Of a stretch of 64,000 nucleotides of DNA, positions 1-64,000 are shown piece by piece (within the stretch, counting starts at the first letter, position 1; the number at the start of each line of letters is the position of its first letter). Made by a program: the position numbers and the translations under genes. Source of the DNA: Candidatus Acetatifactor stercoripullorum (GTDB lineage Bacteria; Bacillota; Clostridia; Lachnospirales; Lachnospiraceae); NCBI GenBank assembly GCA_019114005.1, contig DXGH01000003.1, forward strand, positions 1 through 64,000, given 5' to 3'. The notes under the pieces were generated by a model. That model was not told where the DNA came from and made no database searches. It saw only the letters and a list, made by a program, of their open reading frames with translations.

Positions 1-972
1 ATCCTCCACAGCAATGTCAAGCCCCTGCCCATAGCCGTCGCTGCAGCTCTTTTTCAGAAACCCGAAGAAGCTTCTTTCTTCTTTTGTGAGAAGCAGGCTT
101 TCTTCCCTTTCAACAAAATCGCTGAGAATCCCGATGGGATTGACGCATTTTTCAGGAGCGGCCGCATGTCCGCCAATACCCTTGGCTGTAAGGTGCAGCT
201 TTCCGTCCCGGTATTTAACAGTCATATTTCCAGAAAGCTCTCCCCAGGCGGCCTTCTCTCCCAGTCCTTTTGCCGGGAAGCTCTCCTGCTGTCCCCGCAA
301 TACCAGCCTTGCCGTATCTGCAACACTGTTGGACACCAGTCCAGCCCCGATGGCTTCTATGTGGGGCAGCTCTCCTTCATAAAAAAACTTCATCCGGCAC
401 CGGCCCTTTTCCCCATAGCAGAGAGGAAATCTGCAGTCCGAAACAACTGCCAGCTTCGGCGATCCATATTGCTTTACATACCAGGCCGCATCCTCCATTC
501 CTGTCTCTTCGCTCAGGCCGCACACCTGGCTTAACTGGTAATGCAGCCGAATTCCCCTTTCCCTTAAATACCGAAGGGCATACAGTACGGCCACTGCCGG
601 CCCCTTATTGTCCGACACTCCCCGTCCGATGAGAAAGTCCCCCTTTAAGGTGCATTCATAGGGCGGATAAACCCAGCCTTCCCCTTCCGGCACCACGTCC
701 AGATGATTCCATATCTCGATCCTATCAGGAGAAAGCCCCTCCGCCTTCTCATATTGAATCCTTACACATCTTCCGCCGCAGTCCTCAGTCCAAAAGCCGT
801 ATTTCTCCGCCATCTGGCGCATACGCTCCCCCGCTCTTTTGCATTCCCTCCCAAAGGGAAAATCCTCTGCAGACGACGTTTTCTCCCTGGCCTTTGCCAC
901 ACTGGGAATTTCCACCAGGCTTTTTATATCCTCTATCATTTCCGCCTTATGGCGGGCAATCCAATCCTCCAT
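1..972 (-). CDS. M20 family metallopeptidase (PepV-like dipeptidase), C-terminus beyond left edge
   Basis: The minus-strand frame is open from an ATG at 972 to the window edge (324 codons). It carries the M20 zinc-peptidase landmarks: NHLDVVPEG (first zinc His plus catalytic Asp), GRGVSDNKGP (bridging Asp), LSEETG (Glu pair) and DCRFPLCYGEKG. In this family these residues hold two zinc ions that hydrolyse dipeptides or N-acyl amino acids in the cytosol. It starts 4 bp after the stop of a sugar permease gene, so it is the last visible gene of the ABC operon; the link to sugar uptake is inferred from position only. The order of motifs fits PepV/Sap-type dipeptidases better than carboxypeptidase G2 types. 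Confidence 0.85.
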   Translation of the reverse strand, partial: MEDWIARHKAEMIEDIKSLVEIPSVAKAREKTSSAEDFPFGRECKRAGERMRQMAEKYGFWTEDCGGRCVRIQYEKAEGLSPDRIEIWNHLDVVPEGEGWVYPPYECTLKGDFLIGRGVSDNKGPAVAVLYALRYLRERGIRLHYQLSQVCGLSEETGMEDAAWYVKQYGSPKLAVVSDCRFPLCYGEKGRCRMKFFYEGELPHIEAIGAGLVSNSVADTARLVLRGQQESFPAKGLGEKAAWGELSGNMTVKYRDGKLHLTAKGIGGHAAAPEKCVNPIGILSDFVEREESLLLTKEERSFFGFLKKSCSDGYGQGLDIAVED

Positions 973-976
973 AGCG

Positions 977-1822
977 TTACCCCTTTATCCCCGACGAGGC
1001 GATGCCCTCCACCAGATACTTCTGCAGCAGTATAAAAATCACTAAAAGAGGCAGAATCGACAATATGGACATGGCAAACATAGCGCCGTAATCGGAGGTG
1101 GAGGCCGGATCACAAAACAGCTTGAGAGCAAGGCTCACAGGATACCGTTCCGATTTATTCACGTACAAAAGAGGTCCTAAAAAGTCCTCCCAGCGCCAGA
1201 TGAAGGAAAAAATTCCGCCCGTAATCAGCGCAGGCTTCATTAACGGCAGCACAATTCTGAAAAATATGGAATAATAGGAGCAGCCGTCAATTTTCGCCGC
1301 CTCATCCAAATCAGAGGGAAGTCCGTTTATAAAATTCATCATCAGATAGATAAAAAATCCCTGGGTCGCAAAGCAGTAAGGGACAATCATGGGAAGATAG
1401 GTTCCCACCCACCCAAGCTTCTGGTACCATAAATATTGTGGAATCATTAAAATCTGTGCCGGAAGCATCATGGACACCAGCATGGCACAAAACAAAATCT
1501 TTCTGCCTCTAAATCTGCACCGGGCAAAGCTGTAGGCCACAAAAGCCGAAGAAATCAGCGTGCCTATGGTGGCAGTCACTGCGATAAAGGCCGAATTTTT
1601 AAAGAAGGTGCCAAAGCTTACCTTTGCAAAGCCCCGCCAGCCATTTACATAATTTTCTGTCACAAATTCTCTGGGAATCAGCTCTCCCGCCGTGTTGAAA
1701 ATGGTATCCGTATCCTTAAAGGAGCTGAAAAACATCCAAAGCAGCGGATAGATCATCACAAAGGCGCCCAGGGCTACGAATACATGATAAAAAACAGTTT
1801 TAATCCTCTTTTTCCTTTTCAT
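977..1822 (-). CDS. carbohydrate ABC transporter permease (MalG/UgpE type)
   Basis: A 281-residue polytopic protein with about six hydrophobic segments. The cytoplasmic EAA loop typical of binding-protein-dependent sugar permeases reads LDEAAKIDGCSYYSIFFRIVL near residues 170-190. The N-terminus (MKRKKRIKTVFYHVFVALG) is a basic tail followed by the first membrane helix. It begins directly after the stop codon of the partner permease (1823), so the two are translationally coupled. It should form the inner-membrane channel with that partner and the lipoprotein encoded upstream. No ATPase gene is present; this is normal for this class, which often shares an MsmK-type ATPase encoded elsewhere. 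Confidence 0.93.
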   Translation of the reverse strand: MKRKKRIKTVFYHVFVALGAFVMIYPLLWMFFSSFKDTDTIFNTAGELIPREFVTENYVNGWRGFAKVSFGTFFKNSAFIAVTATIGTLISSAFVAYSFARCRFRGRKILFCAMLVSMMLPAQILMIPQYLWYQKLGWVGTYLPMIVPYCFATQGFFIYLMMNFINGLPSDLDEAAKIDGCSYYSIFFRIVLPLMKPALITGGIFSFIWRWEDFLGPLLYVNKSERYPVSLALKLFCDPASTSDYGAMFAMSILSILPLLVIFILLQKYLVEGIASSGIKG

Positions 1823-2764
1823 CTACATTCCCCCTTCATAGACCCAGAATTTCTTGGTCTTAAACAGGATCAAGGTAATCAGGGAGATCAAAATCAGCAT
1901 CACCCACGCCATGGCAGCTCCATAGCCCGTATTATAAAAGTTAAAGGACTGCTGGTACATATAAACCACATAAAACAGTGTGGAATTCATAGGCCTTCCC
2001 TGAGTGATGATAAAGCACTGGGTAAATGCCAGAAATCCGCTGATCATCTGTATGATCAGGTTAAAAAAGATGGTTGGGGTGAGCAGGGGAAGGGTAATTT
2101 TGAAAAAGCTGCTGACTCCTCCTGCCCCATCCACCCTTGCCGCCTCATACAGCGTTGTGGGAATCTGCTTTAAGGCCGAGAGGAATACCAGCATGGACGA
2201 GCCAAACTGCCACACGGAAAGCAGAATCAGTACCCAAATAGCCGTATTGGTGCTTCCCAGCCAGGAATAATGGCTGTCTATACCGATCCCCTGTAAAAGC
2301 CGGTTCACCGTTCCGTCCTCAGCAAACATTCTTTTCCACAGAATAGAGATGGCAACCGATCCTCCGATAATAGAGGGCAGATAGTAGGCCGCCCGGTAAA
2401 ATCCGGTAAGCTTCGTGCCTTTTAACAGGATCATAGCCACCGCCAGCGCAAACACAAGCCTTAGGGGAACCGACACAAGGGCGTAGAAAAAGGTCACGGA
2501 AAGCGATTGGTAAAACTCCGGATCGTCCGTAAACATTTTGATGTAATTGTCAAATCCGATGAACCTGGGTGCTCCCAATATTTCAAATCTGCAGAAGGAA
2601 TAATAAAGGGACATGGCCATGGGTACGATCATAAACAGGATAAATCCGATGATAAAGGGTAGTGCAAAAATAACGCCTGCCGTACTGTTTTTGTTCAGCC
2701 ATTTTTTGAAACGGATGCCGGCAGCATTTGATTTCTTTAAAGCAGCTGTCTGCTTGCCCCGCAT
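1823..2764 (-). CDS. sugar ABC transporter permease (MalF/UgpA type)
   Basis: A 313-residue permease with six predicted membrane helices. Its EAA motif LYEAARVDGAGGVSSFFKITL lies near residues 207-227. A conserved N-terminal opening typical of this family (GVIFALPFIIGFILFMIVPM) marks the first helix. The ATG is preceded by AGGAGG at good spacing. A stable intercistronic hairpin separates it from the solute-binding-protein gene upstream. It is the heterodimeric partner of the next permease. The substrate is unknown from sequence, probably an oligosaccharide or sugar derivative. Confidence 0.93.
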   Translation of the reverse strand: MRGKQTAALKKSNAAGIRFKKWLNKNSTAGVIFALPFIIGFILFMIVPMAMSLYYSFCRFEILGAPRFIGFDNYIKMFTDDPEFYQSLSVTFFYALVSVPLRLVFALAVAMILLKGTKLTGFYRAAYYLPSIIGGSVAISILWKRMFAEDGTVNRLLQGIGIDSHYSWLGSTNTAIWVLILLSVWQFGSSMLVFLSALKQIPTTLYEAARVDGAGGVSSFFKITLPLLTPTIFFNLIIQMISGFLAFTQCFIITQGRPMNSTLFYVVYMYQQSFNFYNTGYGAAMAWVMLILISLITLILFKTKKFWVYEGGM

Positions 2765-2786
2765 GGAAACTGCCTCCTTTCACGCA

Positions 2787-2818
2787 CAAATGGCTGCCGC
2801 CTAAGCAGCAGCCATTTG
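2787..2818 (-). terminator. intercistronic hairpin between binding-protein and permease genes
   Basis: An 11-bp perfect stem (2787-2797 pairing with 2808-2818, CAAATGGCTGC/GCAGCCATTTG) with a 10-nt loop lies between the lipoprotein gene and the first permease. No T-run follows it, so it is better read as an mRNA-stabilising or partial-termination element. Such hairpins commonly let the binding protein be made in excess over the permeases. That role is inferred. Confidence 0.7.
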
Positions 2819-2830
2819 GTCTCATTGCTT

Positions 2831-4216
2831 TTATTGCTTGTTGCTCAATATTTCATTTCCTTCTGTCAGAAGCTGATCTGCCGCCTCCGCAGCTGTCATC
2901 TCACCATAGCAGATTGCCTCCTCCAGCTTATAAACCACATCGTAAACCTCTGTTGCCCCATTGGGTGATGCCGGGCTTACATCGGAGCACTGGGGTGTAA
3001 CCACGTCATTGATAAAGGATACCACCGTCTGTTCCGCCTCGCTCATCAGAGGAGTGATTGCCTCTGCCACGTTGGAAGCCACGGGAACTCCTCTTTCTCC
3101 TAACAGAATCTCATTACATTCCACCGAATTGGTCCAGTAATTAATCACTTCCGCAGCCTCATCGGGATGTTCGCTGTCAACGGAAATGGAGAAGAACATA
3201 GCAGGCTTTAAATAATTGGATTTCTGTATATCGTTGGAGGGCCATGTGGTAATACCGATCTCCATGCCCTCCGGGGCCGCATTCACCGTTGCAGTCATAT
3301 TGTTGGAGAAGTAGAAGGCACACCAGGACATTCTGTCAGGTGAGGAACCGTACACCAGGGGCTCCTGCTCCGGCTGTCCGATAGAAACCTCTGCAAACAC
3401 ACTGGGATCGATCAGCCAGCCTTCCTCTTTGCCTGTGACATACAAATCGAAATAAGCCTCGATGGTTTCCTTGCCTGCACCGATTTGTCCATCCTCGCCA
3501 AACAGCGTTTCCCCTGATGCACGCAGGAAATAATCCATAAAGGAGGTGCCGTTATTGTACTGCAGGTTCGTCTTGTAGCCTGTCTTTTCATAAACCTCCC
3601 GGCACACATCCAAAAATTCGTCCATGGTCATATAATTCTTGATCTCAATGCCGTTTTCTTCCAGTAAGGTTTTATTGTAAAGCAGCGCCGGTGCATTGAC
3701 GCCGATACAGATGGCATAGAGCCCATCTCCAACCCGGCCGAATTCCTGTACCGTAGGGTCTACATTGGACAGATCAATCACGCCGGAATCCACATAAGGC
3801 TGTAAGTCAACCAGCATATTGTTGTCCACATACTGCTGAATGTAAGCTTTATCCATCTGAACAATATCCGCCATTGTATGGCCGGCTGCCGAGGTGGCCA
3901 GCTTATTCCAGTAGTCAGAGCCTGACAAAAACTGTCCGTCAAAGGTAATTCCTGGATTCTGTTCCTCATAGAGTGCCAGGGCCTCCTGGGTTAAATCCGC
4001 TCTGGTCTGACTGCCCCACCAGGTAACCGTAAGCTCTACCGCCTCGCCACTGCTTTCTCCCTGCTCCGAAGCGGCGGTCTGCTCCTGTTTGGTACTCTCT
4101 GTCTGGCTGCTTTCCTGGGACGAAGTACTGCTTTGTCCACTCTCGCTTCCGCAGGCGGTCACGCCCAATACCATGGACGCTGCCAACAATGCCCCAATCC
4201 ATCTTGTCTTTTTCAT
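2831..4216 (-). CDS. ABC transporter sugar-binding lipoprotein (extracellular solute-binding protein family 1)
   Basis: A 461-residue protein with a lipoprotein signal peptide: basic start, hydrophobic core and lipobox VTAC with Cys22 as the lipidation site, followed by a Ser/Gln/Glu-rich linker. The mature part opens with VELTVTWWGSQTRADLTQEA, typical of family 1 sugar-binding proteins. It would be tethered outside the membrane to deliver a carbohydrate to the two permeases. The frame is open to a GTG at 4222, but the ATG at 4216 is preferred because an AGGAGG lies 8 nt upstream. The URO-D-like gene precedes it by only a few bases. Confidence 0.93.
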   Translation of the reverse strand: MKKTRWIGALLAASMVLGVTACGSESGQSSTSSQESSQTESTKQEQTAASEQGESSGEAVELTVTWWGSQTRADLTQEALALYEEQNPGITFDGQFLSGSDYWNKLATSAAGHTMADIVQMDKAYIQQYVDNNMLVDLQPYVDSGVIDLSNVDPTVQEFGRVGDGLYAICIGVNAPALLYNKTLLEENGIEIKNYMTMDEFLDVCREVYEKTGYKTNLQYNNGTSFMDYFLRASGETLFGEDGQIGAGKETIEAYFDLYVTGKEEGWLIDPSVFAEVSIGQPEQEPLVYGSSPDRMSWCAFYFSNNMTATVNAAPEGMEIGITTWPSNDIQKSNYLKPAMFFSISVDSEHPDEAAEVINYWTNSVECNEILLGERGVPVASNVAEAITPLMSEAEQTVVSFINDVVTPQCSDVSPASPNGATEVYDVVYKLEEAICYGEMTAAEAADQLLTEGNEILSNKQ

Positions 4217-4228
4217 ATACACTTCCTC

Positions 4229-5200
4229 CTATAACCTTCTGACGGTATCCACCGCCAATCTGATCCTGGACAAATCCTTCTGTGTGGCTATGGTACAGTC
4301 CGCCCCCAGAATAAACCCTTTTCTTCCGTAAGTCTCCACCAGCGAACGCACCGTATTGACCAAAGCCTCCTCTGTTCCGGATGCCAGAACTCCTGTTCTG
4401 TTTGCCAGACCCCCCATGACGGTCTTACCGGCAAAAATATCCTTCCCCTCCTTCAAAGAGCATGGTACTTCAAAGGTTCCCCAATTCACAACATCGTAGA
4501 GAGCCGGATCGTAATCTCTGTAGAATTCAAGATTCACATCCCGGTTGCACACATGCAGAAAACAATAGCCCTTTTCCTCCTTCACTGCCTGCAGAATCAT
4601 TTGATCAAAGGGAGCGATCCATTCCATAAACTGCTCCTTTGTCAGGCCGAAGCGTCTCTCGGCTCCCAGAGAGGCCATATAAACGCCGTCCACCCCCGCC
4701 TCAATGTATCTGCGGGCTAAGATACACAGGCCCTCTGTAATCCGCTTCATGGCCTCCAGCACCTTCCCCGGATTTTCTTTCATCCATTGTCCGAATACCC
4801 GTCTGGATTGATCATAGCCATACCCCATTGGTTTCAGGGGATGGTACATGGCCGAGGTTCCCACACTATGCAGGGTTCCCAAGGTAAAGCAGGAATCCCC
4901 CGTCCGGTCCAGGATTCTCTTTGTCAGGTCTATCTGACGCTCAATCAAAGGGTCCTGTGCCCCAAAAGCCGGAAATCTGCCAAAATCCGCCGATGTATTC
5001 AAATCCCAGGGACAGGAAACAAGATTTTCATTCATGATCTTCAGAATGTCCACATCTGTTTCCTTCAAAAAATCCATATGGGCCTTTACCGCGTTTTCTC
5101 CGTTTGCGCATTCCTCAGGAAAGTGCATGGTAAAGCAGGCTGGAATACAGTCCGGTTCTTCCTGCTGTATGGCGCTTATGACTCTTTCCTTTTTTGTCAC
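4229..5200 (-). CDS. uroporphyrinogen decarboxylase-like (URO-D family, MtaA/CmuA-type) protein
   Basis: A 323-residue TIM-barrel protein opening with TKKERVISAIQQEEPDCIP, the usual start of URO-D-family methyltransferase-like proteins. It ends with GFILGADCTIATQ, resembling the C-terminal barrel region of that family. True heme URO-D is unlikely because no heme genes are nearby and the protein leads a sugar-transport operon. MtaA/CmuA relatives transfer methyl groups between corrinoid or thiol carriers, but no corrinoid protein is encoded here, so the substrate is unknown. The start is a GTG with AAAGGAGG 7 nt upstream. Family confidence is high and specific function low. Confidence 0.8.
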   Translation of the reverse strand: MTKKERVISAIQQEEPDCIPACFTMHFPEECANGENAVKAHMDFLKETDVDILKIMNENLVSCPWDLNTSADFGRFPAFGAQDPLIERQIDLTKRILDRTGDSCFTLGTLHSVGTSAMYHPLKPMGYGYDQSRRVFGQWMKENPGKVLEAMKRITEGLCILARRYIEAGVDGVYMASLGAERRFGLTKEQFMEWIAPFDQMILQAVKEEKGYCFLHVCNRDVNLEFYRDYDPALYDVVNWGTFEVPCSLKEGKDIFAGKTVMGGLANRTGVLASGTEEALVNTVRSLVETYGRKGFILGADCTIATQKDLSRIRLAVDTVRRL

Positions 5201-5220
5201 CTCTGTCCCTCCTTTGTTTT

Positions 5221-5258
5221 CTGTAAATACATTATAGCAATTTACAGTTAGCTGAAAA
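5221..5258 (-). promoter_or_regulatory. promoter with overlapping palindromic operator for the URO-D/sugar ABC operon
   Basis: On the minus strand a -10 TATAAT (5231-5236) and -35 TTTTCA (5253-5258) are 16 bp apart. A perfect 8-bp inverted repeat, CTGTAAAT (5221-5228) and ATTTACAG (5240-5247), straddles the -10. A third TGTAAAT occurs at 5296-5302 in the same 179-bp divergent region. This layout suits repression or activation by a DNA-binding regulator; which one is not shown. Confidence 0.6.
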
Positions 5259-5379
5259 ATCCACTTTTCCGGCTTGCAATGTCAAAAAACCGACTTTGTA
5301 AATGGCACATATTGCCTGTTTTTGTGGTTTTCGATATAGTATAAAATAAGAAACAAAAGAAAGGAAAGGCAGAATCGGT

Positions 5380-7185
5380 ATGCGTCAGTTACGGCAAAGA
5401 CTCCTTCACTATATTGTAAATCTTTCTTTGAAAAGAAAGCTTGTCTGTGTTGTAGGCATCTGCATTTTCCTGCTTTCCCTGTCAGGACTGATAGGCAGCC
5501 TTATTTTGTCAAAAGCCTACCTGCGCCTGCTTCAGGAAACCGTCGCAAGCAACCTCTCCTACTCCTCCTCCATCATCTCCCAGACCTTAGACAGGATTGA
5601 GGATATGACCGGCAGCCTTTTGGCGGATTCCGTGATACAGAGAAACCTTGTGACTGCCAACGACAGTGAAAACCCAAGAGAGCAGACCATCGCCCACCAG
5701 GCCCTTTCCCAAACGGTTTTGGATTTTTACGAGCAATACAAATCCTCCTATGTGGACTACATCACCCTCTCCCACTCCAGAAATACCATCTATTCAAACT
5801 ATTTGAGCGACAAACGCACACCGGAGGAAATAGAAGAGCGGCTGCTTGCCATGGCCGATGAGGGAGAAGGCCGCCCCGTATGGCTCTTTCAATACGCCCA
5901 GACAAACGGCTTTTATCTGACCAGGCAGATCAGGAACGCCCAAAGTCCCTACTTCAGTTCCCTGGGGACTTTAATCGTCTCCGTGGACTTAGACGAAATG
6001 ATTTCTTCCCGAAACCAGCAGGAGGGCGCTTTCCCTGACACGCGATATTTTATTGCAAGCGACGGCCAGATCATTTATCACACCGACGACACTGCAGACG
6101 GAATTTTCCAAAAGCTTGACAATGCCTCCGGTGATTCCTATGAAATTTTGACAGTTGACGGGCACAAATACTTTGTATACAGCACCTTGATTCCCGGCCA
6201 TAGCTTGACCTACACCTGCTATCTGTCCTATGACTCCATCACCTATTCCGCCAATATCTCGTGGTTCGTCAGCATGGTGGTGCTTTTTTTCACCTGCCTG
6301 ATCGCAGTGGTGTTCTCCCATTACACCATCTCCTCCATCGACAGGCACACCAATCTTTTGTTGAAAAAAATGCAGGCCTACAACGCGGAGCAAATCTCCC
6401 TTCCCCAGACAGATCCTGTTTACGCAGACCGCAAAGATGAATTCGGCCTGCTCAACAGACAGTTTGACCACATGGCGGAGCGGATACACAACCTGATCTT
6501 AGATAATTATGTGAATGAGCTCTGGAAAAAGGACGCCCAGCTCAAAGCCCTGGAAAAACAAATCCAGCCCCACTTTCTCTACAACACCTTAGAGTCCATC
6601 AACTGGCGGGCAAAATCCGCAGGAAACCAGGATATATCAAGCATGGTGGAATCTCTGGGAAATCTGCTTCGGGCCTCTCTTTCCAAGGATAACGGCGGAT
6701 GGACTCTGAAAAAGGAACTGGAGATTACAGATGCCTATATCACCATTCAAAAATACCGCTTTGAAGAGCATTTAGAGTATCTATCCCACTGCGATCCTTC
6801 CCTGTGCTCTGCACTGCTGCCCAAATTCATGATCCAGCCCCTGGTGGAAAACGCCGTCCACTATGGTCTGGAGGAAAACACAGAGGTCTGTCACATTGAG
6901 GTCAACGTCAGACTGACGGAGACGGCCGGCCTTGAAAAGCAGCAGGAGATACTGCAGATTTTTGTAAAAAACGACGGCTCTGCCTTTGAGGAGGGTCTCC
7001 TTTTAAAGCTTAAAAATCATCAGGCGTCTGCCAGAGGCTTTGGTATCGGCCTGGTCAACATTGACGAGCGGATCAAGCTGATGTTCGGCGGCTCCTACGG
7101 TCTGACCCTGTATAATGAAGGCGATCTGGCGGTGGCGCAGATCACCATTCCCTACCTGGATAAAACGGAGGTAAACTCATGCTGA
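5380..7185 (+). CDS. sensor histidine kinase, YesM type
   Basis: A 601-residue membrane kinase. Helices lie at about residues 21-43 and 290-315 and flank an extracytoplasmic sensor domain of roughly 245 residues. A HAMP linker follows, then the LytS/YesM-type His_kinase domain with the phospho-acceptor motif QIQPHFLYNTLE (His398). The HATPase domain carries the N-box MIQPLVENAVHYGLE and the G-rich GFGIGLVNIDERI. In this family an external ligand, often a sugar or its loaded binding protein, controls phosphorylation of an AraC-type regulator. The partner gene overlaps its 3' end by 7 bp. The divergent sugar operon is the natural target. Confidence 0.93.
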   Translation: MRQLRQRLLHYIVNLSLKRKLVCVVGICIFLLSLSGLIGSLILSKAYLRLLQETVASNLSYSSSIISQTLDRIEDMTGSLLADSVIQRNLVTANDSENPREQTIAHQALSQTVLDFYEQYKSSYVDYITLSHSRNTIYSNYLSDKRTPEEIEERLLAMADEGEGRPVWLFQYAQTNGFYLTRQIRNAQSPYFSSLGTLIVSVDLDEMISSRNQQEGAFPDTRYFIASDGQIIYHTDDTADGIFQKLDNASGDSYEILTVDGHKYFVYSTLIPGHSLTYTCYLSYDSITYSANISWFVSMVVLFFTCLIAVVFSHYTISSIDRHTNLLLKKMQAYNAEQISLPQTDPVYADRKDEFGLLNRQFDHMAERIHNLILDNYVNELWKKDAQLKALEKQIQPHFLYNTLESINWRAKSAGNQDISSMVESLGNLLRASLSKDNGGWTLKKELEITDAYITIQKYRFEEHLEYLSHCDPSLCSALLPKFMIQPLVENAVHYGLEENTEVCHIEVNVRLTETAGLEKQQEILQIFVKNDGSAFEEGLLLKLKNHQASARGFGIGLVNIDERIKLMFGGSYGLTLYNEGDLAVAQITIPYLDKTEVNSC

Positions 7186-8171
7186 AACTTATGATTGCAG
7201 ACGATGAAAGAGTAATCCGGGAAACCATTTCCAATCTGATTGACTGGAAGCTTTTGGATATAGAGCTTTCCGGGCTGTGCTCCAACGGCCTGGAAGCCTA
7301 TGACATGATTATTGACGAATCCCCTGATATTGTGCTTACAGACATAAAAATGCCCGGTATGACCGGACTGGAATTGATCAAAAATATTTCAAAATCCCAC
7401 CTGGACACGCAGTTTATCATTCTGTCAGGCTACGGGGAATTTGAATATGCAAAGGAGGCCATGAAATACGGCGTAAAGCAGTACATTTTAAAGCCCTGCA
7501 ACGAAAAGCAGATCACCGAAAGTATTCTGGAGGTCTCCAAGGACTGCTATGAGAGAAAACGCAGACAGGTGGCCGGGTTTCTCCACGATCTTTTGCAGGA
7601 AAGCGGCAGCGATATTACCCAGCTGAATCATTTCTTAAGTGGAATACAGGACATGAATTTTTTAAAACAGCTGTCGGACTGTCTGCTCTTTGAGACAAAG
7701 CTTCGCAAGGAGGAGCTGGCTCCCTTTGAGCTCACCGAGCTTCTTATGACCATCAATCAGGGGTATTCCGATTCTCAGATTCTGGAGAGGCTGTATGGCA
7801 TGATTCACAAGATCGTCTCTCCGGAAAAAAAGCAGTCCGGCACAAATTTTACGAAACAGATTTTCTCTTACGTGGAACAGCACCTGTCCGATTCCAATAT
7901 CACCTTAAAGGAGATCGCGGAAAATCAGCTGTTCATGAATGTGGATTATGTGAGCAAGCGTTTTTTGAAGGAAACCGGAAGAAAATTTTCCGACTATCTG
8001 GCAGAGGTGCGCATCCGTAAGGCCAAGCAGTACCTGGCCGAGGGCTGGCAGATTCAGCAGGTAGCAGAAAAAGTGGGGTGCGGCAACAACCCCCACTACT
8101 TCTCACAGCTATTTAAGAAAAAGACCGGCATGACCCCCAGCGCCTACATCAGCAGTCTGCAGCGCAAGTAG
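7179..8171 (+). CDS. response regulator with AraC-type DNA-binding domain, YesN type
   Basis: A 330-residue protein. The N-terminal receiver has the acidic pair D8-D9 and phospho-acceptor Asp55 in TDIKMPGM. The C-terminal 100 residues form two AraC helix-turn-helix units, with the signature VAEKVGCGNNPHYFSQLFKKKTG. Phosphorylation by the overlapping YesM kinase should alter binding at target promoters, most likely the divergent ABC operon promoter. The start ATG has GGAGG 8 nt upstream and overlaps the kinase stop. Its 3' end overlaps the convergent sbcD gene by 23 bp, with no terminator between them. Confidence 0.92.
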   Translation: MLKLMIADDERVIRETISNLIDWKLLDIELSGLCSNGLEAYDMIIDESPDIVLTDIKMPGMTGLELIKNISKSHLDTQFIILSGYGEFEYAKEAMKYGVKQYILKPCNEKQITESILEVSKDCYERKRRQVAGFLHDLLQESGSDITQLNHFLSGIQDMNFLKQLSDCLLFETKLRKEELAPFELTELLMTINQGYSDSQILERLYGMIHKIVSPEKKQSGTNFTKQIFSYVEQHLSDSNITLKEIAENQLFMNVDYVSKRFLKETGRKFSDYLAEVRIRKAKQYLAEGWQIQQVAEKVGCGNNPHYFSQLFKKKTGMTPSAYISSLQRK

Positions 8172-9318
8172 GGTCGCCCTCTGCTTTTTGGGCCGCCCTG
8201 GCAGCTTCTTCTACAATGGCTTTCCGTTTTTCATCCAGGGGCTCTCCTTTCAGCATTTCATAAAAATCTGAAAACAGCTCCTGGGTGCTTTTCTTTCCCA
8301 CCTCTATGCGGCTTTCATAAGGAGCATCTTCCCTTTTCAAATTCTTTTGAAACAGTATCTGCAGCACATTAGGATATACGCTCCGAAGAGACGCCATGGG
8401 ATCTATCAGCTCCTCCCTGTCGGTGAGCGTCACCTGCAGATAATCCGCAAGCCCGTCCCCCTGGGAAAGCACCGTTTCCGCCTTTATCAGCTCTCCAAGT
8501 TCTCCCCGGATACATCGCATCTCGTGGAGGGGCTTCAAGGCACGCATTTTTACAGAAACCTTTCCCTTCTCTTCAAGTTCCACAATGTTTACAGATTTTT
8601 CCCCCAAAGCCTCTCCAAAGGAATACTTTAAGGCAGAGCCGCTGTAATAGACATTACCGCTCCCCACCTTCTGGGCCTTGTGGATATGTCCCAGGGCTGC
8701 ATAGTCAAAATTCTGAAATAAAGACGCCGGCACAGCGTCCAGCCCTCCCACATTTACATCACTTTCCGACTGGGAAAGAAGGGGACTCTCCCCCATTTCT
8801 CCCACCACAAAATAATGGGTCACAAGAACGCGTCTGCGGCTCTTTTTTTTGTCCACAGGAAGAGAGGACAAAAGCTTTTCCACTGCCTGGGCATTGGAAG
8901 CGCACCCCGCCTGGGCCGGTTTTATAAAAGGGAGGCAGACAAAGTCCACCTCTCCAAACGCATCCGTAAGCGTCACTGTTTTGGGCTCTTTTCCCACCTC
9001 TCCGGCAATATACAGGCCCTGCTTTTCCAAAATCCGATCCGCAAAGGCCACCCGCTCGGGCGAATCGTGGTTTCCCGTGATCATGATCACTGGAATATGC
9101 TGTTTCAGAAGCTTTGTGAGAAAATCATCCAGCAAAGTCACTCCCTCTGCCGGAGGTACAGCGCGGTCATACACATCTCCCGCTATCAACAGGGCATCCA
9201 CCCGTTCTTCAAGGGCGATCTCCACAATCTGCCTCAAAATGTATGCCTGATCCTCCATCAGGGAGAGCTCAAAAATCCTTTTGCCGATGTGGAGATCGGC
9301 AGTATGCAGAAATTTCAT
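8149..9318 (-). CDS. sbcD: nuclease SbcCD subunit D (SbcD/Mre11-like), without an adjacent sbcC
   Basis: The protein starts MKFLHTADLHIGKRI and carries the metallophosphoesterase motifs HTADLHIGK, AGDVYDRAVPP, GNHDSPER and ALGHIHKAQ. These bind the two Mn ions of the Mre11/SbcD nuclease, which with the SbcC ATPase trims DNA hairpins and blocked ends. The frame extends upstream but the extra residues match nothing in the family; the ATG at 9318 gives 389 residues, the normal size. Unusually, sbcC does not follow; a convergent regulator gene overlaps the 3' end instead. The gene lies 5 bp behind ilvE, an unrelated neighbour, which suggests a past rearrangement. Confidence 0.9.
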   Translation of the reverse strand: MKFLHTADLHIGKRIFELSLMEDQAYILRQIVEIALEERVDALLIAGDVYDRAVPPAEGVTLLDDFLTKLLKQHIPVIMITGNHDSPERVAFADRILEKQGLYIAGEVGKEPKTVTLTDAFGEVDFVCLPFIKPAQAGCASNAQAVEKLLSSLPVDKKKSRRRVLVTHYFVVGEMGESPLLSQSESDVNVGGLDAVPASLFQNFDYAALGHIHKAQKVGSGNVYYSGSALKYSFGEALGEKSVNIVELEEKGKVSVKMRALKPLHEMRCIRGELGELIKAETVLSQGDGLADYLQVTLTDREELIDPMASLRSVYPNVLQILFQKNLKREDAPYESRIEVGKKSTQELFSDFYEMLKGEPLDEKRKAIVEEAARAAQKAEGDPTCAADC

Positions 9319-9323
9319 TTTTC

Positions 9324-10349
9324 TTACGCAATTACATGAATCCAGCCCTTGGGAGCTTCGATTCTTCCCATCTGGATACCGGTTAAGGTATCGTAAAGCT
9401 TTTGCGTCACAGGCCCCATCTGGCTCATGCCGCTGGGAAGGCAGATCTCTTTGCCATGATCCACAATCTTTCCCACAGGGGAGATCACTGCCGCAGTGCC
9501 GCACAGGCCGCACTCCGCAAAATCCTTTACCTCCTCAAAGAGCACTTCTCTCTCCTCCACCTGAAGGCCGAGATATTTTTCCGCCACATATACCAGAGAA
9601 CGACGGGTGATTGAGGGCAGTATGCTGTCCGACTTAGGCGTAACAACCTTGCCGTCCTTTGTCACAAACAGGAAATTCGCGCCCCCGGTTTCCTCCACCT
9701 TTGTCCTTGTGGCTGCGTCCAGATACATATTTTCATCGTAGCCCGCCTTATGTGCTGACACAATGGCGTGCAGGCTCATGGCATAATTCAGACCGGCCTT
9801 AATATGGCCCGTTCCGTGAGGAGCCGCACGGTCAAAATCACTGACACATATGGTCAGGGGCTTAACACCTCCCTTGAAATAAGGGCCCACCGGAGTACAG
9901 AAAACCCTGAATTGGTATTCATCCGCAGGCTTAACGCCAATCACGGCATTACTGCCGAACATGTAAGGGCGCACATACAAAGAGGCGCCGCTTCCATAGG
10001 GAGGCACGTAGGCTGCATTGGCCGCCACTACCTGCGTCACCGCGTCTACAAACCGCTCCTTGGGGAATATGGGCATCTCCAGTCTGGCTGCAGACTGCTC
10101 CATACGCTCTCCGTTTAAATCAGGGCGGAAGGTCACAATATGTCCATCCTCTGTGGTATATGCCTTCAGGCCTTCAAAAATGGTCTGCGCATACTGCAGT
10201 ACACCGGCGCACTCATTTAACACCACATTGGCATCCTGTGTCAGAACACCCTGATCCCATGCTCCATCCTTATAGTTGGATACATAGCGTTTGTCCGTCT
10301 CCATATATCCAAATCCCAGATTGCTCCAATCAATATTTTTCCTTTCCAT
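9324..10349 (-). CDS. ilvE: branched-chain amino acid aminotransferase
   Basis: A 341-residue fold-type IV PLP enzyme. Recognisable motifs are GVLQYAQTIFEGLKAY, LYVRPYMFG, HGTGHIKAGLNYAMS, KVEETGGANFLF and LPSITRRSL. They match the large-type (about 340 residue) branched-chain aminotransferases that interconvert Leu/Ile/Val and their 2-oxo acids using glutamate. The ATG is preceded by GAAGGA. It is followed 5 bp later by sbcD, so the two are probably cotranscribed, an unusual pairing. Confidence 0.95.
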   Translation of the reverse strand: MERKNIDWSNLGFGYMETDKRYVSNYKDGAWDQGVLTQDANVVLNECAGVLQYAQTIFEGLKAYTTEDGHIVTFRPDLNGERMEQSAARLEMPIFPKERFVDAVTQVVAANAAYVPPYGSGASLYVRPYMFGSNAVIGVKPADEYQFRVFCTPVGPYFKGGVKPLTICVSDFDRAAPHGTGHIKAGLNYAMSLHAIVSAHKAGYDENMYLDAATRTKVEETGGANFLFVTKDGKVVTPKSDSILPSITRRSLVYVAEKYLGLQVEEREVLFEEVKDFAECGLCGTAAVISPVGKIVDHGKEICLPSGMSQMGPVTQKLYDTLTGIQMGRIEAPKGWIHVIA

Positions 10350-10410
10350 CGGCCATTCCTTCTTTCCTAGGGTTGTGCTCTGTTTTTAAGCTATTTTTCT
10401 TTTGTTTTTC

Positions 10411-10439
10411 ATTATTATACTTTTCCATCTAAAAGTCAA
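10411..10439 (-). promoter_or_regulatory. putative sigma-A promoter of ilvE
   Basis: Minus-strand -35 TTGACT (10434-10439) and -10 AATAAT (10411-10416) are separated by 17 bp. They lie in the AT-rich 86-bp gap upstream of ilvE. Confidence 0.5.
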
Positions 10440-10930
10440 TCTTTTTTCCGCTCATACCTTACAAACTGATAAGCAATGTCAAAGTAAGTCTGTTCCTCGC
10501 TCTGTGCCGTGATCTCCCAGTCCGGGTCCTGATCCAGATTTGGAAAATAAGCGTCCGCCTGGTATTCATGATCTATCTTTGTGACATGAGCCACGCTGCA
10601 GCAGGGCAGAAGCTGTCTGTAAACACTCTCGCCGCCGATCACATAGACGTCCTGATCCGCATACTGCTTCAGCTCCTCCATAAGGGCCTCCACACTGTGC
10701 ACCACTACGGCGTCCTTCACATGATAGTCCTTATCCCTGGATAAAATGATATTCATACGATTCTTTAAAGGCATTCCCTGGGGAAAGGTCGCCAGGGTCT
10801 TTCGACCAAGCACCACCACCTTTCCCGTAGTCTCCTCCCGAAATTGTCTCTGGTCGTTTGGAATGCTGACTAACAGCCTGTTTCCGCTTCCGATCGCCCA
10901 GTTGTTGTCAACTGCAACAATTACATTCAT
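10436..10930 (-). CDS. folA: dihydrofolate reductase
   Basis: A 164-residue protein of normal DHFR length. It begins MNVIVAVDNNWAIGSGNRLL and contains VVLGRKTLATFPQGMPLKNR and VYVIGGESVYRQLLP, the cofactor- and folate-binding segments of the family. It reduces dihydrofolate to tetrahydrofolate with NADPH. No thymidylate synthase gene is adjacent. It lies 6 bp downstream of the beta-CASP nuclease gene and is probably cotranscribed with it. Confidence 0.95.
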   Translation of the reverse strand: MNVIVAVDNNWAIGSGNRLLVSIPNDQRQFREETTGKVVVLGRKTLATFPQGMPLKNRMNIILSRDKDYHVKDAVVVHSVEALMEELKQYADQDVYVIGGESVYRQLLPCCSVAHVTKIDHEYQADAYFPNLDQDPDWEITAQSEEQTYFDIAYQFVRYERKKD

Positions 10931-10936
10931 AATCCT

Positions 10937-12532
10937 TTACTCCCACTTGTCGCAGATGGAATTGATCTGATCCGCAAACCTTGCCATATCCTTGTTTGCC
11001 AGTCCATCGCTTTTTTTCACCAGGGCAAGAAGCCTCTGGGCTGCCGCAAGAAGCCTTGCATACACTCCGGAAGCAGGCTTATCCTTCTTCTTTCGCATCA
11101 CAGGCTGTGCCTCGTACTCAAACTCATTGGACAGCAGATTGAACACCGTTCCGCTGTAAGGCGCATATGCCCTCTGACCATGCTCCACCCGAAGGCATTC
11201 CGCAAAGGAGACGCATACGCTGTCCTCCCCGTGCACCACAAATACCTTTTTGGGCTTTTCCTTGAAGGCCGACAGCCATTCGATCAGCCCCTCCTTATCC
11301 GCATGGCCGCTCAGGCCCCGAAGCTGCTTTATCTGCGCCCTCACCTGAATGGGCTCTCCGAAAAGGCGTACCTCGTCCGCCCCCTCCACCAGGCTTCTGC
11401 CCAGGGTTCCCACAGACTGATATCCCACAAACAATATGGTGCACTCCGGTCTCCAGAGATTATGCTTTAAATGATGGCGGATACGGCCCGCATCGCACAT
11501 GCCGGAGGCCGAAATGATCACCTTGGGCGTCTCATTAAAATTGATTTCCTTGGACTCATCACTGGTTATGGACAGCTTAAGCCCAGCAAAGGAAATGGGG
11601 TTGATTCCCGCATTCACCAGCTCCATGGCCTCCGCGTCAAAGCACTCTCTGCGGTTTTCCTGAAAAATCCCCGTTGCTTCCACCGCCATGGGACTATCCA
11701 CATACACGGGAAAATTCTCATGTCCCTCCACCAGGCGGCCCACCTTGATCTTTCGCAGAAAATACAAAATTTCCTGGGTTCTTCCCACCGCAAAGGAGGG
11801 GATGACCACATTGCCTCCCTTGTCAAAGGTTTCCTTTAAAACAGCCGCAAGCTCCTTTACATAATCCAGCCTGTCCTTAGGATGCAGCCTGTCTCCGTAG
11901 GTGGATTCCATCACCACATAGTCCGCTTCCTCAGTGGGCGCCGGGTCCCGGATCAGAGGCTGGTTCTTATTGCCAATATCCCCGGAAAAGACAATCTTTT
12001 TCGTTCTGCCCTCCTCCGTAAGCCACACCTCTATGCTGGCGGAGCCAAGCAGATGGCCGATGTCCGTAAAGCGGATTTGTACGCCCTCACACACCTGAAT
12101 CATTTCATTGTAATTACAGGGCACGATGCGTCGTATAATGCCTTCCGCATCCTCCATATTAAAGAGCGGCTCCTGCCCCTCCACGCTGGAGCTTCTCTTT
12201 GCCTTCCTGTTCTTCCACTCCGCCTCCATCATTTGAATGTGCGCACAGTCCCGCAGCATGATGCTGCACAAATCCGCCGTGGCGTCCGTAGTAAATACCT
12301 GCCCTCTAAATCCCTTGGCATACAAGAGAGGAAGCAGCCCCGAATGATCTACATGGGCGTGAGTCAAAAACACATAATCGATTCTGGCCTCCTCCACCGG
12401 CAAGGGTGCATTTTCAAAAGCATTCACTCCCTGCTCCATTCCGTAATCCACCAAAATGTTCTTTCCTCCTGCCTCAAGATAGTGACAGCTTCCCGTAACC
12501 TCATGTGCCGCTCCAATAAATACCAGTTTCAT
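10937..12532 (-). CDS. MBL-fold beta-CASP ribonuclease (RNA-specificity domain)
   Basis: A 531-residue metallo-beta-lactamase-fold protein. The N-terminus carries FIGAAHEVTGSCHYLE and the zinc motif LTHAHVDHSGLLP. Further motifs are FSGDIGNKNQP, the beta-CASP motif (VDSPMAVEATGIF), VIISASGMCDAGRIRHHL and the terminal GLSGHADKEGL and VFVVHGE histidine motifs. This is the CPSF/YSH1-like group, which cleaves RNA in characterised members. The last about 70 residues are basic and alanine-rich and do not belong to the core. The RNA target is unknown. Confidence 0.88.
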   Translation of the reverse strand: MKLVFIGAAHEVTGSCHYLEAGGKNILVDYGMEQGVNAFENAPLPVEEARIDYVFLTHAHVDHSGLLPLLYAKGFRGQVFTTDATADLCSIMLRDCAHIQMMEAEWKNRKAKRSSSVEGQEPLFNMEDAEGIIRRIVPCNYNEMIQVCEGVQIRFTDIGHLLGSASIEVWLTEEGRTKKIVFSGDIGNKNQPLIRDPAPTEEADYVVMESTYGDRLHPKDRLDYVKELAAVLKETFDKGGNVVIPSFAVGRTQEILYFLRKIKVGRLVEGHENFPVYVDSPMAVEATGIFQENRRECFDAEAMELVNAGINPISFAGLKLSITSDESKEINFNETPKVIISASGMCDAGRIRHHLKHNLWRPECTILFVGYQSVGTLGRSLVEGADEVRLFGEPIQVRAQIKQLRGLSGHADKEGLIEWLSAFKEKPKKVFVVHGEDSVCVSFAECLRVEHGQRAYAPYSGTVFNLLSNEFEYEAQPVMRKKKDKPASGVYARLLAAAQRLLALVKKSDGLANKDMARFADQINSICDKWE

Positions 12533-12605
12533 TCCTTTGCCCCATTTCTTTTTTTATTATAATACAGCTTATACAGCATTTCTGATTCTATGTTGTATGT
12601 CATTT

Positions 12606-14366
12606 CTACTTCAGCGCATTCGCCGTCTCATAGAAATGATAATACATTCCCTTTTTCTCCATCAGCTCGTCGTGGCTTCCCTCCTCCACGATCCCCTCCT
12701 CCGTCAGCACAAGAATCCTGTCCGAATTGCGGATGCTGGAAAGCCTGTGTGCAATGGTCAGGGTGGTTCTGCCCTCCGAAAGCCTGGAAAGAGACTGGGC
12801 CACCGCAAATTCACTCTCATTGTCAAGGGCCGAGGTAGCCTCATCCAGAATAATGATAGGAGGATTCTTCAAAAACACTCTTGCAATACTGATCCGCTGC
12901 TTTTGACCGCCGGAAAGCTTTACCCCCCGCTCTCCCACATAGGTATCATATCCGTTTTTCAGCTCCATGATAAAATCATGGGCGCCTGCGCGCCTGGCGG
13001 CCTCCTCAATCTCCGCCCTGTCCGCCCCCGGCCTTCCGTAAGCGATATTTTCATAGACAGTACCGGAAAACAGATACACGTCCTGCTGCACAATGCCAAT
13101 GCTCCTTCGCAGGCTCTTTAAAGTAAAATGCTTTACATCCTCCCCATCCAGCGTAATCCTTCCCCCGGACACATCATAAAATCTGGGAATCAGATTGCAC
13201 AGGGTGGTCTTGCCTCCGCCGGAGGGCCCCACAATGGCTACCTTCTCTCCGGCCTTCACCTGAAGATTCAAATGGGAGAATACTCTATTGTGATCATCCG
13301 GGTATTCAAAGCTCACATCCTCAAAGGCGATATCTCCCCGGGGGTTCACAAGCTCTACCGCATCTGGTTCATCAAAAATCTCAATATCCGCATCCATGAT
13401 CTGCAGGAAGCGTTCAATGCCCGTCACTCCCCTCTGAAACTGCTCCGCAAACTCAATAATCCTGCGGATGGTGGCAATAAGGGTGCTCACATACAGCATA
13501 TAGGCTACCAGATCTCCCGGGGCAATGGCTCCTCTGATCATGAAAAGACCGCCCGCCACCAGCACCAGCAGATACATAATGCCGTCAAACATCTTCACCG
13601 TGGTCTGAAAAGCCGCCATATAACGGTAAGTCAGCTTTTTGATGTCAAGAAAACGGCCATTATCCTCCTCAAATTTGCCGTTTTCCATCTCTTCATTGGT
13701 AAACGCCTTTACCACCTTATGTCCCAAAAGGCTGTCCTCAATCCGGGCATTCAGCTCTCCGATCTGGTTTCTCTGCCTGCGGAAGGCTCCTCTCACACGC
13801 AGATTCAAAGCCGTACACACCCCGGCCATAATAGGCACGCAGAGAAAAATAATCAATGTCAGGGGCAGATGAATCCGTGCCAGAATCACAAAAGAAATCA
13901 CCGTTTTTATGGCAGCAATGAAAAATTCCTCGGGACAATGGTGGGCAAACTCCGTCACATCAAACAGATCGTTGGTAATCCGCCCCATGATCTGGCCGAC
14001 CTTGGTATTGTTATAGTAGGTATTGGACAGCTTCTGCAGATGACTGTAGGCGTCCCTGCGCATATCCGTTTCGATCTTTGCTCCCATCACATGGCCCATA
14101 TCTGCCATATAATAGCTGGCAATACAGTCCATGATTCTCAGGGCCAGATACAAAAGCCCCAGTCCGCCGATGGTCTTTACCGAAAGGGCGGATAAGTCCC
14201 TGATGCCCTCGTTGGTGATATATCTCATAATCAGAGGAAGCACCAGCTCACACACGGTTGTGAGCGCAGCGCAGAATAAATCCAGAAGCAGCGTCTTTTT
14301 ATACTTTTTAAAGTAGGGGAGAAAACGCCCGAAAAGCTCCCCTGTGGTATACTGCCTTATATCCAT
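12606..14366 (-). CDS. ABC transporter, fused membrane and ATPase domains (exporter, homodimer type)
   Basis: A 586-residue half transporter. Six membrane helices (about residues 15-320) precede an ATPase domain with Walker A GPSGGGKTT, signature LSGGQKQRI and Walker B IIILDEATSALD followed by the switch His in IAHRLSS. All catalytic residues are canonical, so it can work as a homodimer, unlike the pair at 60-63.6 kb. Such exporters move lipids, peptides or drugs outward; the substrate cannot be read from sequence. It is transcribed away from the acyltransferase gene, with 155 bp between them. Confidence 0.9.
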   Translation of the reverse strand: MDIRQYTTGELFGRFLPYFKKYKKTLLLDLFCAALTTVCELVLPLIMRYITNEGIRDLSALSVKTIGGLGLLYLALRIMDCIASYYMADMGHVMGAKIETDMRRDAYSHLQKLSNTYYNNTKVGQIMGRITNDLFDVTEFAHHCPEEFFIAAIKTVISFVILARIHLPLTLIIFLCVPIMAGVCTALNLRVRGAFRRQRNQIGELNARIEDSLLGHKVVKAFTNEEMENGKFEEDNGRFLDIKKLTYRYMAAFQTTVKMFDGIMYLLVLVAGGLFMIRGAIAPGDLVAYMLYVSTLIATIRRIIEFAEQFQRGVTGIERFLQIMDADIEIFDEPDAVELVNPRGDIAFEDVSFEYPDDHNRVFSHLNLQVKAGEKVAIVGPSGGGKTTLCNLIPRFYDVSGGRITLDGEDVKHFTLKSLRRSIGIVQQDVYLFSGTVYENIAYGRPGADRAEIEEAARRAGAHDFIMELKNGYDTYVGERGVKLSGGQKQRISIARVFLKNPPIIILDEATSALDNESEFAVAQSLSRLSEGRTTLTIAHRLSSIRNSDRILVLTEEGIVEEGSHDELMEKKGMYYHFYETANALK

Positions 14367-14521
14367 TTGTCTTTGTTATGCCTTTCCCTTGCAGATTGTA
14401 CTTGTTATCATTTTAGTATGATATGGATGGATGCGCAAGCTAAATTTGCCCCATCGGTTTTCAAAAGGCCAAAAACGTGATAAGATAAATACCGGATGAA
14501 AGTTCGGGAAGGAGCGCCATT

Positions 14522-15577
14522 ATGTCCACATTCTTTAAAACCACGGCAGCAGTTCCAAAGAATGCCGATTTCCATGAAAACCGCTACCACAGCATTCAGA
14601 CGCTGCGGGGAATGGCAGCCATATTTGTGATTTTAGAGCATATCCGTTTTTTAAACTGTGGGGCCTTCGGCGTGGATATCTTTTTCTGCATCAGCGGCTT
14701 TATGATTATGCTTGCCACCCATAGGGACACCCGTTTTTTTCTCAGAAAAAGACTGATCCGCATCCTTCCCCTTTACTATATCATGACCCTTTTTACCTGG
14801 ACAGTCCTTGTGCTGTTCCCCGGCATGTTTGAACAAACTACGCCTCAGCCCGTATTTCTCATAAAAAGCCTCCTGTTCATCCCCTTTGACATCGGCGGCG
14901 GCGTCCTCCAGCCCCTGATGCGCATCGGCTGGACCGTAAACTGCGAAATGTTTTTCTACCTTTTGTTTTTTATTTCCTTTCACATAAGCCACCGATTCCG
15001 GGGACTGATCTGCGGCGGGTTCCTTGGCGCCCTTACTGCGTTCAACTATCTGCTCCCCGTTTCCTTTGCTCCCCTTTCCTTTTACGGAAATCCTATCATG
15101 CTGGAATTCCTCCTGGGGATTCTCTGCTATTATGCAGCCAGAGGCATATACCGTCTCCACAGCCGCGGACGCCTGCCCGGCTTTCTTGCCCCCCTGTGCG
15201 CCCTGGCCGCGCTGCTTCTTTTCTGTGTTCTCCTCTTTACCAAGGAAAACATCAATATCCTGGGATTCCGAAGAGTTTTCCTCTGGGGTATCCCAGGCTT
15301 TATGCTGGTGCTTTGCTTCTTTGTGTTTGGACTTAAGTGGAAAATGCCGGCCTGGAGCGTAAAGCTGGGCGACATGAGCTACTCCATCTATTTGATACAT
15401 TATTATCCGGTGATGTTCCTGGACCGCATGGTATTTGACTTTTCCGTCTGCAGCCCTTACGCTTTGGCGGGAGCCGCCGTGTCTGTGCTCATATGCCTTC
15501 TGTGCTCTTTTGTATCCTGGCTTTTGGTGGAAAAACGCCTGACCGGCTTCTTGAAAAAGATTTTTCTTTCCTGTTGA
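14522..15577 (+). CDS. acyltransferase family 3 (OafA/YrhL-type) membrane protein
   Basis: A 351-residue protein with about ten hydrophobic segments. Near the start it has the family motif SIQTLRGMAAIFVILEHIRF, whose Glu-His is the conserved catalytic region, then FGVDIFFCISGFMI. Family members transfer acetyl or other acyl groups to sugars in surface polysaccharides or lipids at the membrane. The ATG has AAGGAG 8 nt upstream. Its stop codon lies inside the -35 element of the following tRNA promoter. Confidence 0.88.
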   Translation: MSTFFKTTAAVPKNADFHENRYHSIQTLRGMAAIFVILEHIRFLNCGAFGVDIFFCISGFMIMLATHRDTRFFLRKRLIRILPLYYIMTLFTWTVLVLFPGMFEQTTPQPVFLIKSLLFIPFDIGGGVLQPLMRIGWTVNCEMFFYLLFFISFHISHRFRGLICGGFLGALTAFNYLLPVSFAPLSFYGNPIMLEFLLGILCYYAARGIYRLHSRGRLPGFLAPLCALAALLLFCVLLFTKENINILGFRRVFLWGIPGFMLVLCFFVFGLKWKMPAWSVKLGDMSYSIYLIHYYPVMFLDRMVFDFSVCSPYALAGAAVSVLICLLCSFVSWLLVEKRLTGFLKKIFLSC

Positions 15578-15602
15578 CAACTTTATTTTCGTATAGTATA
15601 CT
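15574..15602 (+). promoter_or_regulatory. promoter of tRNA-Gly
   Basis: TTGACA (15574-15579) and TATACT (15597-15602) are 17 bp apart, about 33 bp before the tRNA. The -35 overlaps the acyltransferase stop codon. Confidence 0.8.
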
Positions 15603-15634
15603 GTTGTTTGTTCGCAGGAAAAACATATTGACAT

Positions 15635-15706
<72 letters not shown>

Positions 15707-15717
15707 CTCTTTTTAGA

Positions 15718-15745
15718 CAGTCCTGATTTTTCAGAGCTGTTTTTT
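15718..15745 (+). terminator. terminator of tRNA-Gly
   Basis: A 9-bp stem (15718-15726 with 15731-15739, one mismatch and one G-T pair) with a TTTT loop is followed by six T residues. Confidence 0.75.
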
Positions 15746-15930
15746 ATTTCCTTCCACACATTCATATTCCGGTCGTCGTCTGTACTTCTGGCCAGAAATA
15801 AATAATATAAATCTTGCTGCATAATTCATTCATAAAAGCTTATATTTTAAAAAATGATTTCATTCTAATATTGTTTTAATCTTTTGTTTCTATAATGGGA
15901 ACTGCAAAAAGAAAGAAGGGATGATATATC

Positions 15931-17081
15931 ATGATAAAAATGAAAAAAAGGGGAACGATTCAAAAACCGGAATGTCCGGCTCTTGACAACATTGCCCAGG
16001 AGACCGGAAAACTACTGGAAGCCGTCAGCACACTGAGTAAATTCGACGTCCAGCTTCGCTTTGTGTCAGGGGAGCTTTCAGAATATACAAGGGAAATGCA
16101 GGATATCAGTCAGGAAAATGTCTCTGTAACCGAGGAAACCTCCGCCGGCATGAATCAGGTGAACCATTCGGTAACCACTGCGGCGGACACCCTTCATGCG
16201 GTTACCGAAACCGCCAGAGCACTGGCCAAGAAGAATGCAGACAGCAAGGTTCTTCTGGATGAGGCTTTGCCGTTGTAGCCGAAGAAGTGAGAAGTCTGGC
16301 AGACGGCACCAAGCAATACCTGGAAAGCCTGCGCTCCTTCATGGCTCAGGTAAAGGAGGCCGCCGCCCAAAGCAGAACCTCCCTGGCAAAATCCTTAAGC
16401 TCCACAGACGCAATGGGGCAAAAGCTTGAGCTTGTGCACACTTCCGTATCCGAAAATGTCTCCATGCTGGACGATGTGGCAGGGGAGGTGGACAGTATCA
16501 GCACCGCCATTGGGTCTATCACAAGGTCTGCGGAAGAAATTGACCGCGCCATGGAACAGAACAGTCATGAAGCCCAGCGCTTAAGCGACGTGGCCCTGCA
16601 TGTGGCAGGAAGCACCGATTCCAATACGGAATGCGCCGAGCAGGTAGAGCAGATAGACAATGTTTTGTCCGGTATTATCCAAAATATATATGCAAACCTG
16701 AGCCTTGGAGGCAGACAGGTAAGCCTCTCTGAATTCCAAAACGCAGTAGATAAGGCAAAGCAGGCTCATACCACATGGATGGAAAATCTGCAGCACATGG
16801 TGGATTCCATGACGCTTTCGCCCTTACAGACAAACAGCAGCAGATGTGTATTCGGACATTTTTATCAGATTTTCCGCAGCGACAACAGCCGTCTTGCACC
16901 TGTGTGGAATGAAATCGGAGCAGACCACAAAAAGCTGCACGAAACAGGCGGCCGTGCTCTGGATGCCATAAAAGGGAGAGACTCCCAGAAGGCTTCCTCA
17001 CTTTTCAAAGAAGCACAGTCCTTGTCCCAGTCTCTGTTACTGAAGCTGGAGGAGGCAAAAAAGCTTGCGGAAGCCTCTTAA
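15931..17081 (+). pseudogene. CZB-domain soluble chemoreceptor, broken by internal deletion and frameshift
   Basis: Two consecutive frames are the two ends of one cytosolic methyl-accepting chemotaxis protein. Frame one (15931-16278, 115 residues) ends at DSKVLLDE then runs into a stop. Frame two resumes at about 16264 with GFAVVAEEVRSLADGTK and runs to 17081. The conserved signalling tip (the [18 protein letters not shown] region) that should lie between them is absent, so roughly 60-70 codons were lost with a shift of frame. The C-terminus is an intact CZB zinc-binding domain: His in HTTWM, Cys in CVFGHFY, and paired His in DHKKLH. Without the tip it cannot couple to CheA/CheW. Confidence 0.82.
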
Positions 17082-17087
17082 GGCGCC

Positions 17088-17933
17088 CTATCTGATTCTT
17101 ACATAAATACTCTTTAAAAGCTTGTTATTGGGGTTTCTGACCTCCTTGGTCTCCACGAAGGCGAACCCTTTGATCAGCTTGCTGAGCTTGGTGTATTTAT
17201 AGTTTCTTGGGTCAAACCCGGGAACTCTCCTGGAGAGGGAAACGCCGATTTCAGACAGATCCACCCAGCCGTCGTCGCCGGATTTCAGGTCTATAATGGA
17301 CCTGATTTCGGCGCCGATTTCTTTCATGGTCGGGATTGCCGTTACAAAAGAGGACTCCTCTTCCTTTGCTTCTTCCTTAGTCTCATGCCTGGAACCAGCC
17401 GAAGCCTTCTGTGCGCCGGAGGTCTTTGCGCCTCCCTTATCCTCCTCATGAGAAATCTCCTGAGAGCCTTCGCTCTCCTCTTCCCCTTCCTCGTTCTCCT
17501 GATACAAAAGATCCAGATACTTAAATTTTTCACAGGCGGAGACCAGCGAATTGGGCGTTTTTTGCTCCCCCATGCCAATCACTGTCATTCCCGCCTCCCG
17601 CAGCCTGATGGCAAGCTTGGTAAAATCACTGTCGGAGGTAACCAGGCAGAAGCCATCCACCTTGCCGGAATACAAAATGTCCATGGCGTCAATGATCAAG
17701 GCCGCATCCGACGCATTTTTCCCTCTGGTATAATTAAATTGAAATACCGGCGTCAGGGCAAACTCCCGCACCTTCTCCTGCCAGGCGGAAACGCTGGCAT
17801 TTGTGAAATCTCCGTAGATACGCTTATAGGTGGCAATGCCGTCGTCGTTTACTTCATCCATAATCAGCTTCGCATACTTCTTTGAAACGTTCTCTGCGTC
17901 AATTAAAACCGCTATCCTGCTTTGTTTATCCAT
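17088..17933 (-). CDS. NYN-domain (PIN-like RNase) protein with C-terminal OST-HTH/LOTUS domain
   Basis: A 281-residue protein. Residues 1-140 are a NYN/LabA-type PIN-fold domain with the acidic motifs VLIDAENVS, SDAALIIDAMDIL and LVTSDSDFTKLA, which form the metal site. A Glu/Ser/Lys-rich linker (about 148-195) follows. The last about 80 residues (MKEIGAEIRSIIDL to the end) look like an OST-HTH/LOTUS RNA-binding domain. The combination predicts an RNA-processing or RNA-decay nuclease. It starts 20 bp after the GH42 gene, so it is at the tail of the glycosidase operon, but no functional link to sugars is evident. Confidence 0.85.
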   Translation of the reverse strand: MDKQSRIAVLIDAENVSKKYAKLIMDEVNDDGIATYKRIYGDFTNASVSAWQEKVREFALTPVFQFNYTRGKNASDAALIIDAMDILYSGKVDGFCLVTSDSDFTKLAIRLREAGMTVIGMGEQKTPNSLVSACEKFKYLDLLYQENEEGEEESEGSQEISHEEDKGGAKTSGAQKASAGSRHETKEEAKEEESSFVTAIPTMKEIGAEIRSIIDLKSGDDGWVDLSEIGVSLSRRVPGFDPRNYKYTKLSKLIKGFAFVETKEVRNPNNKLLKSIYVRIR

Positions 17934-17953
17934 CTTCTCTTTTTCCTTCCCCT

Positions 17954-19972
17954 TTATTCCTTCTGATACAGATGTATCTCAAAGGGCTGTAACAGTCCCT
18001 CTTTCTCTCCTGACACAAGCTTACATCCCGCGCCGTCCGAAATCTGATACCTTGCCTCCTGGTTTGTATGATTAATGGCAAATATCCATTTTTTCTGTCC
18101 CTTCTGACGAATGTTAAGCTCCACACCCTCATCTGCGCTGCCGATTCCACTCACTCCGGCGTCCGCAAGAACCCGGTTCATCACCGCCTCAAGCAGCTTT
18201 TGGGACGGCTCCGTGCCGATATAATAAACAACGCCCTTTCCGTAGGTATTCCGGGTGATGCAGGGAGCGCCTGCATAAAACTCTTCCTCATAGCTGGCCA
18301 GAGCTTCCGCTCCCAAAAGGGTGATAATATCACTCCACTTTTCTGCAAAAAATACGCCATCCTCCTTCTCTCCCACAAAGGAAACCTTCACATTCACGTC
18401 CCTGAGACAGTCATAATCCGGTATTTCAATGCCGCACAGATCGCCCAGCACACCGGGCAGCTCCCTGTCACTCATACAGATGTTATGCTCGTCCTTCACA
18501 CCTGTCCGCATGGTCAGCACCAGAGTGCCTCCCTCTCTTACATAGGAGAAGTATTTTTCCGCAAGCGCGTTCGTCATCAGATACTGCAGCGGAGCAATCA
18601 CCAGCGGATACCGGGAAAGCTCTCCCGTATCCTCCACAAAATCCACGGGAATGCTCCTCTTATGCAGCTCTCCATAATACTTTAAAAGCTGCGTCACATA
18701 ATTCAGGTCAGGATGCTGAGGCTGTATCTGAATGGCATATTCCTGACGGTAGGAAAACACTATGCCGGCCTGTGCCCTGGGAATGCTGCCCCAAAGGGCA
18801 TCCATATGAGGAGAGAGCTTCCCTATCATGTCTTTCAGCTCCTGGTACCTTCTCCCCGGCCTTCCACTGTGGGGCAGAATACCATGCCAATACTGCTCCG
18901 TCCCTATGCAGCAGCTTCTCCACCTGAAAAACACCACACAGTCCGCCCCGTGGGCCACAGACTGGGCTGCCCAGGCCGCAAGCTGTCCAGGCACGGGACT
19001 TCTGCCCATGATCTGCCAGCCCGTCATGCCGGACTGCTGCTCCATAATCCAAAAGGACTGCCCCTTAAAGCTCCTTGTCATATCCAGATTGGCCGCCATA
19101 CGCACATTATCCTCAAAGGGCATTTTCCCATAATATCCTCCGGGATACTGGTCATGGCTGGCAAAGTCAAGGGGCCTTGTCAGATCAAAATAATTCACCT
19201 TATCCGCAAACCCCATACAGTTGTGGGTGATAAAGTGGTGGGGGCATATCCTTCTTATAATGTCAATTTGAACCTGCTGAAACTCCACCACCAAATCCGA
19301 GCAGAAGCACTTCCAGTCCAGCATGGCGGAGGGATTTTCCCCTGTAACCGTCACAAGAGGCGTAAACACCTCCTCAAAGGAATTGTACTCCTGGCTCCAG
19401 AAGGCCGTCCCCCATGCCTGATTCAGCGCCTCCACAGTGCCGTATTTTTTCTCCAGCCATCCCTGAAAGCTCCTTCGGCAGGAGGGGCACATACACAGGT
19501 CTCCATGGGAATTGCCAAGCTCATTGTCCGTCTGCCAGCCTGCCACATTTGGATTTTCGGCAAAGTGCGAAGCCATGGCAGTCACAAGGGCCTCCACATA
19601 CCTGCGGTAGACGGGGTTGGACTGGCAGTCATGATGCCTGCCGCCAAAGCCCCTTCTTCTGCCCTGCCTGTCCATGGGAAGAATCTCGGGATATTTGTTC
19701 ACCAGCCAGGCCGGCGGCGCAGCGGTAGGCGTGCCGAGTATCACGGAAATACCGTATCTGCCAAGCAGGGAAACAGCCTCATCCAGCCATGCAAAATCAT
19801 ATTCTCCTTCCCTGGGCTCCATCTTGTGCCAGGAAAATTCTCCCATCCTCACTACCTGTATGCCCATTTCCTGCATAAGCGCTACATCCGTCTCCCAGCG
19901 CTCCCTGGGCCAGTGCTCCGGATAGTAATCCACTCCAAAATGTAAGCCGCTCCAATCTCTTTCTTTTTTCAT
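17954..19972 (-). CDS. beta-galactosidase, glycoside hydrolase family 42
   Basis: A 672-residue protein starting with LHFGVDYYPEHWPRERWETD, the classic GH42 N-terminus. The acid/base Glu lies in GWQTDNELGNSHG and the nucleophile Glu in FWIMEQQSGMTGW. Cysteines CMCPSCRRSF form part of a zinc cluster seen in many GH42 enzymes. No signal peptide is present, so it is cytosolic and acts on imported galactosides (beta-1,4, -1,3 or -1,6 linked) or possibly arabinosides. It lies downstream of GH115 and GH3 genes on the same strand. A partial copy of a dispersed repeat sits just upstream. Confidence 0.93.
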   Translation of the reverse strand: MKKERDWSGLHFGVDYYPEHWPRERWETDVALMQEMGIQVVRMGEFSWHKMEPREGEYDFAWLDEAVSLLGRYGISVILGTPTAAPPAWLVNKYPEILPMDRQGRRRGFGGRHHDCQSNPVYRRYVEALVTAMASHFAENPNVAGWQTDNELGNSHGDLCMCPSCRRSFQGWLEKKYGTVEALNQAWGTAFWSQEYNSFEEVFTPLVTVTGENPSAMLDWKCFCSDLVVEFQQVQIDIIRRICPHHFITHNCMGFADKVNYFDLTRPLDFASHDQYPGGYYGKMPFEDNVRMAANLDMTRSFKGQSFWIMEQQSGMTGWQIMGRSPVPGQLAAWAAQSVAHGADCVVFFRWRSCCIGTEQYWHGILPHSGRPGRRYQELKDMIGKLSPHMDALWGSIPRAQAGIVFSYRQEYAIQIQPQHPDLNYVTQLLKYYGELHKRSIPVDFVEDTGELSRYPLVIAPLQYLMTNALAEKYFSYVREGGTLVLTMRTGVKDEHNICMSDRELPGVLGDLCGIEIPDYDCLRDVNVKVSFVGEKEDGVFFAEKWSDIITLLGAEALASYEEEFYAGAPCITRNTYGKGVVYYIGTEPSQKLLEAVMNRVLADAGVSGIGSADEGVELNIRQKGQKKWIFAINHTNQEARYQISDGAGCKLVSGEKEGLLQPFEIHLYQKE

Positions 19973-20015
19973 TTTCCGCCCTTTCTTATCTTTTCTTTTA
20001 TTCTTATTCTAGCAG

Positions 20016-20048
20016 GTAATTGCGAAACTCGCTCCCTGATATCAGAAC
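20016..20048. repeat. partial copy of the dispersed palindromic repeat
   Basis: This 33-bp stretch beginning GTAATTGCGAAACTCGC matches the left arm of the 142-bp palindrome at 44609 with about five differences. It overlaps the stop codon of the GH115 gene (20042-20044). Only one arm is present. Confidence 0.65.
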
Positions 20049-23000
20049 CATGCCTGTTCCTGCCGCCACAAAAAATCCGTGGGCGGAAGCTCCTCACCCC
20101 TGGTCAGATAAATTCTGTCATAACGCAGACCGGAGCGAAGAGCATACAAGGACAAAAGATGCTCGCCTGAGGAAAGCTGCTGCCGCCACAGGGGCACATA
20201 CCGGTAAATCTGCTCCGCCTCATACCTCCAAAGACAGCCTTCACCGTAAAGATGCTCCCGGGAAATAGGTTTCCCATCCACGCCTGCTGCCAGAAACGCC
20301 TCCTCTTTATCGTTGAATTTGGCAAGCAGCCACAAAGTGTAAACGCCGCCGTCACACCGAACCCTGTAATTTAAGGAAGGGGCTTCCTCCGTACCCTCCC
20401 ACACAAGCCCCGGCTGTCTGATGTACATGGCAAGTCCGCTCCGCCCATAGGATTCGCTGCTGCAATACTTCCAATGTTTTCCCCGGGTAAAGGCATAGGG
20501 ACTTAAGGCCAGAGCCGATGCCGCATCGATCCGTATGCTTCCATCCCTTTCCTGAAATACCGTACTGCCCTGAGTGAAATAGTATTCCGGCTCCACCTGT
20601 CCAGCGTAATACGCATCCCTTTTCACAAGGCCTGCAGCCGCCAGTCCATCCTCCTCCTTTTCCACCTGGGCATACACAATGGATCTTGGTCTTAGGTCAA
20701 TCTCTCCGTAAAACTCCCTGGACCATGCTTCCACATTCCAACGCCTGGGAAGGGACTGCTCCCCCTTCATACCCACAAAATGATTCTCTCTGCGCTCTCT
20801 GGTATAAATCACAAAACGGGTAAAGGCAAAGTATCTGTCCACCCCATAAAAAGAAATCTGGTGTTCTCCCGGCTCAAGATACGGCAGCTTAAGATACAAT
20901 CGTTCCACATTGTTGAGCACATTGCGCTTCCAGGTTCCTCTCCACTCGTCAGTACTCTCAGATTCCACGATCTGGATAGAAGAACCGTCAACCGACACGC
21001 CGATGCGGATGCGGCCCACCGAGTCAAGGGAAGGAAATCTGTGGATTTCCAGCAGAAATTCTCCCGCCGACGTCACATAAAAGGGATAGGAAAGGGGCGT
21101 GCGTCCCTCCAATGTGCTTTCTGCAAAGTTTTCGGCCTCCATCAGGTTTCCCCAGCCTCTTCCCAGCCGTCTGACCAGCCGAAAGTCCGGGCTGGCCGCG
21201 CTGTCAGCCTCCACGCACACTATGCCGTCCTCCTCCAGGTTCTTACACTGGGTGGGAACCTGGCAAATTCTTACGGGAATCTCTACACAGCTTCCATCTG
21301 CCAGACATCTCACAAGAATGCTTCCCTGCCTGTCCTCCTTAACATCATCCACCTGTACCAGAATCCTTTTTTCTGTTTCTGCCCTTCCCCGGACGATAAA
21401 AATGCCGTGCCGGGAGCCGTCAGCTTCGGGATATGCTTCCGCAAAGCCCTCCCCGGCAAAATCGGGCAGACGCACAAAATCCGGCGCCTGTATTTCAAAC
21501 TCAAATTCTCCATCTGTCCCGTTTCCGATCTCAAACCACTTGACGCCGGGTTTTGTAAACAAAAGGGATTCTCCCTCATTCCAGACAGTGACAATCATAG
21601 GACTTTTGCCATCTTCTCTTCCCTTCAGGGAAAGGGGAGGAGTGCACGCCGGCAGCATGGCCGCTCTCGGGGGCGGAAATCCCTCCGGATTTAGAATGCC
21701 GTCCCATTTTCCCCCCGCCATTTTTTTATTATAGTAATAAATAAGCTTTCTTCTGGCATCGTCAAAGGCTCTGCAAAGCCCCACATACTCTGCTGCTGCC
21801 TTAAGCTTTCCCTGAGTGCAGGATAAAGTGCTTCTGTCTCCGTAATAATACTGCAGATTGGTAAAATAAGCCGCATGAATCCGCAGGAGCACCAGCTGGA
21901 AAAAAGCGTCCTTTTCTTCCTCCTCCAGTCTCTCATATAAGGCATTTCCCCGGTCAAACAGCTCCTCGTACCTGTGGATGCGCACCGCCGCCTCGTCTCC
22001 GTAGGCAGTCTGGGAAAAAGCGTCCGTGTCCATATTTTCCAGCTTTCTCACATTGGTGAGCTGGGAAAAATCATTTAAAAGCTCCGCCGCTTCCCTTCCT
22101 ATGCCGCCCTGGAAATTTTCGTCAATCCACTGTGCCGTCCAGGCCTCCACATCCCGGGTGGAATCCGTCTCCTTTCCTATATCCCAGGCAAACTGCAAAA
22201 AGAACGTGATCTCCTGCTCTAAGGGCTTTATGGCGCCGCAGTTGAGCACCCACAGCTTGCGGATTCCCTGTTCATAGGCCTTTTTCAGCTCGTTTCTGGT
22301 ATGCGCCAGAGGAATGGAGCACAAAAACACATAGGACATGCTGGGAGGTGCCCAGTAGGAATTGTGGTAATAAATCCCGTTTCCCCCGCTTCTTTTCTGC
22401 TCCTTTTTGGATGGATACCGGCGGATGTAGCCGTAATTGTCATTGGACCATACCAGAGTGATGTCCTCCGGCACCTCAAGCCCTCCGTCATAGAGAGGAA
22501 GCACCTCCTTGTAGGGCACAAAGGTCATCATGGTATCTCTTCCCAGGGTCTTTTCCAAAATATTCCTCTGATCCTTGATGATCTGGGACAAAAGCTGTAT
22601 TTTGGCCTGCTTTTCCTCCTCCGGGGTGTGATACACAAGGGCGCTGGTCTCAAAGCCGGAGTCATGGATTCCTCTCATGCCAAGCGTGTAGCACGTCTCA
22701 AAATCCTTGTTCTGCTCCACGCTCTCCTGCCAGTATTCCTGCAGAATCTCCCTGTTTCTTCCCGGAATGGAGTAGTCATAGAGCACATTTTCATATCCCT
22801 TTTTGGCAAGCCAGGGCTTCCACTCTCTGTTGTTGGAGCGCATCAGCATATCACAGTGGCTTGTCCCCACCACGATACCCATCCGCTCCGCAAGGGCCCC
22901 GTTTTCCTTTTTAACATTAAAGGAATTCACGTGCATGGCAGGCCAGATATAATTTCCCTTCAGTCTTAAGAGAAGCTCAAACACCTTCTCATAGGTTTTC

Positions 23001-23530
23001 ACCCCGATGGTGTCCTCCCCCATATGACCCTTTACCCAATCCTCCAGCTCCTCCTCGTCATTGATAAAAATTCCTCTGTACTCCACAGAAGGGTAATCCA
23101 TTTTTTCAAATCCTTCCGGCAGCGAAAACGCCTGTCTTTTCCTGACAGGCACATCCGCAAAAAAATACCAGGGAGAAACTCCAAGCATCCGGCAAAGCTC
23201 ATAAATTCCATACACCGTCCCTCTTCTGTCGCTGCCGGAAATAAACAGCCTGCCCTCCTTTACCTGCAGCAGATACGCTTCCCTTCTGACCATTCCTTTC
23301 TCATCAAAAAGCACCTTAAGCTCTGCCCGGTTTTGAGAAGCCTCCCTCAAATCCTTTAAAGTCTCAATGAAAATGTGGGCTTTCCCCCCATCCTCTGTGG
23401 AACCTGCTGAAATTCCAAGCACACGGCCGATATCCTTCCTCAAATTTTGAGAAGCTATCTTCACCGCTTCCGGCTCGTCTTTTCCCACATAGATAAGGCA
23501 TGGCTCATTCTGCATTATCTGAAAGCTCAT
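20042..23530 (-). CDS. glycoside hydrolase family 115 (alpha-glucuronidase type)
   Basis: A 1162-residue protein without signal peptide. The N-terminal part has an alpha/beta segment ending in GSDRRGTVYGIYELCRMLGVSPWYFFADVP. It leads into the catalytic barrel with YRGIFINDEEELEDW, LLRLKGNYIWPAMHVNSFN and VGTSHCDMLMRS. These segments recall GH115, whose members remove (4-O-methyl)glucuronic acid side chains from xylan or arabinogalactan. The C-terminal half holds beta-rich accessory domains. Being cytosolic, it likely acts on imported acidic oligosaccharides together with GH42 and GH3. The stop codon lies inside a dispersed repeat. Confidence 0.88.
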   Translation of the reverse strand: MSFQIMQNEPCLIYVGKDEPEAVKIASQNLRKDIGRVLGISAGSTEDGGKAHIFIETLKDLREASQNRAELKVLFDEKGMVRREAYLLQVKEGRLFISGSDRRGTVYGIYELCRMLGVSPWYFFADVPVRKRQAFSLPEGFEKMDYPSVEYRGIFINDEEELEDWVKGHMGEDTIGVKTYEKVFELLLRLKGNYIWPAMHVNSFNVKKENGALAERMGIVVGTSHCDMLMRSNNREWKPWLAKKGYENVLYDYSIPGRNREILQEYWQESVEQNKDFETCYTLGMRGIHDSGFETSALVYHTPEEEKQAKIQLLSQIIKDQRNILEKTLGRDTMMTFVPYKEVLPLYDGGLEVPEDITLVWSNDNYGYIRRYPSKKEQKRSGGNGIYYHNSYWAPPSMSYVFLCSIPLAHTRNELKKAYEQGIRKLWVLNCGAIKPLEQEITFFLQFAWDIGKETDSTRDVEAWTAQWIDENFQGGIGREAAELLNDFSQLTNVRKLENMDTDAFSQTAYGDEAAVRIHRYEELFDRGNALYERLEEEEKDAFFQLVLLRIHAAYFTNLQYYYGDRSTLSCTQGKLKAAAEYVGLCRAFDDARRKLIYYYNKKMAGGKWDGILNPEGFPPPRAAMLPACTPPLSLKGREDGKSPMIVTVWNEGESLLFTKPGVKWFEIGNGTDGEFEFEIQAPDFVRLPDFAGEGFAEAYPEADGSRHGIFIVRGRAETEKRILVQVDDVKEDRQGSILVRCLADGSCVEIPVRICQVPTQCKNLEEDGIVCVEADSAASPDFRLVRRLGRGWGNLMEAENFAESTLEGRTPLSYPFYVTSAGEFLLEIHRFPSLDSVGRIRIGVSVDGSSIQIVESESTDEWRGTWKRNVLNNVERLYLKLPYLEPGEHQISFYGVDRYFAFTRFVIYTRERRENHFVGMKGEQSLPRRWNVEAWSREFYGEIDLRPRSIVYAQVEKEEDGLAAAGLVKRDAYYAGQVEPEYYFTQGSTVFQERDGSIRIDAASALALSPYAFTRGKHWKYCSSESYGRSGLAMYIRQPGLVWEGTEEAPSLNYRVRCDGGVYTLWLLAKFNDKEEAFLAAGVDGKPISREHLYGEGCLWRYEAEQIYRYVPLWRQQLSSGEHLLSLYALRSGLRYDRIYLTRGEELPPTDFLWRQEQAWF

Positions 23531-23560
23531 CTGTCTCTTCTCCCTTTTCTATTCTCTTTT

Positions 23561-24877
23561 CTATTCCACCACCTTATCCGCATACTTGATCCGGTAAATC
23601 CTTCTTAAGGAATCATTGATACGCTCCTCGGAAATGGTGCCCTCCTGCACCGCCTGCAGCACACCATTATAGGCGGTTTCAAAATCCTCCGGCATCAGCA
23701 GCATATCGCAGCCGGCCCGGAGTGCCAGCACAGCTGCCTCATCTGCTGAATAATACTGGGAAATGGCAGACATGTTCAAGGCGTCCGTGATAATAACGCC
23801 ATCATAATTCATCTCATTTCGCAGAATATCCGTCACCACAGCCTGGGAAAGAGAACAGGGCGTATTGTCTCCGGTTAAGGACGGCGCAGCCACATGTCCC
23901 ACCATAATCATTTCCGCCCCGGCGTCAATTCCGGCCTGGAACACGGTAAACTCCTGTGCCCTGAATTCCTCTGCGCTTCTGTCCGTAACGGCCAGTCCGT
24001 CATGGGTATCCTGAACTGAGCTTCCGATTCCCGGAAAATGCTTCAGACACGCAGTGACATTCTGCTCCGAAAGCCCCTGCATCATGGATGTCACAAACTG
24101 GGATACAGAAGCTGCGTCCGAACCGTAGGAGCGGCCCTCCATGACGCTGTTTTCCACATTTGCCAGATCTGCAACCGGCGCGAAATCAAGGTTAAAGCCA
24201 AACTCCGACAAATAGCCTCCTATGGTAACTCCCGCCTGATAGGCGTTGTTGGGATCGCCGCTCTCTCCTATGGTCTGGGCGGAATCCACCGTCTGGCCAA
24301 GTCCGGCGTCCGCCACCCGTGCCACGCTTCCGCCCTCCTCATCCACAGCAATAAACAGCGGATACTTGGTATAAAGCAGTGTGTTGTCAATCATCTGGCT
24401 TAACTGCTCCCCCGACTGTATATTTTTGCTGAAGTAAATCAGTCCGCCCACCGCATATTGTGCCAAAGCCTCCTGGGTTCCCTCCCCGGCCTGCACTGCG
24501 GCTGACACTCCTGTGATGGCCTCCGGCTCCACAAGAAACAGTCCTGCCACCTTATCCTCCAGGGGCATTACTTCTATCCCTGCATTTACGATTTCATCCA
24601 GCTTCTGCTCGGCGCTCATCTCCTCCACAGTCTCTGCAGGCTCCTGCACCTGTATGGTTTCCTCGGAGGCAAATATTTCCTCCACCCTGGACTGATTATC
24701 CGCAGCCGCCTCCTTCTGCCTGCTGTTCCCGGCAAGAAAGCGCACCAGAAACACAATGCCGGCAGCCACTGCTGCAATCATTAAAATCAATACTATGTAT
24801 GCGGCAATCTGGTTCCTCTGACGCCTTTTTCTGCGCTCTTCTCTTCTGTCTAGCTGTGTCTGATTCTTTTGTTCCAT
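23561..24877 (-). CDS. glycoside hydrolase family 3, NagZ-like beta-N-acetylhexosaminidase, membrane-anchored
   Basis: A 438-residue protein. A basic N-terminus and one membrane helix (AAYIVLILMIAAVAAGIVFL) place the enzyme domain outside. The GH3 domain shows FIAVDEEGGSVARV, KHFPGIGSSVQDTHDG (the Asp-His acid/base dyad) and GVIITDALNMSAIS (nucleophile Asp). These mark the NagZ subgroup, which releases beta-linked N-acetylglucosamine; other GH3 specificities cannot be excluded. Of two in-frame ATGs (24883, 24877) the second is preferred because GGAGG lies 6 nt upstream. It heads the GH3-GH115-GH42-NYN operon. Confidence 0.85.
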   Translation of the reverse strand: MEQKNQTQLDRREERRKRRQRNQIAAYIVLILMIAAVAAGIVFLVRFLAGNSRQKEAAADNQSRVEEIFASEETIQVQEPAETVEEMSAEQKLDEIVNAGIEVMPLEDKVAGLFLVEPEAITGVSAAVQAGEGTQEALAQYAVGGLIYFSKNIQSGEQLSQMIDNTLLYTKYPLFIAVDEEGGSVARVADAGLGQTVDSAQTIGESGDPNNAYQAGVTIGGYLSEFGFNLDFAPVADLANVENSVMEGRSYGSDAASVSQFVTSMMQGLSEQNVTACLKHFPGIGSSVQDTHDGLAVTDRSAEEFRAQEFTVFQAGIDAGAEMIMVGHVAAPSLTGDNTPCSLSQAVVTDILRNEMNYDGVIITDALNMSAISQYYSADEAAVLALRAGCDMLLMPEDFETAYNGVLQAVQEGTISEERINDSLRRIYRIKYADKVVE

Positions 24878-24913
24878 GGCCATCCTCCAAATAAGCTTTC
24901 TCTCGTCCAGAAC

Positions 24914-24942
24914 ATTATAACTTAAGTCCTGCCCTTTTTCTA
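24914..24942 (-). promoter_or_regulatory. putative promoter of the glycosidase operon
   Basis: Minus-strand -10 TATAAT (24914-24919) and weak -35 TAGAAA (24937-24942) have 17-bp spacing, upstream of the GH3 gene. Confidence 0.45.
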
Positions 24943-24964
24943 CTGGAAAAAGCTTGTCTGCAGG

Positions 24965-26719
24965 CTACATTCTGAAAATTACCAGATTCTCCTTCAGCTG
25001 GTCCGCAAGTCCGGTAAGCTCCTTGGAAGAAGCCTCCAGCCCGCCCATGGTATCGCTGACGCCCTGTACCGTCTCCATAGTGTCTCCGGCAAAGGACGCG
25101 GTCTGCCCGGATATCTGGGCAAGGCCTCCCACTGCGGTGCGGATGGCTGCCCCGAAGCCTCCCAGCTCATCTATACTCTTTTTGATCCCTTCTATATGGG
25201 TAAAGGAATTTTCTACCCCCCGGGAAACTGCGGCATACTGCTTTTTTGTATCCTCAAGCTTTTCCTGCTGGCGCTCCATGCTGGAAGTAACCTGCCCCAT
25301 GATCTCCACCATCCGCTGAGAGGTCTTTAAAATTTCTTCCACCATCTGCTCAATTTCCCTGGCGGAGCTGTTTGACTGATCTGCCAGCCTGCATATCTGC
25401 TCCGCAACCACACCGAAGCCTCTGCCTGATTCTCCCGCACGGGCGGCCTCGATGCTGGCATTCAAGGACAAAAGGTCTGTCTCCTCCGCAATAGAGCGTA
25501 TCATTCCCACCGCCGCATTAATGCTCTGCACAGATTTATTCATGGCTGTGATCTGCTCTGCCGCTCCCTGGACAAAATCCCTTGTGTCCGCGTTGTATGC
25601 GCTCAGCTCATTGATATTTTTTTCAGATTCCTTTTCCGCCTGGTTCATCTGTCCGGCGTATCCTGCAAGGGAATCCACCTCCTCCGTGATTTTGGCAATC
25701 TGCTCCCCGATCTTAATCACATTGTCGTTTGCTTCTGCCGTCCCCTCTGCCTGGGTCTTTGCCCCCGACGCGATTTCTCCCACGGCTCCTAAAACGCCGC
25801 CCACGGCGCTCTGGGTGGTCTGCGCCATATCTGTCAGCTTATCTGCGGAAAGGACTAAATTATCTGTGGATTCCTTTATATTGTTTACAATATCATATAA
25901 CGCCTGCCTTAAGCGCACGCAGATCCGGTAGATGTCTCCCAGCTCGTCCTTCTTCTGAAGCAGCCTGGCATCCGGCTGCGCATCCAGCTCTCCCTTCATG
26001 ATCCTTACAAGATATCCCTTGATTTTCTGCATGGCGGAAACCATTCTTCTGGACAGAACCATCACAAGCGCCGCCGCTATGACCACAAAAACCAGAGAAA
26101 AGACCACCATCTGCAGAATCTGTCCGTCTATCAGCTCCCTGACTGCAGAGGCCTCCATGGCGGCTTCCACCGCTCCGATGACAGAGCCGTCCGAATTGAC
26201 CAGAGGCTGATAATAGACATAATATTCCCGCCCGCTGATCTCAGAATCCTTTAAAAACAACACCTGTCCCTCTCTGATTTGGGCATACTGCTCGGACGCA
26301 ATCCCCGTTCCATTGACCCTGGAGCCGTTTTCATTCTGGATGGTGGTGATGAGTCTCATATTGTCAAAAAAAAGCGAGACCTCAAAGCCTGTCTTTTCCT
26401 TCAGGCCGTCGATCAGCTGCGTGTCGCCTGAAATGGTCGCATCCCCCTTTGTGACCCTTCCGCTCTGGCCCTTCTTGTAATCCCCCTCATACAGATTTGT
26501 ATAAGTCTCGTTTACGCTGGCAGCCACAATCTGCAGCGATTTCTCAATTTCCCCCTCGATTCCCGTCTGGAGCGCTCTGGCACTGTAAACCGTGATTACA
26601 ACGCACAGCACCAGCATAGGTATCTGGCAAAGCGCTACCAGCTTTTTGGAAAAGGTAAGAAAACGTTTTCTTTTCACTTTTCCCTTAACAACAGTTTCCT
26701 TCGGTTTTTTTCCTTTCAC
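24965..26719 (-). CDS. methyl-accepting chemotaxis protein with dCache-like sensor
   Basis: A 584-residue transmembrane chemoreceptor. The first helix is at about residues 28-52. An extracytoplasmic sensor of roughly 150 residues contains the single-Cache-like phrase [26 protein letters not shown]. The second helix is near 205-225, followed by HAMP. The signalling tip reads [32 protein letters not shown]. The start is GTG with GAGGG 6 nt upstream. It should signal through CheA/CheW encoded elsewhere. The ligand is unknown, although a sugar from the neighbouring glycosidase operon is possible. Confidence 0.92.
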
Positions 26720-27026
26720 CTTTATCCCTCTTTTCTTTATAAAACTTGGAGCACGTCCTTTGAATTTTATATTTTATACAAATTTCGCAAGGTTTTTTTT
26801 GCAAAATCTGTACAAAATCCCCCAATCTTCAAAAGGCGCGCTTGTAATAGACAAGGGTATTGTATCATTATTACACAAAATGTTCAATGTTTAAGATTGC
26901 ACAGAAATCCGGCATATCATTAACATGTACAGTATATAATTCCTGACATCATTCGCAAATACAATATATTTATATATTGACAATACAGTGTGCCGTACAG
27001 TATAATGCCATCAGGAGGTGACGCTG
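26720..27026. other. divergent intergenic region, AT-rich
   Basis: About 300 bp between the chemoreceptor and the PadR gene without a credible gene. It is AT-rich and carries two similar GTACAGTATA(TA)AT boxes (26927-26940 and 26995-27006), the second overlapping the PadR -10. Confidence 0.6.
26977..27006 (+). promoter_or_regulatory. promoter of the padR-HAAS operon with a possible PadR operator
   Basis: TTGACA (26977-26982) and TATAAT (27001-27006) are 18 bp apart. The spacer contains TACAGT repeated with a 12-bp period (TACAGTGTGCCGTACAGT), a plausible site for autoregulation by PadR. Confidence 0.75.
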
Positions 27027-27371
27027 ATGGGAGAAGAAAAAGATTTATTATCCACCTTGCTTTTGGAGCTTCGCAGAGGAACGCTGACAATCAGTGTACT
27101 CAGTCAGATGAAGGAGCCGAAATATGGATACGCTTTGGTGCAGAGTCTGGAAGAAAAAGGCGTTGCCATTGATCCCAACACCTTGTACCCTCTCCTTCGC
27201 CGACTGGAGAATCAGGGGCTTTTGGAAAGCAAGTGGGAAACCGGCGGTGCAAAACCGAGAAAATATTATCAGCGGACAGAATACGGAACGGAAATTTATG
27301 AGAAGCTGAAAGCATATTGGCAGAATTTATCCGCTGGAATGGAGCGGCTGTTAAGGGAGGAAGAAGCATGA
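27027..27371 (+). CDS. PadR family transcriptional regulator
   Basis: A 114-residue winged-helix protein. It has the PadR signature LTISVLSQMKEPKYGYALVQSLEEKGVAIDPNTLYPLLRRLENQGLLES, then the wing and a short C-terminal dimer helix. The frame can start at a GTG (27018), but the ATG at 27027 is preferred with AGGAGG 8 nt upstream. PadR proteins usually repress the neighbouring membrane-protein gene in response to small hydrophobic compounds or cell-envelope stress. The next gene overlaps by 4 bp (ATGA). Confidence 0.93.
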   Translation: MGEEKDLLSTLLLELRRGTLTISVLSQMKEPKYGYALVQSLEEKGVAIDPNTLYPLLRRLENQGLLESKWETGGAKPRKYYQRTEYGTEIYEKLKAYWQNLSAGMERLLREEEA

Positions 27372-28477
27372 CACCAAATGAAAAAGACTATATGGATCGA
27401 TATATTTATCAGGTAATCCGTCGGCTTCCAAAAGCTCAAAGAGATGAAGTGCGTATGGAACTGGAAGAGCTGATCAGCGATATGTATACGGATAAGGGCT
27501 CTATGGAAGAGGTGCTGACTGAGCTTGGCGATCCTGCTGAATTTGCCAAACAATATCAGAGCGATCAAAGATATCTGATTGGGCCGGAATATTTTGACAC
27601 CTATCTGTGGTTTGTCAGGGTGGTTTTCATCTGCACTGCCATACCAATTTTGGGGATTTCTCTGATAAATGCCATAGGAGAAATGCCCGCGGTTACTTCC
27701 CAGAGCGCTGCCCCTGTTATTATCCGCGCTATTGTCAGCGGTCTGACTGCCGGGATTACGGATGCTCTCCTGTCCTGTGTGACCGCATTCGGTGCAGTGA
27801 CCTTGACTTTCGCCATCATGGAGAGAAAAAAGATTCAGTTAGAGATGAAGAAAGCGGAAAAGTGGTCGGTAAAAAGTCTGTCAGAGGAAAAGAAAACAGC
27901 GGCCTTTCGGTGGACGCCAAAATTTTTGGAGCCTGTGCCCGATAAAAAAGCGATGATAAGTCGAGGCGACAGCATTGCAGGCATTGTGTTTATCGTTATT
28001 TTCAGTGTATTGCTGATTTTTGCCCCCAATTTCTTTGCTGCGTTCTTTACGGAAGGCGAAACCGTAACCACCGTACCCGTTTTCAATCTGGAGCAATGGG
28101 GAATCGTTCTTCCCGCCTTTATACTAAGTCTGCTGATCGGTCTTGCAGACGAGATATTACGCCTGATTGTCGGGGTCTACTGCAGCCTGGTAATGATCAG
28201 CAATATAGTGTGCGGGGTGCTTCAAATTCTGCTTGGCATTGTTGTGCTGAAGGTTTTACCCATTTGGAATCCGAATTTTGCGCTTGAACTTGAGATGGCA
28301 TTGGGCGATAAAGCAGATTCCGGCGCCAGATTCCTCACTTACTGGAATGCTGATATGGTATCCAATGGACTTCTTACATTTATTGTTGCGATTACCCTGT
28401 TTGAAATAGGTGCAACAATATACAAGACACTCCGTTACGGTGTTTCCATACGAAATGAGAAGAATCTTGGGGCGTAG
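27368..28477 (+). CDS. HAAS/DUF1700-type domain membrane protein, partner of PadR
   Basis: A 369-residue protein. The N-terminal about 75 residues (MDRYIYQVIRRLPKAQRDEVRMELEELI... LTELGDPAEFAKQY) are the HAAS helical domain that typically partners PadR regulators. Four to five membrane helices follow. The ATG at 27368 overlaps the padR stop by 4 bp, which indicates translational coupling. Members are thought to act as membrane co-regulators or anti-sigma-like proteins; what this one senses is unknown. Confidence 0.82.
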   Translation: MTPNEKDYMDRYIYQVIRRLPKAQRDEVRMELEELISDMYTDKGSMEEVLTELGDPAEFAKQYQSDQRYLIGPEYFDTYLWFVRVVFICTAIPILGISLINAIGEMPAVTSQSAAPVIIRAIVSGLTAGITDALLSCVTAFGAVTLTFAIMERKKIQLEMKKAEKWSVKSLSEEKKTAAFRWTPKFLEPVPDKKAMISRGDSIAGIVFIVIFSVLLIFAPNFFAAFFTEGETVTTVPVFNLEQWGIVLPAFILSLLIGLADEILRLIVGVYCSLVMISNIVCGVLQILLGIVVLKVLPIWNPNFALELEMALGDKADSGARFLTYWNADMVSNGLLTFIVAITLFEIGATIYKTLRYGVSIRNEKNLGA

Positions 28478-28517
28478 ACAAAACCCCTGAAAAATGTACG
28501 ATCAGCGCAAAACTCGT

Positions 28518-28545
28518 TTGATTTTTTGTAAATATGTGCTATAAT
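28518..28545 (+). promoter_or_regulatory. promoter of the AAA/DUF4143 ATPase gene
   Basis: TTGATT (28518-28523) and TATAAT (28540-28545) are 16 bp apart, 28 bp upstream of the start codon. Confidence 0.7.
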
Positions 28546-28573
28546 ACGGTTAGAATTTTTGAGAGGTGATGGC

Positions 28574-29878
28574 ATGTATCGTACTGTCATGGAGCAGCTG
28601 CAAAAATGGAAAGAAAAAAAGCATCGAAAGCCGCTTGTTATTCGCGGCGCCCGCCAGGTAGGAAAAACCTGGCTCATGAAAGCCTTTGGTGCTGCTGAAT
28701 ACGAATCTACAGTTTATATCAATTTTGACAATAATGAACGGATGCGTAATTTGTTCAAGGGGAGCCTTGCGGCAGATCGACTGGTGACAGGTTTAGAACT
28801 CTATGCGGGGCATAAGATTGACCCATCTAATACCCTTCTGATTTTCGACGAGGTGCAAGAAGTGCCGACTGCGTTGACCAGTCTCAAGTACTTCAATGAG
28901 GACGCACCTCAATATCAAATCATCTGTGCCGGTAGTCTATTGGGTGTTGCACTGCATCAGGGGACCTCGTTTCCCGTTGGAAAGGTGGAGTTTCTTGATC
29001 TTTATCCACTCTCCTTCTCCGAATTTCTCATTGCTATGGGGAAGGAGCGCTATGTAGAACTGCTGCGGCAGGGCGATTTTGACATGGCCACCATGTTTAA
29101 GCAGGATTATTCCGATCTGCTGAAGCAGTACTACTATGTAGGCGGTATGCCGGAAGTCGTCCAGGCTTTTGCAGACAATCAGGACTTCAATGAGGTTCGG
29201 GAAATTCAACAGCGCATTCTGTCCGCTTATGAACAGGACTTCTCCAAGCATGCTCCCAATGAAACGGTGCCTCGTGTGCGTATGTTGTGGAACAGCATCC
29301 CGGCCCAGCTTGCAAAAGAGAATAAGAAGTTTATCTATGGTCTCATCAAAGAAGGGGCTCGGGCGAAGGAGTATGAGCTGGCAATGCTCTGGCTGACGGA
29401 TTGCGGACTTGTCCACAAGGTACATCGAGTTTCCGCCCCCAGTTTACCGTTAAAGGCCTATGAGGATTTGAAGGCATTCAAACTGTTTCTGCTGGATGTG
29501 GGCCTTTTGTCCTGCATGGTGGGCCTGCGACAGGATGTGCTGCTGGATGGGAATGATCTGTTTAAGGAATTCAAGGGAGCACTAACAGAGCAGTATGTCC
29601 TACAGCAGCTTAAAACTATCAAGGGGCTGAATATCTACTATTGGACTGCAGATCGTGGAACTGCGGAAGTGGATTTTGTCATCGACAACGGTAAAGATGT
29701 GATTCCAATTGAGGTCAAAGCCGAGGTTAATCTCCAGGCCAAGAGTTTGAAAGTTTACCGTGAGAAATTCCAGCCACGGCTGTCCATTCGCACATCCATG
29801 GCAGACTATAAAAAAGAAGACTGGCTGCTGAATCTACCGCTGTGGGCAATAAATACTAAGTTTGGGGAAGGAGGATAA
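28574..29878 (+). CDS. ATP-binding protein of the AAA_14/DUF4143 family
   Basis: A 434-residue ATPase. Walker A is GARQVGKTWLMK, Walker B is LLIFDEVQEVP, and a sensor-like CAGSLLGVAL follows. The C-terminal DUF4143 domain ends with GTAEVDFVIDNGKDVIPIEVKAEVN, a nuclease-like (PD-(D/E)XK-resembling) motif set seen in the family. Such proteins are common, often horizontally shared, and largely of unknown role. The ATG at 28574 is preferred over an in-frame TTG at 28559 because GAGAGGTG lies just upstream. It has its own promoter and stands alone. Confidence 0.9.
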   Translation: MYRTVMEQLQKWKEKKHRKPLVIRGARQVGKTWLMKAFGAAEYESTVYINFDNNERMRNLFKGSLAADRLVTGLELYAGHKIDPSNTLLIFDEVQEVPTALTSLKYFNEDAPQYQIICAGSLLGVALHQGTSFPVGKVEFLDLYPLSFSEFLIAMGKERYVELLRQGDFDMATMFKQDYSDLLKQYYYVGGMPEVVQAFADNQDFNEVREIQQRILSAYEQDFSKHAPNETVPRVRMLWNSIPAQLAKENKKFIYGLIKEGARAKEYELAMLWLTDCGLVHKVHRVSAPSLPLKAYEDLKAFKLFLLDVGLLSCMVGLRQDVLLDGNDLFKEFKGALTEQYVLQQLKTIKGLNIYYWTADRGTAEVDFVIDNGKDVIPIEVKAEVNLQAKSLKVYREKFQPRLSIRTSMADYKKEDWLLNLPLWAINTKFGEGG

Positions 29879-29907
29879 TAAGAAGGAAAGGTCGTACTAT
29901 GCTTTGC

Positions 29908-29950
29908 ACAATAAAAGAGCGTATCGATTATCTTTCAATCAATACGCTCT
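29908..29950 (-). terminator. intrinsic terminator, minus strand
   Basis: A 14-bp stem with one C-A mismatch pairs 29916-29929 with 29937-29950 around a 7-nt loop. On the minus strand it is followed by TTTTATTG. On the plus strand no T-run follows, so it ends a minus-strand transcript rather than the ATPase gene. Confidence 0.8.
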
Positions 29951-30278
29951 CTCAGACTACTGTATCCAAGGGACCTTCCTCCATTTTCTTTCTTCCATTT
30001 CTTCTTTTGTTCTCTTTCCACTTCTCTTTTGTACTAGCGTACTGTAACGTCCAATGTCTTTCTTCTTTTGCGATTCGTTACCTTTTCTTCTGTGTACTTG
30101 ATTTTTCTTTTCTTTTGTTCCTTATTCATTTGTACATCAATGGAAGAATATTTTTAATTTATATGATACATAAAATTATGTGTTAGGTGGACCGTACCTC
30201 CTTTGCTTAGATTTTTTTACAGCTTTTCTTTGCTGTTCAGCCTTCCTCTGCTGTTTTCTTTTTCTCTTTTCTTTTGTT
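29911..30278 (-). ncRNA. candidate small RNA (or small-peptide transcript) of about 370 nt
   Basis: A consensus promoter at 30285-30313 and a strong terminator at 29908-29950 define a minus-strand transcript with no recognisable gene. The RNA is purine-rich (many AAAGAAAAG-like runs). It has short hairpins near its 5' end (ACAGC/GCTGT at about 30235-30219) and an AAGGAGGT whose 3' part can pair with a nearby ACCT. The only ATG peptide of note is a 31-residue basic one (30034-30129, 13 Lys/Arg, starting MNKEQKKRKIKY) without a clear ribosome binding site. It matches no RNA family I can recall. Existence as a transcript is well supported by signals; function is unknown. Confidence 0.5.
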
Positions 30279-30284
30279 GATTTT

Positions 30285-30313
30285 ATTATAGTCTATGCCT
30301 CTACATTTGTCAA
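30285..30313 (-). promoter_or_regulatory. consensus sigma-A promoter of the orphan transcript
   Basis: Minus-strand TTGACA (30308-30313) and TATAAT (30285-30290) are exact consensus with the ideal 17-bp spacer. No protein gene follows. Confidence 0.85.
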
Positions 30314-30443
30314 CATATTTCTTTAAAAACTTATCTATTTTTTCATTATTCGCATTTTGTATTTATTCATTTACATTTTTCGACAATTTTCCCAATATTT
30401 TCTGTATTTTACCTCTGGAATGCTCTTTCTCTATTTACAGAAA

Positions 30444-30507
30444 ATGCTCTAAGCAGCTGCTTTATAAACCATGGCAGAAACCATGATCCAAAAGCTGCTT
30501 AGAGCAT
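30444..30507 (-). terminator. long inverted repeat, probable terminator of the lysC operon
   Basis: A perfect 15-bp inverted repeat (30444-30458 with 30493-30507, ATGCTCTAAGCAGCT) encloses 34 nt that contain a second small hairpin (CATGG/CCATG). On the minus strand the stem is followed by TTTTCTG, a weak T-run, placing it as a terminator 30 bp downstream of lysC. Confidence 0.6.
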
Positions 30508-30536
30508 ATACCTACGAATTGAAAATGAGGCTTTCC

Positions 30537-31856
30537 CTACAGCCTGGTGGTTACAAAAATATCATAAATTGCTTTGATGGCAGTTTCAAAATCCTTATTA
30601 TCCACACCGATAATAATGTTCAGCTCCGAGGAGCCCTGATCGATCATCTTCACGTTTACATTGCCGTGGGCCAAAGCGGAGAAAATTCTCCCTGCGGTTC
30701 CCCGGGTGGACTTCATCCCCCGTCCCACTACAGCAATCAGTGCAAGATCGGACTCAATATCAATGGAATCCGGGTTTACCACTCTATGCAGTCCGGCTAC
30801 CACCTTCTGCTCCTTGTGGGCAAATTCATCCTGATGCACAAACACCGTCAGCGTGTCGATACCCGAGGGAACATGCTCAAAGGAGATACCGTTTTCCTCA
30901 AATATCTGCAGAACCTTTCTCCCGAATCCGATTTCGGAATTCATCATATCCTTTTCAATATTGATGGAGCAAAAGCCCTTCTTTCCGGCGATGCCCGTTA
31001 TCACATATCTGGATTTCTGACAGGTGCTCTCCACAATCCAGGTGCCTTCATCCTCCGGCGCGTTGGTGTTTCGTATGTTGATGGGAATTCCTTCCTGACG
31101 AACCGGGAAAATGGCCTCCTCGTGAAGCACAGTAGCTCCCATATAGGCAAGCTCCCGAAGCTCTCTGTAGGTAATCACCTCGATGGCCTGTGGATTTTCA
31201 ATGATTCTGGGGTCCGCCACAAGAAAGCCAGACACATCTGTCCAATTTTCATAGGCGTCGGCCTTTACCGCCTTCGCCACGATGGAGCCGGTGATGTCCG
31301 AGCCTCCTCTGGAAAAGGTTTTCACCCTGCCGTCCGGCATGGAGCCGTAAAATCCGGGAATCACCGCCCGCTCAACGCCCGCCAGTCTTTCAGACAGGAC
31401 TTTGTTGGTAGTATCCGCGTCAAATTCCCCATTTTCCTTAAAAAAGATCACTTCCGCCGCATCTATAAATTCATAGCCCAAATAATCCGCCATAATGATG
31501 CCGTTTAAGTACTCTCCCCTGGAAGCCGCATAGTTGCTGCCCGCTCCGGCGTTAAAGTTCTTTTCAATAGTCAAAAACTCCTCTTTTAAAGAAAGCTTAA
31601 GCTTAAGTCCCTGGATAATCTCCTGATATCTGGCCTCGATGGCCCGCAGCTGCTCCTTAAATTCTTTCCCCGAAGAAGCCAGATCATAACAGGCGTAAAG
31701 CATATCCGTCACCTTCACATCCTTGTCAAACCGTTTGCCGGGTGCGGAGGGAACCACATATCTCCGCTCCTGGTCCGCCCGGATAATGCTGCCCGCCTTC
31801 TGAAACTGTTCTGCGCTCGCCAGGGAGCTTCCGCCGAATTTTACTACCTTTGCCAT
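30537..31856 (-). CDS. lysC: aspartate kinase with C-terminal ACT domains
   Basis: A 439-residue enzyme. The catalytic N-terminus has VVKFGGSSLASAEQFQKAG. Later motifs are TFSRGGSDITGSIVA and ENWTDVSGFLVADPRII, and the ACT region includes GKKGFCSINIEKDM and LALIAVVGRGM. It phosphorylates aspartate at the entry to the lysine, threonine and methionine pathways; the ACT domains bind end products. Two in-frame ATGs exist; the one at 31856 has GAGGAG 9 nt upstream and is preferred over 31862. It is last in the ACT-hom-apgM-lysC operon, which argues for feedback by threonine, though this cannot be read directly. Confidence 0.95.
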   Translation of the reverse strand: MAKVVKFGGSSLASAEQFQKAGSIIRADQERRYVVPSAPGKRFDKDVKVTDMLYACYDLASSGKEFKEQLRAIEARYQEIIQGLKLKLSLKEEFLTIEKNFNAGAGSNYAASRGEYLNGIIMADYLGYEFIDAAEVIFFKENGEFDADTTNKVLSERLAGVERAVIPGFYGSMPDGRVKTFSRGGSDITGSIVAKAVKADAYENWTDVSGFLVADPRIIENPQAIEVITYRELRELAYMGATVLHEEAIFPVRQEGIPINIRNTNAPEDEGTWIVESTCQKSRYVITGIAGKKGFCSINIEKDMMNSEIGFGRKVLQIFEENGISFEHVPSGIDTLTVFVHQDEFAHKEQKVVAGLHRVVNPDSIDIESDLALIAVVGRGMKSTRGTAGRIFSALAHGNVNVKMIDQGSSELNIIIGVDNKDFETAIKAIYDIFVTTRL

Positions 31857-31918
31857 TTTCATTTACTCCTCGTTATCTCTTGATATTCTCAGCTTTCCAA
31901 GCTATCTTCCACATCTTT

Positions 31919-33121
31919 TCAAAGGCCTAAGAAATAATCCATAAGCAGATGCCCCTCTGCAATCCGGTTCCCGCTCTTTAAGCCTTCCTCTTCATTATAA
32001 TCCCAGTCATGGCGTTCGGGCTTTGTGCTGTCGTACAGCATATAGGGCACATCCTCTGCCGTATGTGTGCGCAGCCGGATAGGCGTAGGATGATCCGGAA
32101 GCAGAAGCAGGCGAAAATCCTCCCCGGCCGCCTCCATTTTTTCCACAACAGGGCCCACCACCCGCTCATCCAGGTATTCGATGGCCAAAACCTTTCGCTC
32201 CACGCTTCCCTGATGTCCCATCTCGTCGGGGGCCTCCACATGAATGTAGGCAAAATCATAGCCCTCCTGTGTAAGGGCTTTTACCGCCGCCTCCACCTTT
32301 CCGGCATAGTTGGTATGAAGGCCTCCGTTTGCCCCCTCCACCAAAGCGACGCCCATGCCTGCTCCCACGGCAATCCCCTTTAACAGATCTACCGCAGAAA
32401 CCATCATCCCTCTCTTACCGGTCTTTTCCTGAAAGGAGGAAAGCATGGGTTTGGTTCCAGCCCCCCAGAACCAGCAGCAGTTTGCCGGGTTTAAGCCCTT
32501 TTTCTTCCGCTCTATGTTGATAGGATGATTCACCAGGATATCATAACTTTTCTCCATCATTTCCCGAAGGGCCTTATCCTGGGGCAGATACGCTCCGATC
32601 ACCTGTCCCAGCACATCATGGGGCGGAGTCAGCTCCACCACCTGTCCCTGCTTCCAGATCAGGCAGTGCCTGTAGCTTGTTCCCACATAAAAGCGGTAGA
32701 TATCATTCCCCAGCTGCCTGGCTGCCGCCTCAAGCAGCACGCTGCATTCCTCTGTGCTGATTTCCGAAGCGCTGTGGTCGATAATAACCCGCTTTTCAAA
32801 TGGACCCTCCTCCTCGGAAAGAGTCACAATATTACAGCGAAGGGCAATGTCCGTATCCTCCATGGGCACGCCGATGCTCAGCGCCTCAAGGGGCGAACGC
32901 CCGGAATAATAGATTTTGGGGTCATATCCCAATACGGAAAGATTGGCTGTGTCGGAGCCCGGCTTCATGCCGTCGGGAATGGTATGCACCATGCCGATCT
33001 CCGAAAGCTTGCTCAGGCGGTCCATATTGGGGGTTTTCGCATAGGCCAGAGGCGTTTTTTCCCCCAGCTCCTCTATGGGCTCATCAGCCATGCCGTCGCC
33101 CAGCACTACAACATATTTCAT
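31919..33121 (-). CDS. apgM-like phosphoglycerate mutase family protein, probable homoserine kinase
   Basis: A 400-residue alkaline-phosphatase-superfamily protein. It begins MKYVVVLGDGMADEPIEELG and has KPGSDTANLSVLGYDP (catalytic nucleophile region), PFEKRVIIDHSASEIS, CCWFWGAGTKPML and the metal motif HVEAPDEMGHQG. The family is archaeal-type cofactor-independent phosphoglycerate mutase. A subgroup next to threonine genes is annotated as a proposed homoserine kinase (TIGR02535). Here it lies directly between homoserine dehydrogenase and aspartate kinase, and no GHMP-type thrB is in the window, so homoserine kinase is the better guess. The ATG at 33121 has AGGAGG upstream and follows the hom stop. 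Confidence 0.85.
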   Translation of the reverse strand: MKYVVVLGDGMADEPIEELGEKTPLAYAKTPNMDRLSKLSEIGMVHTIPDGMKPGSDTANLSVLGYDPKIYYSGRSPLEALSIGVPMEDTDIALRCNIVTLSEEEGPFEKRVIIDHSASEISTEECSVLLEAAARQLGNDIYRFYVGTSYRHCLIWKQGQVVELTPPHDVLGQVIGAYLPQDKALREMMEKSYDILVNHPINIERKKKGLNPANCCWFWGAGTKPMLSSFQEKTGKRGMMVSAVDLLKGIAVGAGMGVALVEGANGGLHTNYAGKVEAAVKALTQEGYDFAYIHVEAPDEMGHQGSVERKVLAIEYLDERVVGPVVEKMEAAGEDFRLLLLPDHPTPIRLRTHTAEDVPYMLYDSTKPERHDWDYNEEEGLKSGNRIAEGHLLMDYFLGL

Positions 33122-33131
33122 AATTCTCCTC

Positions 33132-34343
33132 CTAGAGCAGTCTGATTCTGCCAAGCACTCTATCCGCCAGAGCCTCATATTTTCCGGTGAAATCATTCTC
33201 TTGCATCACAGGGGTAAAATAGCCGAAGTCCTGCTCTCTCCCCTCCAGACAAAGCAGCCTTCCCCCGGGGAACGCCTCTTCGATCTCCTTCTGGAAACCG
33301 GCTCTTGCCCTGATAAAGAAGCTTCTTTCCTCCAGGGAAACATCCGCAAGGCGGATGTTTTCCTGTTCCCAGAAGCACATAATCACTCTGCCCGGATGCC
33401 TTGCACAGTCAATTACATCTGAAACCACTGCGCTGGCGGTGGGCAGCTTGCCAGCTCCCTTTCCGTAATACATGGAATCCCCCAGCATATTGCCGGTGAC
33501 AAATACGGCGTTGAACACACCGTTTACCATGGACAGGGGATGCTCCTTATCAATCATAAAGGGCGCCACCATTGCAAGCACCTCATCCTCGGAAACCGTC
33601 TTACTCCTTGCCAGAAGCTTGATGGTCTTTCCCGCCGCCTTCGCATATGCAAAGTCCGCTGCGGAAATTTTTGAGATTCCCTCCGTATATATCTTCTCGC
33701 TGTCCACGTTCTTTCCCAGCATCAGGGAGGAGAGAATGGCGATTTTCCTGCAGGCGTCATATCCCTCCACATCAGCCTCGGGATTGCGCTCCGCATATCC
33801 CTTTTCCTGTGCCCGCTTAAGCACCTCCTCAAAATCGGCGCCCTCTCTTTCCATTTTACTCAAAATGTAATTGGTGGTGCCATTCAAGATACCGGTGATG
33901 GCCTCTATTTTTTCCGCTGTGAGGGAATAGTTTAAGGGCCTGATGATGGGGATGCCGCCCCCTACGCTTGCCTCAAACAGATAATTGCAGCTATGGGCCT
34001 TTGCTATGGAGAGAAGCTCCGGGCCATGCTTTGCCACAAGCTCCTTGTTGGAGGTGCAGACGCTTTTTCCTCTCTCCAGCGCCTGCTTTGTAAACTCATA
34101 TGCCGCTCCTGTGCCGCCCATGGTCTCGCAGACGATGGTCACCGTATCGTCCTTAAGAATCTGATTGAAATCATGAATCACCTTATGGCCGTACGGATCA
34201 TTGGGAAAATCTCTCAGATCCAGAATATACTTAATATCCAGCTCCTGAGCGGCCTTTTTATTTACCATCTCCTTGTTCTTCTCGATCACCTCCACGACAC
34301 CGCTTCCCACCGTGCCGTAGCCCAGTACTGCTATATTTATCAT
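33132..34343 (-). CDS. hom: homoserine dehydrogenase
   Basis: A 403-residue enzyme. The NAD(P)-binding start is INIAVLGYGTVGSGVVEVI. Substrate and catalytic segments include VCTSNKELVAKHG, EASVGGGIPIIRPL, ITGILNGTTNYILSKM and AYAERNPEADVEGYDACRKIAILSSL. It reduces aspartate semialdehyde to homoserine. The length is intermediate, and the C-terminal part has no clear full ACT domain. GGGAGG lies 6 nt before the ATG. It is second in the operon, after a small ACT-domain gene. Confidence 0.96.
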   Translation of the reverse strand: MINIAVLGYGTVGSGVVEVIEKNKEMVNKKAAQELDIKYILDLRDFPNDPYGHKVIHDFNQILKDDTVTIVCETMGGTGAAYEFTKQALERGKSVCTSNKELVAKHGPELLSIAKAHSCNYLFEASVGGGIPIIRPLNYSLTAEKIEAITGILNGTTNYILSKMEREGADFEEVLKRAQEKGYAERNPEADVEGYDACRKIAILSSLMLGKNVDSEKIYTEGISKISAADFAYAKAAGKTIKLLARSKTVSEDEVLAMVAPFMIDKEHPLSMVNGVFNAVFVTGNMLGDSMYYGKGAGKLPTASAVVSDVIDCARHPGRVIMCFWEQENIRLADVSLEERSFFIRARAGFQKEIEEAFPGGRLLCLEGREQDFGYFTPVMQENDFTGKYEALADRVLGRIRLL

Positions 34344-34381
34344 AAATTCCTCCCTTTCTGCCCCAAGCTATGGACATTTTC

Positions 34382-34825
34382 TCATTCTTTTGCTAAAATT
34401 TTTACATGGTGTACGCCCTTTTGGTTCTCCATCTGCTCTAACATTCGGGAAATGTCCCCGGTAGTCTGCAGCACCTGGACACTCAGGCTTAAGGATGCAA
34501 TCCCATTAATGGGAATGCTCTGATGGATGGTTAAAATATTAGCATGATATTCCGCAATGATCTTGAGCACATCGGACAAAAGCCCCGGCTCGTCATCCAT
34601 CTGAAATGTCAGGGTAAAGGTTTTTCCCTGGGAATTGTCATGAAATTGAAAAATATCATCCTTATACTTATAAAAGGAGCTGCGGCTGATACCTACCGCA
34701 TCAACCGCTTCCTGAACGGTCAGAACCTTTTCCGACTCCAGAAGCCGCTTCGCTTCCACCACCTTTAAGAGCACCTCGGGCACTGCCTTCTGCTTTACCA
34801 CAAAGTACTTGGCCGTTTCTCCCAT
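34382..34825 (-). CDS. ACT domain-containing protein (PheB/UPF0735 family)
   Basis: A 147-residue protein. The N-terminal half has a small helix-turn-helix-like segment (EKVLTVQEAVDAVGISRSSFYKYKDDIF). The C-terminal half is an ACT domain (TLTFQMDDEPGLLSDVLKIIAEYHANILTIHQSIP). The frame is longer, but residues before MGETAKYFVV do not fit the family; the ATG at 34825 gives the standard length. It opens the homoserine/threonine operon and may sense an amino acid to control it. The regulatory role is inferred. Confidence 0.9.
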   Translation of the reverse strand: MGETAKYFVVKQKAVPEVLLKVVEAKRLLESEKVLTVQEAVDAVGISRSSFYKYKDDIFQFHDNSQGKTFTLTFQMDDEPGLLSDVLKIIAEYHANILTIHQSIPINGIASLSLSVQVLQTTGDISRMLEQMENQKGVHHVKILAKE

Positions 34826-34981
34826 AAAACAATTTCCTGCTTTCTGCAAACAATTAAATATATTGTATATGCTATTGAAACACTTCGCAAAATGTTTCTG
34901 TATCGCGTACAGTTGTCTGCTGACGGAAGATATTCTAGCACAATGCTGACAGAAACGCAAGCTTTTTCTCCACGAAATTAC

Positions 34982-35012
34982 AAAAAGAAACGGCAAGGCC
35001 TTGGCCCTGCCG
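34982..35012 (-). terminator. terminator of glyA
   Basis: A 10-bp GC-rich stem (34991-35000 with 35003-35012, one G-T pair) is followed on the minus strand by TTTCTTTTT, 14 bp after the glyA stop. Confidence 0.85.
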
Positions 35013-35026
35013 CACTTTTATATTGG

Positions 35027-36265
35027 TTAATTCAAAGGATATTTGTCTGTAAGCGTCTGTACGATGGCTCTTGCCTCGGCGGTCTTTTCCTGGCCGCCCT
35101 TGATTACCATGGCGATAGCCTCGGCAATTTTGTCCATGTCCTGTGTATTCATGCCTCTGGAGGTTACCGCCGGTGTGCCAAGACGGATGCCGCTGGTCAC
35201 AAAGGGAGACTGGGGATCGTTGGGAATGGTGTTCTTATTGCAGGTGATGTGCGCCGCATCCAGGAGCTTTTCCACCGCCTTGCCCGTAAGGCCGAAGTTT
35301 GTCAGATCCACCAGCATCAGATGATTGTCCGTGCCGCCGGATACGATCTTGATTCCTCTTTCTATCAGGCCCTTGCACAATGCCTGGGCATTGTCGATAA
35401 TGCCCTTTTGATAAACCTTAAATTCATCGCTTAAGGCCTCCTTAAAGCACACTGCCTTGGCGGCAATCACGTGCATGAGAGGGCCTCCCTGAATACCGGG
35501 GAAAATGGCCTTATTGAAATTATACTTTTCGTTTGCTTCCTTATTGGAAAGAATCAGACCGCCCCTGGGGCCTCTCAGGGTTTTGTGGGTGGTGGTGGTC
35601 ACCACATCCGCATAGGGAATGGGGCTTGGATGCAGTCCAGCCGCCACAAGGCCAGCGATATGGGCCATGTCCACCATGAGAACCGCTCCCACCTCATCCG
35701 CCACCTGGCGGAATTTTGCAAAGTCAATGGTACGGGCATAAGCGGACGCTCCCGCTATAATCATCTTGGGCTTTGCCTCCAGGGCGATCTCGCGCAGTCT
35801 GTCATAATCGATAAAGCCATCGTCGTTCACACCGTAGGGCACAATATGGAAATACTTTCCCGACATGTTGACCGGGCTTCCGTGGGTCAGATGTCCGCCG
35901 TGGTCTAAGTTCATTCCCATAATGGTGTCGCCGGGCTTGCACACGGCAAACTGCACCGCCATATTGGCCTGGGCGCCGGAATGGGGCTGTACATTTGCGT
36001 AGTCGCAGCCAAACAGCTCCTTTGCCCTGTCAATAGCCAGATTTTCCACAACATCCACACATTCGCAGCCGCCGTAATAGCGCTTGCCCGGATAGCCCTC
36101 CGCATACTTATTGGTCAACGGACTTCCCATGGCTGCCATCACAGCCTTACTCACCCAGTTTTCGGAAGCAATCAGCTCTATATGGCTGTTCTGCCTCGCC
36201 TGCTCATCCACAATGGCCTGGGCAATCTCCGGGTCCTCATTCCACACTTCATCCAATGAATACAT
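35027..36265 (-). CDS. glyA: serine hydroxymethyltransferase
   Basis: A 412-residue PLP enzyme. Motifs include [44 protein letters not shown], the PLP lysine in [16 protein letters not shown], and [14 protein letters not shown]. It converts serine and tetrahydrofolate to glycine and methylene-THF in the cytosol. The ATG at 36265 is chosen because AGGAGG lies just upstream and the family starts there; the frame extends to 36307. It is monocistronic, with its own promoter and terminator. Confidence 0.97.
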
Positions 36266-36335
36266 AAAGTTAAATCCTCCTCTAAATGGTCTCACCGTCT
36301 TTTTCACGCTTTAGTGTGATAAAATTCTGAGTTTG

Positions 36336-36364
36336 ATTATAGCATAGAATATAGGGAATGGAAA
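36336..36364 (-). promoter_or_regulatory. promoter of glyA
   Basis: Minus-strand -10 TATAAT (36336-36341) and -35 TTTCCA (36359-36364) are separated by 17 bp. The leader is about 65 nt; no known riboswitch fold was recognised in it. Confidence 0.65.
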
Positions 36365-36431
36365 TAAAAAAATGAATTTATTTACGAAAACCTCCGAAGC
36401 TGGTACAATGGGTGGGAAAAGAGGTTTTATT

Positions 36432-37361
36432 ATGTATCACATTATCATCAATCCGGCCTCCCGTTCAGGCAGAGGACTTAAAATATGGAAAAAACAAATC
36501 GAGCCCGCCTTGCGTGAGAGAAAAATCTCCTACCGCTCTTACTTCTCCAACGCACCCGGTGAGATCGCAGATATCACGGCACAAATCTTCTCCCTGCATC
36601 CCGAAGGGCTTCTTCGGCTGATCATACTGGGCGGAGACGGCACCGTAAATGAGGCTCTTTCAGGCATGAGAGAGCTCTCCAGAGTGGTGCTTGGCTATAT
36701 TCCCACCGGGTCCAGCAACGATCTTGCCAGAGCGTTAAAGCTCCCCAAAAATCCCCTGGACGCCCTGGATTTGATCCTAAAAGGCGCAAACGCCGCTTCC
36801 CTGGACCTGGGCTGCATCACCTACGCAGACGGCAAAAAAAGGCTGTTTGCCGTCAGCTGCGGCGTTGGCTTTGATGCGGCCGTGTGCAGGGAAGCCCTCC
36901 ACTCTCCCATGAAAACTGTGTTAAACAAGCTGGGGCTTGGAAAGCTGACCTATCTGGTCATCGCCCTAAAGCAGCTGTTTGCCGCAAAAAAGGTTTCCTG
37001 CCAGCTTTCCTTTGAGGACAGGCCTCCGGTACATATCCAAAGACTGTTGTTTGTGACCTGCATGATACACCCCTACGAGGGCGGCGGCTTCATGTTCTGT
37101 CCCGGCGCAGACGCCCAGGACGGACTCTTAAGCCTGTGCGCCGTAGGGGATATCCCCAAGCTTCTGGTGCTCTTTGCCCTTCCCACCGCCTTCTGGGGCA
37201 GGCATTATTTTGCCAAAGGCATCGAGGCCTATCAGGCGGCCTCACTGCAGATTCAGACCACCTCTCCCCTCTGGGTGCACACAGACGGCGAGGTTACGCA
37301 GAAAAGCTGCTCTTTTTCGGTATCCTGCCTGCCAAAGGCCCTCAGGCTCATTGTGCCGTAA
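36432..37361 (+). CDS. diacylglycerol/lipid kinase family protein (YegS/BmrU type)
   Basis: A 309-residue protein with the DAGK catalytic motifs IINPASRSGRG, ILGGDGTVNEALSGM and YIPTGSSNDLARAL, and a beta-rich C-terminal domain. It phosphorylates a membrane lipid such as diacylglycerol at the inner leaflet using ATP. The ATG at 36432 is chosen for its position at the family start, with AGAGG upstream. The following PAP2 enzyme catalyses the reverse type of reaction on phospholipids, which suggests a lipid-turnover pair. Confidence 0.92.
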   Translation: MYHIIINPASRSGRGLKIWKKQIEPALRERKISYRSYFSNAPGEIADITAQIFSLHPEGLLRLIILGGDGTVNEALSGMRELSRVVLGYIPTGSSNDLARALKLPKNPLDALDLILKGANAASLDLGCITYADGKKRLFAVSCGVGFDAAVCREALHSPMKTVLNKLGLGKLTYLVIALKQLFAAKKVSCQLSFEDRPPVHIQRLLFVTCMIHPYEGGGFMFCPGADAQDGLLSLCAVGDIPKLLVLFALPTAFWGRHYFAKGIEAYQAASLQIQTTSPLWVHTDGEVTQKSCSFSVSCLPKALRLIVP

Positions 37362-37418
37362 CAGGAAAATACAAACCTAAAGCTTTTCTTAAGATTGCTT
37401 AAGTATTGGAAAAAGGCA

Positions 37419-37446
37419 TTGATTTTTATTTTTTTCAGGCTATACT
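37419..37446 (+). promoter_or_regulatory. promoter of the PAP2 gene
   Basis: TTGATT (37419-37424) and TATACT (37441-37446) have a 16-bp spacer, about 80 bp upstream of the start. Confidence 0.6.
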
Positions 37447-37525
37447 TAAATTGTCTTTAAAAACAGCTGTTTGTGGCAAAAGTTTTGGTTTTTTTAAGCA
37501 GGCTGCGGCTGCATGGAGGTTTCGT

Positions 37526-38209
37526 ATGAAAAACTTGAAAAATTTCTATTTAAAGTATAAGCATGGCATTCCTCTTATTTTATATGGCATAATCTATCTG
37601 TCCTGGTTTGCGCATCTGGAAAAAACAGTTACCAAGGGATACCACGTGATACATATGGCCGTGGACGACTACATCCCTTTCCTGGAGGTATTTATCATAC
37701 CTTATCTGCTGTGGTTTGTTTATGTGGCTGCGGTGGTTTTGTTTTTCTTTTTCAAAAATAAGACGGATTACTACAGGACATGTATTTTTTTGTTTACGGG
37801 CATGACTATTTTCCTGATCGTATCCACCCTGTGGCCGAACGGCCATCATTTAAGGCCCGCCGTCCTTCCAAGAGATAACATTTTTACCCACATGGTAGAG
37901 CTTTTGTGGCAGACGGATACCTCCACAAACCTCTGGCCCAGCATTCATGTGTACAACTCTCTGGGAGCCCATTTTGCCATCATACGCAGCAAGGAATTTG
38001 AAAACAAGCGGGGCCTGCGTCTGTGCTCTTTGCTGCTTTGCTGTTCCATTATCATGTCAACGGTATTTTTAAAGCAGCACTCCATGTTCGACGTGCTCAC
38101 CGCGTTTGCCATGGCGGCTGTGATGTATCTGGTTGTTTACCGTTATGATCTGGTTATGGCAATCAGAGCCCTGCGCTCCAGAAAGAATGCAAAGCCCCAG
38201 ATCAGCTGA
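37526..38209 (+). CDS. phosphatase PAP2 family membrane protein (inositolphosphotransferase-like subgroup)
   Basis: A 227-residue protein with five to six helices. The PAP2 catalytic motifs are present in the divergent form of the PAP2_3 subgroup: GHHLRPAVLPRDN, NLWPSIHVYNSLGAH and TVFLKQHSMFDVL. The two conserved His act in phosphoryl transfer. The substrate is a lipid phosphate or an inositol-phospholipid head group. GGAGG precedes the ATG at 37526. A strong terminator follows. Confidence 0.85.
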   Translation: MKNLKNFYLKYKHGIPLILYGIIYLSWFAHLEKTVTKGYHVIHMAVDDYIPFLEVFIIPYLLWFVYVAAVVLFFFFKNKTDYYRTCIFLFTGMTIFLIVSTLWPNGHHLRPAVLPRDNIFTHMVELLWQTDTSTNLWPSIHVYNSLGAHFAIIRSKEFENKRGLRLCSLLLCCSIIMSTVFLKQHSMFDVLTAFAMAAVMYLVVYRYDLVMAIRALRSRKNAKPQIS

Positions 38210-38255
38210 GAAGTACAGATCAGCAGGCATCAAAAATTACGGTACAGATTTAATG

Positions 38256-38292
38256 AGGGATATGGCCCAGGCCACGTCCCTTTTTATTTTTA
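38256..38292 (+). terminator. terminator after the PAP2 gene
   Basis: An interrupted stem AGGGA...GGCC-CA-GGCC...TCCCT (38256-38281) is followed by TTTTTATTTTT. Confidence 0.8.
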
Positions 38293-38411
38293 CCGTCATT
38301 TCACAGTAGACACACAGCGACGTTCCAAACCCTTTAAAGGCAGTTATTTTCAGCTTTAATTCAGCTTTTTGTTATATTATAATAAGATAAATCTTCGGGA
38401 GGTGAGGCGTC

Positions 38412-38594
38412 TTGAAAATATTGATTGTTGAGGACGAAATCCTGTTGGCCGATTCCCTGCAGGCGCTGCTTGCCAAAAATGGGTTTACAGTAGATGTGGC
38501 CTACGATGGGGAATCGGGGGAGGAATACGCTCAGCTTGGCGTTTACGATCTGCTGATTCTGGATGTAATGATGCTCAGATTTTTCTTGTATTGA
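38412..38594 (+). pseudogene. N-terminal fragment of an OmpR-type response regulator
   Basis: From a TTG start with GGGAGGTG upstream, the frame encodes MKILIVEDEILLADSLQALLAKNG and reaches the phospho-acceptor motif LLILDVMM at residues 49-56. It then diverges into unrelated residues and stops. The rest of the receiver and the DNA-binding domain are missing. A TATAAT about 30 bp upstream suggests it is still transcribed. Homology ends at about 38573, where a transporter frame begins, so a deletion fused two genes. Confidence 0.85.
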
Positions 38595-39658
38595 TGGCAG
38601 TCTATCTGATTTTTCAGAATCAGATTATTTCCATGTTCGGCGGCACTGTAAATGAAGAAACCTTTGCTTATTCACAGGAATACTTTTTCTACATCACCCT
38701 GGGCATACCCTTTTATATGTTTGGCCAGGCCATGAACCCCATCATCCGTGCGGACGGAAGTCCCGGCTTTGCCATGGTCTCCACACTGGCCGGAGCCGTG
38801 GCTAATACAATCCTGGACCCCATTTTCATTTTTGTTTTTCGATGGGGCATGATGGGTGCGGCGGCTGCCACAGTAATAGGACAGGTTCTTACAGCTGTTC
38901 TTTCCATCTGGTATCTCCTGCATATGAAAATTATTAAACTGTCCGGGAAGGATTTCGTCATAAACCGCAGAATCTGCGGCAGAACGCTGCTTTTGGGCAT
39001 CACAAGCTTTTTCTCCCAGATCTCCCTGGTGGCAGCCATGGCGGCTATCAATAATATGCTCCGCAAATACGGAGCCTCCGATCCCATCTTTGGACAGCCC
39101 CAGTATGCGCAGATACCAATGGCAGTTGTAGGCATCGTTATGAAATTCTTCCAGATTATCATTTCTATTGTAGTGGGAATGGCCGCCGGATGTATTCCCA
39201 TTGTGGGCTTTAATATAGGGGCGGGAAACAAGCTCCGTGTCAAAGAGCTATTCACCAGGCTGTTGACTGCAGAAGCTGCCGTAGGCGTAATCGCCTTTCT
39301 TTTTGTGGAGTTTTTCCCCAGGCAGCTGATCTCTATCTTTGGCGCCGCCAATGAAAGCAGCTATTATACTGCCTTTGCCGTTCACGCATTCCGGATTTAC
39401 TTATGTATGATTGTACCGGCCTGCATCAATAAGGCGTGCTTCATCTTTTTACAGGCAATGGGAAAGGCGGCTGCGTCAACCGCCCTTTCCATGATACGTG
39501 AGGTTGTATTCGGTGTTGGATTTGCGCTTCTTCTGCCAGTGTTCTTCGGACTGGACGGCGTCCTTTTCTCCATGCCGGTATCGGATTTTTTAACCTTTCT
39601 CGTGGCGGTTTTTCTGATCTTGGGCACATACAAGGAGCTCAATACAAAAACCGCGTAA
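38573..39658 (+). pseudogene. MATE family efflux transporter, N-terminus deleted
   Basis: About 355 residues of a MATE transporter from the second or third helix onward. Family segments include YFFYITLGIPFYMFGQAMNPIIRADGSPGFAM, GIVMKFFQIIISIVVGMAAGCIPIVGFNIGAG and CINKACFIFLQAMGKA. MATE proteins are about 450 residues with twelve helices, so about 95 residues are missing. Its frame opens directly out of a truncated response-regulator gene in another frame, with no start of its own except a TTG/ATG at 38591-38594 lacking a ribosome binding site. Export function is very likely lost. Confidence 0.82.
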
Positions 39659-39676
39659 AAAGACACAAAATATTTT

Positions 39677-40705
39677 TCAGTTAAATCCAAAAAGCTTCTG
39701 GCAGATTTTATAGCCCTCCACGGAAATTTTCCGTCCTCCCCTGCCCGGGAGGTTCATAGTGCCTCCCATGATGCCGTTGCGCATCCAGGAATACAACATT
39801 TTATCCTTACTCTTTAAATACTGCCACAGCTCCGCTTTCTTTTCCAAATGCTCCCTGGTGTCGGCGCGGATCAAAAGAACAGAGGAGACTGTGGTGATAA
39901 TCTCCAGATAGTTTCTCATGTACTGGTACAGTTTCTTATTCTTGAGAAGCTCCTGCTTTCGATCCACAAAATAATCAATCATGATCTTATTGACCTTGAT
40001 CTGCTGGTCGATACGGGAAATCATGATGCCCTCGTTCACCGACTGATCCACCCGGCCGATGTAATAGCGGTAAAAATTCACATCCAGATAATACATATTC
40101 TTCACATAGGGAAGGGGCTCAAACACATATAAATTGTCCACATAAAAGGTGTGCTCCGGAAGCTTGATTCCGCTCTCCTGTAACAGTTTGGTGCGGAAGA
40201 TTACGGAGTGCATCAGGATGTAATGGCCCTTTGTAAAATGTCTGCAGTCCTCCCAGGTAAACAGCTTGTCCTTGGGAAGAATATGATGGTAGTGCATTAC
40301 CTTGCGTCTCTTCTCCCCTTCCTTTTCATAGACAAAATTGCTGACAAGCATATCCAGGGCAGCTGCGCCCCCCGCAAGCTCTCTTAAGGTGGAAAGTATC
40401 TTAAGATAAGCATCCTCCTTCACCCAGTCGTCGCTGTCCACTACCTTAAAATAAAGCCCGGAAGCGTTTGCAATTCCTGTGTTCACCGCCGAGCCGTGGC
40501 CTCCGTTCTCCTTGTGTATGGCCTTCACAATGGTGGGAAACCGCTCTGCGTATTCATCAGCGATCTGCGCCGTTTTGTCCTTAAAGGAACCGTCGTCCAC
40601 AATGAGAATCTCCACATCCTCTCCTCCTATGAGAAGGGAATCAATACACTTTCTCATGTAGTTTTCAGAATTGTAGCAGGGTACTGCTATTGACAATAAT
40701 TTCAT
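39677..40705 (-). CDS. glycosyltransferase family 2
   Basis: A 342-residue GT-A-fold enzyme. Motifs are LSIAVPCYNSENYMRKCIDSLL, VEILIVDDGSFKDKT, GGHGSAVNTGIANA and the metal motif VVDSDDWVK. No membrane helices are clear, so it is cytosolic or peripheral, transferring a sugar from a nucleotide donor to a surface glycan or glycolipid. It starts 4 bp after the SfsA-MutY stop with a good GGGAGGAG site and is cotranscribed with it. Confidence 0.9.
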   Translation of the reverse strand: MKLLSIAVPCYNSENYMRKCIDSLLIGGEDVEILIVDDGSFKDKTAQIADEYAERFPTIVKAIHKENGGHGSAVNTGIANASGLYFKVVDSDDWVKEDAYLKILSTLRELAGGAAALDMLVSNFVYEKEGEKRRKVMHYHHILPKDKLFTWEDCRHFTKGHYILMHSVIFRTKLLQESGIKLPEHTFYVDNLYVFEPLPYVKNMYYLDVNFYRYYIGRVDQSVNEGIMISRIDQQIKVNKIMIDYFVDRKQELLKNKKLYQYMRNYLEIITTVSSVLLIRADTREHLEKKAELWQYLKSKDKMLYSWMRNGIMGGTMNLPGRGGRKISVEGYKICQKLFGFN

Positions 40706-40709
40706 CAGC

Positions 40710-42497
40710 TCACTCCTCCCGATATCTCTCTTTTCCTAATTTCATGCTTAGATATTTTGTATATGCGGCAAATGCCGATGGTATAGGATATTGGCTTTTC
40801 GTCTCCGCAGGCTCGATAAAAAGCCAGTGCTCCTTATTTTTTTCAGGCAGCTTAGGCTCCAGCTCGTCCACCCTGACCAGATACCCCTTCATATGCCATT
40901 CCTTGTGGGTAAATATGTGCTTAGCCTCCTCCAGGGGTTTAATCCGTATCATCTTTAAGCCGTTTTCCGCTAAAAACCTTCCCACCTCTTTCGCGCTTCG
41001 AAAGCCCTCCATGGAAGGAAATTCATACATTCCCGCAAGCAGCCCTTTACCCGGCCTTTTTTTGATGACGGTCTTATTTTCATCCTGTATCACAAGCACG
41101 GTCTTTTCTTCTATGGTTCTGGGCTTTTTAGCCGCTTTTTTCGGATAAGAGGCTTCCGTTTTCGTCCTGTGGGCCATGCAGATTTCTCCCAGGGGACAAG
41201 CCTCACACCGTGGGGCTCCGTTTGGAATGCAGACTGTGGCCCCAATTTCCATCATAGCCTGATTGAAGTCTCCGGGTCTGTCCTTTGGCATCACCAAAAG
41301 CAGGTCCTTCTCCACAGCGGTCTTTACCTTGGGGTCGCTTATGAGCCGTTCATCCCTTCGAAGCCGTGACACCACTCTGAGCACATTTCCATCCACGGCG
41401 GGCGCTCTGCGCCCATAGGCAATAGAGGCAATGGCTCCGGCCGTATAGCTGCCTATCCCTTTAAGCCTTAAGAGCTCCTCCACCGTATCCGGCATCCTGC
41501 CCCCGTATTCCTCCATAATCTGCACAGCCGCCTTCTGCATGTTGCGCACCCTGTTATAATAGCCCAGACCCTCCCACAGCTTTAACAGCACCTCCTCTTC
41601 TGCCCGGGCCAGAGCGCCGATATCCGGCAGAGTCTCCATAAATCGTTCATAGTAAGGCTTTACCGCCTCCACCCGGGTCTGCTGGAGCATGATCTCGGAA
41701 ACCCACACCCGGTAGGGCGTCACCTGCTCCCGCCAGGGCAGTATCCGTCTGTTGGCGTCATACCATTTTAAAAGCGGTTCCGTGATCTGAAAAAGGATAT
41801 CCTCAGAGGTGCTTTCCTCCAGACATACGGGAACGGGGGCGTTCAGGCTCATGGAATCCTGTGTCACCTGGCAGTCATAGGCCAAAAGCTCCACCCCCGC
41901 CTCCTTTGCCCTCTTCAGAGCCTCTGCAAACGCAGGATGGGTGGCTTTGTTGGGGGCAAAGTATTTCACCCCCTTCATCTGAATCACAAAAAGCACAAAA
42001 ACCCGGTATCCGTCCTGTCTGGCAGCTATCAGCTCCTCCACATGCTTCACAGCCCGTTCGGAGGGAGCATCCGGAAAACGCACCACCCCATCCTCCTCCA
42101 GGGTAACGCCCTTTACCTCGATAAATATTTTTTCCTCCTTGGTCTCCACATAAAAATCAAACCTGGAATTGCCATACCTTGTCTCCGGACGCACCAAAAC
42201 AAGACCGGGAAAGAGCTCCTTTTTGTAAAGCCACTCCTCCACGGCCTTATTGGGCGCCTGAGAATCCATATTTATAAGACGCTCCCCCTTTTTTACAGCC
42301 ACAAGATCGTACCTTGTGCTTCTGTTTGGATTGGGGCTTTGGACAAGCCATACCCTGGCCCCTTTCCGTAACAGCTCCCTGCAGCGTCCCGTATTTTTCA
42401 CATGTACCTTTTCTTTTCTGCCCGCAAGCAGCACATAAGCCACAAAGCGGTTTGGCCGCTCCAAAAACTCTGCCTCTGCCATATGCTCGTATTTCAT
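40710..42497 (-). CDS. fusion of SfsA-like nuclease domain and MutY adenine DNA glycosylase
   Basis: A 595-residue continuous reading frame. Residues 1 to about 225 are a full SfsA protein: FLERPNRFVAYVLLAGR, NTGRCRELLRKGARVWL, RYGNSRFDFYVE and FIEVKGVTLEEDGVVRFPDAPSERA. Residues about 232-595 are a full MutY: catalytic Glu268 in VWVSEIMLQQTRVE, helix-hairpin-helix LLRLKGIGSYTAGAI, Asp369 in PAVDGNVLRV, a 4Fe-4S ligand set Cys423/431/434/440, and a C-terminal NUDIX-like 8-oxoG-sensing domain. MutY removes adenine opposite 8-oxoguanine; SfsA has a nuclease-like fold of unclear role. The linker is short and no internal ribosome binding site is evident. Confidence 0.92.
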   Translation of the reverse strand: MKYEHMAEAEFLERPNRFVAYVLLAGRKEKVHVKNTGRCRELLRKGARVWLVQSPNPNRSTRYDLVAVKKGERLINMDSQAPNKAVEEWLYKKELFPGLVLVRPETRYGNSRFDFYVETKEEKIFIEVKGVTLEEDGVVRFPDAPSERAVKHVEELIAARQDGYRVFVLFVIQMKGVKYFAPNKATHPAFAEALKRAKEAGVELLAYDCQVTQDSMSLNAPVPVCLEESTSEDILFQITEPLLKWYDANRRILPWREQVTPYRVWVSEIMLQQTRVEAVKPYYERFMETLPDIGALARAEEEVLLKLWEGLGYYNRVRNMQKAAVQIMEEYGGRMPDTVEELLRLKGIGSYTAGAIASIAYGRRAPAVDGNVLRVVSRLRRDERLISDPKVKTAVEKDLLLVMPKDRPGDFNQAMMEIGATVCIPNGAPRCEACPLGEICMAHRTKTEASYPKKAAKKPRTIEEKTVLVIQDENKTVIKKRPGKGLLAGMYEFPSMEGFRSAKEVGRFLAENGLKMIRIKPLEEAKHIFTHKEWHMKGYLVRVDELEPKLPEKNKEHWLFIEPAETKSQYPIPSAFAAYTKYLSMKLGKERYREE

Positions 42498-42506
42498 GAA
42501 AACTTC

Positions 42507-43442
42507 TCACTTTCCAAAATAGTCCCCCATCCCGCTGGCTCTGGGGTAAGGCACCCTTGCCGCGGGAACATCCCTGGCCGCGCTCAGGGTATGTATGATC
42601 TGATCGTCAAAAAAAATCTGCGCTCCAAAGGCCTTGAGCACTTCTCTTTTTTCCAGACCGCCCAGAAAGAAGGCCTCGTCCACCTTCACGCCCCAGGCCT
42701 GCAGAGTGCGGATCACCCTCTCATGGGCCGGAGCGCACCTGGAGGTGACCAAAGCCGTGCGGATGGGACAATTTTCCGGCCCAAGCTCCTCCTTTATGCT
42801 CGAAAGTTTTTTCAAAAAGCCCGCAAAGGGACCGGCTTCCAAGGGCTTTTGAGCATTCAGCCTCTCATTTTCCGAAAAAGCATGAAGCCCCTTCTCCTTA
42901 AAAATACGCTCTGACTGATCCGTAAAGAGCACTGCGTCGCCGTCAAAGGCAATCCGTATCTGATCTGCCTTTTCCCCACAGTCCTGAAACGGGCTGCTGT
43001 CATTTTCCGTACAGATGATGCCGGCTGCAATGCCGTTGTCCACAGCGCTCTGCACATCATCCTCATGGGCGGACAAAAAAAGATCCGTTTTAAAAGCGCT
43101 CAGATAAGGAGCCAGGGACGAGCCGCTTGCCAGCACCGCCCGCAGGATGGGCAGCCCATACGCCTCGATGGAGCGAAACACCCGCAGGGACGCCCCGGGA
43201 CTGTTGCGGGACATGACGATTACCTCCACCAGCTTTTCCTTTTTCCCATATTCGTTCAGCCCAAGAAGGGCCTTAATCAGGCGAAAGCCAGGACCCGGCT
43301 TTAAAATATCCTTTTCGTGCTCTGCCTGATACCTGCAGTATGCTTCCACACCCTTTGTCTCATATATTTCATTTTCCACACTCAGATCAAACAATGCTCT
43401 GGTGGAAACACCTATGACCAGTTTCGGCTTCTCTTTGCGCAT
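42507..43442 (-). CDS. 5'-nucleotidase, cytosolic class I-like family
   Basis: A 311-residue protein starting MRKEKPKLVIGVSTRALFDL and containing EKLVEVIVMSRNSPGASLRVF, IRIAFDGDAVLFTDQSE, CPIRTALVTSRCAP and VDEAFFLGGLEK. These are the HAD-like motifs of the cN-I/PF06189 family, which dephosphorylates nucleoside monophosphates. The frame extends upstream, but the ATG at 43442 has AAGGAG 7 nt before it. It heads a nucleotidase, SfsA-MutY, glycosyltransferase transcription unit. Confidence 0.85.
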   Translation of the reverse strand: MRKEKPKLVIGVSTRALFDLSVENEIYETKGVEAYCRYQAEHEKDILKPGPGFRLIKALLGLNEYGKKEKLVEVIVMSRNSPGASLRVFRSIEAYGLPILRAVLASGSSLAPYLSAFKTDLFLSAHEDDVQSAVDNGIAAGIICTENDSSPFQDCGEKADQIRIAFDGDAVLFTDQSERIFKEKGLHAFSENERLNAQKPLEAGPFAGFLKKLSSIKEELGPENCPIRTALVTSRCAPAHERVIRTLQAWGVKVDEAFFLGGLEKREVLKAFGAQIFFDDQIIHTLSAARDVPAARVPYPRASGMGDYFGK

Positions 43443-43504
43443 ATAAAGGCTCCTTTCCGGGAAGCTTCCAGTCAAAGGCCTCGCGCCGTCTGCCAAAAGG
43501 ACTT

Positions 43505-44092
43505 TTACCGCAGACGGTTGCACTCGTATTTCTCCAGCGTAAGCAGGCAATTCTTCAGCGCTTCATACCGTTCCTCCACATCCCCGTCGTTTACTTCAAT
43601 GTCACAGGCGATTGCCATAGTGGTAATCATATCGTCCGTGATACGGTGATGAAGTCCTGCCAGAATATTCAAACGCTGTTCGTAGGAGTCCGCGTCCAAA
43701 AATTCCAAGACAAGAGGATCCAGCGTGACCTGTTCCTCAGACTCCGGCGGCTCCGGCTGCCGACTTATCTCAGGCCGGTCAGGCGGCTCCGGCTGCCGAC
43801 TCGTCTCGGACCGGTCAGGCGGCTCCGGCTGCTCCAGCCGCTCCTTTTGCCTTTGGCTGTCGGCGCCCTGCAGCTCGAAGCGGTACTCCTGAACCGCATC
43901 CGGATATTTTTCCCTGTCCACCCGGCTTATGAACATATCAAGTGGTCTCGCATAGGTCTTAAAGTCGCCGTAAAGGGCCTGATAAACCACAAGCTGCTCT
44001 CCCGTCTCAGAGTGCTGTGCGATAGCTGTTATCTGATATAAGTTCCCTTTAAAATGCTTGTAAATTTCATGAGGTTTGGGAATAAATGACAT
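43505..44092 (-). CDS. DUF1653 domain protein with proline-rich 12-residue repeats
   Basis: A 195-residue protein. Residues 1-70 form the DUF1653 domain (PKPHEIYKHFKGNLYQI... VVYQALYGDFKTYARPLDMF). A low-complexity spacer follows with three copies of QPEPP spaced 12 residues apart. The last 60 residues (LEFLDADSYEQRLNILAGLHHRITDDMI to the end) look like a helical domain of unknown role. DUF1653 has no established function. The ATG at 44092 fits the domain start. It may be cotranscribed with the nucleotidase gene 62 bp downstream. Confidence 0.8.
   Translation of the reverse strand: MSFIPKPHEIYKHFKGNLYQITAIAQHSETGEQLVVYQALYGDFKTYARPLDMFISRVDREKYPDAVQEYRFELQGADSQRQKERLEQPEPPDRSETSRQPEPPDRPEISRQPEPPESEEQVTLDPLVLEFLDADSYEQRLNILAGLHHRITDDMITTMAIACDIEVNDGDVEERYEALKNCLLTLEKYECNRLR
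43746..43831. repeat. 36-bp tandem repeat inside the DUF1653 gene
   Basis: The 14-mer GGCGGCTCCGGCTG recurs at 43746, 43782 and 43818, exactly 36 bp apart. Two full units plus a partial third encode QPEPPDR(S/P)E(T/I)SR repeats. The period is a multiple of three, so copy number can change without frameshift. Confidence 0.9.
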
Positions 44093-44190
44093 CCTTAAGG
44101 CTCCTTTCCATACACACAAAAGACGCCAGATAAAACACGTCTCATGGCTTAAGTATAACCCTTATGGAGCCAAATGTCATGTAATTCTTA

Positions 44191-44577
44191 TCAATCCGTT
44201 ATAAGAAATTCATGGTAAAAGTTACAGTTTTCTGCAAAAAAGGTGAAACCCGAGAGCTCATTTTTAAGAGCCTGCCTGGAGAAATCGTCCATTTCATCAA
44301 TTTTTCCGTGATGTATGGTGATGGTATAGTCTCTGGCGCCATCCTCCTTTACCACTCTCGTGAGAGCCACTCCGCTGTCCGCATATCCCTTCTTCTCCAG
44401 AAAATCTTTTACATCCTCCACCAGCTGTCTCTCCTTCACCTGATAAAACTGCGCAAGCTCTCTCTCCTCCATGTCTCCCTGGCTTCTCACCGTTCCCGCG
44501 ATACAGAAAGCCGTCACGAGCACAAGGCACACAGTAGCCGCCCAAAATCCTGCAGTACTTCCTATTCTCCCTTTCAT
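44191..44577 (-). CDS. small membrane-anchored protein of unknown function
   Basis: A 128-residue protein. One N-terminal helix (FWAATVCLVLVTAFCIAG, about residues 11-28) would anchor it, leaving a charged 95-residue domain outside. The domain contains ERQLVEDVKDFLEKKGYADSGVALTRVVKEDG and YTITIHHGKIDEMDD. AAAGGAG lies 8 nt before the ATG and codon usage looks ordinary, so it is a real gene. No family was recognised. It stands alone between a palindromic repeat and the DUF1653 gene. Confidence 0.75.
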   Translation of the reverse strand: MKGRIGSTAGFWAATVCLVLVTAFCIAGTVRSQGDMEERELAQFYQVKERQLVEDVKDFLEKKGYADSGVALTRVVKEDGARDYTITIHHGKIDEMDDFSRQALKNELSGFTFFAENCNFYHEFLITD

Positions 44578-44608
44578 CCTGCGAGCTCCTTTCCCTCAAA
44601 AACCTTTC

Positions 44609-44750
44609 TAAGTAATTGCAAAACTCTCTCCCTGGTGTCAGAAACTGGGCGTAATAACCAAAATAAGGGTGACTAGCCACTGCTTCGGAACCCGTTTTTT
44701 GTTATTATGACCAGGTTCGTGACTTTGCCAGCGAGTTTCGCAATTACTTA
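44609..44750. repeat. 142-bp imperfect palindrome (MITE-like or REP-like element)
   Basis: The ends are inverted copies (TAAGTAATTGC at 44609-44619, GCAATTACTTA at 44740-44750). The pairing continues inward through AAACTC/GAGTTT, and resumes at GTAATAAC/GTTATTAT (44651 and 44701) and GGGT/ACCC. One arm recurs near 20016. No coding capacity is present. It resembles a non-autonomous inverted-repeat element able to fold as a long cruciform or RNA hairpin. Confidence 0.7.
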
Positions 44751-44858
44751 AAATACCTTTTGTTGCTGTATGCTCATAGTAAAGGAAATGCTGTCCCATA
44801 AAACTCTCTCAAACGCTCCAGCAGAAAAATTTTCCGGCTTTTTACTGAACTTTCTCCG

Positions 44859-44904
44859 TAAAAATGCCACAGGACTGCAGAAATTCTCTGCAGCCCTGCG
44901 GCAT
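44859..44904 (-). terminator. terminator of the feo operon
   Basis: A stem of about 16 bp (44865-44881 with 44887-44903, centred on CTGCAG repeats, few mismatches) is followed on the minus strand by ATTTTTACGG. Confidence 0.8.
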
Positions 44905-44940
44905 TGATTAATTGGTTCATTTTATGAGGAATTCATCTGG

Positions 44941-47157
44941 CTATTTTGCTCCAGCCAGCTTTCTGGTATTGACTCTAAGGGTTTTGCTCTCCTTGTAGGG
45001 CCTAAACAGCAGGTAAAGGAAGCCTGCCAGCAGAAGAAAGGCTGCTGCGGTTCCGATGCCAAATGCGCCTGTGGTAATCAGCATGCCGATCTGGTAGATG
45101 CACAGGGAAACCACATATGCAAGACCGCACTGATAGCCGATGGCAAACCAGAACCATTTGGCATTGTTCATCTCTCTCTTGATGGCGCCCATAGCGGCAA
45201 AGCAGGGAGCGCACAGCAGATTGAACACAAGGAAGGAGTATGCCGCAACAGGGGTCATGCTGCCTGCAAGATTGCCCCAGATTTCTGCGCCGTCCTCGGC
45301 AACCTCGGCAAAGCCGTAGAGAATGCCAAAGGTGCCTACCACATTTTCCTTTGCCACCAGTCCGGTGATGGCCGCCACCGCAGATTTCCATGCGTCAGCA
45401 GGCGCAAGATCGGACCATCCAAGAGGAGTAAATATCCATGCGATTGCATTTCCGATGCCTGCCAGAATGCTGTGGTCGATCTCCATATCCTCAAGCATTC
45501 TGAACTGTCCGTCCACAAAGCCGAAATAAGTGGTAAACCAAATCACGATGGTGGAAAGAAGGATCACTGTACCGGCCTTCTTGATAAAGGACCAGCCTCT
45601 CTCCCACATGCTTCTGAGCACATTCCCAACAGTGGGCCAGTGATATGCGGGGAGCTCCATAACGAAGGGAGCCGGGTCTCCTGCAAACATCTTTGTCTTT
45701 TTCAGAATAATGCCGGAACAGATAATTGCCGCAATCCCCACAAAATATGCGCTGGGCGCAACCCAGGCAGCGTCGTCGAACAGCGCTCCTGCAATCAGGG
45801 CGATAATGGGAAGCTTGGCGCCACAGGGGATAAAGGTAGTGGTCATAATGGTCATCTTCCGGTCTCTGTCATTTTCAATGGTTCTGGAAGCCATAACCCC
45901 GGGAACACCACAGCCCGTACCGATCAGCATGGGAATAAAGGACTTGCCGGAAAGACCGAATTTGCGGAAAATACGATCCATGATAAAGGCAACACGGGCC
46001 ATATAACCGCAGGACTCCAAAAATGCCAGGAAAATAAACAATACCAGCATCTGAGGCACAAAGCCCAGCACGGCTCCCACACCGGCTACAATACCGTCAA
46101 CAATAAGTCCCTGCAGCCATGCGGCGCATCCGATGGACTCTAAAAGTCCGGTGACCAAAACAGGTATTCCGGGAATTTCCAGTCCAAAGAGACTCCAGCC
46201 ATCCCCGAATACACCGTCATTGGCCCAATCGGTGGCCCAGGTGCCCACCGTTGTGACGGATACATAATAGACTAAAAACATAACCAATGCAAAAATGGGA
46301 AGCGCAGCCCACCTGTTGGTGACGATTCTGTCGATCTTATCGGAGGTTGTCATCTCTCTTTTGCCGCTTTTTGTACAGCAGTCTTTGATAATGGAAGAAA
46401 TATATACATATCTCTCGTTGGTGATAATGCTCTCCGTGTCGTCGTCAAAGGCTTCCTCCAAAGCCTTGATCTGCGCCGATACGTCCGGAGCCTGCTTCAT
46501 CTGCTCCTTGATCTTGTCATCCTTTTCCAAAAGCTTAATGGCAAAGAAGCGTCTCTGTTCCTTGGGGATATCTCCGGGAAGCATCCCCTCCACCTGCCTG
46601 ATTACAGATTCAACCTCAGGGGCAAACTCATGCACAGGCACGGCCCCAGCCTTTCTCTGGGCTGCAGAAACAGCCTTGGCCACCGCCTTTTCAATTCCCG
46701 TTCCCTTCAAAGCCGAAATCTCTACAGTCTCACAGCCAAGCTTTTTGCCCAGCTTGTCGATATGTATTTTATCCCCAGATTTTTCTACCAGGTCCATCAT
46801 GTTTACCGCCATGACAATGGGGATGCCAAGCTCCAGAATCTGCGTGGAGAGATACAGATTTCTTTCAATATTTGTCCCATCCACAATATTGATAATGGCA
46901 TCCGGTCTTTCACCTATCAGATAATTTCTGGCCACCACTTCCTCTAACGTGTAGGGAGAAAGGGAATAGATGCCCGGCAGGTCCATAATGGTGACGTCCG
47001 AAGCGCCTGCCGCATAGGCTTTCTTCAGCTTTCCCTCCTTTTTTTCCACCGTTACGCCGGGCCAGTTTCCCACAAACTGATTGGAGCCGGTCAGCGCATT
47101 AAATAATGTTGTTTTCCCGCAGTTTGGATTTCCTGCTAGTGCAATTTTAATCGACAT
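44941..47157 (-). CDS. feoB: ferrous iron transporter FeoB
   Basis: A 738-residue membrane GTPase. The N-terminal G domain has G1 GNPNCGKTTLFNALTG, G3 DLPGIYSLSPYT and G4 VMAVNMMDL. A helical linker follows, then the membrane part with two Gate-like regions (FVPQMLVLFIFLAFLESCGYMARVAF, FIPMLIGTGCGVPGVMASRTI). It imports Fe(II) across the inner membrane. AAAGGAG precedes the ATG. Two feoA genes lie upstream, and an iron-box-like palindrome sits in the feoA-feoB gap, which may allow independent control of feoB. Confidence 0.97.
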   Translation of the reverse strand: MSIKIALAGNPNCGKTTLFNALTGSNQFVGNWPGVTVEKKEGKLKKAYAAGASDVTIMDLPGIYSLSPYTLEEVVARNYLIGERPDAIINIVDGTNIERNLYLSTQILELGIPIVMAVNMMDLVEKSGDKIHIDKLGKKLGCETVEISALKGTGIEKAVAKAVSAAQRKAGAVPVHEFAPEVESVIRQVEGMLPGDIPKEQRRFFAIKLLEKDDKIKEQMKQAPDVSAQIKALEEAFDDDTESIITNERYVYISSIIKDCCTKSGKREMTTSDKIDRIVTNRWAALPIFALVMFLVYYVSVTTVGTWATDWANDGVFGDGWSLFGLEIPGIPVLVTGLLESIGCAAWLQGLIVDGIVAGVGAVLGFVPQMLVLFIFLAFLESCGYMARVAFIMDRIFRKFGLSGKSFIPMLIGTGCGVPGVMASRTIENDRDRKMTIMTTTFIPCGAKLPIIALIAGALFDDAAWVAPSAYFVGIAAIICSGIILKKTKMFAGDPAPFVMELPAYHWPTVGNVLRSMWERGWSFIKKAGTVILLSTIVIWFTTYFGFVDGQFRMLEDMEIDHSILAGIGNAIAWIFTPLGWSDLAPADAWKSAVAAITGLVAKENVVGTFGILYGFAEVAEDGAEIWGNLAGSMTPVAAYSFLVFNLLCAPCFAAMGAIKREMNNAKWFWFAIGYQCGLAYVVSLCIYQIGMLITTGAFGIGTAAAFLLLAGFLYLLFRPYKESKTLRVNTRKLAGAK

Positions 47158-47206
47158 TTCAATCTCCTTTACCCTCAGGACAGCAGTTATTTTGAGCTAT
47201 CCAAAA

Positions 47207-47220
47207 TTAGTCATTACTAA
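47207..47220. promoter_or_regulatory. iron-box-like palindrome between feoA and feoB
   Basis: TTAGTCATTACTAA is a perfect 5-4-5 inverted repeat with the same TTAG-N6-CTAA core as the site at 47749. It is a candidate DtxR/MntR-family operator. Confidence 0.6.
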
Positions 47221-47235
47221 CTCTTGTGCAAAAAA

Positions 47236-47457
47236 TTATTCCACCTCGATCATAGCGGCATCCGCCTTCCGAAGAGACAGCTCGTAGCCTCTTACGGTCA
47301 CTTCTACGGGGTCCCCAAGGGGAGCTACCTTTCTCACAAAGATTTCAACGCCCTTGGTGATTCCCATGTCCATGATGCGTCTTTTGACCGGACCGTCCCC
47401 GGACAGCCTCTTTACCTTCACTGTCTGCCCGCAGGCAACCTCCTTCAGTGTTTTCAT
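47236..47457 (-). CDS. feoA: FeoA family protein (second copy)
   Basis: A 73-residue SH3-like protein: CGQTVKVKRLSGDGPVKRRIMDMGITKGVEIFVRKVAPLGDPVEV, the standard FeoA pattern. FeoA is a small cytosolic partner that supports FeoB transport. It lies between another feoA and feoB. Confidence 0.93.
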   Translation of the reverse strand: MKTLKEVACGQTVKVKRLSGDGPVKRRIMDMGITKGVEIFVRKVAPLGDPVEVTVRGYELSLRKADAAMIEVE

Positions 47458-47471
47458 AATGCTCTCCTTTA

Positions 47472-47684
47472 CTAAACCATGATTTTATTCGCCATATCCT
47501 TCCCTATGGCCACTCTGGAATCCTTAATGTTTACAATCAGATTCCCGCCGGTTTGAGATACCACCGTAACGGTTCCGCCGGTCACAAAGCCAAGGCTTTC
47601 CAGAAACTTGCGGGTTTCCTCCCTGCCTCCAACTTTTTTGATAACACTGGGTTCTCCCTCCCTTGCCATTGACAACGGCATCAT
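47472..47684 (-). CDS. feoA: FeoA family protein (first copy)
   Basis: About 70 residues (MMPLSMAREGEPSVIKKVGGREETRKFLESLGFVTGGTVTVVSQTGGNLIVNIKDSRVAIG), an SH3-like FeoA domain. The frame extends to 47738 but the paired ATGs at 47684/47681 follow GAGAGG and fit the family start. First gene of the feoA-feoA-feoB operon. Confidence 0.9.
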   Translation of the reverse strand: MMPLSMAREGEPSVIKKVGGREETRKFLESLGFVTGGTVTVVSQTGGNLIVNIKDSRVAIGKDMANKIMV

Positions 47685-47748
47685 CTCATCCTCTCTTCCG
47701 TTTTGACTGTTTCGTTCCAACTTGAAAACGATTTTCATTTCTACGAAA

Positions 47749-47764
47749 GTTAGTATACGCTAAC
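47749..47764. promoter_or_regulatory. iron-box-like operator in the feoA/dtxR divergent region
   Basis: GTTAG-TATACG-CTAAC is a perfect inverted repeat matching the core of DtxR/IdeR boxes (TTAG...CTAA). A weaker TTAG-N9-CTAA lies at 47787-47803. The site sits between the feo operon and the regulator gene. Confidence 0.65.
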
Positions 47765-47873
47765 ATCTATTAGTTGTCAAGAACCCTTAGTATTTTTTTC
47801 TAAAAATTGCACAAACTTCAATTTCATGATAGAATAATAAGCATTAAGTAACAATATTGGAGAGAGTACACAA

Positions 47874-48236
47874 ATGATCGTAAACGAATCCGCCGAAAAT
47901 TATCTGGAAACTATTTTGATATTGAGCAGAAAACTGCCTGTGGTCCGTTCCGTAGATATCGCCAATGAGCTTGGCTTTAAAAAATCCAGCGTCAGTGTGG
48001 CCATGAAGAATCTCCGGCTGAAAAATCATATTTCAGTGGATGATTCCGGCTTTATCACCCTCACCCCCTCCGGCAGGGCTATCGCCGAAATGATCTACGA
48101 GCGTCACGAGCTGCTCTCCTCCTGGCTGGAACGTCTTGGGGTTTCCAAGGAGACCGCCGCAGAGGATGCCTGCAAAATTGAGCATGTGATCAGCGCCGAA
48201 AGCTTTGAAGCGATCAAACGTCATGTGAAGGGCTGA
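47874..48236 (+). CDS. metal-dependent DtxR/MntR-family transcriptional regulator
   Basis: A 120-residue protein. The winged-helix part is NESAENYLETILILSRKLPVVRSVDIANELGFKKSSVSVAMKNL. The dimer/metal part has YERHELLSSWLERLGVSKETAAEDACKIEHVIS, with the His and Glu-His ligands seen in MntR-type proteins. No SH3-like third domain is present. It is divergent from feoA-feoA-feoB with TTAG/CTAA palindromes between, so it most likely represses iron uptake when Fe(II) is plentiful. Manganese sensing is the alternative. Confidence 0.92.
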   Translation: MIVNESAENYLETILILSRKLPVVRSVDIANELGFKKSSVSVAMKNLRLKNHISVDDSGFITLTPSGRAIAEMIYERHELLSSWLERLGVSKETAAEDACKIEHVISAESFEAIKRHVKG

Positions 48237-48287
48237 CGAATGCTTTTTGTATCCTGATGGAAACGTGCGCCGCCAGGCGCACTTCAG

Positions 48288-48329
48288 AAAAAACGCCCCA
48301 CAGCTTAGAACTGCTGTGGGGCGTTTTTT
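48288..48329. terminator. bidirectional terminator between the DtxR-type gene and a chemoreceptor
   Basis: A perfect 17-bp stem (48288-48304 with 48313-48329) has an 8-nt loop. It is flanked by AAAAAA and TTTTTT, so it serves both convergent genes. Confidence 0.95.
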
Positions 48330-48371
48330 GATTCGATCAATTCTATTGTCTTTTACTGCTGTTTTCACAGG

Positions 48372-50078
48372 CTATTCCCTGCGCAATGTAAAATGCGACA
48401 CCAGCTCGCTCATGGAAACTGCCTGAGCCGAAAGCTCTTCGCTGGTGGCCGAGGTTTCCTGCGCCGTTGCAGAATTGGACTGCACTACCTCCGATATCTG
48501 ATTCACACCATTTTCCACCTGCTCCATGGCGTCCGCCTGCTGGCTTGTAAGCTCGCTCAACTCCTTAGAGGCTTCCGCAATGATCTTCACACCGTTTACC
48601 ACCTCATCAATGGAGGCTGCCGCACGTCCTGCGGCCTTATTTCCCTCCTCGATTTCCGAAAGAGAACCCTCAATCAGCTGCCTGGTATCCACTGCCGACT
48701 GTGCACTCTGCTCCGCAAGCTTTCTGATCTGCTCTGCAACCACTGCAAAACCTCTTCCCGCTTCTCCGGCCCTTGCGGCTTCAATGGCAGCATTCAGGGA
48801 AAGAAGATTTGTCTGGCTGGCAATATCCTCAATTTCGGAAATAATATTTTCAATTTTCTGCGAGGTTTCATTGATTCTGTTCATGGCGCTTACCATAGCC
48901 TGCATCTCTCCCCGGCTCTGATCCGCCTCTTTTGCATACTTCTGCGCCTTCTTGTAGGTTTCCTCCACAGATTCTGCTGTCATCTGCACGCCGCTTGTGA
49001 CATTGGCGATGGTAGCCTGCAGCTCTTCTACAGAGCCCGCCTGGTCCGTGGCCCCCTCTGCAAGAGCCTGGGCAGCGTTGGCAAGGTTCTCGGCTCCCGC
49101 CGACACCTGGTCGGACGCCTCCTCAATCTTCTGCATGGTATCGTTCATCTGCCGGTTCATCTTGCGCATGGCATTCTTCAACGCCTCAAAATCACCTACA
49201 TACTTGTCCTCTATCTTGGTGCTCACGGCGTAATTGCCGTTGGCCATCTCACCTAAAAGCTCCCCTGCATCATTGACAATCAGGCTTAAATCAACCGCCA
49301 TCCTGCTTGCCTGTTCCGTAAGGCCTGCCACCTCGTCCTGCGTATCCGTCTTAGGAAATTCCTCCGTCAGATTTCCCTGGGCAAAGGTCTTAAAGCGGGC
49401 CTCCAGGGCAGCTACCGGGTCGGCAATCCCCTTTGCAATGGAAGCGCCCAGACGCACAGCCAGCCCAAATGCTACTAAAATCACAACCCCAATGATCAAA
49501 AGCAGCACCAGACAGATAATCTGCAGACTGCTTTCCAGGTCGTCTCCTCTTTCCACCTTTAAATCCATCAGCATTTCCAAATCTGCATAGACCTGATCAT
49601 ATAAGGGATCAAGCTCCTCCCACGCCCGCAGCTGGGCGGCCTGTTTTCTCACCCGGTCCGTAGTACTGCCTACATTAATCACGTCATCGTCTATCTCCCA
49701 ATAGGATTCCAGGGCAGACAAAGCGTCATTATAGGCTGCTGTTTCCTCCTGTGACGTAAGCATCTGTCCAATGGTTTCCATATATGTAAGAAAAGCTTCC
49801 TTCTTGGCGTCATGGGTCTCCACAGACGTGTCGATCCACTCCTGCTCATCATAGCCAATCACCGCTCTTGTTGCGCTTCTCATATCCGCAAATGTCACCA
49901 TCGCCTTGCCCACGTCCCCCTGGGCGAATCCGTAGCTTGTCAGCGCATAGGAGTATCTGGAAGAGACCACAAATATTGCCACCACTCCCAAAATGGCCGC
50001 CACACTGGCAATGGCCGCCGCAAGCACAAAGCCTGTGGTTAATCTTTTTTTAATCTTCATTTTCTTTAGATTCAGCAT
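48372..50078 (-). CDS. methyl-accepting chemotaxis protein with four-helix-bundle sensor
   Basis: A 568-residue receptor. Helix one is at about residues 14-38. The extracytoplasmic part is helical (4HB_MCP-like: [25 protein letters not shown]). Helix two is near 186-210, followed by HAMP and the signalling domain with tip [44 protein letters not shown]. It would report to CheA/CheW encoded elsewhere. AAAGGA precedes the ATG. The ligand is unknown. Confidence 0.94.
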
Positions 50079-50135
50079 AAATCATGTCCTTTCCGCAGGC
50101 GCCCCTGACAGGCACCTTCCATAAACTTACATTCC

Positions 50136-50163
50136 ATTTTATCACTTACCGCCAGATAATCAA
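50136..50163 (-). promoter_or_regulatory. promoter of the chemoreceptor gene
   Basis: Minus-strand TTGATT (50158-50163) and TAAAAT (50136-50141) are separated by 16 bp, about 60 bp upstream of the start. Confidence 0.55.
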
Positions 50164-50180
50164 CTGCTTTTAAAAAAATC

Positions 50181-50209
50181 TTGCGTCCCAAAGTAAACTA
50201 TTATATGAT
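50181..50209 (+). promoter_or_regulatory. putative promoter of the malic enzyme gene
   Basis: TTGCGT (50181-50186) and TATGAT (50204-50209) have 17-bp spacing, about 68 bp upstream of the start. Confidence 0.45.
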
Positions 50210-50276
50210 ATTAGCAGTATTCGATCTTACGACTATTGTATTTTCATTTTAATCCTGACAGAAAAGAGGTACCGCA

Positions 50277-51431
50277 ATGACAGCAAACGAAAAGGCTCTT
50301 TTGATGCACGAAGAATGGAACGGAAAGCTGGAGACTGTTGCCAAAGCTCCTGTAAAATCCAGGGAGGATCTGGCCATTGCCTACACCCCCGGAGTGGCAG
50401 AACCCTGTAAGGTAATCGCCAAGGACCGGGATGCAGCCTATCGGTATACAATGAAGGCAAATACCGTGGCCGTAGTATCCGATGGAAGCGCCGTGCTGGG
50501 CCTTGGCAACATCGGTCCCTACGCCGCAATGCCCGTAATGGAGGGAAAAGCGGTGCTGTTTAAGGAATTCGGCGGCGTCAACGCAGTGCCCATCTGCCTG
50601 GATACACAGGACACTGAGGAGATCATCAAGGCGGTGACCTGGATGGCCCCCGGCTTTGGCGGCATCAATCTGGAGGACATCAGCGCGCCCCGCTGCTTTG
50701 AAATCGAGGAACGCCTGAAGGAGACACTGGACATCCCCGTGTTTCACGACGACCAGCACGGCACCGCTATCGTGGTTTTAGCGGGCATCATCAACGCTCT
50801 GAAGGTAGTGGGCAAGAAAAAAGAGAACTGCAGAGTGGTAATAAACGGCGCAGGCAGCGCAGGCATTGCCATTGCAAGGCTGCTGCTCACCTACGGCTTT
50901 TCGGATATCCTATTATGTGACAAGGCAGGAATCCTGTCAAGAGAATCAGAAAATCTAAACTGGATGCAGGAAAGAATGGTCAAAGTTACCAATCTTAACA
51001 ACGAGACCGGCTCTCTGGCAGACGCCCTGGAGGGCGCCGACATTTTTATAGGCGTTTCTGCCCCCGGTATCGTAACCGGGGAAATGGTAGCCAAAATGAA
51101 TCCGGACGCCATACTCTTCGCCATGGCAAATCCCGTACCGGAAATCATGCCGGATGAGGCAAAGGCCGCCGGCGCCAGAATTGTAGGCACCGGCCGCAGC
51201 GATTTCCCCAATCAGGTAAACAATGTGGTTGCCTTTCCCGGTATTTTCAAGGGCGCTTTAGAAGGCCGCGCTGCGCAGATCACGGAGGAAATGAAGCTTG
51301 CCGCCGCGCAGGCCATTGCTTCCTGTGTTCCCCCAGAGGAATTAAGCGAGGACAATATCATGCCCCAGGCCTTTGATCCAAGGGTGGTGCAGCTTGTGGC
51401 AGAGGCTGTCAAATCCCACATCAAACAGTGA
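50277..51431 (+). CDS. NAD(P)-dependent malic enzyme
   Basis: A 384-residue enzyme of the short bacterial type. Motifs include LAIAYTPGVAEPCKVIAKD, KAVLFKEFGGVNAVPICLDT, FHDDQHGTAIVVLAGI, the nucleotide fold VVINGAGSAGIAIARLL, and ANPVPEIMPDEA. It decarboxylates malate to pyruvate with reduction of NAD(P). No phosphotransacetylase-like extension is present. AGAGG precedes the ATG. The radical SAM gene follows 30 bp later. Confidence 0.96.
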   Translation: MTANEKALLMHEEWNGKLETVAKAPVKSREDLAIAYTPGVAEPCKVIAKDRDAAYRYTMKANTVAVVSDGSAVLGLGNIGPYAAMPVMEGKAVLFKEFGGVNAVPICLDTQDTEEIIKAVTWMAPGFGGINLEDISAPRCFEIEERLKETLDIPVFHDDQHGTAIVVLAGIINALKVVGKKKENCRVVINGAGSAGIAIARLLLTYGFSDILLCDKAGILSRESENLNWMQERMVKVTNLNNETGSLADALEGADIFIGVSAPGIVTGEMVAKMNPDAILFAMANPVPEIMPDEAKAAGARIVGTGRSDFPNQVNNVVAFPGIFKGALEGRAAQITEEMKLAAAQAIASCVPPEELSEDNIMPQAFDPRVVQLVAEAVKSHIKQ

Positions 51432-51461
51432 GAGGCTTTCCAAAGCGCAGGAGGTTTAGTT

Positions 51462-52418
51462 ATGGATACCATGGCACAAAACTGGTACGGCAAGCCCTAC
51501 TATTCTCTGGATGCCTTCTGCAAAAACACTTTTGGCCATAAATGCTACAAAATTGCCCTGAATGCCCATTTGACCTGTCCCAACAGGGACGGTACCCTGG
51601 GCACTCGGGGCTGTATCTTCTGCAGCAAAGGGGGCAGCGGCGACTTTGCCGTATCCATTTTGGGTGAAACTGTGGAAAAGCAGCTTGCAAAGGGGATTTC
51701 TCTGCTGCACCAGAAAAACACAGGGCAGCATTTCATCGCTTATTTTCAAGCTTACACAAATACCTATGGCCCCATAGAATACCTGAGACAAATCTACACA
51801 CAGGCCCTTTCCTCTCCCCTGGTCTGCGGCATCTCCATAGCCACCCGTCCCGACTGCCTCCCCAGGGAGGTATTGCTTCTCTTAGAGGAGTTAAAGGGAC
51901 GCTTTCCGGAAAAATTTATCTGGGTGGAGCTGGGGCTTCAGACCATTCACGAGGCCACTGCCGCTTTCATCCGCAGAGGCTATCCCCTTTCCTGTTTTAA
52001 CGATGCCTTAGAAGCGCTCCACCGTCTGCAGATTCCGGTGATTGTCCATGTGATTCTGGGGTTGCCGGGAGAGAGCGAAGAACAGAATCTGGAAACCATC
52101 CGATACCTGAACGACGTCCGTCCCTTCGGCGTCAAGCTGCAGCTGCTTCATGTGCTTGCGGACACAGATTTGGCTTCCCTTTACAGAAAGGGCGCATTTT
52201 CTGTTCTCACAAAAGAAGAATATCTTTCGCTGACAGCCAGATGCCTTTCCATTCTCTCACCCAGGATTGTGGTGCACCGCCTGACAGGGGACGGCCCCCG
52301 GGATACGCTCATAGCTCCCAGGTGGAGCTGCCGCAAGAGAGATGTGCTCAATTCCCTGCACAGGCTCATGAAGGAAAAAGAACTCTGGCAGGGAAAATAT
52401 TTTTCAGGAGGAAATTAA
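51462..52418 (+). CDS. TIGR01212 family radical SAM protein (YhcC-like)
   Basis: A 318-residue protein with an unusual spaced cluster motif, CPNRDGTLGTRGCIFCS, for the radical-SAM 4Fe-4S cluster. Further family segments are HFIAYFQAYTNTYGP, GISIATRPDC, FIWVELGLQT and VHVILGLPGESEEQN. The family is widely conserved without a firmly assigned substrate; an RNA or translation-related modification is often suspected. A strong AGGAGG lies upstream. It overlaps or abuts the DUF4364 gene (stop and start within TAACATG). Confidence 0.92.
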   Translation: MDTMAQNWYGKPYYSLDAFCKNTFGHKCYKIALNAHLTCPNRDGTLGTRGCIFCSKGGSGDFAVSILGETVEKQLAKGISLLHQKNTGQHFIAYFQAYTNTYGPIEYLRQIYTQALSSPLVCGISIATRPDCLPREVLLLLEELKGRFPEKFIWVELGLQTIHEATAAFIRRGYPLSCFNDALEALHRLQIPVIVHVILGLPGESEEQNLETIRYLNDVRPFGVKLQLLHVLADTDLASLYRKGAFSVLTKEEYLSLTARCLSILSPRIVVHRLTGDGPRDTLIAPRWSCRKRDVLNSLHRLMKEKELWQGKYFSGGN

Positions 52419-52419
52419 C

Positions 52420-52935
52420 ATGTTACAGGAACCCCTTACCTTATATAAATTGATTGTGCTCTATATGCTGAACCGCGTAAGCTTCCCCCTCACCATGGCT
52501 CAGGTCAGCGACTTTATTCTGGAGAAGGAATATACCAACTTCCTGACGCTGCAGCAGGCCATCGGCGAGCTCACCGACACCGGCATGATAGAGACTCGTT
52601 CCGTGGGAAACCGCACCCATCTGGTTCTCACAAAGGACGGCAGAGATACCCTGAGCTTTTTTGAAAATCGCATTAACAGCAGCATCCGGGGCGAGATAGA
52701 CGCCTATCTGCGGGAAAATGAATTTACCCTGCGAAACGAGGTATCTGTACAGGGAGACTATTATAAATCTACCTCCGGGGAATATGAGGCACATCTGATC
52801 GCAAAGGACAGGGAGATCAAGCTTGTAGAGATTACCTTGTCTGTGCCCTCAAAGGAGACCGCCGCCGCCATCTGTGACAGCTGGCAGGAAAAAAATCAGC
52901 AGATTTATAAATACCTGGTAGAGCAGCTTTTTTAG
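52420..52935 (+). CDS. DUF4364 family protein
   Basis: A 171-residue protein. The N-terminus resembles a winged helix (LYKLIVLYMLNRVSFPLTMAQVSDFILEKEYTNFLTLQQAIGELTDTGMIE). A C-terminal domain of mixed strands follows (RDREIKLVEITLSVPSKETAAAICDSW). DUF4364 is common in Clostridia and of unknown function; the fold suggests DNA binding. It is coupled to the radical SAM gene and its end overlaps the convergent amidohydrolase gene by 4 bp. Confidence 0.88.
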   Translation: MLQEPLTLYKLIVLYMLNRVSFPLTMAQVSDFILEKEYTNFLTLQQAIGELTDTGMIETRSVGNRTHLVLTKDGRDTLSFFENRINSSIRGEIDAYLRENEFTLRNEVSVQGDYYKSTSGEYEAHLIAKDREIKLVEITLSVPSKETAAAICDSWQEKNQQIYKYLVEQLF

Positions 52936-54593
52936 TCTGCTCTTTTCTTCCTTCTCTTCCTTTTTCCCCGGCGGACAGCATCCGACCAGGCCAGACGGCC
53001 GTCTATCCAGACGCGCTGTACCCTGATCTTTAAAAGCTCATCTTCCTTTGCTGTAAGAGGATTTTTGTCAAGGACCACCAGATCCGCCCTTTTCCCCTCT
53101 TCAATGCTTCCCAGAATATCTTCTACCTTATATTGAAAGGCCGCATAAATGGTAACGGCCTTTAACGCCTCCTCCACGCTGATTTTCTGGCTCTCTCCCA
53201 AAATACGCCCCTGCCTGGTTTTTCTTGTCACCGCATTCCAAACAGCCTCCAGGGGTCTTGTATCCGTCACAGGGGCATCGTTGTGAAGGCTGAAGGGGAT
53301 TCCTTTTGCGGCGGCGCTGCCTGCAGGGTCAAGACGCTCTGCCCTCTCCGGCCCCAAAAAGGTTTCGTAGTGCCGGTCTCCCCACACATAAATATGAGCC
53401 GGAAAAAAGGAAGGGTAAAGATGGATCTTTTTCATTTTATCCAGCTGATCCTCCCGCACTGTCTGGCAGTGTATAATCAGGTTCCGCTTATAATTGTTCC
53501 GGGACAAATTTTCACAGCCCTCCAAAGCCTCTATAATCCTGTCAAGGGCCCTGTCCCCATTGCTGTGAATGGCAAAGGAACGGTTGGATTTCAAAATTGT
53601 TTCCAGCTTTCCCCTAAGCTCCTCCACACTCATATGCGTGTAGCCGCAATAGTCCTTCTCATCCTCATGTCCTGCAGCCGGAGTAAAATAGGGTTTTGTC
53701 AGAGCCGCCGTGTAACACTGAATGCTTCCGTCCATCAAGAGCTTTACCGGCCCGTTGATGATATGATCCCCTTTGATTCTGGGCGGCACTTCTCCCTCCT
53801 TGGTAAGAGAAGGACACACTATATATCTGGCCGGAAACTGTCCCCTTTTCATGCAAAGCTGTACAAGCCAGGCCATCTGGTTTCCCCCGGCGCCTTCGCA
53901 GACTGCAGTAACCCCCTGGCGCAGATACTCGTCACAGACTTTTCCAATGGGGAGACATGTCAGAGAAAGTCTTTCCCGTGGGGAAAGGCCGTAAGCCAGC
54001 TCTATGAGCTTTCCCGCAGCGGCCATCTCCTCAAACACTCCTATGGCCTTCCCATTTCTCCTGCGCACGATGCCTCCCTGTGGTTGAAAATCGAGGGCAT
54101 TTGTGCCTGTAAGCTCCATGGCCCTGGTATTGGCCATAACCACATGGAAGGAGGCATGAATCACGATGACCGGCCTGGTCCGGGAAACCTTGTCAAGATC
54201 CGCCGCCTCCGCCATTCTTCCATCCTCAGAAAGAGTATCATCATACCCAAAGCCCACAATGACTCCTCTTTTGTTTCTGGCCTGATCAGAATTTTTAAGC
54301 GCTTGTATCATCTGCTCCACATTCCTGATTTTCCCCACAGGCACACAGCGCAGGTCCACAAATTTCAGCTGGGAAAGGGCATAAGAAATAAAATGACCAT
54401 GAGCGTCAAAAAATCCCGGCAGCAAAGTTCGTCCTTTCAGGTCAATGACTGCAGCCCTTCTTCCTGCCGCCTTCATCACCTCTTCTCTGCTGCCCACACG
54501 GATAATGTTCCTTCCCTCAACCAGCACGGCTTCCGGGTTCGGACATTTGTCGCTCATGGTCAATATGTTTCCATTTATAAAAATTTTCTGCAT
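52932..54593 (-). CDS. amidohydrolase family protein (YtcJ-like)
   Basis: A 553-residue metal-dependent hydrolase. It starts MQKIFINGNILTMSDKCPNPEAVLVEG and has the metal motif LLPGFFDAHGHF. Later landmarks are FAIHSNGDRALDRIIEAL, LIIHCQTVREDQLDKM, PFSLHNDAPVTDTRPL and the C-terminal SIEEGKRADLVVLDKNPL. YtcJ-type enzymes hydrolyse amide or formamide bonds; the substrate is not evident. The ATG at 54593 matches the family start. It lies 25 bp behind rarA and ends in a convergent 4-bp overlap. Confidence 0.92.
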   Translation of the reverse strand: MQKIFINGNILTMSDKCPNPEAVLVEGRNIIRVGSREEVMKAAGRRAAVIDLKGRTLLPGFFDAHGHFISYALSQLKFVDLRCVPVGKIRNVEQMIQALKNSDQARNKRGVIVGFGYDDTLSEDGRMAEAADLDKVSRTRPVIVIHASFHVVMANTRAMELTGTNALDFQPQGGIVRRRNGKAIGVFEEMAAAGKLIELAYGLSPRERLSLTCLPIGKVCDEYLRQGVTAVCEGAGGNQMAWLVQLCMKRGQFPARYIVCPSLTKEGEVPPRIKGDHIINGPVKLLMDGSIQCYTAALTKPYFTPAAGHEDEKDYCGYTHMSVEELRGKLETILKSNRSFAIHSNGDRALDRIIEALEGCENLSRNNYKRNLIIHCQTVREDQLDKMKKIHLYPSFFPAHIYVWGDRHYETFLGPERAERLDPAGSAAAKGIPFSLHNDAPVTDTRPLEAVWNAVTRKTRQGRILGESQKISVEEALKAVTIYAAFQYKVEDILGSIEEGKRADLVVLDKNPLTAKEDELLKIRVQRVWIDGRLAWSDAVRRGKRKRRKKRAD

Positions 54594-54618
54594 AAGGCAC
54601 TTCCTTCCTGTCCCATAC

Positions 54619-55965
54619 CTAATAGCTTTTTTCCTCAGAAGAATGTGCCTCACGTCGGATGCGCTTCATATGCTCTCTTATCTTCACCTCATATCCGTTG
54701 CCCGTGGGACGATAAAACTCTTTCCCATTTAACTCATAGGGCAGATATTGCTGCTCCACATAATGATTGGGATAATCATGGGCATATTTATAGCCTGTTC
54801 CGTGTCCCAGCCTGGCAGCTCCCTTATAATGAGCATCCTGAAGGTGTACAGGTATGGGCAGAGAGCCTGTCCGCTCCACCTCCTCCATAGCCTCAAAGAT
54901 GGCAAGGCAGCTGGCGTTGCTCTTGGGCGCGCAGGCCACATATGCCGCCGCCTGGGCCAGAATGATCTGTGCCTCCGGCATGCCGATCCGCTCTGCCGCC
55001 AGGGAAGCGTTCACTGCCACCGCGAGCGCCTGAGGGTCCGCATTTCCCACATCCTCCGCCGCACAGATCATGATCCTTCTGGCGATAAAGGTAACGCTTT
55101 CTCCCGCATAGAGCATTCTTGCAAGATAGTACACCGCAGCATCCGGATCGGAGCCCCGCATACTTTTGATAAAAGCCGATATGGTATCATAATGATTGTC
55201 TCCGTTCTTATCATACCTCACGGCGCGCTTTTGTATACATTCCTGGGCCACATCCAGGGTGATATGGATACTCCCGTCTTCCTCTCTGGGAGTTGTCATT
55301 ACCCCAAGCTCCACAGCATTTAACGCATGCCTCGCGTCTCCCCCGGAGATATCCGCCAGAAAATCCAGGGCGTCATCCTCGATAACGGCACGGTATGCTC
55401 CCATTCCCCTCTCTTCGTCATAGACAGCTTTTTTTAGAAGCTCCTTTATGCCTTCCCTGGGAATAGGCCTCAGCTCAAAGATATTTGATCTGGAAAGCAG
55501 CGCCCCGTTTACCTCAAAATATGGGTTTTCCGTGGTTGCGCCGATCAGGATCACGGTGCCGTCCTCCACAAAGGGAAGCAGATAATCCTGCTGGCTTTTG
55601 TTGAAGCGGTGAATCTCATCCACAAAAAGAATGGTTCTTTTGCCGTACATCCCTTGCAGCTCCTTCGCCTTTGCCACGACCTCCTCCATATCCTTTTTTC
55701 CGGCCGTGGTGGCGTTGATCTGCGTAAATTCTGCGCTGGTGGTATTGGCTATCACCTTTGCCAGCGTGGTCTTTCCCGTTCCGGGTGGCCCGTAAAAAAT
55801 CACGGAGCTGATCTTGTCCGCCTTGATGGCCCGGTAGAGCAGCTTGTCCTTCCCTATGATATGCTCCTGGCCCACCACCTCATCCAAGGTTTTGGGCCGC
55901 ATCCTTGCAGCCAAGGGCGATTCCTTCTCCATTTTTGTGCTGCGCATATATTCAAATAGATCCAT
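54619..55965 (-). CDS. rarA: replication-associated recombination protein A (RarA/MgsA, AAA+ ATPase)
   Basis: A 448-residue AAA+ protein. It starts MDLFEYMRSTKMEKESPLAARMRPKTLDEVVGQEHI, with Walker A VIFYGPPGTGKTT, Walker B ILFVDEIHRFNKSQQD and sensor IGATTENPYFEVNGALLSR. The C-terminal tetramerisation region includes YPNHYVEQQYLP. RarA acts at stalled replication forks with clamp-loader-like activity. The ATG at 55965 overlaps the HD-GYP gene end by 14 bp; a weaker alternative start is the ATG at 55983. Confidence 0.94.
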   Translation of the reverse strand: MDLFEYMRSTKMEKESPLAARMRPKTLDEVVGQEHIIGKDKLLYRAIKADKISSVIFYGPPGTGKTTLAKVIANTTSAEFTQINATTAGKKDMEEVVAKAKELQGMYGKRTILFVDEIHRFNKSQQDYLLPFVEDGTVILIGATTENPYFEVNGALLSRSNIFELRPIPREGIKELLKKAVYDEERGMGAYRAVIEDDALDFLADISGGDARHALNAVELGVMTTPREEDGSIHITLDVAQECIQKRAVRYDKNGDNHYDTISAFIKSMRGSDPDAAVYYLARMLYAGESVTFIARRIMICAAEDVGNADPQALAVAVNASLAAERIGMPEAQIILAQAAAYVACAPKSNASCLAIFEAMEEVERTGSLPIPVHLQDAHYKGAARLGHGTGYKYAHDYPNHYVEQQYLPYELNGKEFYRPTGNGYEVKIREHMKRIRREAHSSEEKSY

Positions 55966-57064
55966 CGTCCCGTTTTTCTCCATTCTCGTCGGCAAAGGCC
56001 TCAAATTCCTTTTTCACACTGCGCAGACATTTTAACAGCTTCGGGGAAAATGTGCCGCACTGCCCTGTGAGTATCATCTGAAAGGCCTCCTCCTTCGCAT
56101 AGGCTCCCTTATATACCCTCGGGCTCACAAGTGCATCGTACACATCCGCCACGGAAACAAGCTGCGCAGAAATGGGAATCTCCTCCCCTGCAAGCCCGTC
56201 CGGATAGCCTCTGCCATCATATCTCTCATGATGATGCCTGCAGATTTCATAGGCCGCCTGCTTGTATTCCTCGTCCCATACGTCATTGATATTCTTCAAT
56301 ATTTCAGCCCCTCTGACGGTATGGGATTTCATATACTCATATTCCTGGGGCGTCAGCTTCGCCGGCTTTAACAGAATATTGTCCGGTATGGCGATCTTGC
56401 CAATATCATGGAGCGCGCTGGCTCCCGCAATGGTTTCAATTTTTTGTTCTGTGAGTCCGTACTCAGGATAGGATTTCATCAGCTCCTTTGCCAGAATCCG
56501 CGTAAAGCCTCTCACCCGCATTATATGCTGTCCGCTCTCAAGATTACGGTACTCCACCACCGTGCCCAGAATGTCTGTAATGCTCTCATTTCTTAACCGC
56601 AGCTTCTCCGCCTGCTGCTGCAGCAGCTTGTACTGCCTGCGCAGCGTGGCCGTCTGCTTCTCCACCGTGGCCTCCAGCCGGTTCTGATACTGAAACAGCC
56701 TGGTAATATTGTCCACCCTCTTTTTGACCAGGGTAGTGTCAAAGGGCTTCTTTATAAAATCCGAAACTCCATATTCAAAACACCTTTTTTCCGCACTGAC
56801 AGAAGTCTCTCCGCTGATAACCAGCACAGGAATTTTGCCGAGAAATTCCTTTTTGTGCATAAACTCCAGGACGCCAAAGCCATCCATCTGCGGCATCACT
56901 AAATCCAGCAGAACCACCGAAATCTCCTCGTGAAACTTCTGGAGCGCCTCCACAGCCTCCCTGCCGCTTTTGGCTTCTGCCACATAATATTCATCCCGCA
57001 ATATATCCTTGAGCAATTCCCGGTTCAATTCAGCGTCGTCCACAATCAAAACGAGATTTTTCAT
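55952..57064 (-). CDS. response regulator with HD-GYP phosphodiesterase domain
   Basis: A 370-residue protein. The receiver (1-120) has DD at 9-10 and phospho-acceptor Asp54 in LLDLVMPQMDGFG. A coiled linker (about 130-165) leads to the HD-GYP domain with ALHDIGKIAIPDNIL, HTVRGAEIL, HHHERYDGRGYPDGLAGEEI and SVADVYDALVSPRVYK. HD-GYP domains break down cyclic di-GMP, so phosphorylation would tune this second messenger. It overlaps the Hpt gene by 4 bp; the histidine kinase that feeds this pair is not in the window. Confidence 0.93.
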   Translation of the reverse strand: MKNLVLIVDDAELNRELLKDILRDEYYVAEAKSGREAVEALQKFHEEISVVLLDLVMPQMDGFGVLEFMHKKEFLGKIPVLVISGETSVSAEKRCFEYGVSDFIKKPFDTTLVKKRVDNITRLFQYQNRLEATVEKQTATLRRQYKLLQQQAEKLRLRNESITDILGTVVEYRNLESGQHIMRVRGFTRILAKELMKSYPEYGLTEQKIETIAGASALHDIGKIAIPDNILLKPAKLTPQEYEYMKSHTVRGAEILKNINDVWDEEYKQAAYEICRHHHERYDGRGYPDGLAGEEIPISAQLVSVADVYDALVSPRVYKGAYAKEEAFQMILTGQCGTFSPKLLKCLRSVKKEFEAFADENGEKRDDGSI

Positions 57065-57426
57065 GATGATTCCCCTTCCTCCCTGAACCTATTTAAAGCG
57101 GATGCCACTTCCTCATAAGCCTGCTCCATCTGCTGCTGTAAAGCCGAAAAGTCCTTCCATTCACCTGCCCTCAGCTCCTCCGTCAGTGCGTCCGCCGCCC
57201 CCTGAAGCCTTGTAAATCCCAGATTCGCGCAAAGCCCCTTTAAGGTATGGGCCGCCAGAAAAGCGGCTTTTACATCCTGATCCCTCATGGCAGTCATAAG
57301 CACCGAAAAATTTTCATCCTCCAGAAATTTGAACAAAAATCTACGGATTCTAGCCTCATCCAGCAATCGTCCCAGCACACCTTCATAATCCCCCTCAAAC
57401 AAAGCATAACATTCTTTTACGGTCAT
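57061..57426 (-). CDS. histidine phosphotransfer (Hpt) domain protein
   Basis: A 121-residue helical protein with the Hpt motif FLAAHTLKGLCANLGF; His60 is the phosphorelay site. The ATG at 57426 has GGGAGG upstream; the frame is open further without family support. It overlaps the following HD-GYP regulator by 4 bp and is the likely phosphodonor intermediate for it in a phosphorelay with a hybrid kinase encoded elsewhere. Confidence 0.9.
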   Translation of the reverse strand: MTVKECYALFEGDYEGVLGRLLDEARIRRFLFKFLEDENFSVLMTAMRDQDVKAAFLAAHTLKGLCANLGFTRLQGAADALTEELRAGEWKDFSALQQQMEQAYEEVASALNRFREEGESS

Positions 57427-57454
57427 ATATTTCTCCTCCCTGTCTGAGACAAAA

Positions 57455-58300
57455 TCAATATTCCTCAGCGGTGTCAATATCCTCCTGCTCCTTTTCCACG
57501 GACATTACAAAGCCCGGCGTATGGTGCAGGTAGACCGCCCAATAGCCGCATCCTACAATCCCCGCGCCTCCCACGATATTGCCAAGGGTCACGGGAAGGA
57601 GATTTCGCACAAGAAAGCTTCCCAGGCTCAATCCCTCTGCCGCAAGACCGTACTCCCCGGCCGTCAGAATCCCCGCCATGCCAAAGTAGATATCCGCAAT
57701 GCTGTGTTCGAAGCCGCACAGCACAAAAAGCATGACCGGCCAAAAGCTCATCATGAGCTTGCCGGACACCTTTTTTGCCGCAAATGCCGCCCACACGGCA
57801 ATGCAGACCAAAATATTGCACAGCACGCCTCGGACAAACGCCTCGGGGAAAGACTGCTCCACACGCAGCAAGGCTGCATCCACAACCTTCCCCGCCAGCC
57901 GCCCTTCATATAAATCGGGAATATGCCCATATACCACCATAACTGCCGTAAAGGAGGCGCCGATAAAATTACCTGCAAATACAAACACCCAGTTTTTCAG
58001 CATTTCATGGAGCTTGACCTTCCGTTCCAACACCGCAATCACGATTAAATTATTTCCGGTAAAGAGCTCGCTGCCCGCCACCAGCACCATGGCCATCCCC
58101 GCCGGGAACACGCAGGCGCTGACCAGCCTTGCCACGGAAGGGTTCTCGATCATGGCTGAAGCCGTGGTGGAGGCAATGCCTGCAAATCCTATAAACATAC
58201 CGGCAAATACACCCAAAAGCAGCAGCTTAAACGCCGACAGCCGTACTTTATGAATTCCGATTTCCACATAATGCAGTGCAATTTCCAAGGGTGAGTGCAT
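57455..58300 (-). CDS. formate/nitrite transporter family channel
   Basis: A 281-residue protein with six helices and FNT landmarks: KLLLLGVFAGMFIGFAGIASTTA, ASVFPAGMAMVLVAGSELFTGNN-like segment (here VSACVFPAGMAMVLVAG), WVFVFAGNFIGA, RGVLCNILVCIAVW and NLLPVTLGNIVGGA. FNT pentamers pass formate, nitrite or other small anions across the membrane; formate from mixed-acid fermentation is likely. AAAGGAG precedes the ATG. It has its own promoter and heads the FNT-Hpt-HD-GYP-rarA-amidohydrolase strand. Confidence 0.92.
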   Translation of the reverse strand: MHSPLEIALHYVEIGIHKVRLSAFKLLLLGVFAGMFIGFAGIASTTASAMIENPSVARLVSACVFPAGMAMVLVAGSELFTGNNLIVIAVLERKVKLHEMLKNWVFVFAGNFIGASFTAVMVVYGHIPDLYEGRLAGKVVDAALLRVEQSFPEAFVRGVLCNILVCIAVWAAFAAKKVSGKLMMSFWPVMLFVLCGFEHSIADIYFGMAGILTAGEYGLAAEGLSLGSFLVRNLLPVTLGNIVGGAGIVGCGYWAVYLHHTPGFVMSVEKEQEDIDTAEEY

Positions 58301-58390
58301 TTTTTTGTCTCCTTTTCCTGATTGCTATTTTCACCCTCCCCGGTTGACACAGCATATCATAATTTTAAGTAATTCGTTGATTCCATAGAT

Positions 58391-58419
58391 ATTATAGCAA
58401 AGGCACATTTAAGTTGCAA
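58391..58419 (-). promoter_or_regulatory. promoter of the formate/nitrite channel gene
   Basis: Minus-strand TTGCAA (58414-58419) and TATAAT (58391-58396) are spaced 17 bp, giving a leader of about 85 nt. Confidence 0.75.
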
Positions 58420-58452
58420 TTTTTATTCTCATATCTTTTTTGCCATAGTCTG

Positions 58453-58558
58453 TCAATCAAACAATATCTCCTCCACCGTCACAAAAAAGTGGCATGTACT
58501 CCCCGTTCCCTTAAACCGTCCAGAAGCTGCTCGGTGTAATAAATAGGGGGAGCCGTCG
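58453..58558 (-). pseudogene. decayed duplicate of the polysaccharide deacetylase gene
   Basis: About 105 bp closely match two separated parts of the intact deacetylase gene (59336-60052): its last 30 bp and the stretch around residues 65-95. They are joined at a shared CCGTCACAAA, so about 130 codons were deleted between short direct repeats. One base is also missing from the adjacent A-run. The remaining frame reads ...CHFFVTVEEILFD. It cannot encode an enzyme. Confidence 0.85.
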
Positions 58559-58622
58559 GCTGCTGATGTCAAGTAAGGACCAAATTTTTTTGAAGAAATT
58601 TTGATTTTGGGTTTGACAAATA

Positions 58623-58656
58623 GAAAAAGCCACAATATAACTGCTTATACTGTGAC
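58623..58656 (-). terminator. terminator of the toxin-antitoxin operon
   Basis: An 11-bp stem with two mismatches (58629-58639 with 58646-58656) is followed on the minus strand by a CTTTTTC run, 10 bp after the toxin stop. Confidence 0.6.
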
Positions 58657-58665
58657 TCTGTTATA

Positions 58666-59004
58666 CTACCTATCAATTTTTTTCATTTTGTTAATGATTG
58701 GCTGCCAATACATCCTGTCTTTCAGAACTCTGATAACTGTAGCCGTCTCACCTTCCACCACAAAGAAAATCAAGTATGTACTATAAGGTTTGTAATAAAT
58801 GCGCAAACCCTCAATCGTATATCCTGTTTCCGCATATCCCTCGGCAAAAGGCGACAAAGCTTGAATAGCCATTTTTATCTTTCTGGAGAAATTTTCTGCA
58901 TATTCTCTGTACTTGAAAGTTTCAAGAATATAAGTTTTCGTATTCTTTATATCCTCCAGTGCATCCTTTGACAAGACTATTTTGTACTTTTTAGGTTTTT
59001 CCAT
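58666..59004 (-). CDS. type II toxin, RelE/ParE family
   Basis: A 112-residue protein: YKIVLSKDALEDIKNTKTYI, IQALSPFAEGYAETGY, LRIYYKPYSTYLIFFVVEGE and VIRVLKDRMYWQPII. This is the RelE/ParE fold pattern, including the late VxVLxxRxxW motif. Members either cleave mRNA on the ribosome (RelE) or poison gyrase (ParE); which applies is not clear. It starts 7 bp after the antitoxin stop. Confidence 0.88.
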   Translation of the reverse strand: MEKPKKYKIVLSKDALEDIKNTKTYILETFKYREYAENFSRKIKMAIQALSPFAEGYAETGYTIEGLRIYYKPYSTYLIFFVVEGETATVIRVLKDRMYWQPIINKMKKIDR

Positions 59005-59011
59005 GTTTGGT

Positions 59012-59188
59012 TTAAATCTTATCGATTTCCTTCCATGCTTCTTCTATGGAATAAACATCACCATTTTTCATACTCTGTATTCCTTTTTCCAGTTCCTGAT
59101 AAAGAGCATCAAACGCATCCTGTTCCGTATAACTCATGCCTCTGTTTCTATTCATTTTTGTCGTACTAACTGCTGCCAATGGTGCCAT
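59012..59188 (-). CDS. putative antitoxin of the RelE/ParE pair
   Basis: A 58-residue protein (MAPLAAVSTTKMNRNRGMSYTEQD... GDVYSIEEAWKEIDKI). Its position immediately upstream of the toxin, small size and C-terminal EEAWKEI segment fit a cognate antitoxin. GGAAGTGAT precedes the ATG. A perfect palindrome 29 bp upstream is a likely autorepression site. Confidence 0.8.
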   Translation of the reverse strand: MAPLAAVSTTKMNRNRGMSYTEQDAFDALYQELEKGIQSMKNGDVYSIEEAWKEIDKI

Positions 59189-59216
59189 AATATCACTTCC
59201 CTTCTTCTATTATCAG

Positions 59217-59230
59217 TATAACCAGTTATA
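59217..59230. promoter_or_regulatory. palindromic operator upstream of the toxin-antitoxin pair
   Basis: TATAACCAGTTATA is a perfect 6-2-6 inverted repeat that also supplies -10-like sequence on the minus strand. It is likely bound by the antitoxin or its complex. Confidence 0.55.
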
Positions 59231-59335
59231 GGATTTATAGCAATAGGGATTTCTGATTTATATGTAATTAGTGAATTTTTATCACACTTTTATATAGCCA
59301 TATGTTGTATGACTAAAGCATATGTTTCTATGCTG

Positions 59336-60052
59336 TTAGTCAAACAATATCTCCTCCACCGTCACAAAGGTATACCCCTCCTCCATCAGCTCATCCACAA
59401 TTTTCAAGGCTGCCGTCACTGTAGTATCATAATAATCGTGCATCAGAATTATATCGTTTTCCTCCACATTGGATACCACCTTTTCTGTGATGCAGGACAC
59501 ATTAGAGGAGCACCAGTCCAGCGGGTCCACATTCCAGAGCACCGGAAACATATTTAGCTCCGATTCAAATTTCTTGTCCCAGCTTCCATAGGGCGGACGC
59601 ACATAGAGCACCTCCTTTCCCGTGATTTCCTCAATAATTTCATTTGTTTTGATCAGCTCTTCTTTAAATTCCTCCCTGTTGTCCCTGGCAAGCTGCATAT
59701 GACTGTAGGTATGGTTACCGATCAGATGCCCCTCCTCACTCATTCTTTTGATCACATCAGGATGCAGCTGTGCATGCTCTCCCGTCACAAAAAAAGTGGC
59801 ATGTACTCCCCGTTCCTTTAAGCCGTCCAGAAGCTGCTCGGTGTAATAGGGGTGGGGACCGTCGTCAAAGGTCAGCGCTATTTTTTTCACATCCTCCTCT
59901 GCCTCTTTTCTCTCCACCTCTTCGCCCCAGACAGCCGCAGAGGCATCTCCTCCTGCAGTTGTCACCGCTGCCCGTCTATTTTCAGATAAACCAAAAAGCA
60001 GCAATCCCAATATACAATCAAGAATCAGGATTGCCGCTGCCGCTTTTTTCAT
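59336..60052 (-). CDS. polysaccharide deacetylase (NodB domain), membrane-anchored
   Basis: A 238-residue protein. One N-terminal helix (AAAAILILDCILGLLLFGL) directs it to the cell surface. The NodB domain carries IALTFDDGPHPYY (catalytic and metal Asp), GNHTYSHMQL (metal His pair), LYVRPPYGSWD and LWNVDPLDW. It would N-deacetylate peptidoglycan or another amino-sugar polymer. The ATG at 60052 is used; an in-frame GTG at 60064 with AAAAGG 7 nt upstream is an equal alternative. A decayed duplicate lies 0.8 kb downstream. Confidence 0.9.
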   Translation of the reverse strand: MKKAAAAILILDCILGLLLFGLSENRRAAVTTAGGDASAAVWGEEVERKEAEEDVKKIALTFDDGPHPYYTEQLLDGLKERGVHATFFVTGEHAQLHPDVIKRMSEEGHLIGNHTYSHMQLARDNREEFKEELIKTNEIIEEITGKEVLYVRPPYGSWDKKFESELNMFPVLWNVDPLDWCSSNVSCITEKVVSNVEENDIILMHDYYDTTVTAALKIVDELMEEGYTFVTVEEILFD

Positions 60053-60130
60053 ATAAAATCCCACTTATATGCCTTTTGTAAAAGTGTATGCATGGCTTCA
60101 GCTCAATATGTAACGAAGTACGGCTCCCCC

Positions 60131-61903
60131 CTACTCAAACTGCGCTCTGTAAAGCTGCCTGTAAAAGCTGGGCCTCTCCATCAGCTGCTCATGGGTGCCC
60201 TGCTCCACCACCTCCCCGTCCTTTACCACAAGAATCCAGTCCGCGTTTTTGATGGTGGACAGTCTGTGGGCAATCACAAAGCAGGTTTTATCCTCCATCA
60301 GCCGGCGCATTGCCTGTTGAATTTCCAATTCCGTCCGGGTATCCACATTGGAAGTGGCCTCATCCAGAATCAGCATTTTTGCGTCCAGCAGCATGGCTCT
60401 TGCAATGGTGAGCAGCTGCTTCTGCCCCTTGGAAATGTTGGTTCCCTCATCCGTCAAAACAGTGTCGTAGCCCTGGGGAAGCTTTTTGATAAAGGAGTGG
60501 ATATGCGCCGCCTGGGCCGCCCTTATCACATCCTCCATGGAGGCATCCTCCCTTCCATAGGCCAGATTCTCATAAATGGTTCCATAAAACAGCCATGTAT
60601 CCTGAAGCACCATGGCGTAAGCCTTCCTCAGGCTTTTTCTGGTAAGACCGCCAATGTCCTTCCCATCCACCAAAATACTTCCCTTCTGGGGATCGTAAAA
60701 CCGCATCAGCAGATTGATCAAGGTAGTCTTTCCCGCCCCGGTAGGGCCCACAATGGCAATGAGCTTTCCGGAGCTTGCATGAAAGCTCAGGTCATGAATA
60801 ATGGTTTTGTCCGGCGTATAGCCAAAGCTGATATGCTCCGCCCGCACGTCTCCCTCTGTGTGTGTAAGCTCCAGGGCCTGTACGGCGTCCGCTTTTTCCG
60901 GCTCCTCGTCGATCAGGCGGAACACTCTCTCCGCAGCCGCCAGCGCGGACTGCAGCTCGCTCATAATATTGGCCGCCTCGTTGATGGGCCCGGAAAACTT
61001 CCGGGAGTAGAGCACAAAGGAAGAAATATCCCCAATGGACATGCTTCCCCCCAGATACAGAAGCGCGCCGAACACACTGATCAGGGACAGGGACAGATTG
61101 TTTACAAAATTTACGGTAGGCCCTACGATGCTTCCATAATATTCCGCCCGGTAATAGGCGTCCACCGCCTCCTTGTTTTTTACGTCAAACCTTCCTGCGG
61201 TGTACGCTTCCCTTCCGTAGGCCTTCAAGGTTTTCTGCCCGGTTATCATCTCCTCCACAAAGCCGTTCATCTCCCCAAGCTTCGCAGAGCGGATGCGGAA
61301 AAGTGGTCTGGTCTTTCCCGTGATAAACTTTGTCAGGCATATGGACAAAGGCACCGTAAACGCAAACACCAGAACCAGTCTGGGAGAAATGGTGATCATC
61401 ATTCCCAAAGCCCCCGTCACCGTGATCACGGTGGTCAGAAGCTGCACCAGGTCGTTGGACAGAGAGGCGTTTACCGTATCAATGTCGTAGGAAATGCGGC
61501 TGATGATATCTCCTGTCTGATGAATATCAAAATATCCCACCGGAAGAGACAAAAGCTTCTCAAATACATCCTGACGCATTTTATACACTACTCTGCGGCT
61601 GATGGTGAGCATCAGCACCTGCAGTCCATAGGCCATAGCGGCAGAAATCACATAGAATCCAGCCATCCATGCCCCGTAATAAAAGACCTGTTCAAAATCT
61701 ACCTTCCCTTTTCCCGGCTCTATGGCCCCGATGGCGAAGCCGGTAAGCCTTGGTCCGATCAGGGAAAAAAGATTGCTGCCCAGAGTACACACAAGAGCCA
61801 GACAAAGCAGCCATTTATAATGAAACAGATATTTCCCAAGGCGAAGTATGGTTCCTCGGGAATAACGCCTGCCGCCCTTTTGCTTTCTCTCCTGCTCAGA
61901 CAC
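60131..61903 (-). CDS. ABC exporter subunit, heterodimer partner with degenerate signature motif
   Basis: A 590-residue half transporter: six helices, then an ATPase domain with Walker A GPTGAGKTTLI, signature NISKGQKQLL and Walker B MLILDEATSNVD with IAHRLSTI. The signature has Lys in place of the usual second Gly (ISKGQ for LSGGQ), while Walker B is intact. It overlaps the partner gene by 8 bp. Together they form a heterodimeric exporter with one catalytic and one degenerate ATP site. The substrate is unknown, drugs or peptides being usual. Confidence 0.93.
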   Translation of the reverse strand: MSEQERKQKGGRRYSRGTILRLGKYLFHYKWLLCLALVCTLGSNLFSLIGPRLTGFAIGAIEPGKGKVDFEQVFYYGAWMAGFYVISAAMAYGLQVLMLTISRRVVYKMRQDVFEKLLSLPVGYFDIHQTGDIISRISYDIDTVNASLSNDLVQLLTTVITVTGALGMMITISPRLVLVFAFTVPLSICLTKFITGKTRPLFRIRSAKLGEMNGFVEEMITGQKTLKAYGREAYTAGRFDVKNKEAVDAYYRAEYYGSIVGPTVNFVNNLSLSLISVFGALLYLGGSMSIGDISSFVLYSRKFSGPINEAANIMSELQSALAAAERVFRLIDEEPEKADAVQALELTHTEGDVRAEHISFGYTPDKTIIHDLSFHASSGKLIAIVGPTGAGKTTLINLLMRFYDPQKGSILVDGKDIGGLTRKSLRKAYAMVLQDTWLFYGTIYENLAYGREDASMEDVIRAAQAAHIHSFIKKLPQGYDTVLTDEGTNISKGQKQLLTIARAMLLDAKMLILDEATSNVDTRTELEIQQAMRRLMEDKTCFVIAHRLSTIKNADWILVVKDGEVVEQGTHEQLMERPSFYRQLYRAQFE

Positions 61904-63653
61904 CGGCAGTCACCTCCTCTCCCATCTGGGATTTCCCGATCTCCCTGTATACGGCGCAGCTGCGCAAAAGCTCCTCATGGGTTCCATAGCCGATAGCCTT
62001 CCCGTCCTCCATCACCAGAATATGATCGGCGTTTAAAATGGAGCTGATTCTCTGGGCCACAATGACCAAAGTGGTTCCCGCAAAATGCTCTCTGATTCCT
62101 TTTCTCAGAGCCGCGTCCGTCTTGTAATCCAGTGCGCTGGAGGAGTCGTCCAGTATCAATATCCGGGGCTTTGCCGCAAGAGCTCTGGCGATCAGAACCC
62201 TCTGTTTCTGGCCGCCGCTTAAATTGGCGCCCTTTATGTTCAGGGCTTCCTCCTCCCTGTCTGTCCGGTCCTCCACAAATTCTCTTGCTCTGGCATACAA
62301 AAGCGCCTCCTGTACTTGGGTCTCATCAAGCTCTCTGCCCAAGGTTACATTTCCCGCAATGGTATCCTCAAAAATCGTATCATTCTGAAATACAACGCCA
62401 AATCTGCTTTTCAGCTCCTCCGGCTTGTAGGTTCGCACATCTCTTCCCGAAATCAAAATGCGCCCCTGGTCCGCATCATACATCCGCATCATCAGATTGA
62501 TAATTGTGGATTTCCCGGAGCCGATCTCACCGATGATTCCCAGCGTCTCGCCGCGCTTTATGCGAAAGCTCAAATCCCGGATATCAGCATCCTTTTGCTT
62601 CAGATAAGAAAAGCTCACATGCTCAAAAACGATCTCCTCCGGCGTCTGTATATCCTCTTTGGCCTTCGATGTCTGCTGATCCTCTTTCATCTCCAGCACC
62701 TGCATGTCCTCTTTGGTCTCCAGCACCTGCCAGATACGGTTCCCTGAGGCGATCGCCTTTGACAATATGGTAAACATTTTGGAGATAGACAGCATGGCGT
62801 TCAGGATAATGGTAAAATATGTGGTAAAGGCAAGTATCTTTCCCACCTCGCAGTTCCCCCCATTTACCCGCAGAGCACCCACAAAAATCACGCAGACCAA
62901 TCCCAGATTCAAAAGGATATTCATTGCCGGGTCTATAATGGCCATTACCATTCCGCTTTTCCGCTCCCGTTCCACCACCTCTTTGTTGATGGCACGAAAT
63001 TTCTCCGTTTCATAATCAGTCTTGGACAAAGCCTTGATCACCCGGATACCGGCGATATCCTCCCGGACCATGCGCACAAACCGGTCCGAAGCCTCCTGCA
63101 GCACAATATACATTGGAATGCTTTTGCGGGACACATACACAGTGATTATCCCTAAAAGGGGAAGCACCGCCACCAGCACACATGCCATGGCCGGGTCCAG
63201 TGTAAAGGTCACGCAGATGCCGCCGATCAGAAGTATGGGCGCGCGCACGCCCAGTCTCTGTACCCTTCCTATCATTTGATGCAGATTGTAGGTATCCGTT
63301 GTCATTCTGGAGATCAGGGAGGGCTTTGTAAAGAAGTCGGTCTGCCTGTTGGAAAGATACATGATGTTGGAAAAGAGATCGTGGCGTATGAGCTCTGTGG
63401 CATCGCTTGCCACCTTGGAGGCCATCCGGTTTGCTATGATATTGAAAGTCACCGCCAGCACGGAGCAGAAAATCATGAAGAAACCCCAAAGCAGCACCAG
63501 GCTTTTCTGCTGCTTTGGGATCACAGAGTCAATGATATATGCCAGAATATAGGGGATGCACAGATCCATTATGGTTCCCCAGAATTTAATGAGAAACCCT
63601 ACCCCCATTCTTGGGCAGTAGGGTTTCAGATATCGGATCACAATCTGTTTCAA
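61896..63653 (-). CDS. ABC exporter subunit, heterodimer partner with degenerate Walker B
   Basis: A 585-residue half transporter: six helices, Walker A GEIGSGKSTI, signature NLSGGQKQRV, and Walker B ILILDDSSSALD in which the catalytic Glu is Asp. Switch His is replaced by Gln (VAQRISS). This is the typical non-catalytic subunit of a heterodimeric exporter, matched by the altered signature in the overlapping partner. A Gln/Glu/Lys-rich insertion with three MQVLE/IQTPE-like repeats (about residues 315-340) precedes the ATPase domain. The start is TTG with AAGGAG 8 nt upstream. Confidence 0.93.
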   Translation of the reverse strand: MKQIVIRYLKPYCPRMGVGFLIKFWGTIMDLCIPYILAYIIDSVIPKQQKSLVLLWGFFMIFCSVLAVTFNIIANRMASKVASDATELIRHDLFSNIMYLSNRQTDFFTKPSLISRMTTDTYNLHQMIGRVQRLGVRAPILLIGGICVTFTLDPAMACVLVAVLPLLGIITVYVSRKSIPMYIVLQEASDRFVRMVREDIAGIRVIKALSKTDYETEKFRAINKEVVERERKSGMVMAIIDPAMNILLNLGLVCVIFVGALRVNGGNCEVGKILAFTTYFTIILNAMLSISKMFTILSKAIASGNRIWQVLETKEDMQVLEMKEDQQTSKAKEDIQTPEEIVFEHVSFSYLKQKDADIRDLSFRIKRGETLGIIGEIGSGKSTIINLMMRMYDADQGRILISGRDVRTYKPEELKSRFGVVFQNDTIFEDTIAGNVTLGRELDETQVQEALLYARAREFVEDRTDREEEALNIKGANLSGGQKQRVLIARALAAKPRILILDDSSSALDYKTDAALRKGIREHFAGTTLVIVAQRISSILNADHILVMEDGKAIGYGTHEELLRSCAVYREIGKSQMGEEVTAGV

Positions 63654-63699
63654 CTTGTTTACTCCTTAAAATAGCCGGGCAGGAACATCCTTGCGTCTG

Positions 63700-64000
63700 T
63701 TATATCTTAAACACGGAGATTTCCGTCTTGAGACTCTCCATGTTCTCCCCCAGGGCATCCGCAGTCTTGTTCAAATCCGTAACACTCTCCAGCAGCCGGC
63801 CGGCCACATCGTTTACCACCTCGGTGCTGTTTGCCGTCTCCTCAATGATATGGGAAATATTCTTTACCGCTTCCACTGTATCATTGCGTTCCTTATCGGC
63901 CTTCTCCATGCTTTCCACTATGGCCTTCAGACCGCCGATCAGCTGATTCATGCGAAGCTGCATCTCACGGAACACAGACACCACCTGCTCCACCGCTTCC
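63700..64000 (-). CDS. methyl-accepting chemotaxis protein, C-terminal part (runs off right edge)
   Basis: The minus-strand frame is open from the right edge to a stop at 63700. The visible 100 residues (EQVVSVFREMQLRMNQLIGGLKAIVESM, HIIEETANSTEVVNDVAGRLLESVTDL) are the descending helix of an MCP signalling domain. The tip, HAMP and sensor are outside the window. The ABC exporter pair follows 46 bp downstream on the same strand. Confidence 0.82.
   Translation of the reverse strand, partial: EAVEQVVSVFREMQLRMNQLIGGLKAIVESMEKADKERNDTVEAVKNISHIIEETANSTEVVNDVAGRLLESVTDLNKTADALGENMESLKTEISVFKI

Follow-up and report, generated by a model that had tools for sequence, protein, structure and literature searches.

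The rRNA-encoded E-peptide and the products of other pentapeptide minigenes are thought to act on the same ribosome that made them, and a C-terminal valine is common in the minigene peptides that have been selected. Reading frames are also borne by dual-function small RNAs such as SR1/SR1P (PMC8501984) and VcdRP (PMC8672173), which are reported to encode small proteins, that of VcdRP having 29 residues. Another group of described systems is formed by the uORF transcription attenuators, to which the ilvB and fthC motifs (PMC11109978) and the hflX motif uORFC-6-1 (PMC8632094) belong. For Clostridium phytofermentans, a further report (PMC5171806) mentions an unannotated strong transcript downstream of cphy2658, which resembles the locus described here in being a noncoding-looking unit in a Lachnospiraceae genome and is taken as a lead only. 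In this report, we analyze a locus from Candidatus Acetatifactor stercoripullorum, for which comparison with related loci shows a predicted RNA with a strong promoter, a structured body whose ends are joined in a long-range helix, and a 3'-end that consists of a Shine-Dalgarno (SD) sequence, a five-codon frame, and a hairpin.

The window, by which we mean the whole stretch of 64,000 nucleotides that was analyzed, was found to carry on its minus strand an exact TTGACA-N17-TATAAT promoter (30313..30285) and, about 370 nt later, a hairpin (29954..29912), as had been noted in a preliminary description of this DNA. The promoter is of the sigma-A type, agrees with the consensus at 12 of 12 letters, and was the single match of this quality in a promoter scan of 27000..33000. 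Using a loose pattern, an upstream TTGAC-type promoter was identified in 102 of 108 related loci. The positions of the promoter and the hairpin, with the start estimated from the –10 box, predict an RNA of approximately 368 nt (29911..30278, minus strand). The folding energy of 29908..30280, terminal hairpin included, was determined to be –72.7 kcal/mol (z = –5.3), which is better than that of all 100 shuffled copies.

The terminal hairpin (29912..29954, minus strand) is terminator-like, and its base is located at the stop codon of the five-codon frame. Up to 19 pairs can be formed in the window when wobble pairs are counted, and 12 of the 15 consensus pairs show changes on both sides among 27 sequences. 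In the relatives, the tail behind the hairpin is rich in T (6.9 per 13 positions vs a background of 3.6; 108 loci). With the promoter kept, the hairpin pairs co-varying, and the tail T-rich in relatives, the arrangement is, as judged from these sequence comparisons, not a product of chance. The hairpin had originally been called a strong terminator that works in one direction. The directionality agrees with the sequence, where the reverse direction has no T-run, but the strength was somewhat overstated: the T-run in the window is short (TTTTA), and the hairpin was absent from the output of a simple terminator scan. The 3'-end of the RNA is uncertain because the longest T-run is merely 1–3 in 57 of the 108 loci.

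The statement that no gene lies between promoter and terminator was wrong in one respect, since it missed a conserved five-codon frame (29969..29952, minus strand). This frame reads TTG-GAT-ACA-GTA-GTC-TGA and would specify fMet-Asp-Thr-Val-Val; its length is kept among relatives, and its start and stop codons vary in type. Ahead of the start codon is element E2 (29970..29982, minus strand), which contains the SD sequence GGAGG and a CC pair that is invariant in 27 of 27 sequences. The order of elements before the hairpin in related RNAs is SD, CC pair, and start codon, and of the 107 loci (among 108) in which an SD was found, 100 have a spacing of 7–9 nt. In the 108 distinct loci, which were counted without regard to phylogeny and for which the better-scoring family loci were fetched, the frame was found to contain five codons in 102, six in 5, and four in 1. 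This count began with 134 loci, from which 12 duplicates were removed together with 14 that failed a filter for a start codon, SD, CC, and hairpin; copies without a start codon go uncounted. Among those that failed, five codons were present in L020–L023, L026, L028, L220, and L245 and also in L053, L081, and L213, six codons were present in L014 and L253, and L257 was a false match. When 38 family places were read singly (the better-scoring ones, which for the most part belong to the 108 loci as well), 35 had five codons and 3 had six.

The start codon is TTG in 66 of the 108 loci, ATG in 40, and GTG in 2. The stop codons in the 107 loci with five or six codons are TGA (43), TAG (40), and TAA (24). 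A pattern that permits TGG at the stop position gave at least 120 stretches, and all 120 were examined; one of them (L174) is on a contig that ends before the SD. Because this pattern fixes most of MDSIV, its result is usable for the stop-codon count alone: the 119 stretches with a hairpin have TAG in 57 cases, TGA in 31, TAA in 31, and TGG in none. The combination GG at stop positions 2 and 3 was observed in 0 of 102 frames vs about 15 of 102 expected under independence, a statistic that ignores relatedness. Shuffling of the alignment columns gave five-codon frames in 85 of 102 cases on average and in 92 at most, compared with the 102 observed. From these comparisons we strongly infer that ribosomes translate the five-codon frame.

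A 31-residue basic peptide had been offered earlier as the longest product of the transcript. That frame does exist, with 13 Lys/Arg residues, but it is not conserved, and each of the 21 aligned RNAs has a different longest frame; in L005 there is a frame of 59 codons with a start similar to that of the 31-codon frame of the window. Even with a narrow SD pattern, the five-codon frame and an SD were recognized together in 16 of the 21 RNAs. The proposal of a small-peptide message can thus be retained for a five-codon message set against the terminator and not for the 31-residue peptide.

An acidic residue (Asp or Glu) occupies position 2 in 98 of the 102 five-codon frames and Val occupies position 5 in 74, and residues 3 and 4 vary widely across species. 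At codon 3, AGY was found 39 times vs 0 for AGR, and GAR was found 16 times vs 0 for GAY. Over codons 2–5, Lys and Arg together account for 6 of 408 positions vs 24% in frames that occur by chance in these A-rich RNAs, and Asp and Glu together account for 138 of 408 vs 13%. This residue bias points to selection on the decoded sequence. The codon biases could partly reflect constraints at the level of the RNA, as codon 4 has a purine at its third position in 99 of 102 frames. Counted from the first base of the start codon, the hairpin starts after 14–19 nt, which is about as far as a bacterial ribosome reaches at its leading edge during initiation. The distance from start codon to hairpin seems to be the quantity that is kept, because it is held at 16–19 nt in the six-codon frames, where the stop codon slides toward or into the stem.

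The body of the RNA is closed by the long-range helix P1, in which the 5'-strand TTCTTCCATT (30139..30148, minus strand) pairs with the 3'-strand AATGGAAGAA (29990..29999, minus strand). This helix joins CUUCCAU with AUGGAAG, a pair that is represented elsewhere by AUCCAUAU with AUAUGGAU, and an equivalent helix was found in 20 of 21 RNAs. The mean score for P1 in the 21 RNAs is 12.6 vs 7.5 with the 5'-part shuffled (40 shuffles per RNA). No shuffle equaled the observed score in 9 of the RNAs, and the support for P1 rests on the whole set because 1–5 of the 40 shuffles did so in the other 12. Helix P2 was predicted by RNAalifold from 21 sequences and consists of GUAACG (30076..30081) and CGUUAC (30044..30049), both on the minus strand. 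A possible hairpin P3 (30031..30042, minus strand) was recognized by eye as GTAC-loop-GTAC, with GTAT/ATAC in L008 and L023. The internal helices of L021 and L026 seem, by eye, to be replaced, with repeats of a GUACAAAAGA-like motif in their place in L021; both RNAs retain the promoter, frame, and hairpin. An antiterminator formed between the SD and the 3'-arm of the terminal hairpin was considered and set aside; by eye, it is possible in some members of the genus and not with other hairpin sequences.

Element E1 (30186..30204, minus strand) was identified by motif match as AAAGGAGGT-ACGGTCC-ACC and is SD-like without a start codon; its first part, AAAGGAGGT, had been pointed out before and is indeed present at 30204..30196. 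At most 72 of 138 loci have an upstream match to an E1-like motif, and a few of these matches are clearly due to chance. In some relatives E1 has a start codon, and the frame closes after 2–6 codons where up to about nine were allowed. Short forms of the RNA (L025, L168, L169, and the second copy in L234) have the promoter, the two SD elements, the frame, and the hairpin and are without the long body. The 3'-module is the constant core, because these short forms keep it while losing the body. The two copies in L234 form a tandem pair (330..1000), the second of which is a short form that has a promoter of its own and would encode the peptide MDNPV.

When 61 genomes were searched at the DNA level, matches were obtained in 33, most of which belong to the genus of the window. 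In 16 of the 29 other loci from this search (L027, L029, and L030 looked spurious and were left out) the match has lysC as a neighbor, an arrangement shared with the window. Within the genus, a model of the 3'-end, R1, gave matches in 109 of 138 genomes and in 56 of the 66 good ones. The RNA is not essential everywhere, because 29 of the 138 genomes, 10 of the good ones among them, gave no match. In a sample of the family Lachnospiraceae, R1 matched 140 of 397 genomes and 119 of 334 genera; in a sample of the order, with a stricter limit, it matched 16 of 246, of which 14 are within the family. Among the matches listed for the pattern that permits TGG (80 named records), most are labeled Lachnospiraceae, for example Acetatifactor, Eisenbergiella, Roseburia, and Lachnoclostridium, and some are labeled Blautia, Eubacterium, Clostridiales, Bacillota, or bacterium. 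One alphaproteobacterium record (L130) is a chance match without the hairpin. Two weak matches were obtained elsewhere in the order, outside the family: in L257 the frame continues for a long distance and probably represents the start of a protein, and L258 (601..676), from a different family, may be a real four-codon version, MDDR. No match to the RNA was found by blastn in plasmids and phages, and when viral contigs were scanned with a pattern, both matches obtained were antisense inside long frames, without an SD and with no hairpin visible by eye; a mobile element was rejected as an explanation. These comparisons indicate that the locus is a conserved small RNA gene common to many members of the Lachnospiraceae, a mostly gut-dwelling family.

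Rfam 15 at the gathering cutoff gave nothing at the RNA, the sole match in the window being a tRNA elsewhere, and when 29880..30540 was searched by E-value, two weak matches to microRNA models were obtained at 30435..30517, upstream of the RNA. The single match to 6S RNA (RF00013) in this genome is on another contig, C64, and none is located here. No description of the RNA was found in the literature covered, which excludes most subscription journals. The preliminary description had stated that the transcript fits no RNA family and had set conservation in relatives as a test; the promoter, the terminal hairpin, and the internal helices were all found to be kept, which together with the Rfam result supports a transcription unit of its own that belongs to no Rfam family.

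Upstream of the RNA is lysC (30537..31862, minus strand), an aspartate kinase with the Pfam domains AA_kinase and ACT, which was found no more than 4 kb upstream in 53 of 161 loci. The end of lysC is followed by a long inverted repeat and a short T-run (30446..30510; ATGCTCTAAGCAGC...GCTGCTTAGAGCAT), probably the lysC terminator. On the other side, 71 of 138 loci have nagZ, encoding a GH3 enzyme, downstream of the RNA and in the same orientation. A crude gene caller assigned the next downstream frame in the 138 loci as nagZ in 65, convergent in 46 (in at least 6 of which a spurious antisense frame precedes nagZ), another same-strand frame in 22, and none in 5. In the window, the nagZ-like gene (23561..24883, minus strand; Pfam Glyco_hydro_3) is displaced, and the interval between it and the RNA (24965..29878) contains genes for a DUF4143 AAA ATPase, an HAAS-domain protein, and a chemotaxis receptor, with a PadR-like gene (named by eye) adjoining the HAAS-domain gene. 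This interval looks like an insertion because nagZ directly follows the RNA in many relatives.

The reading that we favor, with confidence and doubt about evenly balanced, is that of a stand-alone structured small RNA of the Lachnospiraceae with a ribosome-engaging five-codon minigene at its 3'-end, the nascent pentapeptide of which would act on its own ribosome. The RNA would be made constitutively and terminate at the hairpin. Ribosomes would load at the 3'-end of the RNA, translate the five codons, and leave at the base of the hairpin. The length of the frame may be set such that an initiating ribosome just touches the hairpin, and the finished RNA would bear a ribosome dock at its 3'-end. 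The pentapeptide, which passes from acidic to hydrophobic, may tune the stalling, termination, or departure of its own ribosome, with control of the stability or activity of the RNA, or an effect on the ribosome itself, as possible consequences. The RNA would act on its own and not as the leader of a single gene. An effect of the nascent pentapeptide in cis on the ribosome is favored because it would explain why the length is fixed as well as why the residues are biased. More tentatively, at somewhat less than even confidence, the locus may belong to an undescribed class of RNA, distributed across a major family of gut bacteria, with a ribosome dock as its working part, in which a five-codon gene that abuts a hairpin and is fitted in length to an initiating ribosome would allow the RNA to hold, sense, or condition ribosomes.

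The arrangement could alternatively be a cis-acting leader, in which translation of the five codons opens the terminator so that transcription reaches nagZ. The same-strand nagZ genes and the contact of the stop codon with the hairpin are in its favor, and ribosomes in E. coli repress terminators just behind a gene, as stated in one study (PMC4824070). The same study, however, describes a terminator 30 bp past the AUG that stayed mostly efficient, translation having cut its efficiency by about 10%, and for this reason termination at the present hairpin need not be disturbed. The window, where promoter, frame, and hairpin are intact, and many relatives have no nagZ following the RNA, and a promoter-like motif is located ahead of nagZ in 27 of the 71 linked loci. 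As a general function the leader is quite unlikely, with room for a role in cis in the copies that precede nagZ, which are about half. It is also rather unlikely that the released pentapeptide is itself the product, a signal or effector from a five-codon gene. The constraints on its residues (AGY or GAR at codon 3, avoidance of Lys and Arg, and the frequent terminal Val) would fit such a role, but residues 3 and 4 differ widely among species, and a formylated pentapeptide would probably not escape degradation once free. Among the neighbors listed, no receptor or peptidase family was recognized as recurrent, and a family that by eye resembles ABC transporters is encoded no more than 4 kb away in 14 of 161 loci, at no fixed place.

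A small RNA of the ordinary base-pairing or structural type, for which ribosome binding at the 3'-end merely guards against decay and the peptide is irrelevant, would account for the conserved helices of the body and could pair through its purine-rich single-stranded stretches with pyrimidine-rich targets. It leaves unexplained the amino acid bias and the retention of the 3'-module in the short forms that have no body, and we consider it improbable. The suggestion of a protein-binding sponge, taken as one of the CsrA type, found no support from co-occurrence. Several GGA motifs can be read in the RNA and CsrA was found in 104 of the 138 genomes of the genus, but 15 of the 20 listed genomes among the 34 without CsrA by search keep the RNA, which is about the overall rate, and very little credence can be given to such a sponge. 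The genome of the window has three csrA-like genes (contigs C30, C32, and C47), and relatives within the genus have up to six.

If the favored reading of a ribosome-engaging minigene is correct, a five-codon gene, matched in 119 of the 334 sampled genera (part of the matches read singly), is invisible to gene finders, and RNAs that are supposedly noncoding can bear a translated module the size of a ribosome. To our knowledge, a conserved five-codon gene would rank among the shortest conserved reading frames. The locus resembles 6S RNA in being a stand-alone RNA of a few hundred nucleotides. With the dual-function small RNAs it shares a reading frame on a small RNA and, on the evidence of sequence, its own promoter and terminator, with a T-run that is often short; it differs in that the frame has five codons at the extreme 3'-end, with fixed length and distance to the hairpin. 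The uORF attenuators are similar in that a short frame with a conserved start and stop and an SD is located ahead of a terminator-like hairpin. They precede one consistent main gene, however, whereas the downstream context here varies and no codirectional gene follows consistently, and the antiterminator of ilvB has no counterpart that could be seen consistently by eye. The E-peptide minigenes have in common with this locus a five-codon frame with an SD, and the difference is that residues 2 and 3 are mostly acidic or polar here.
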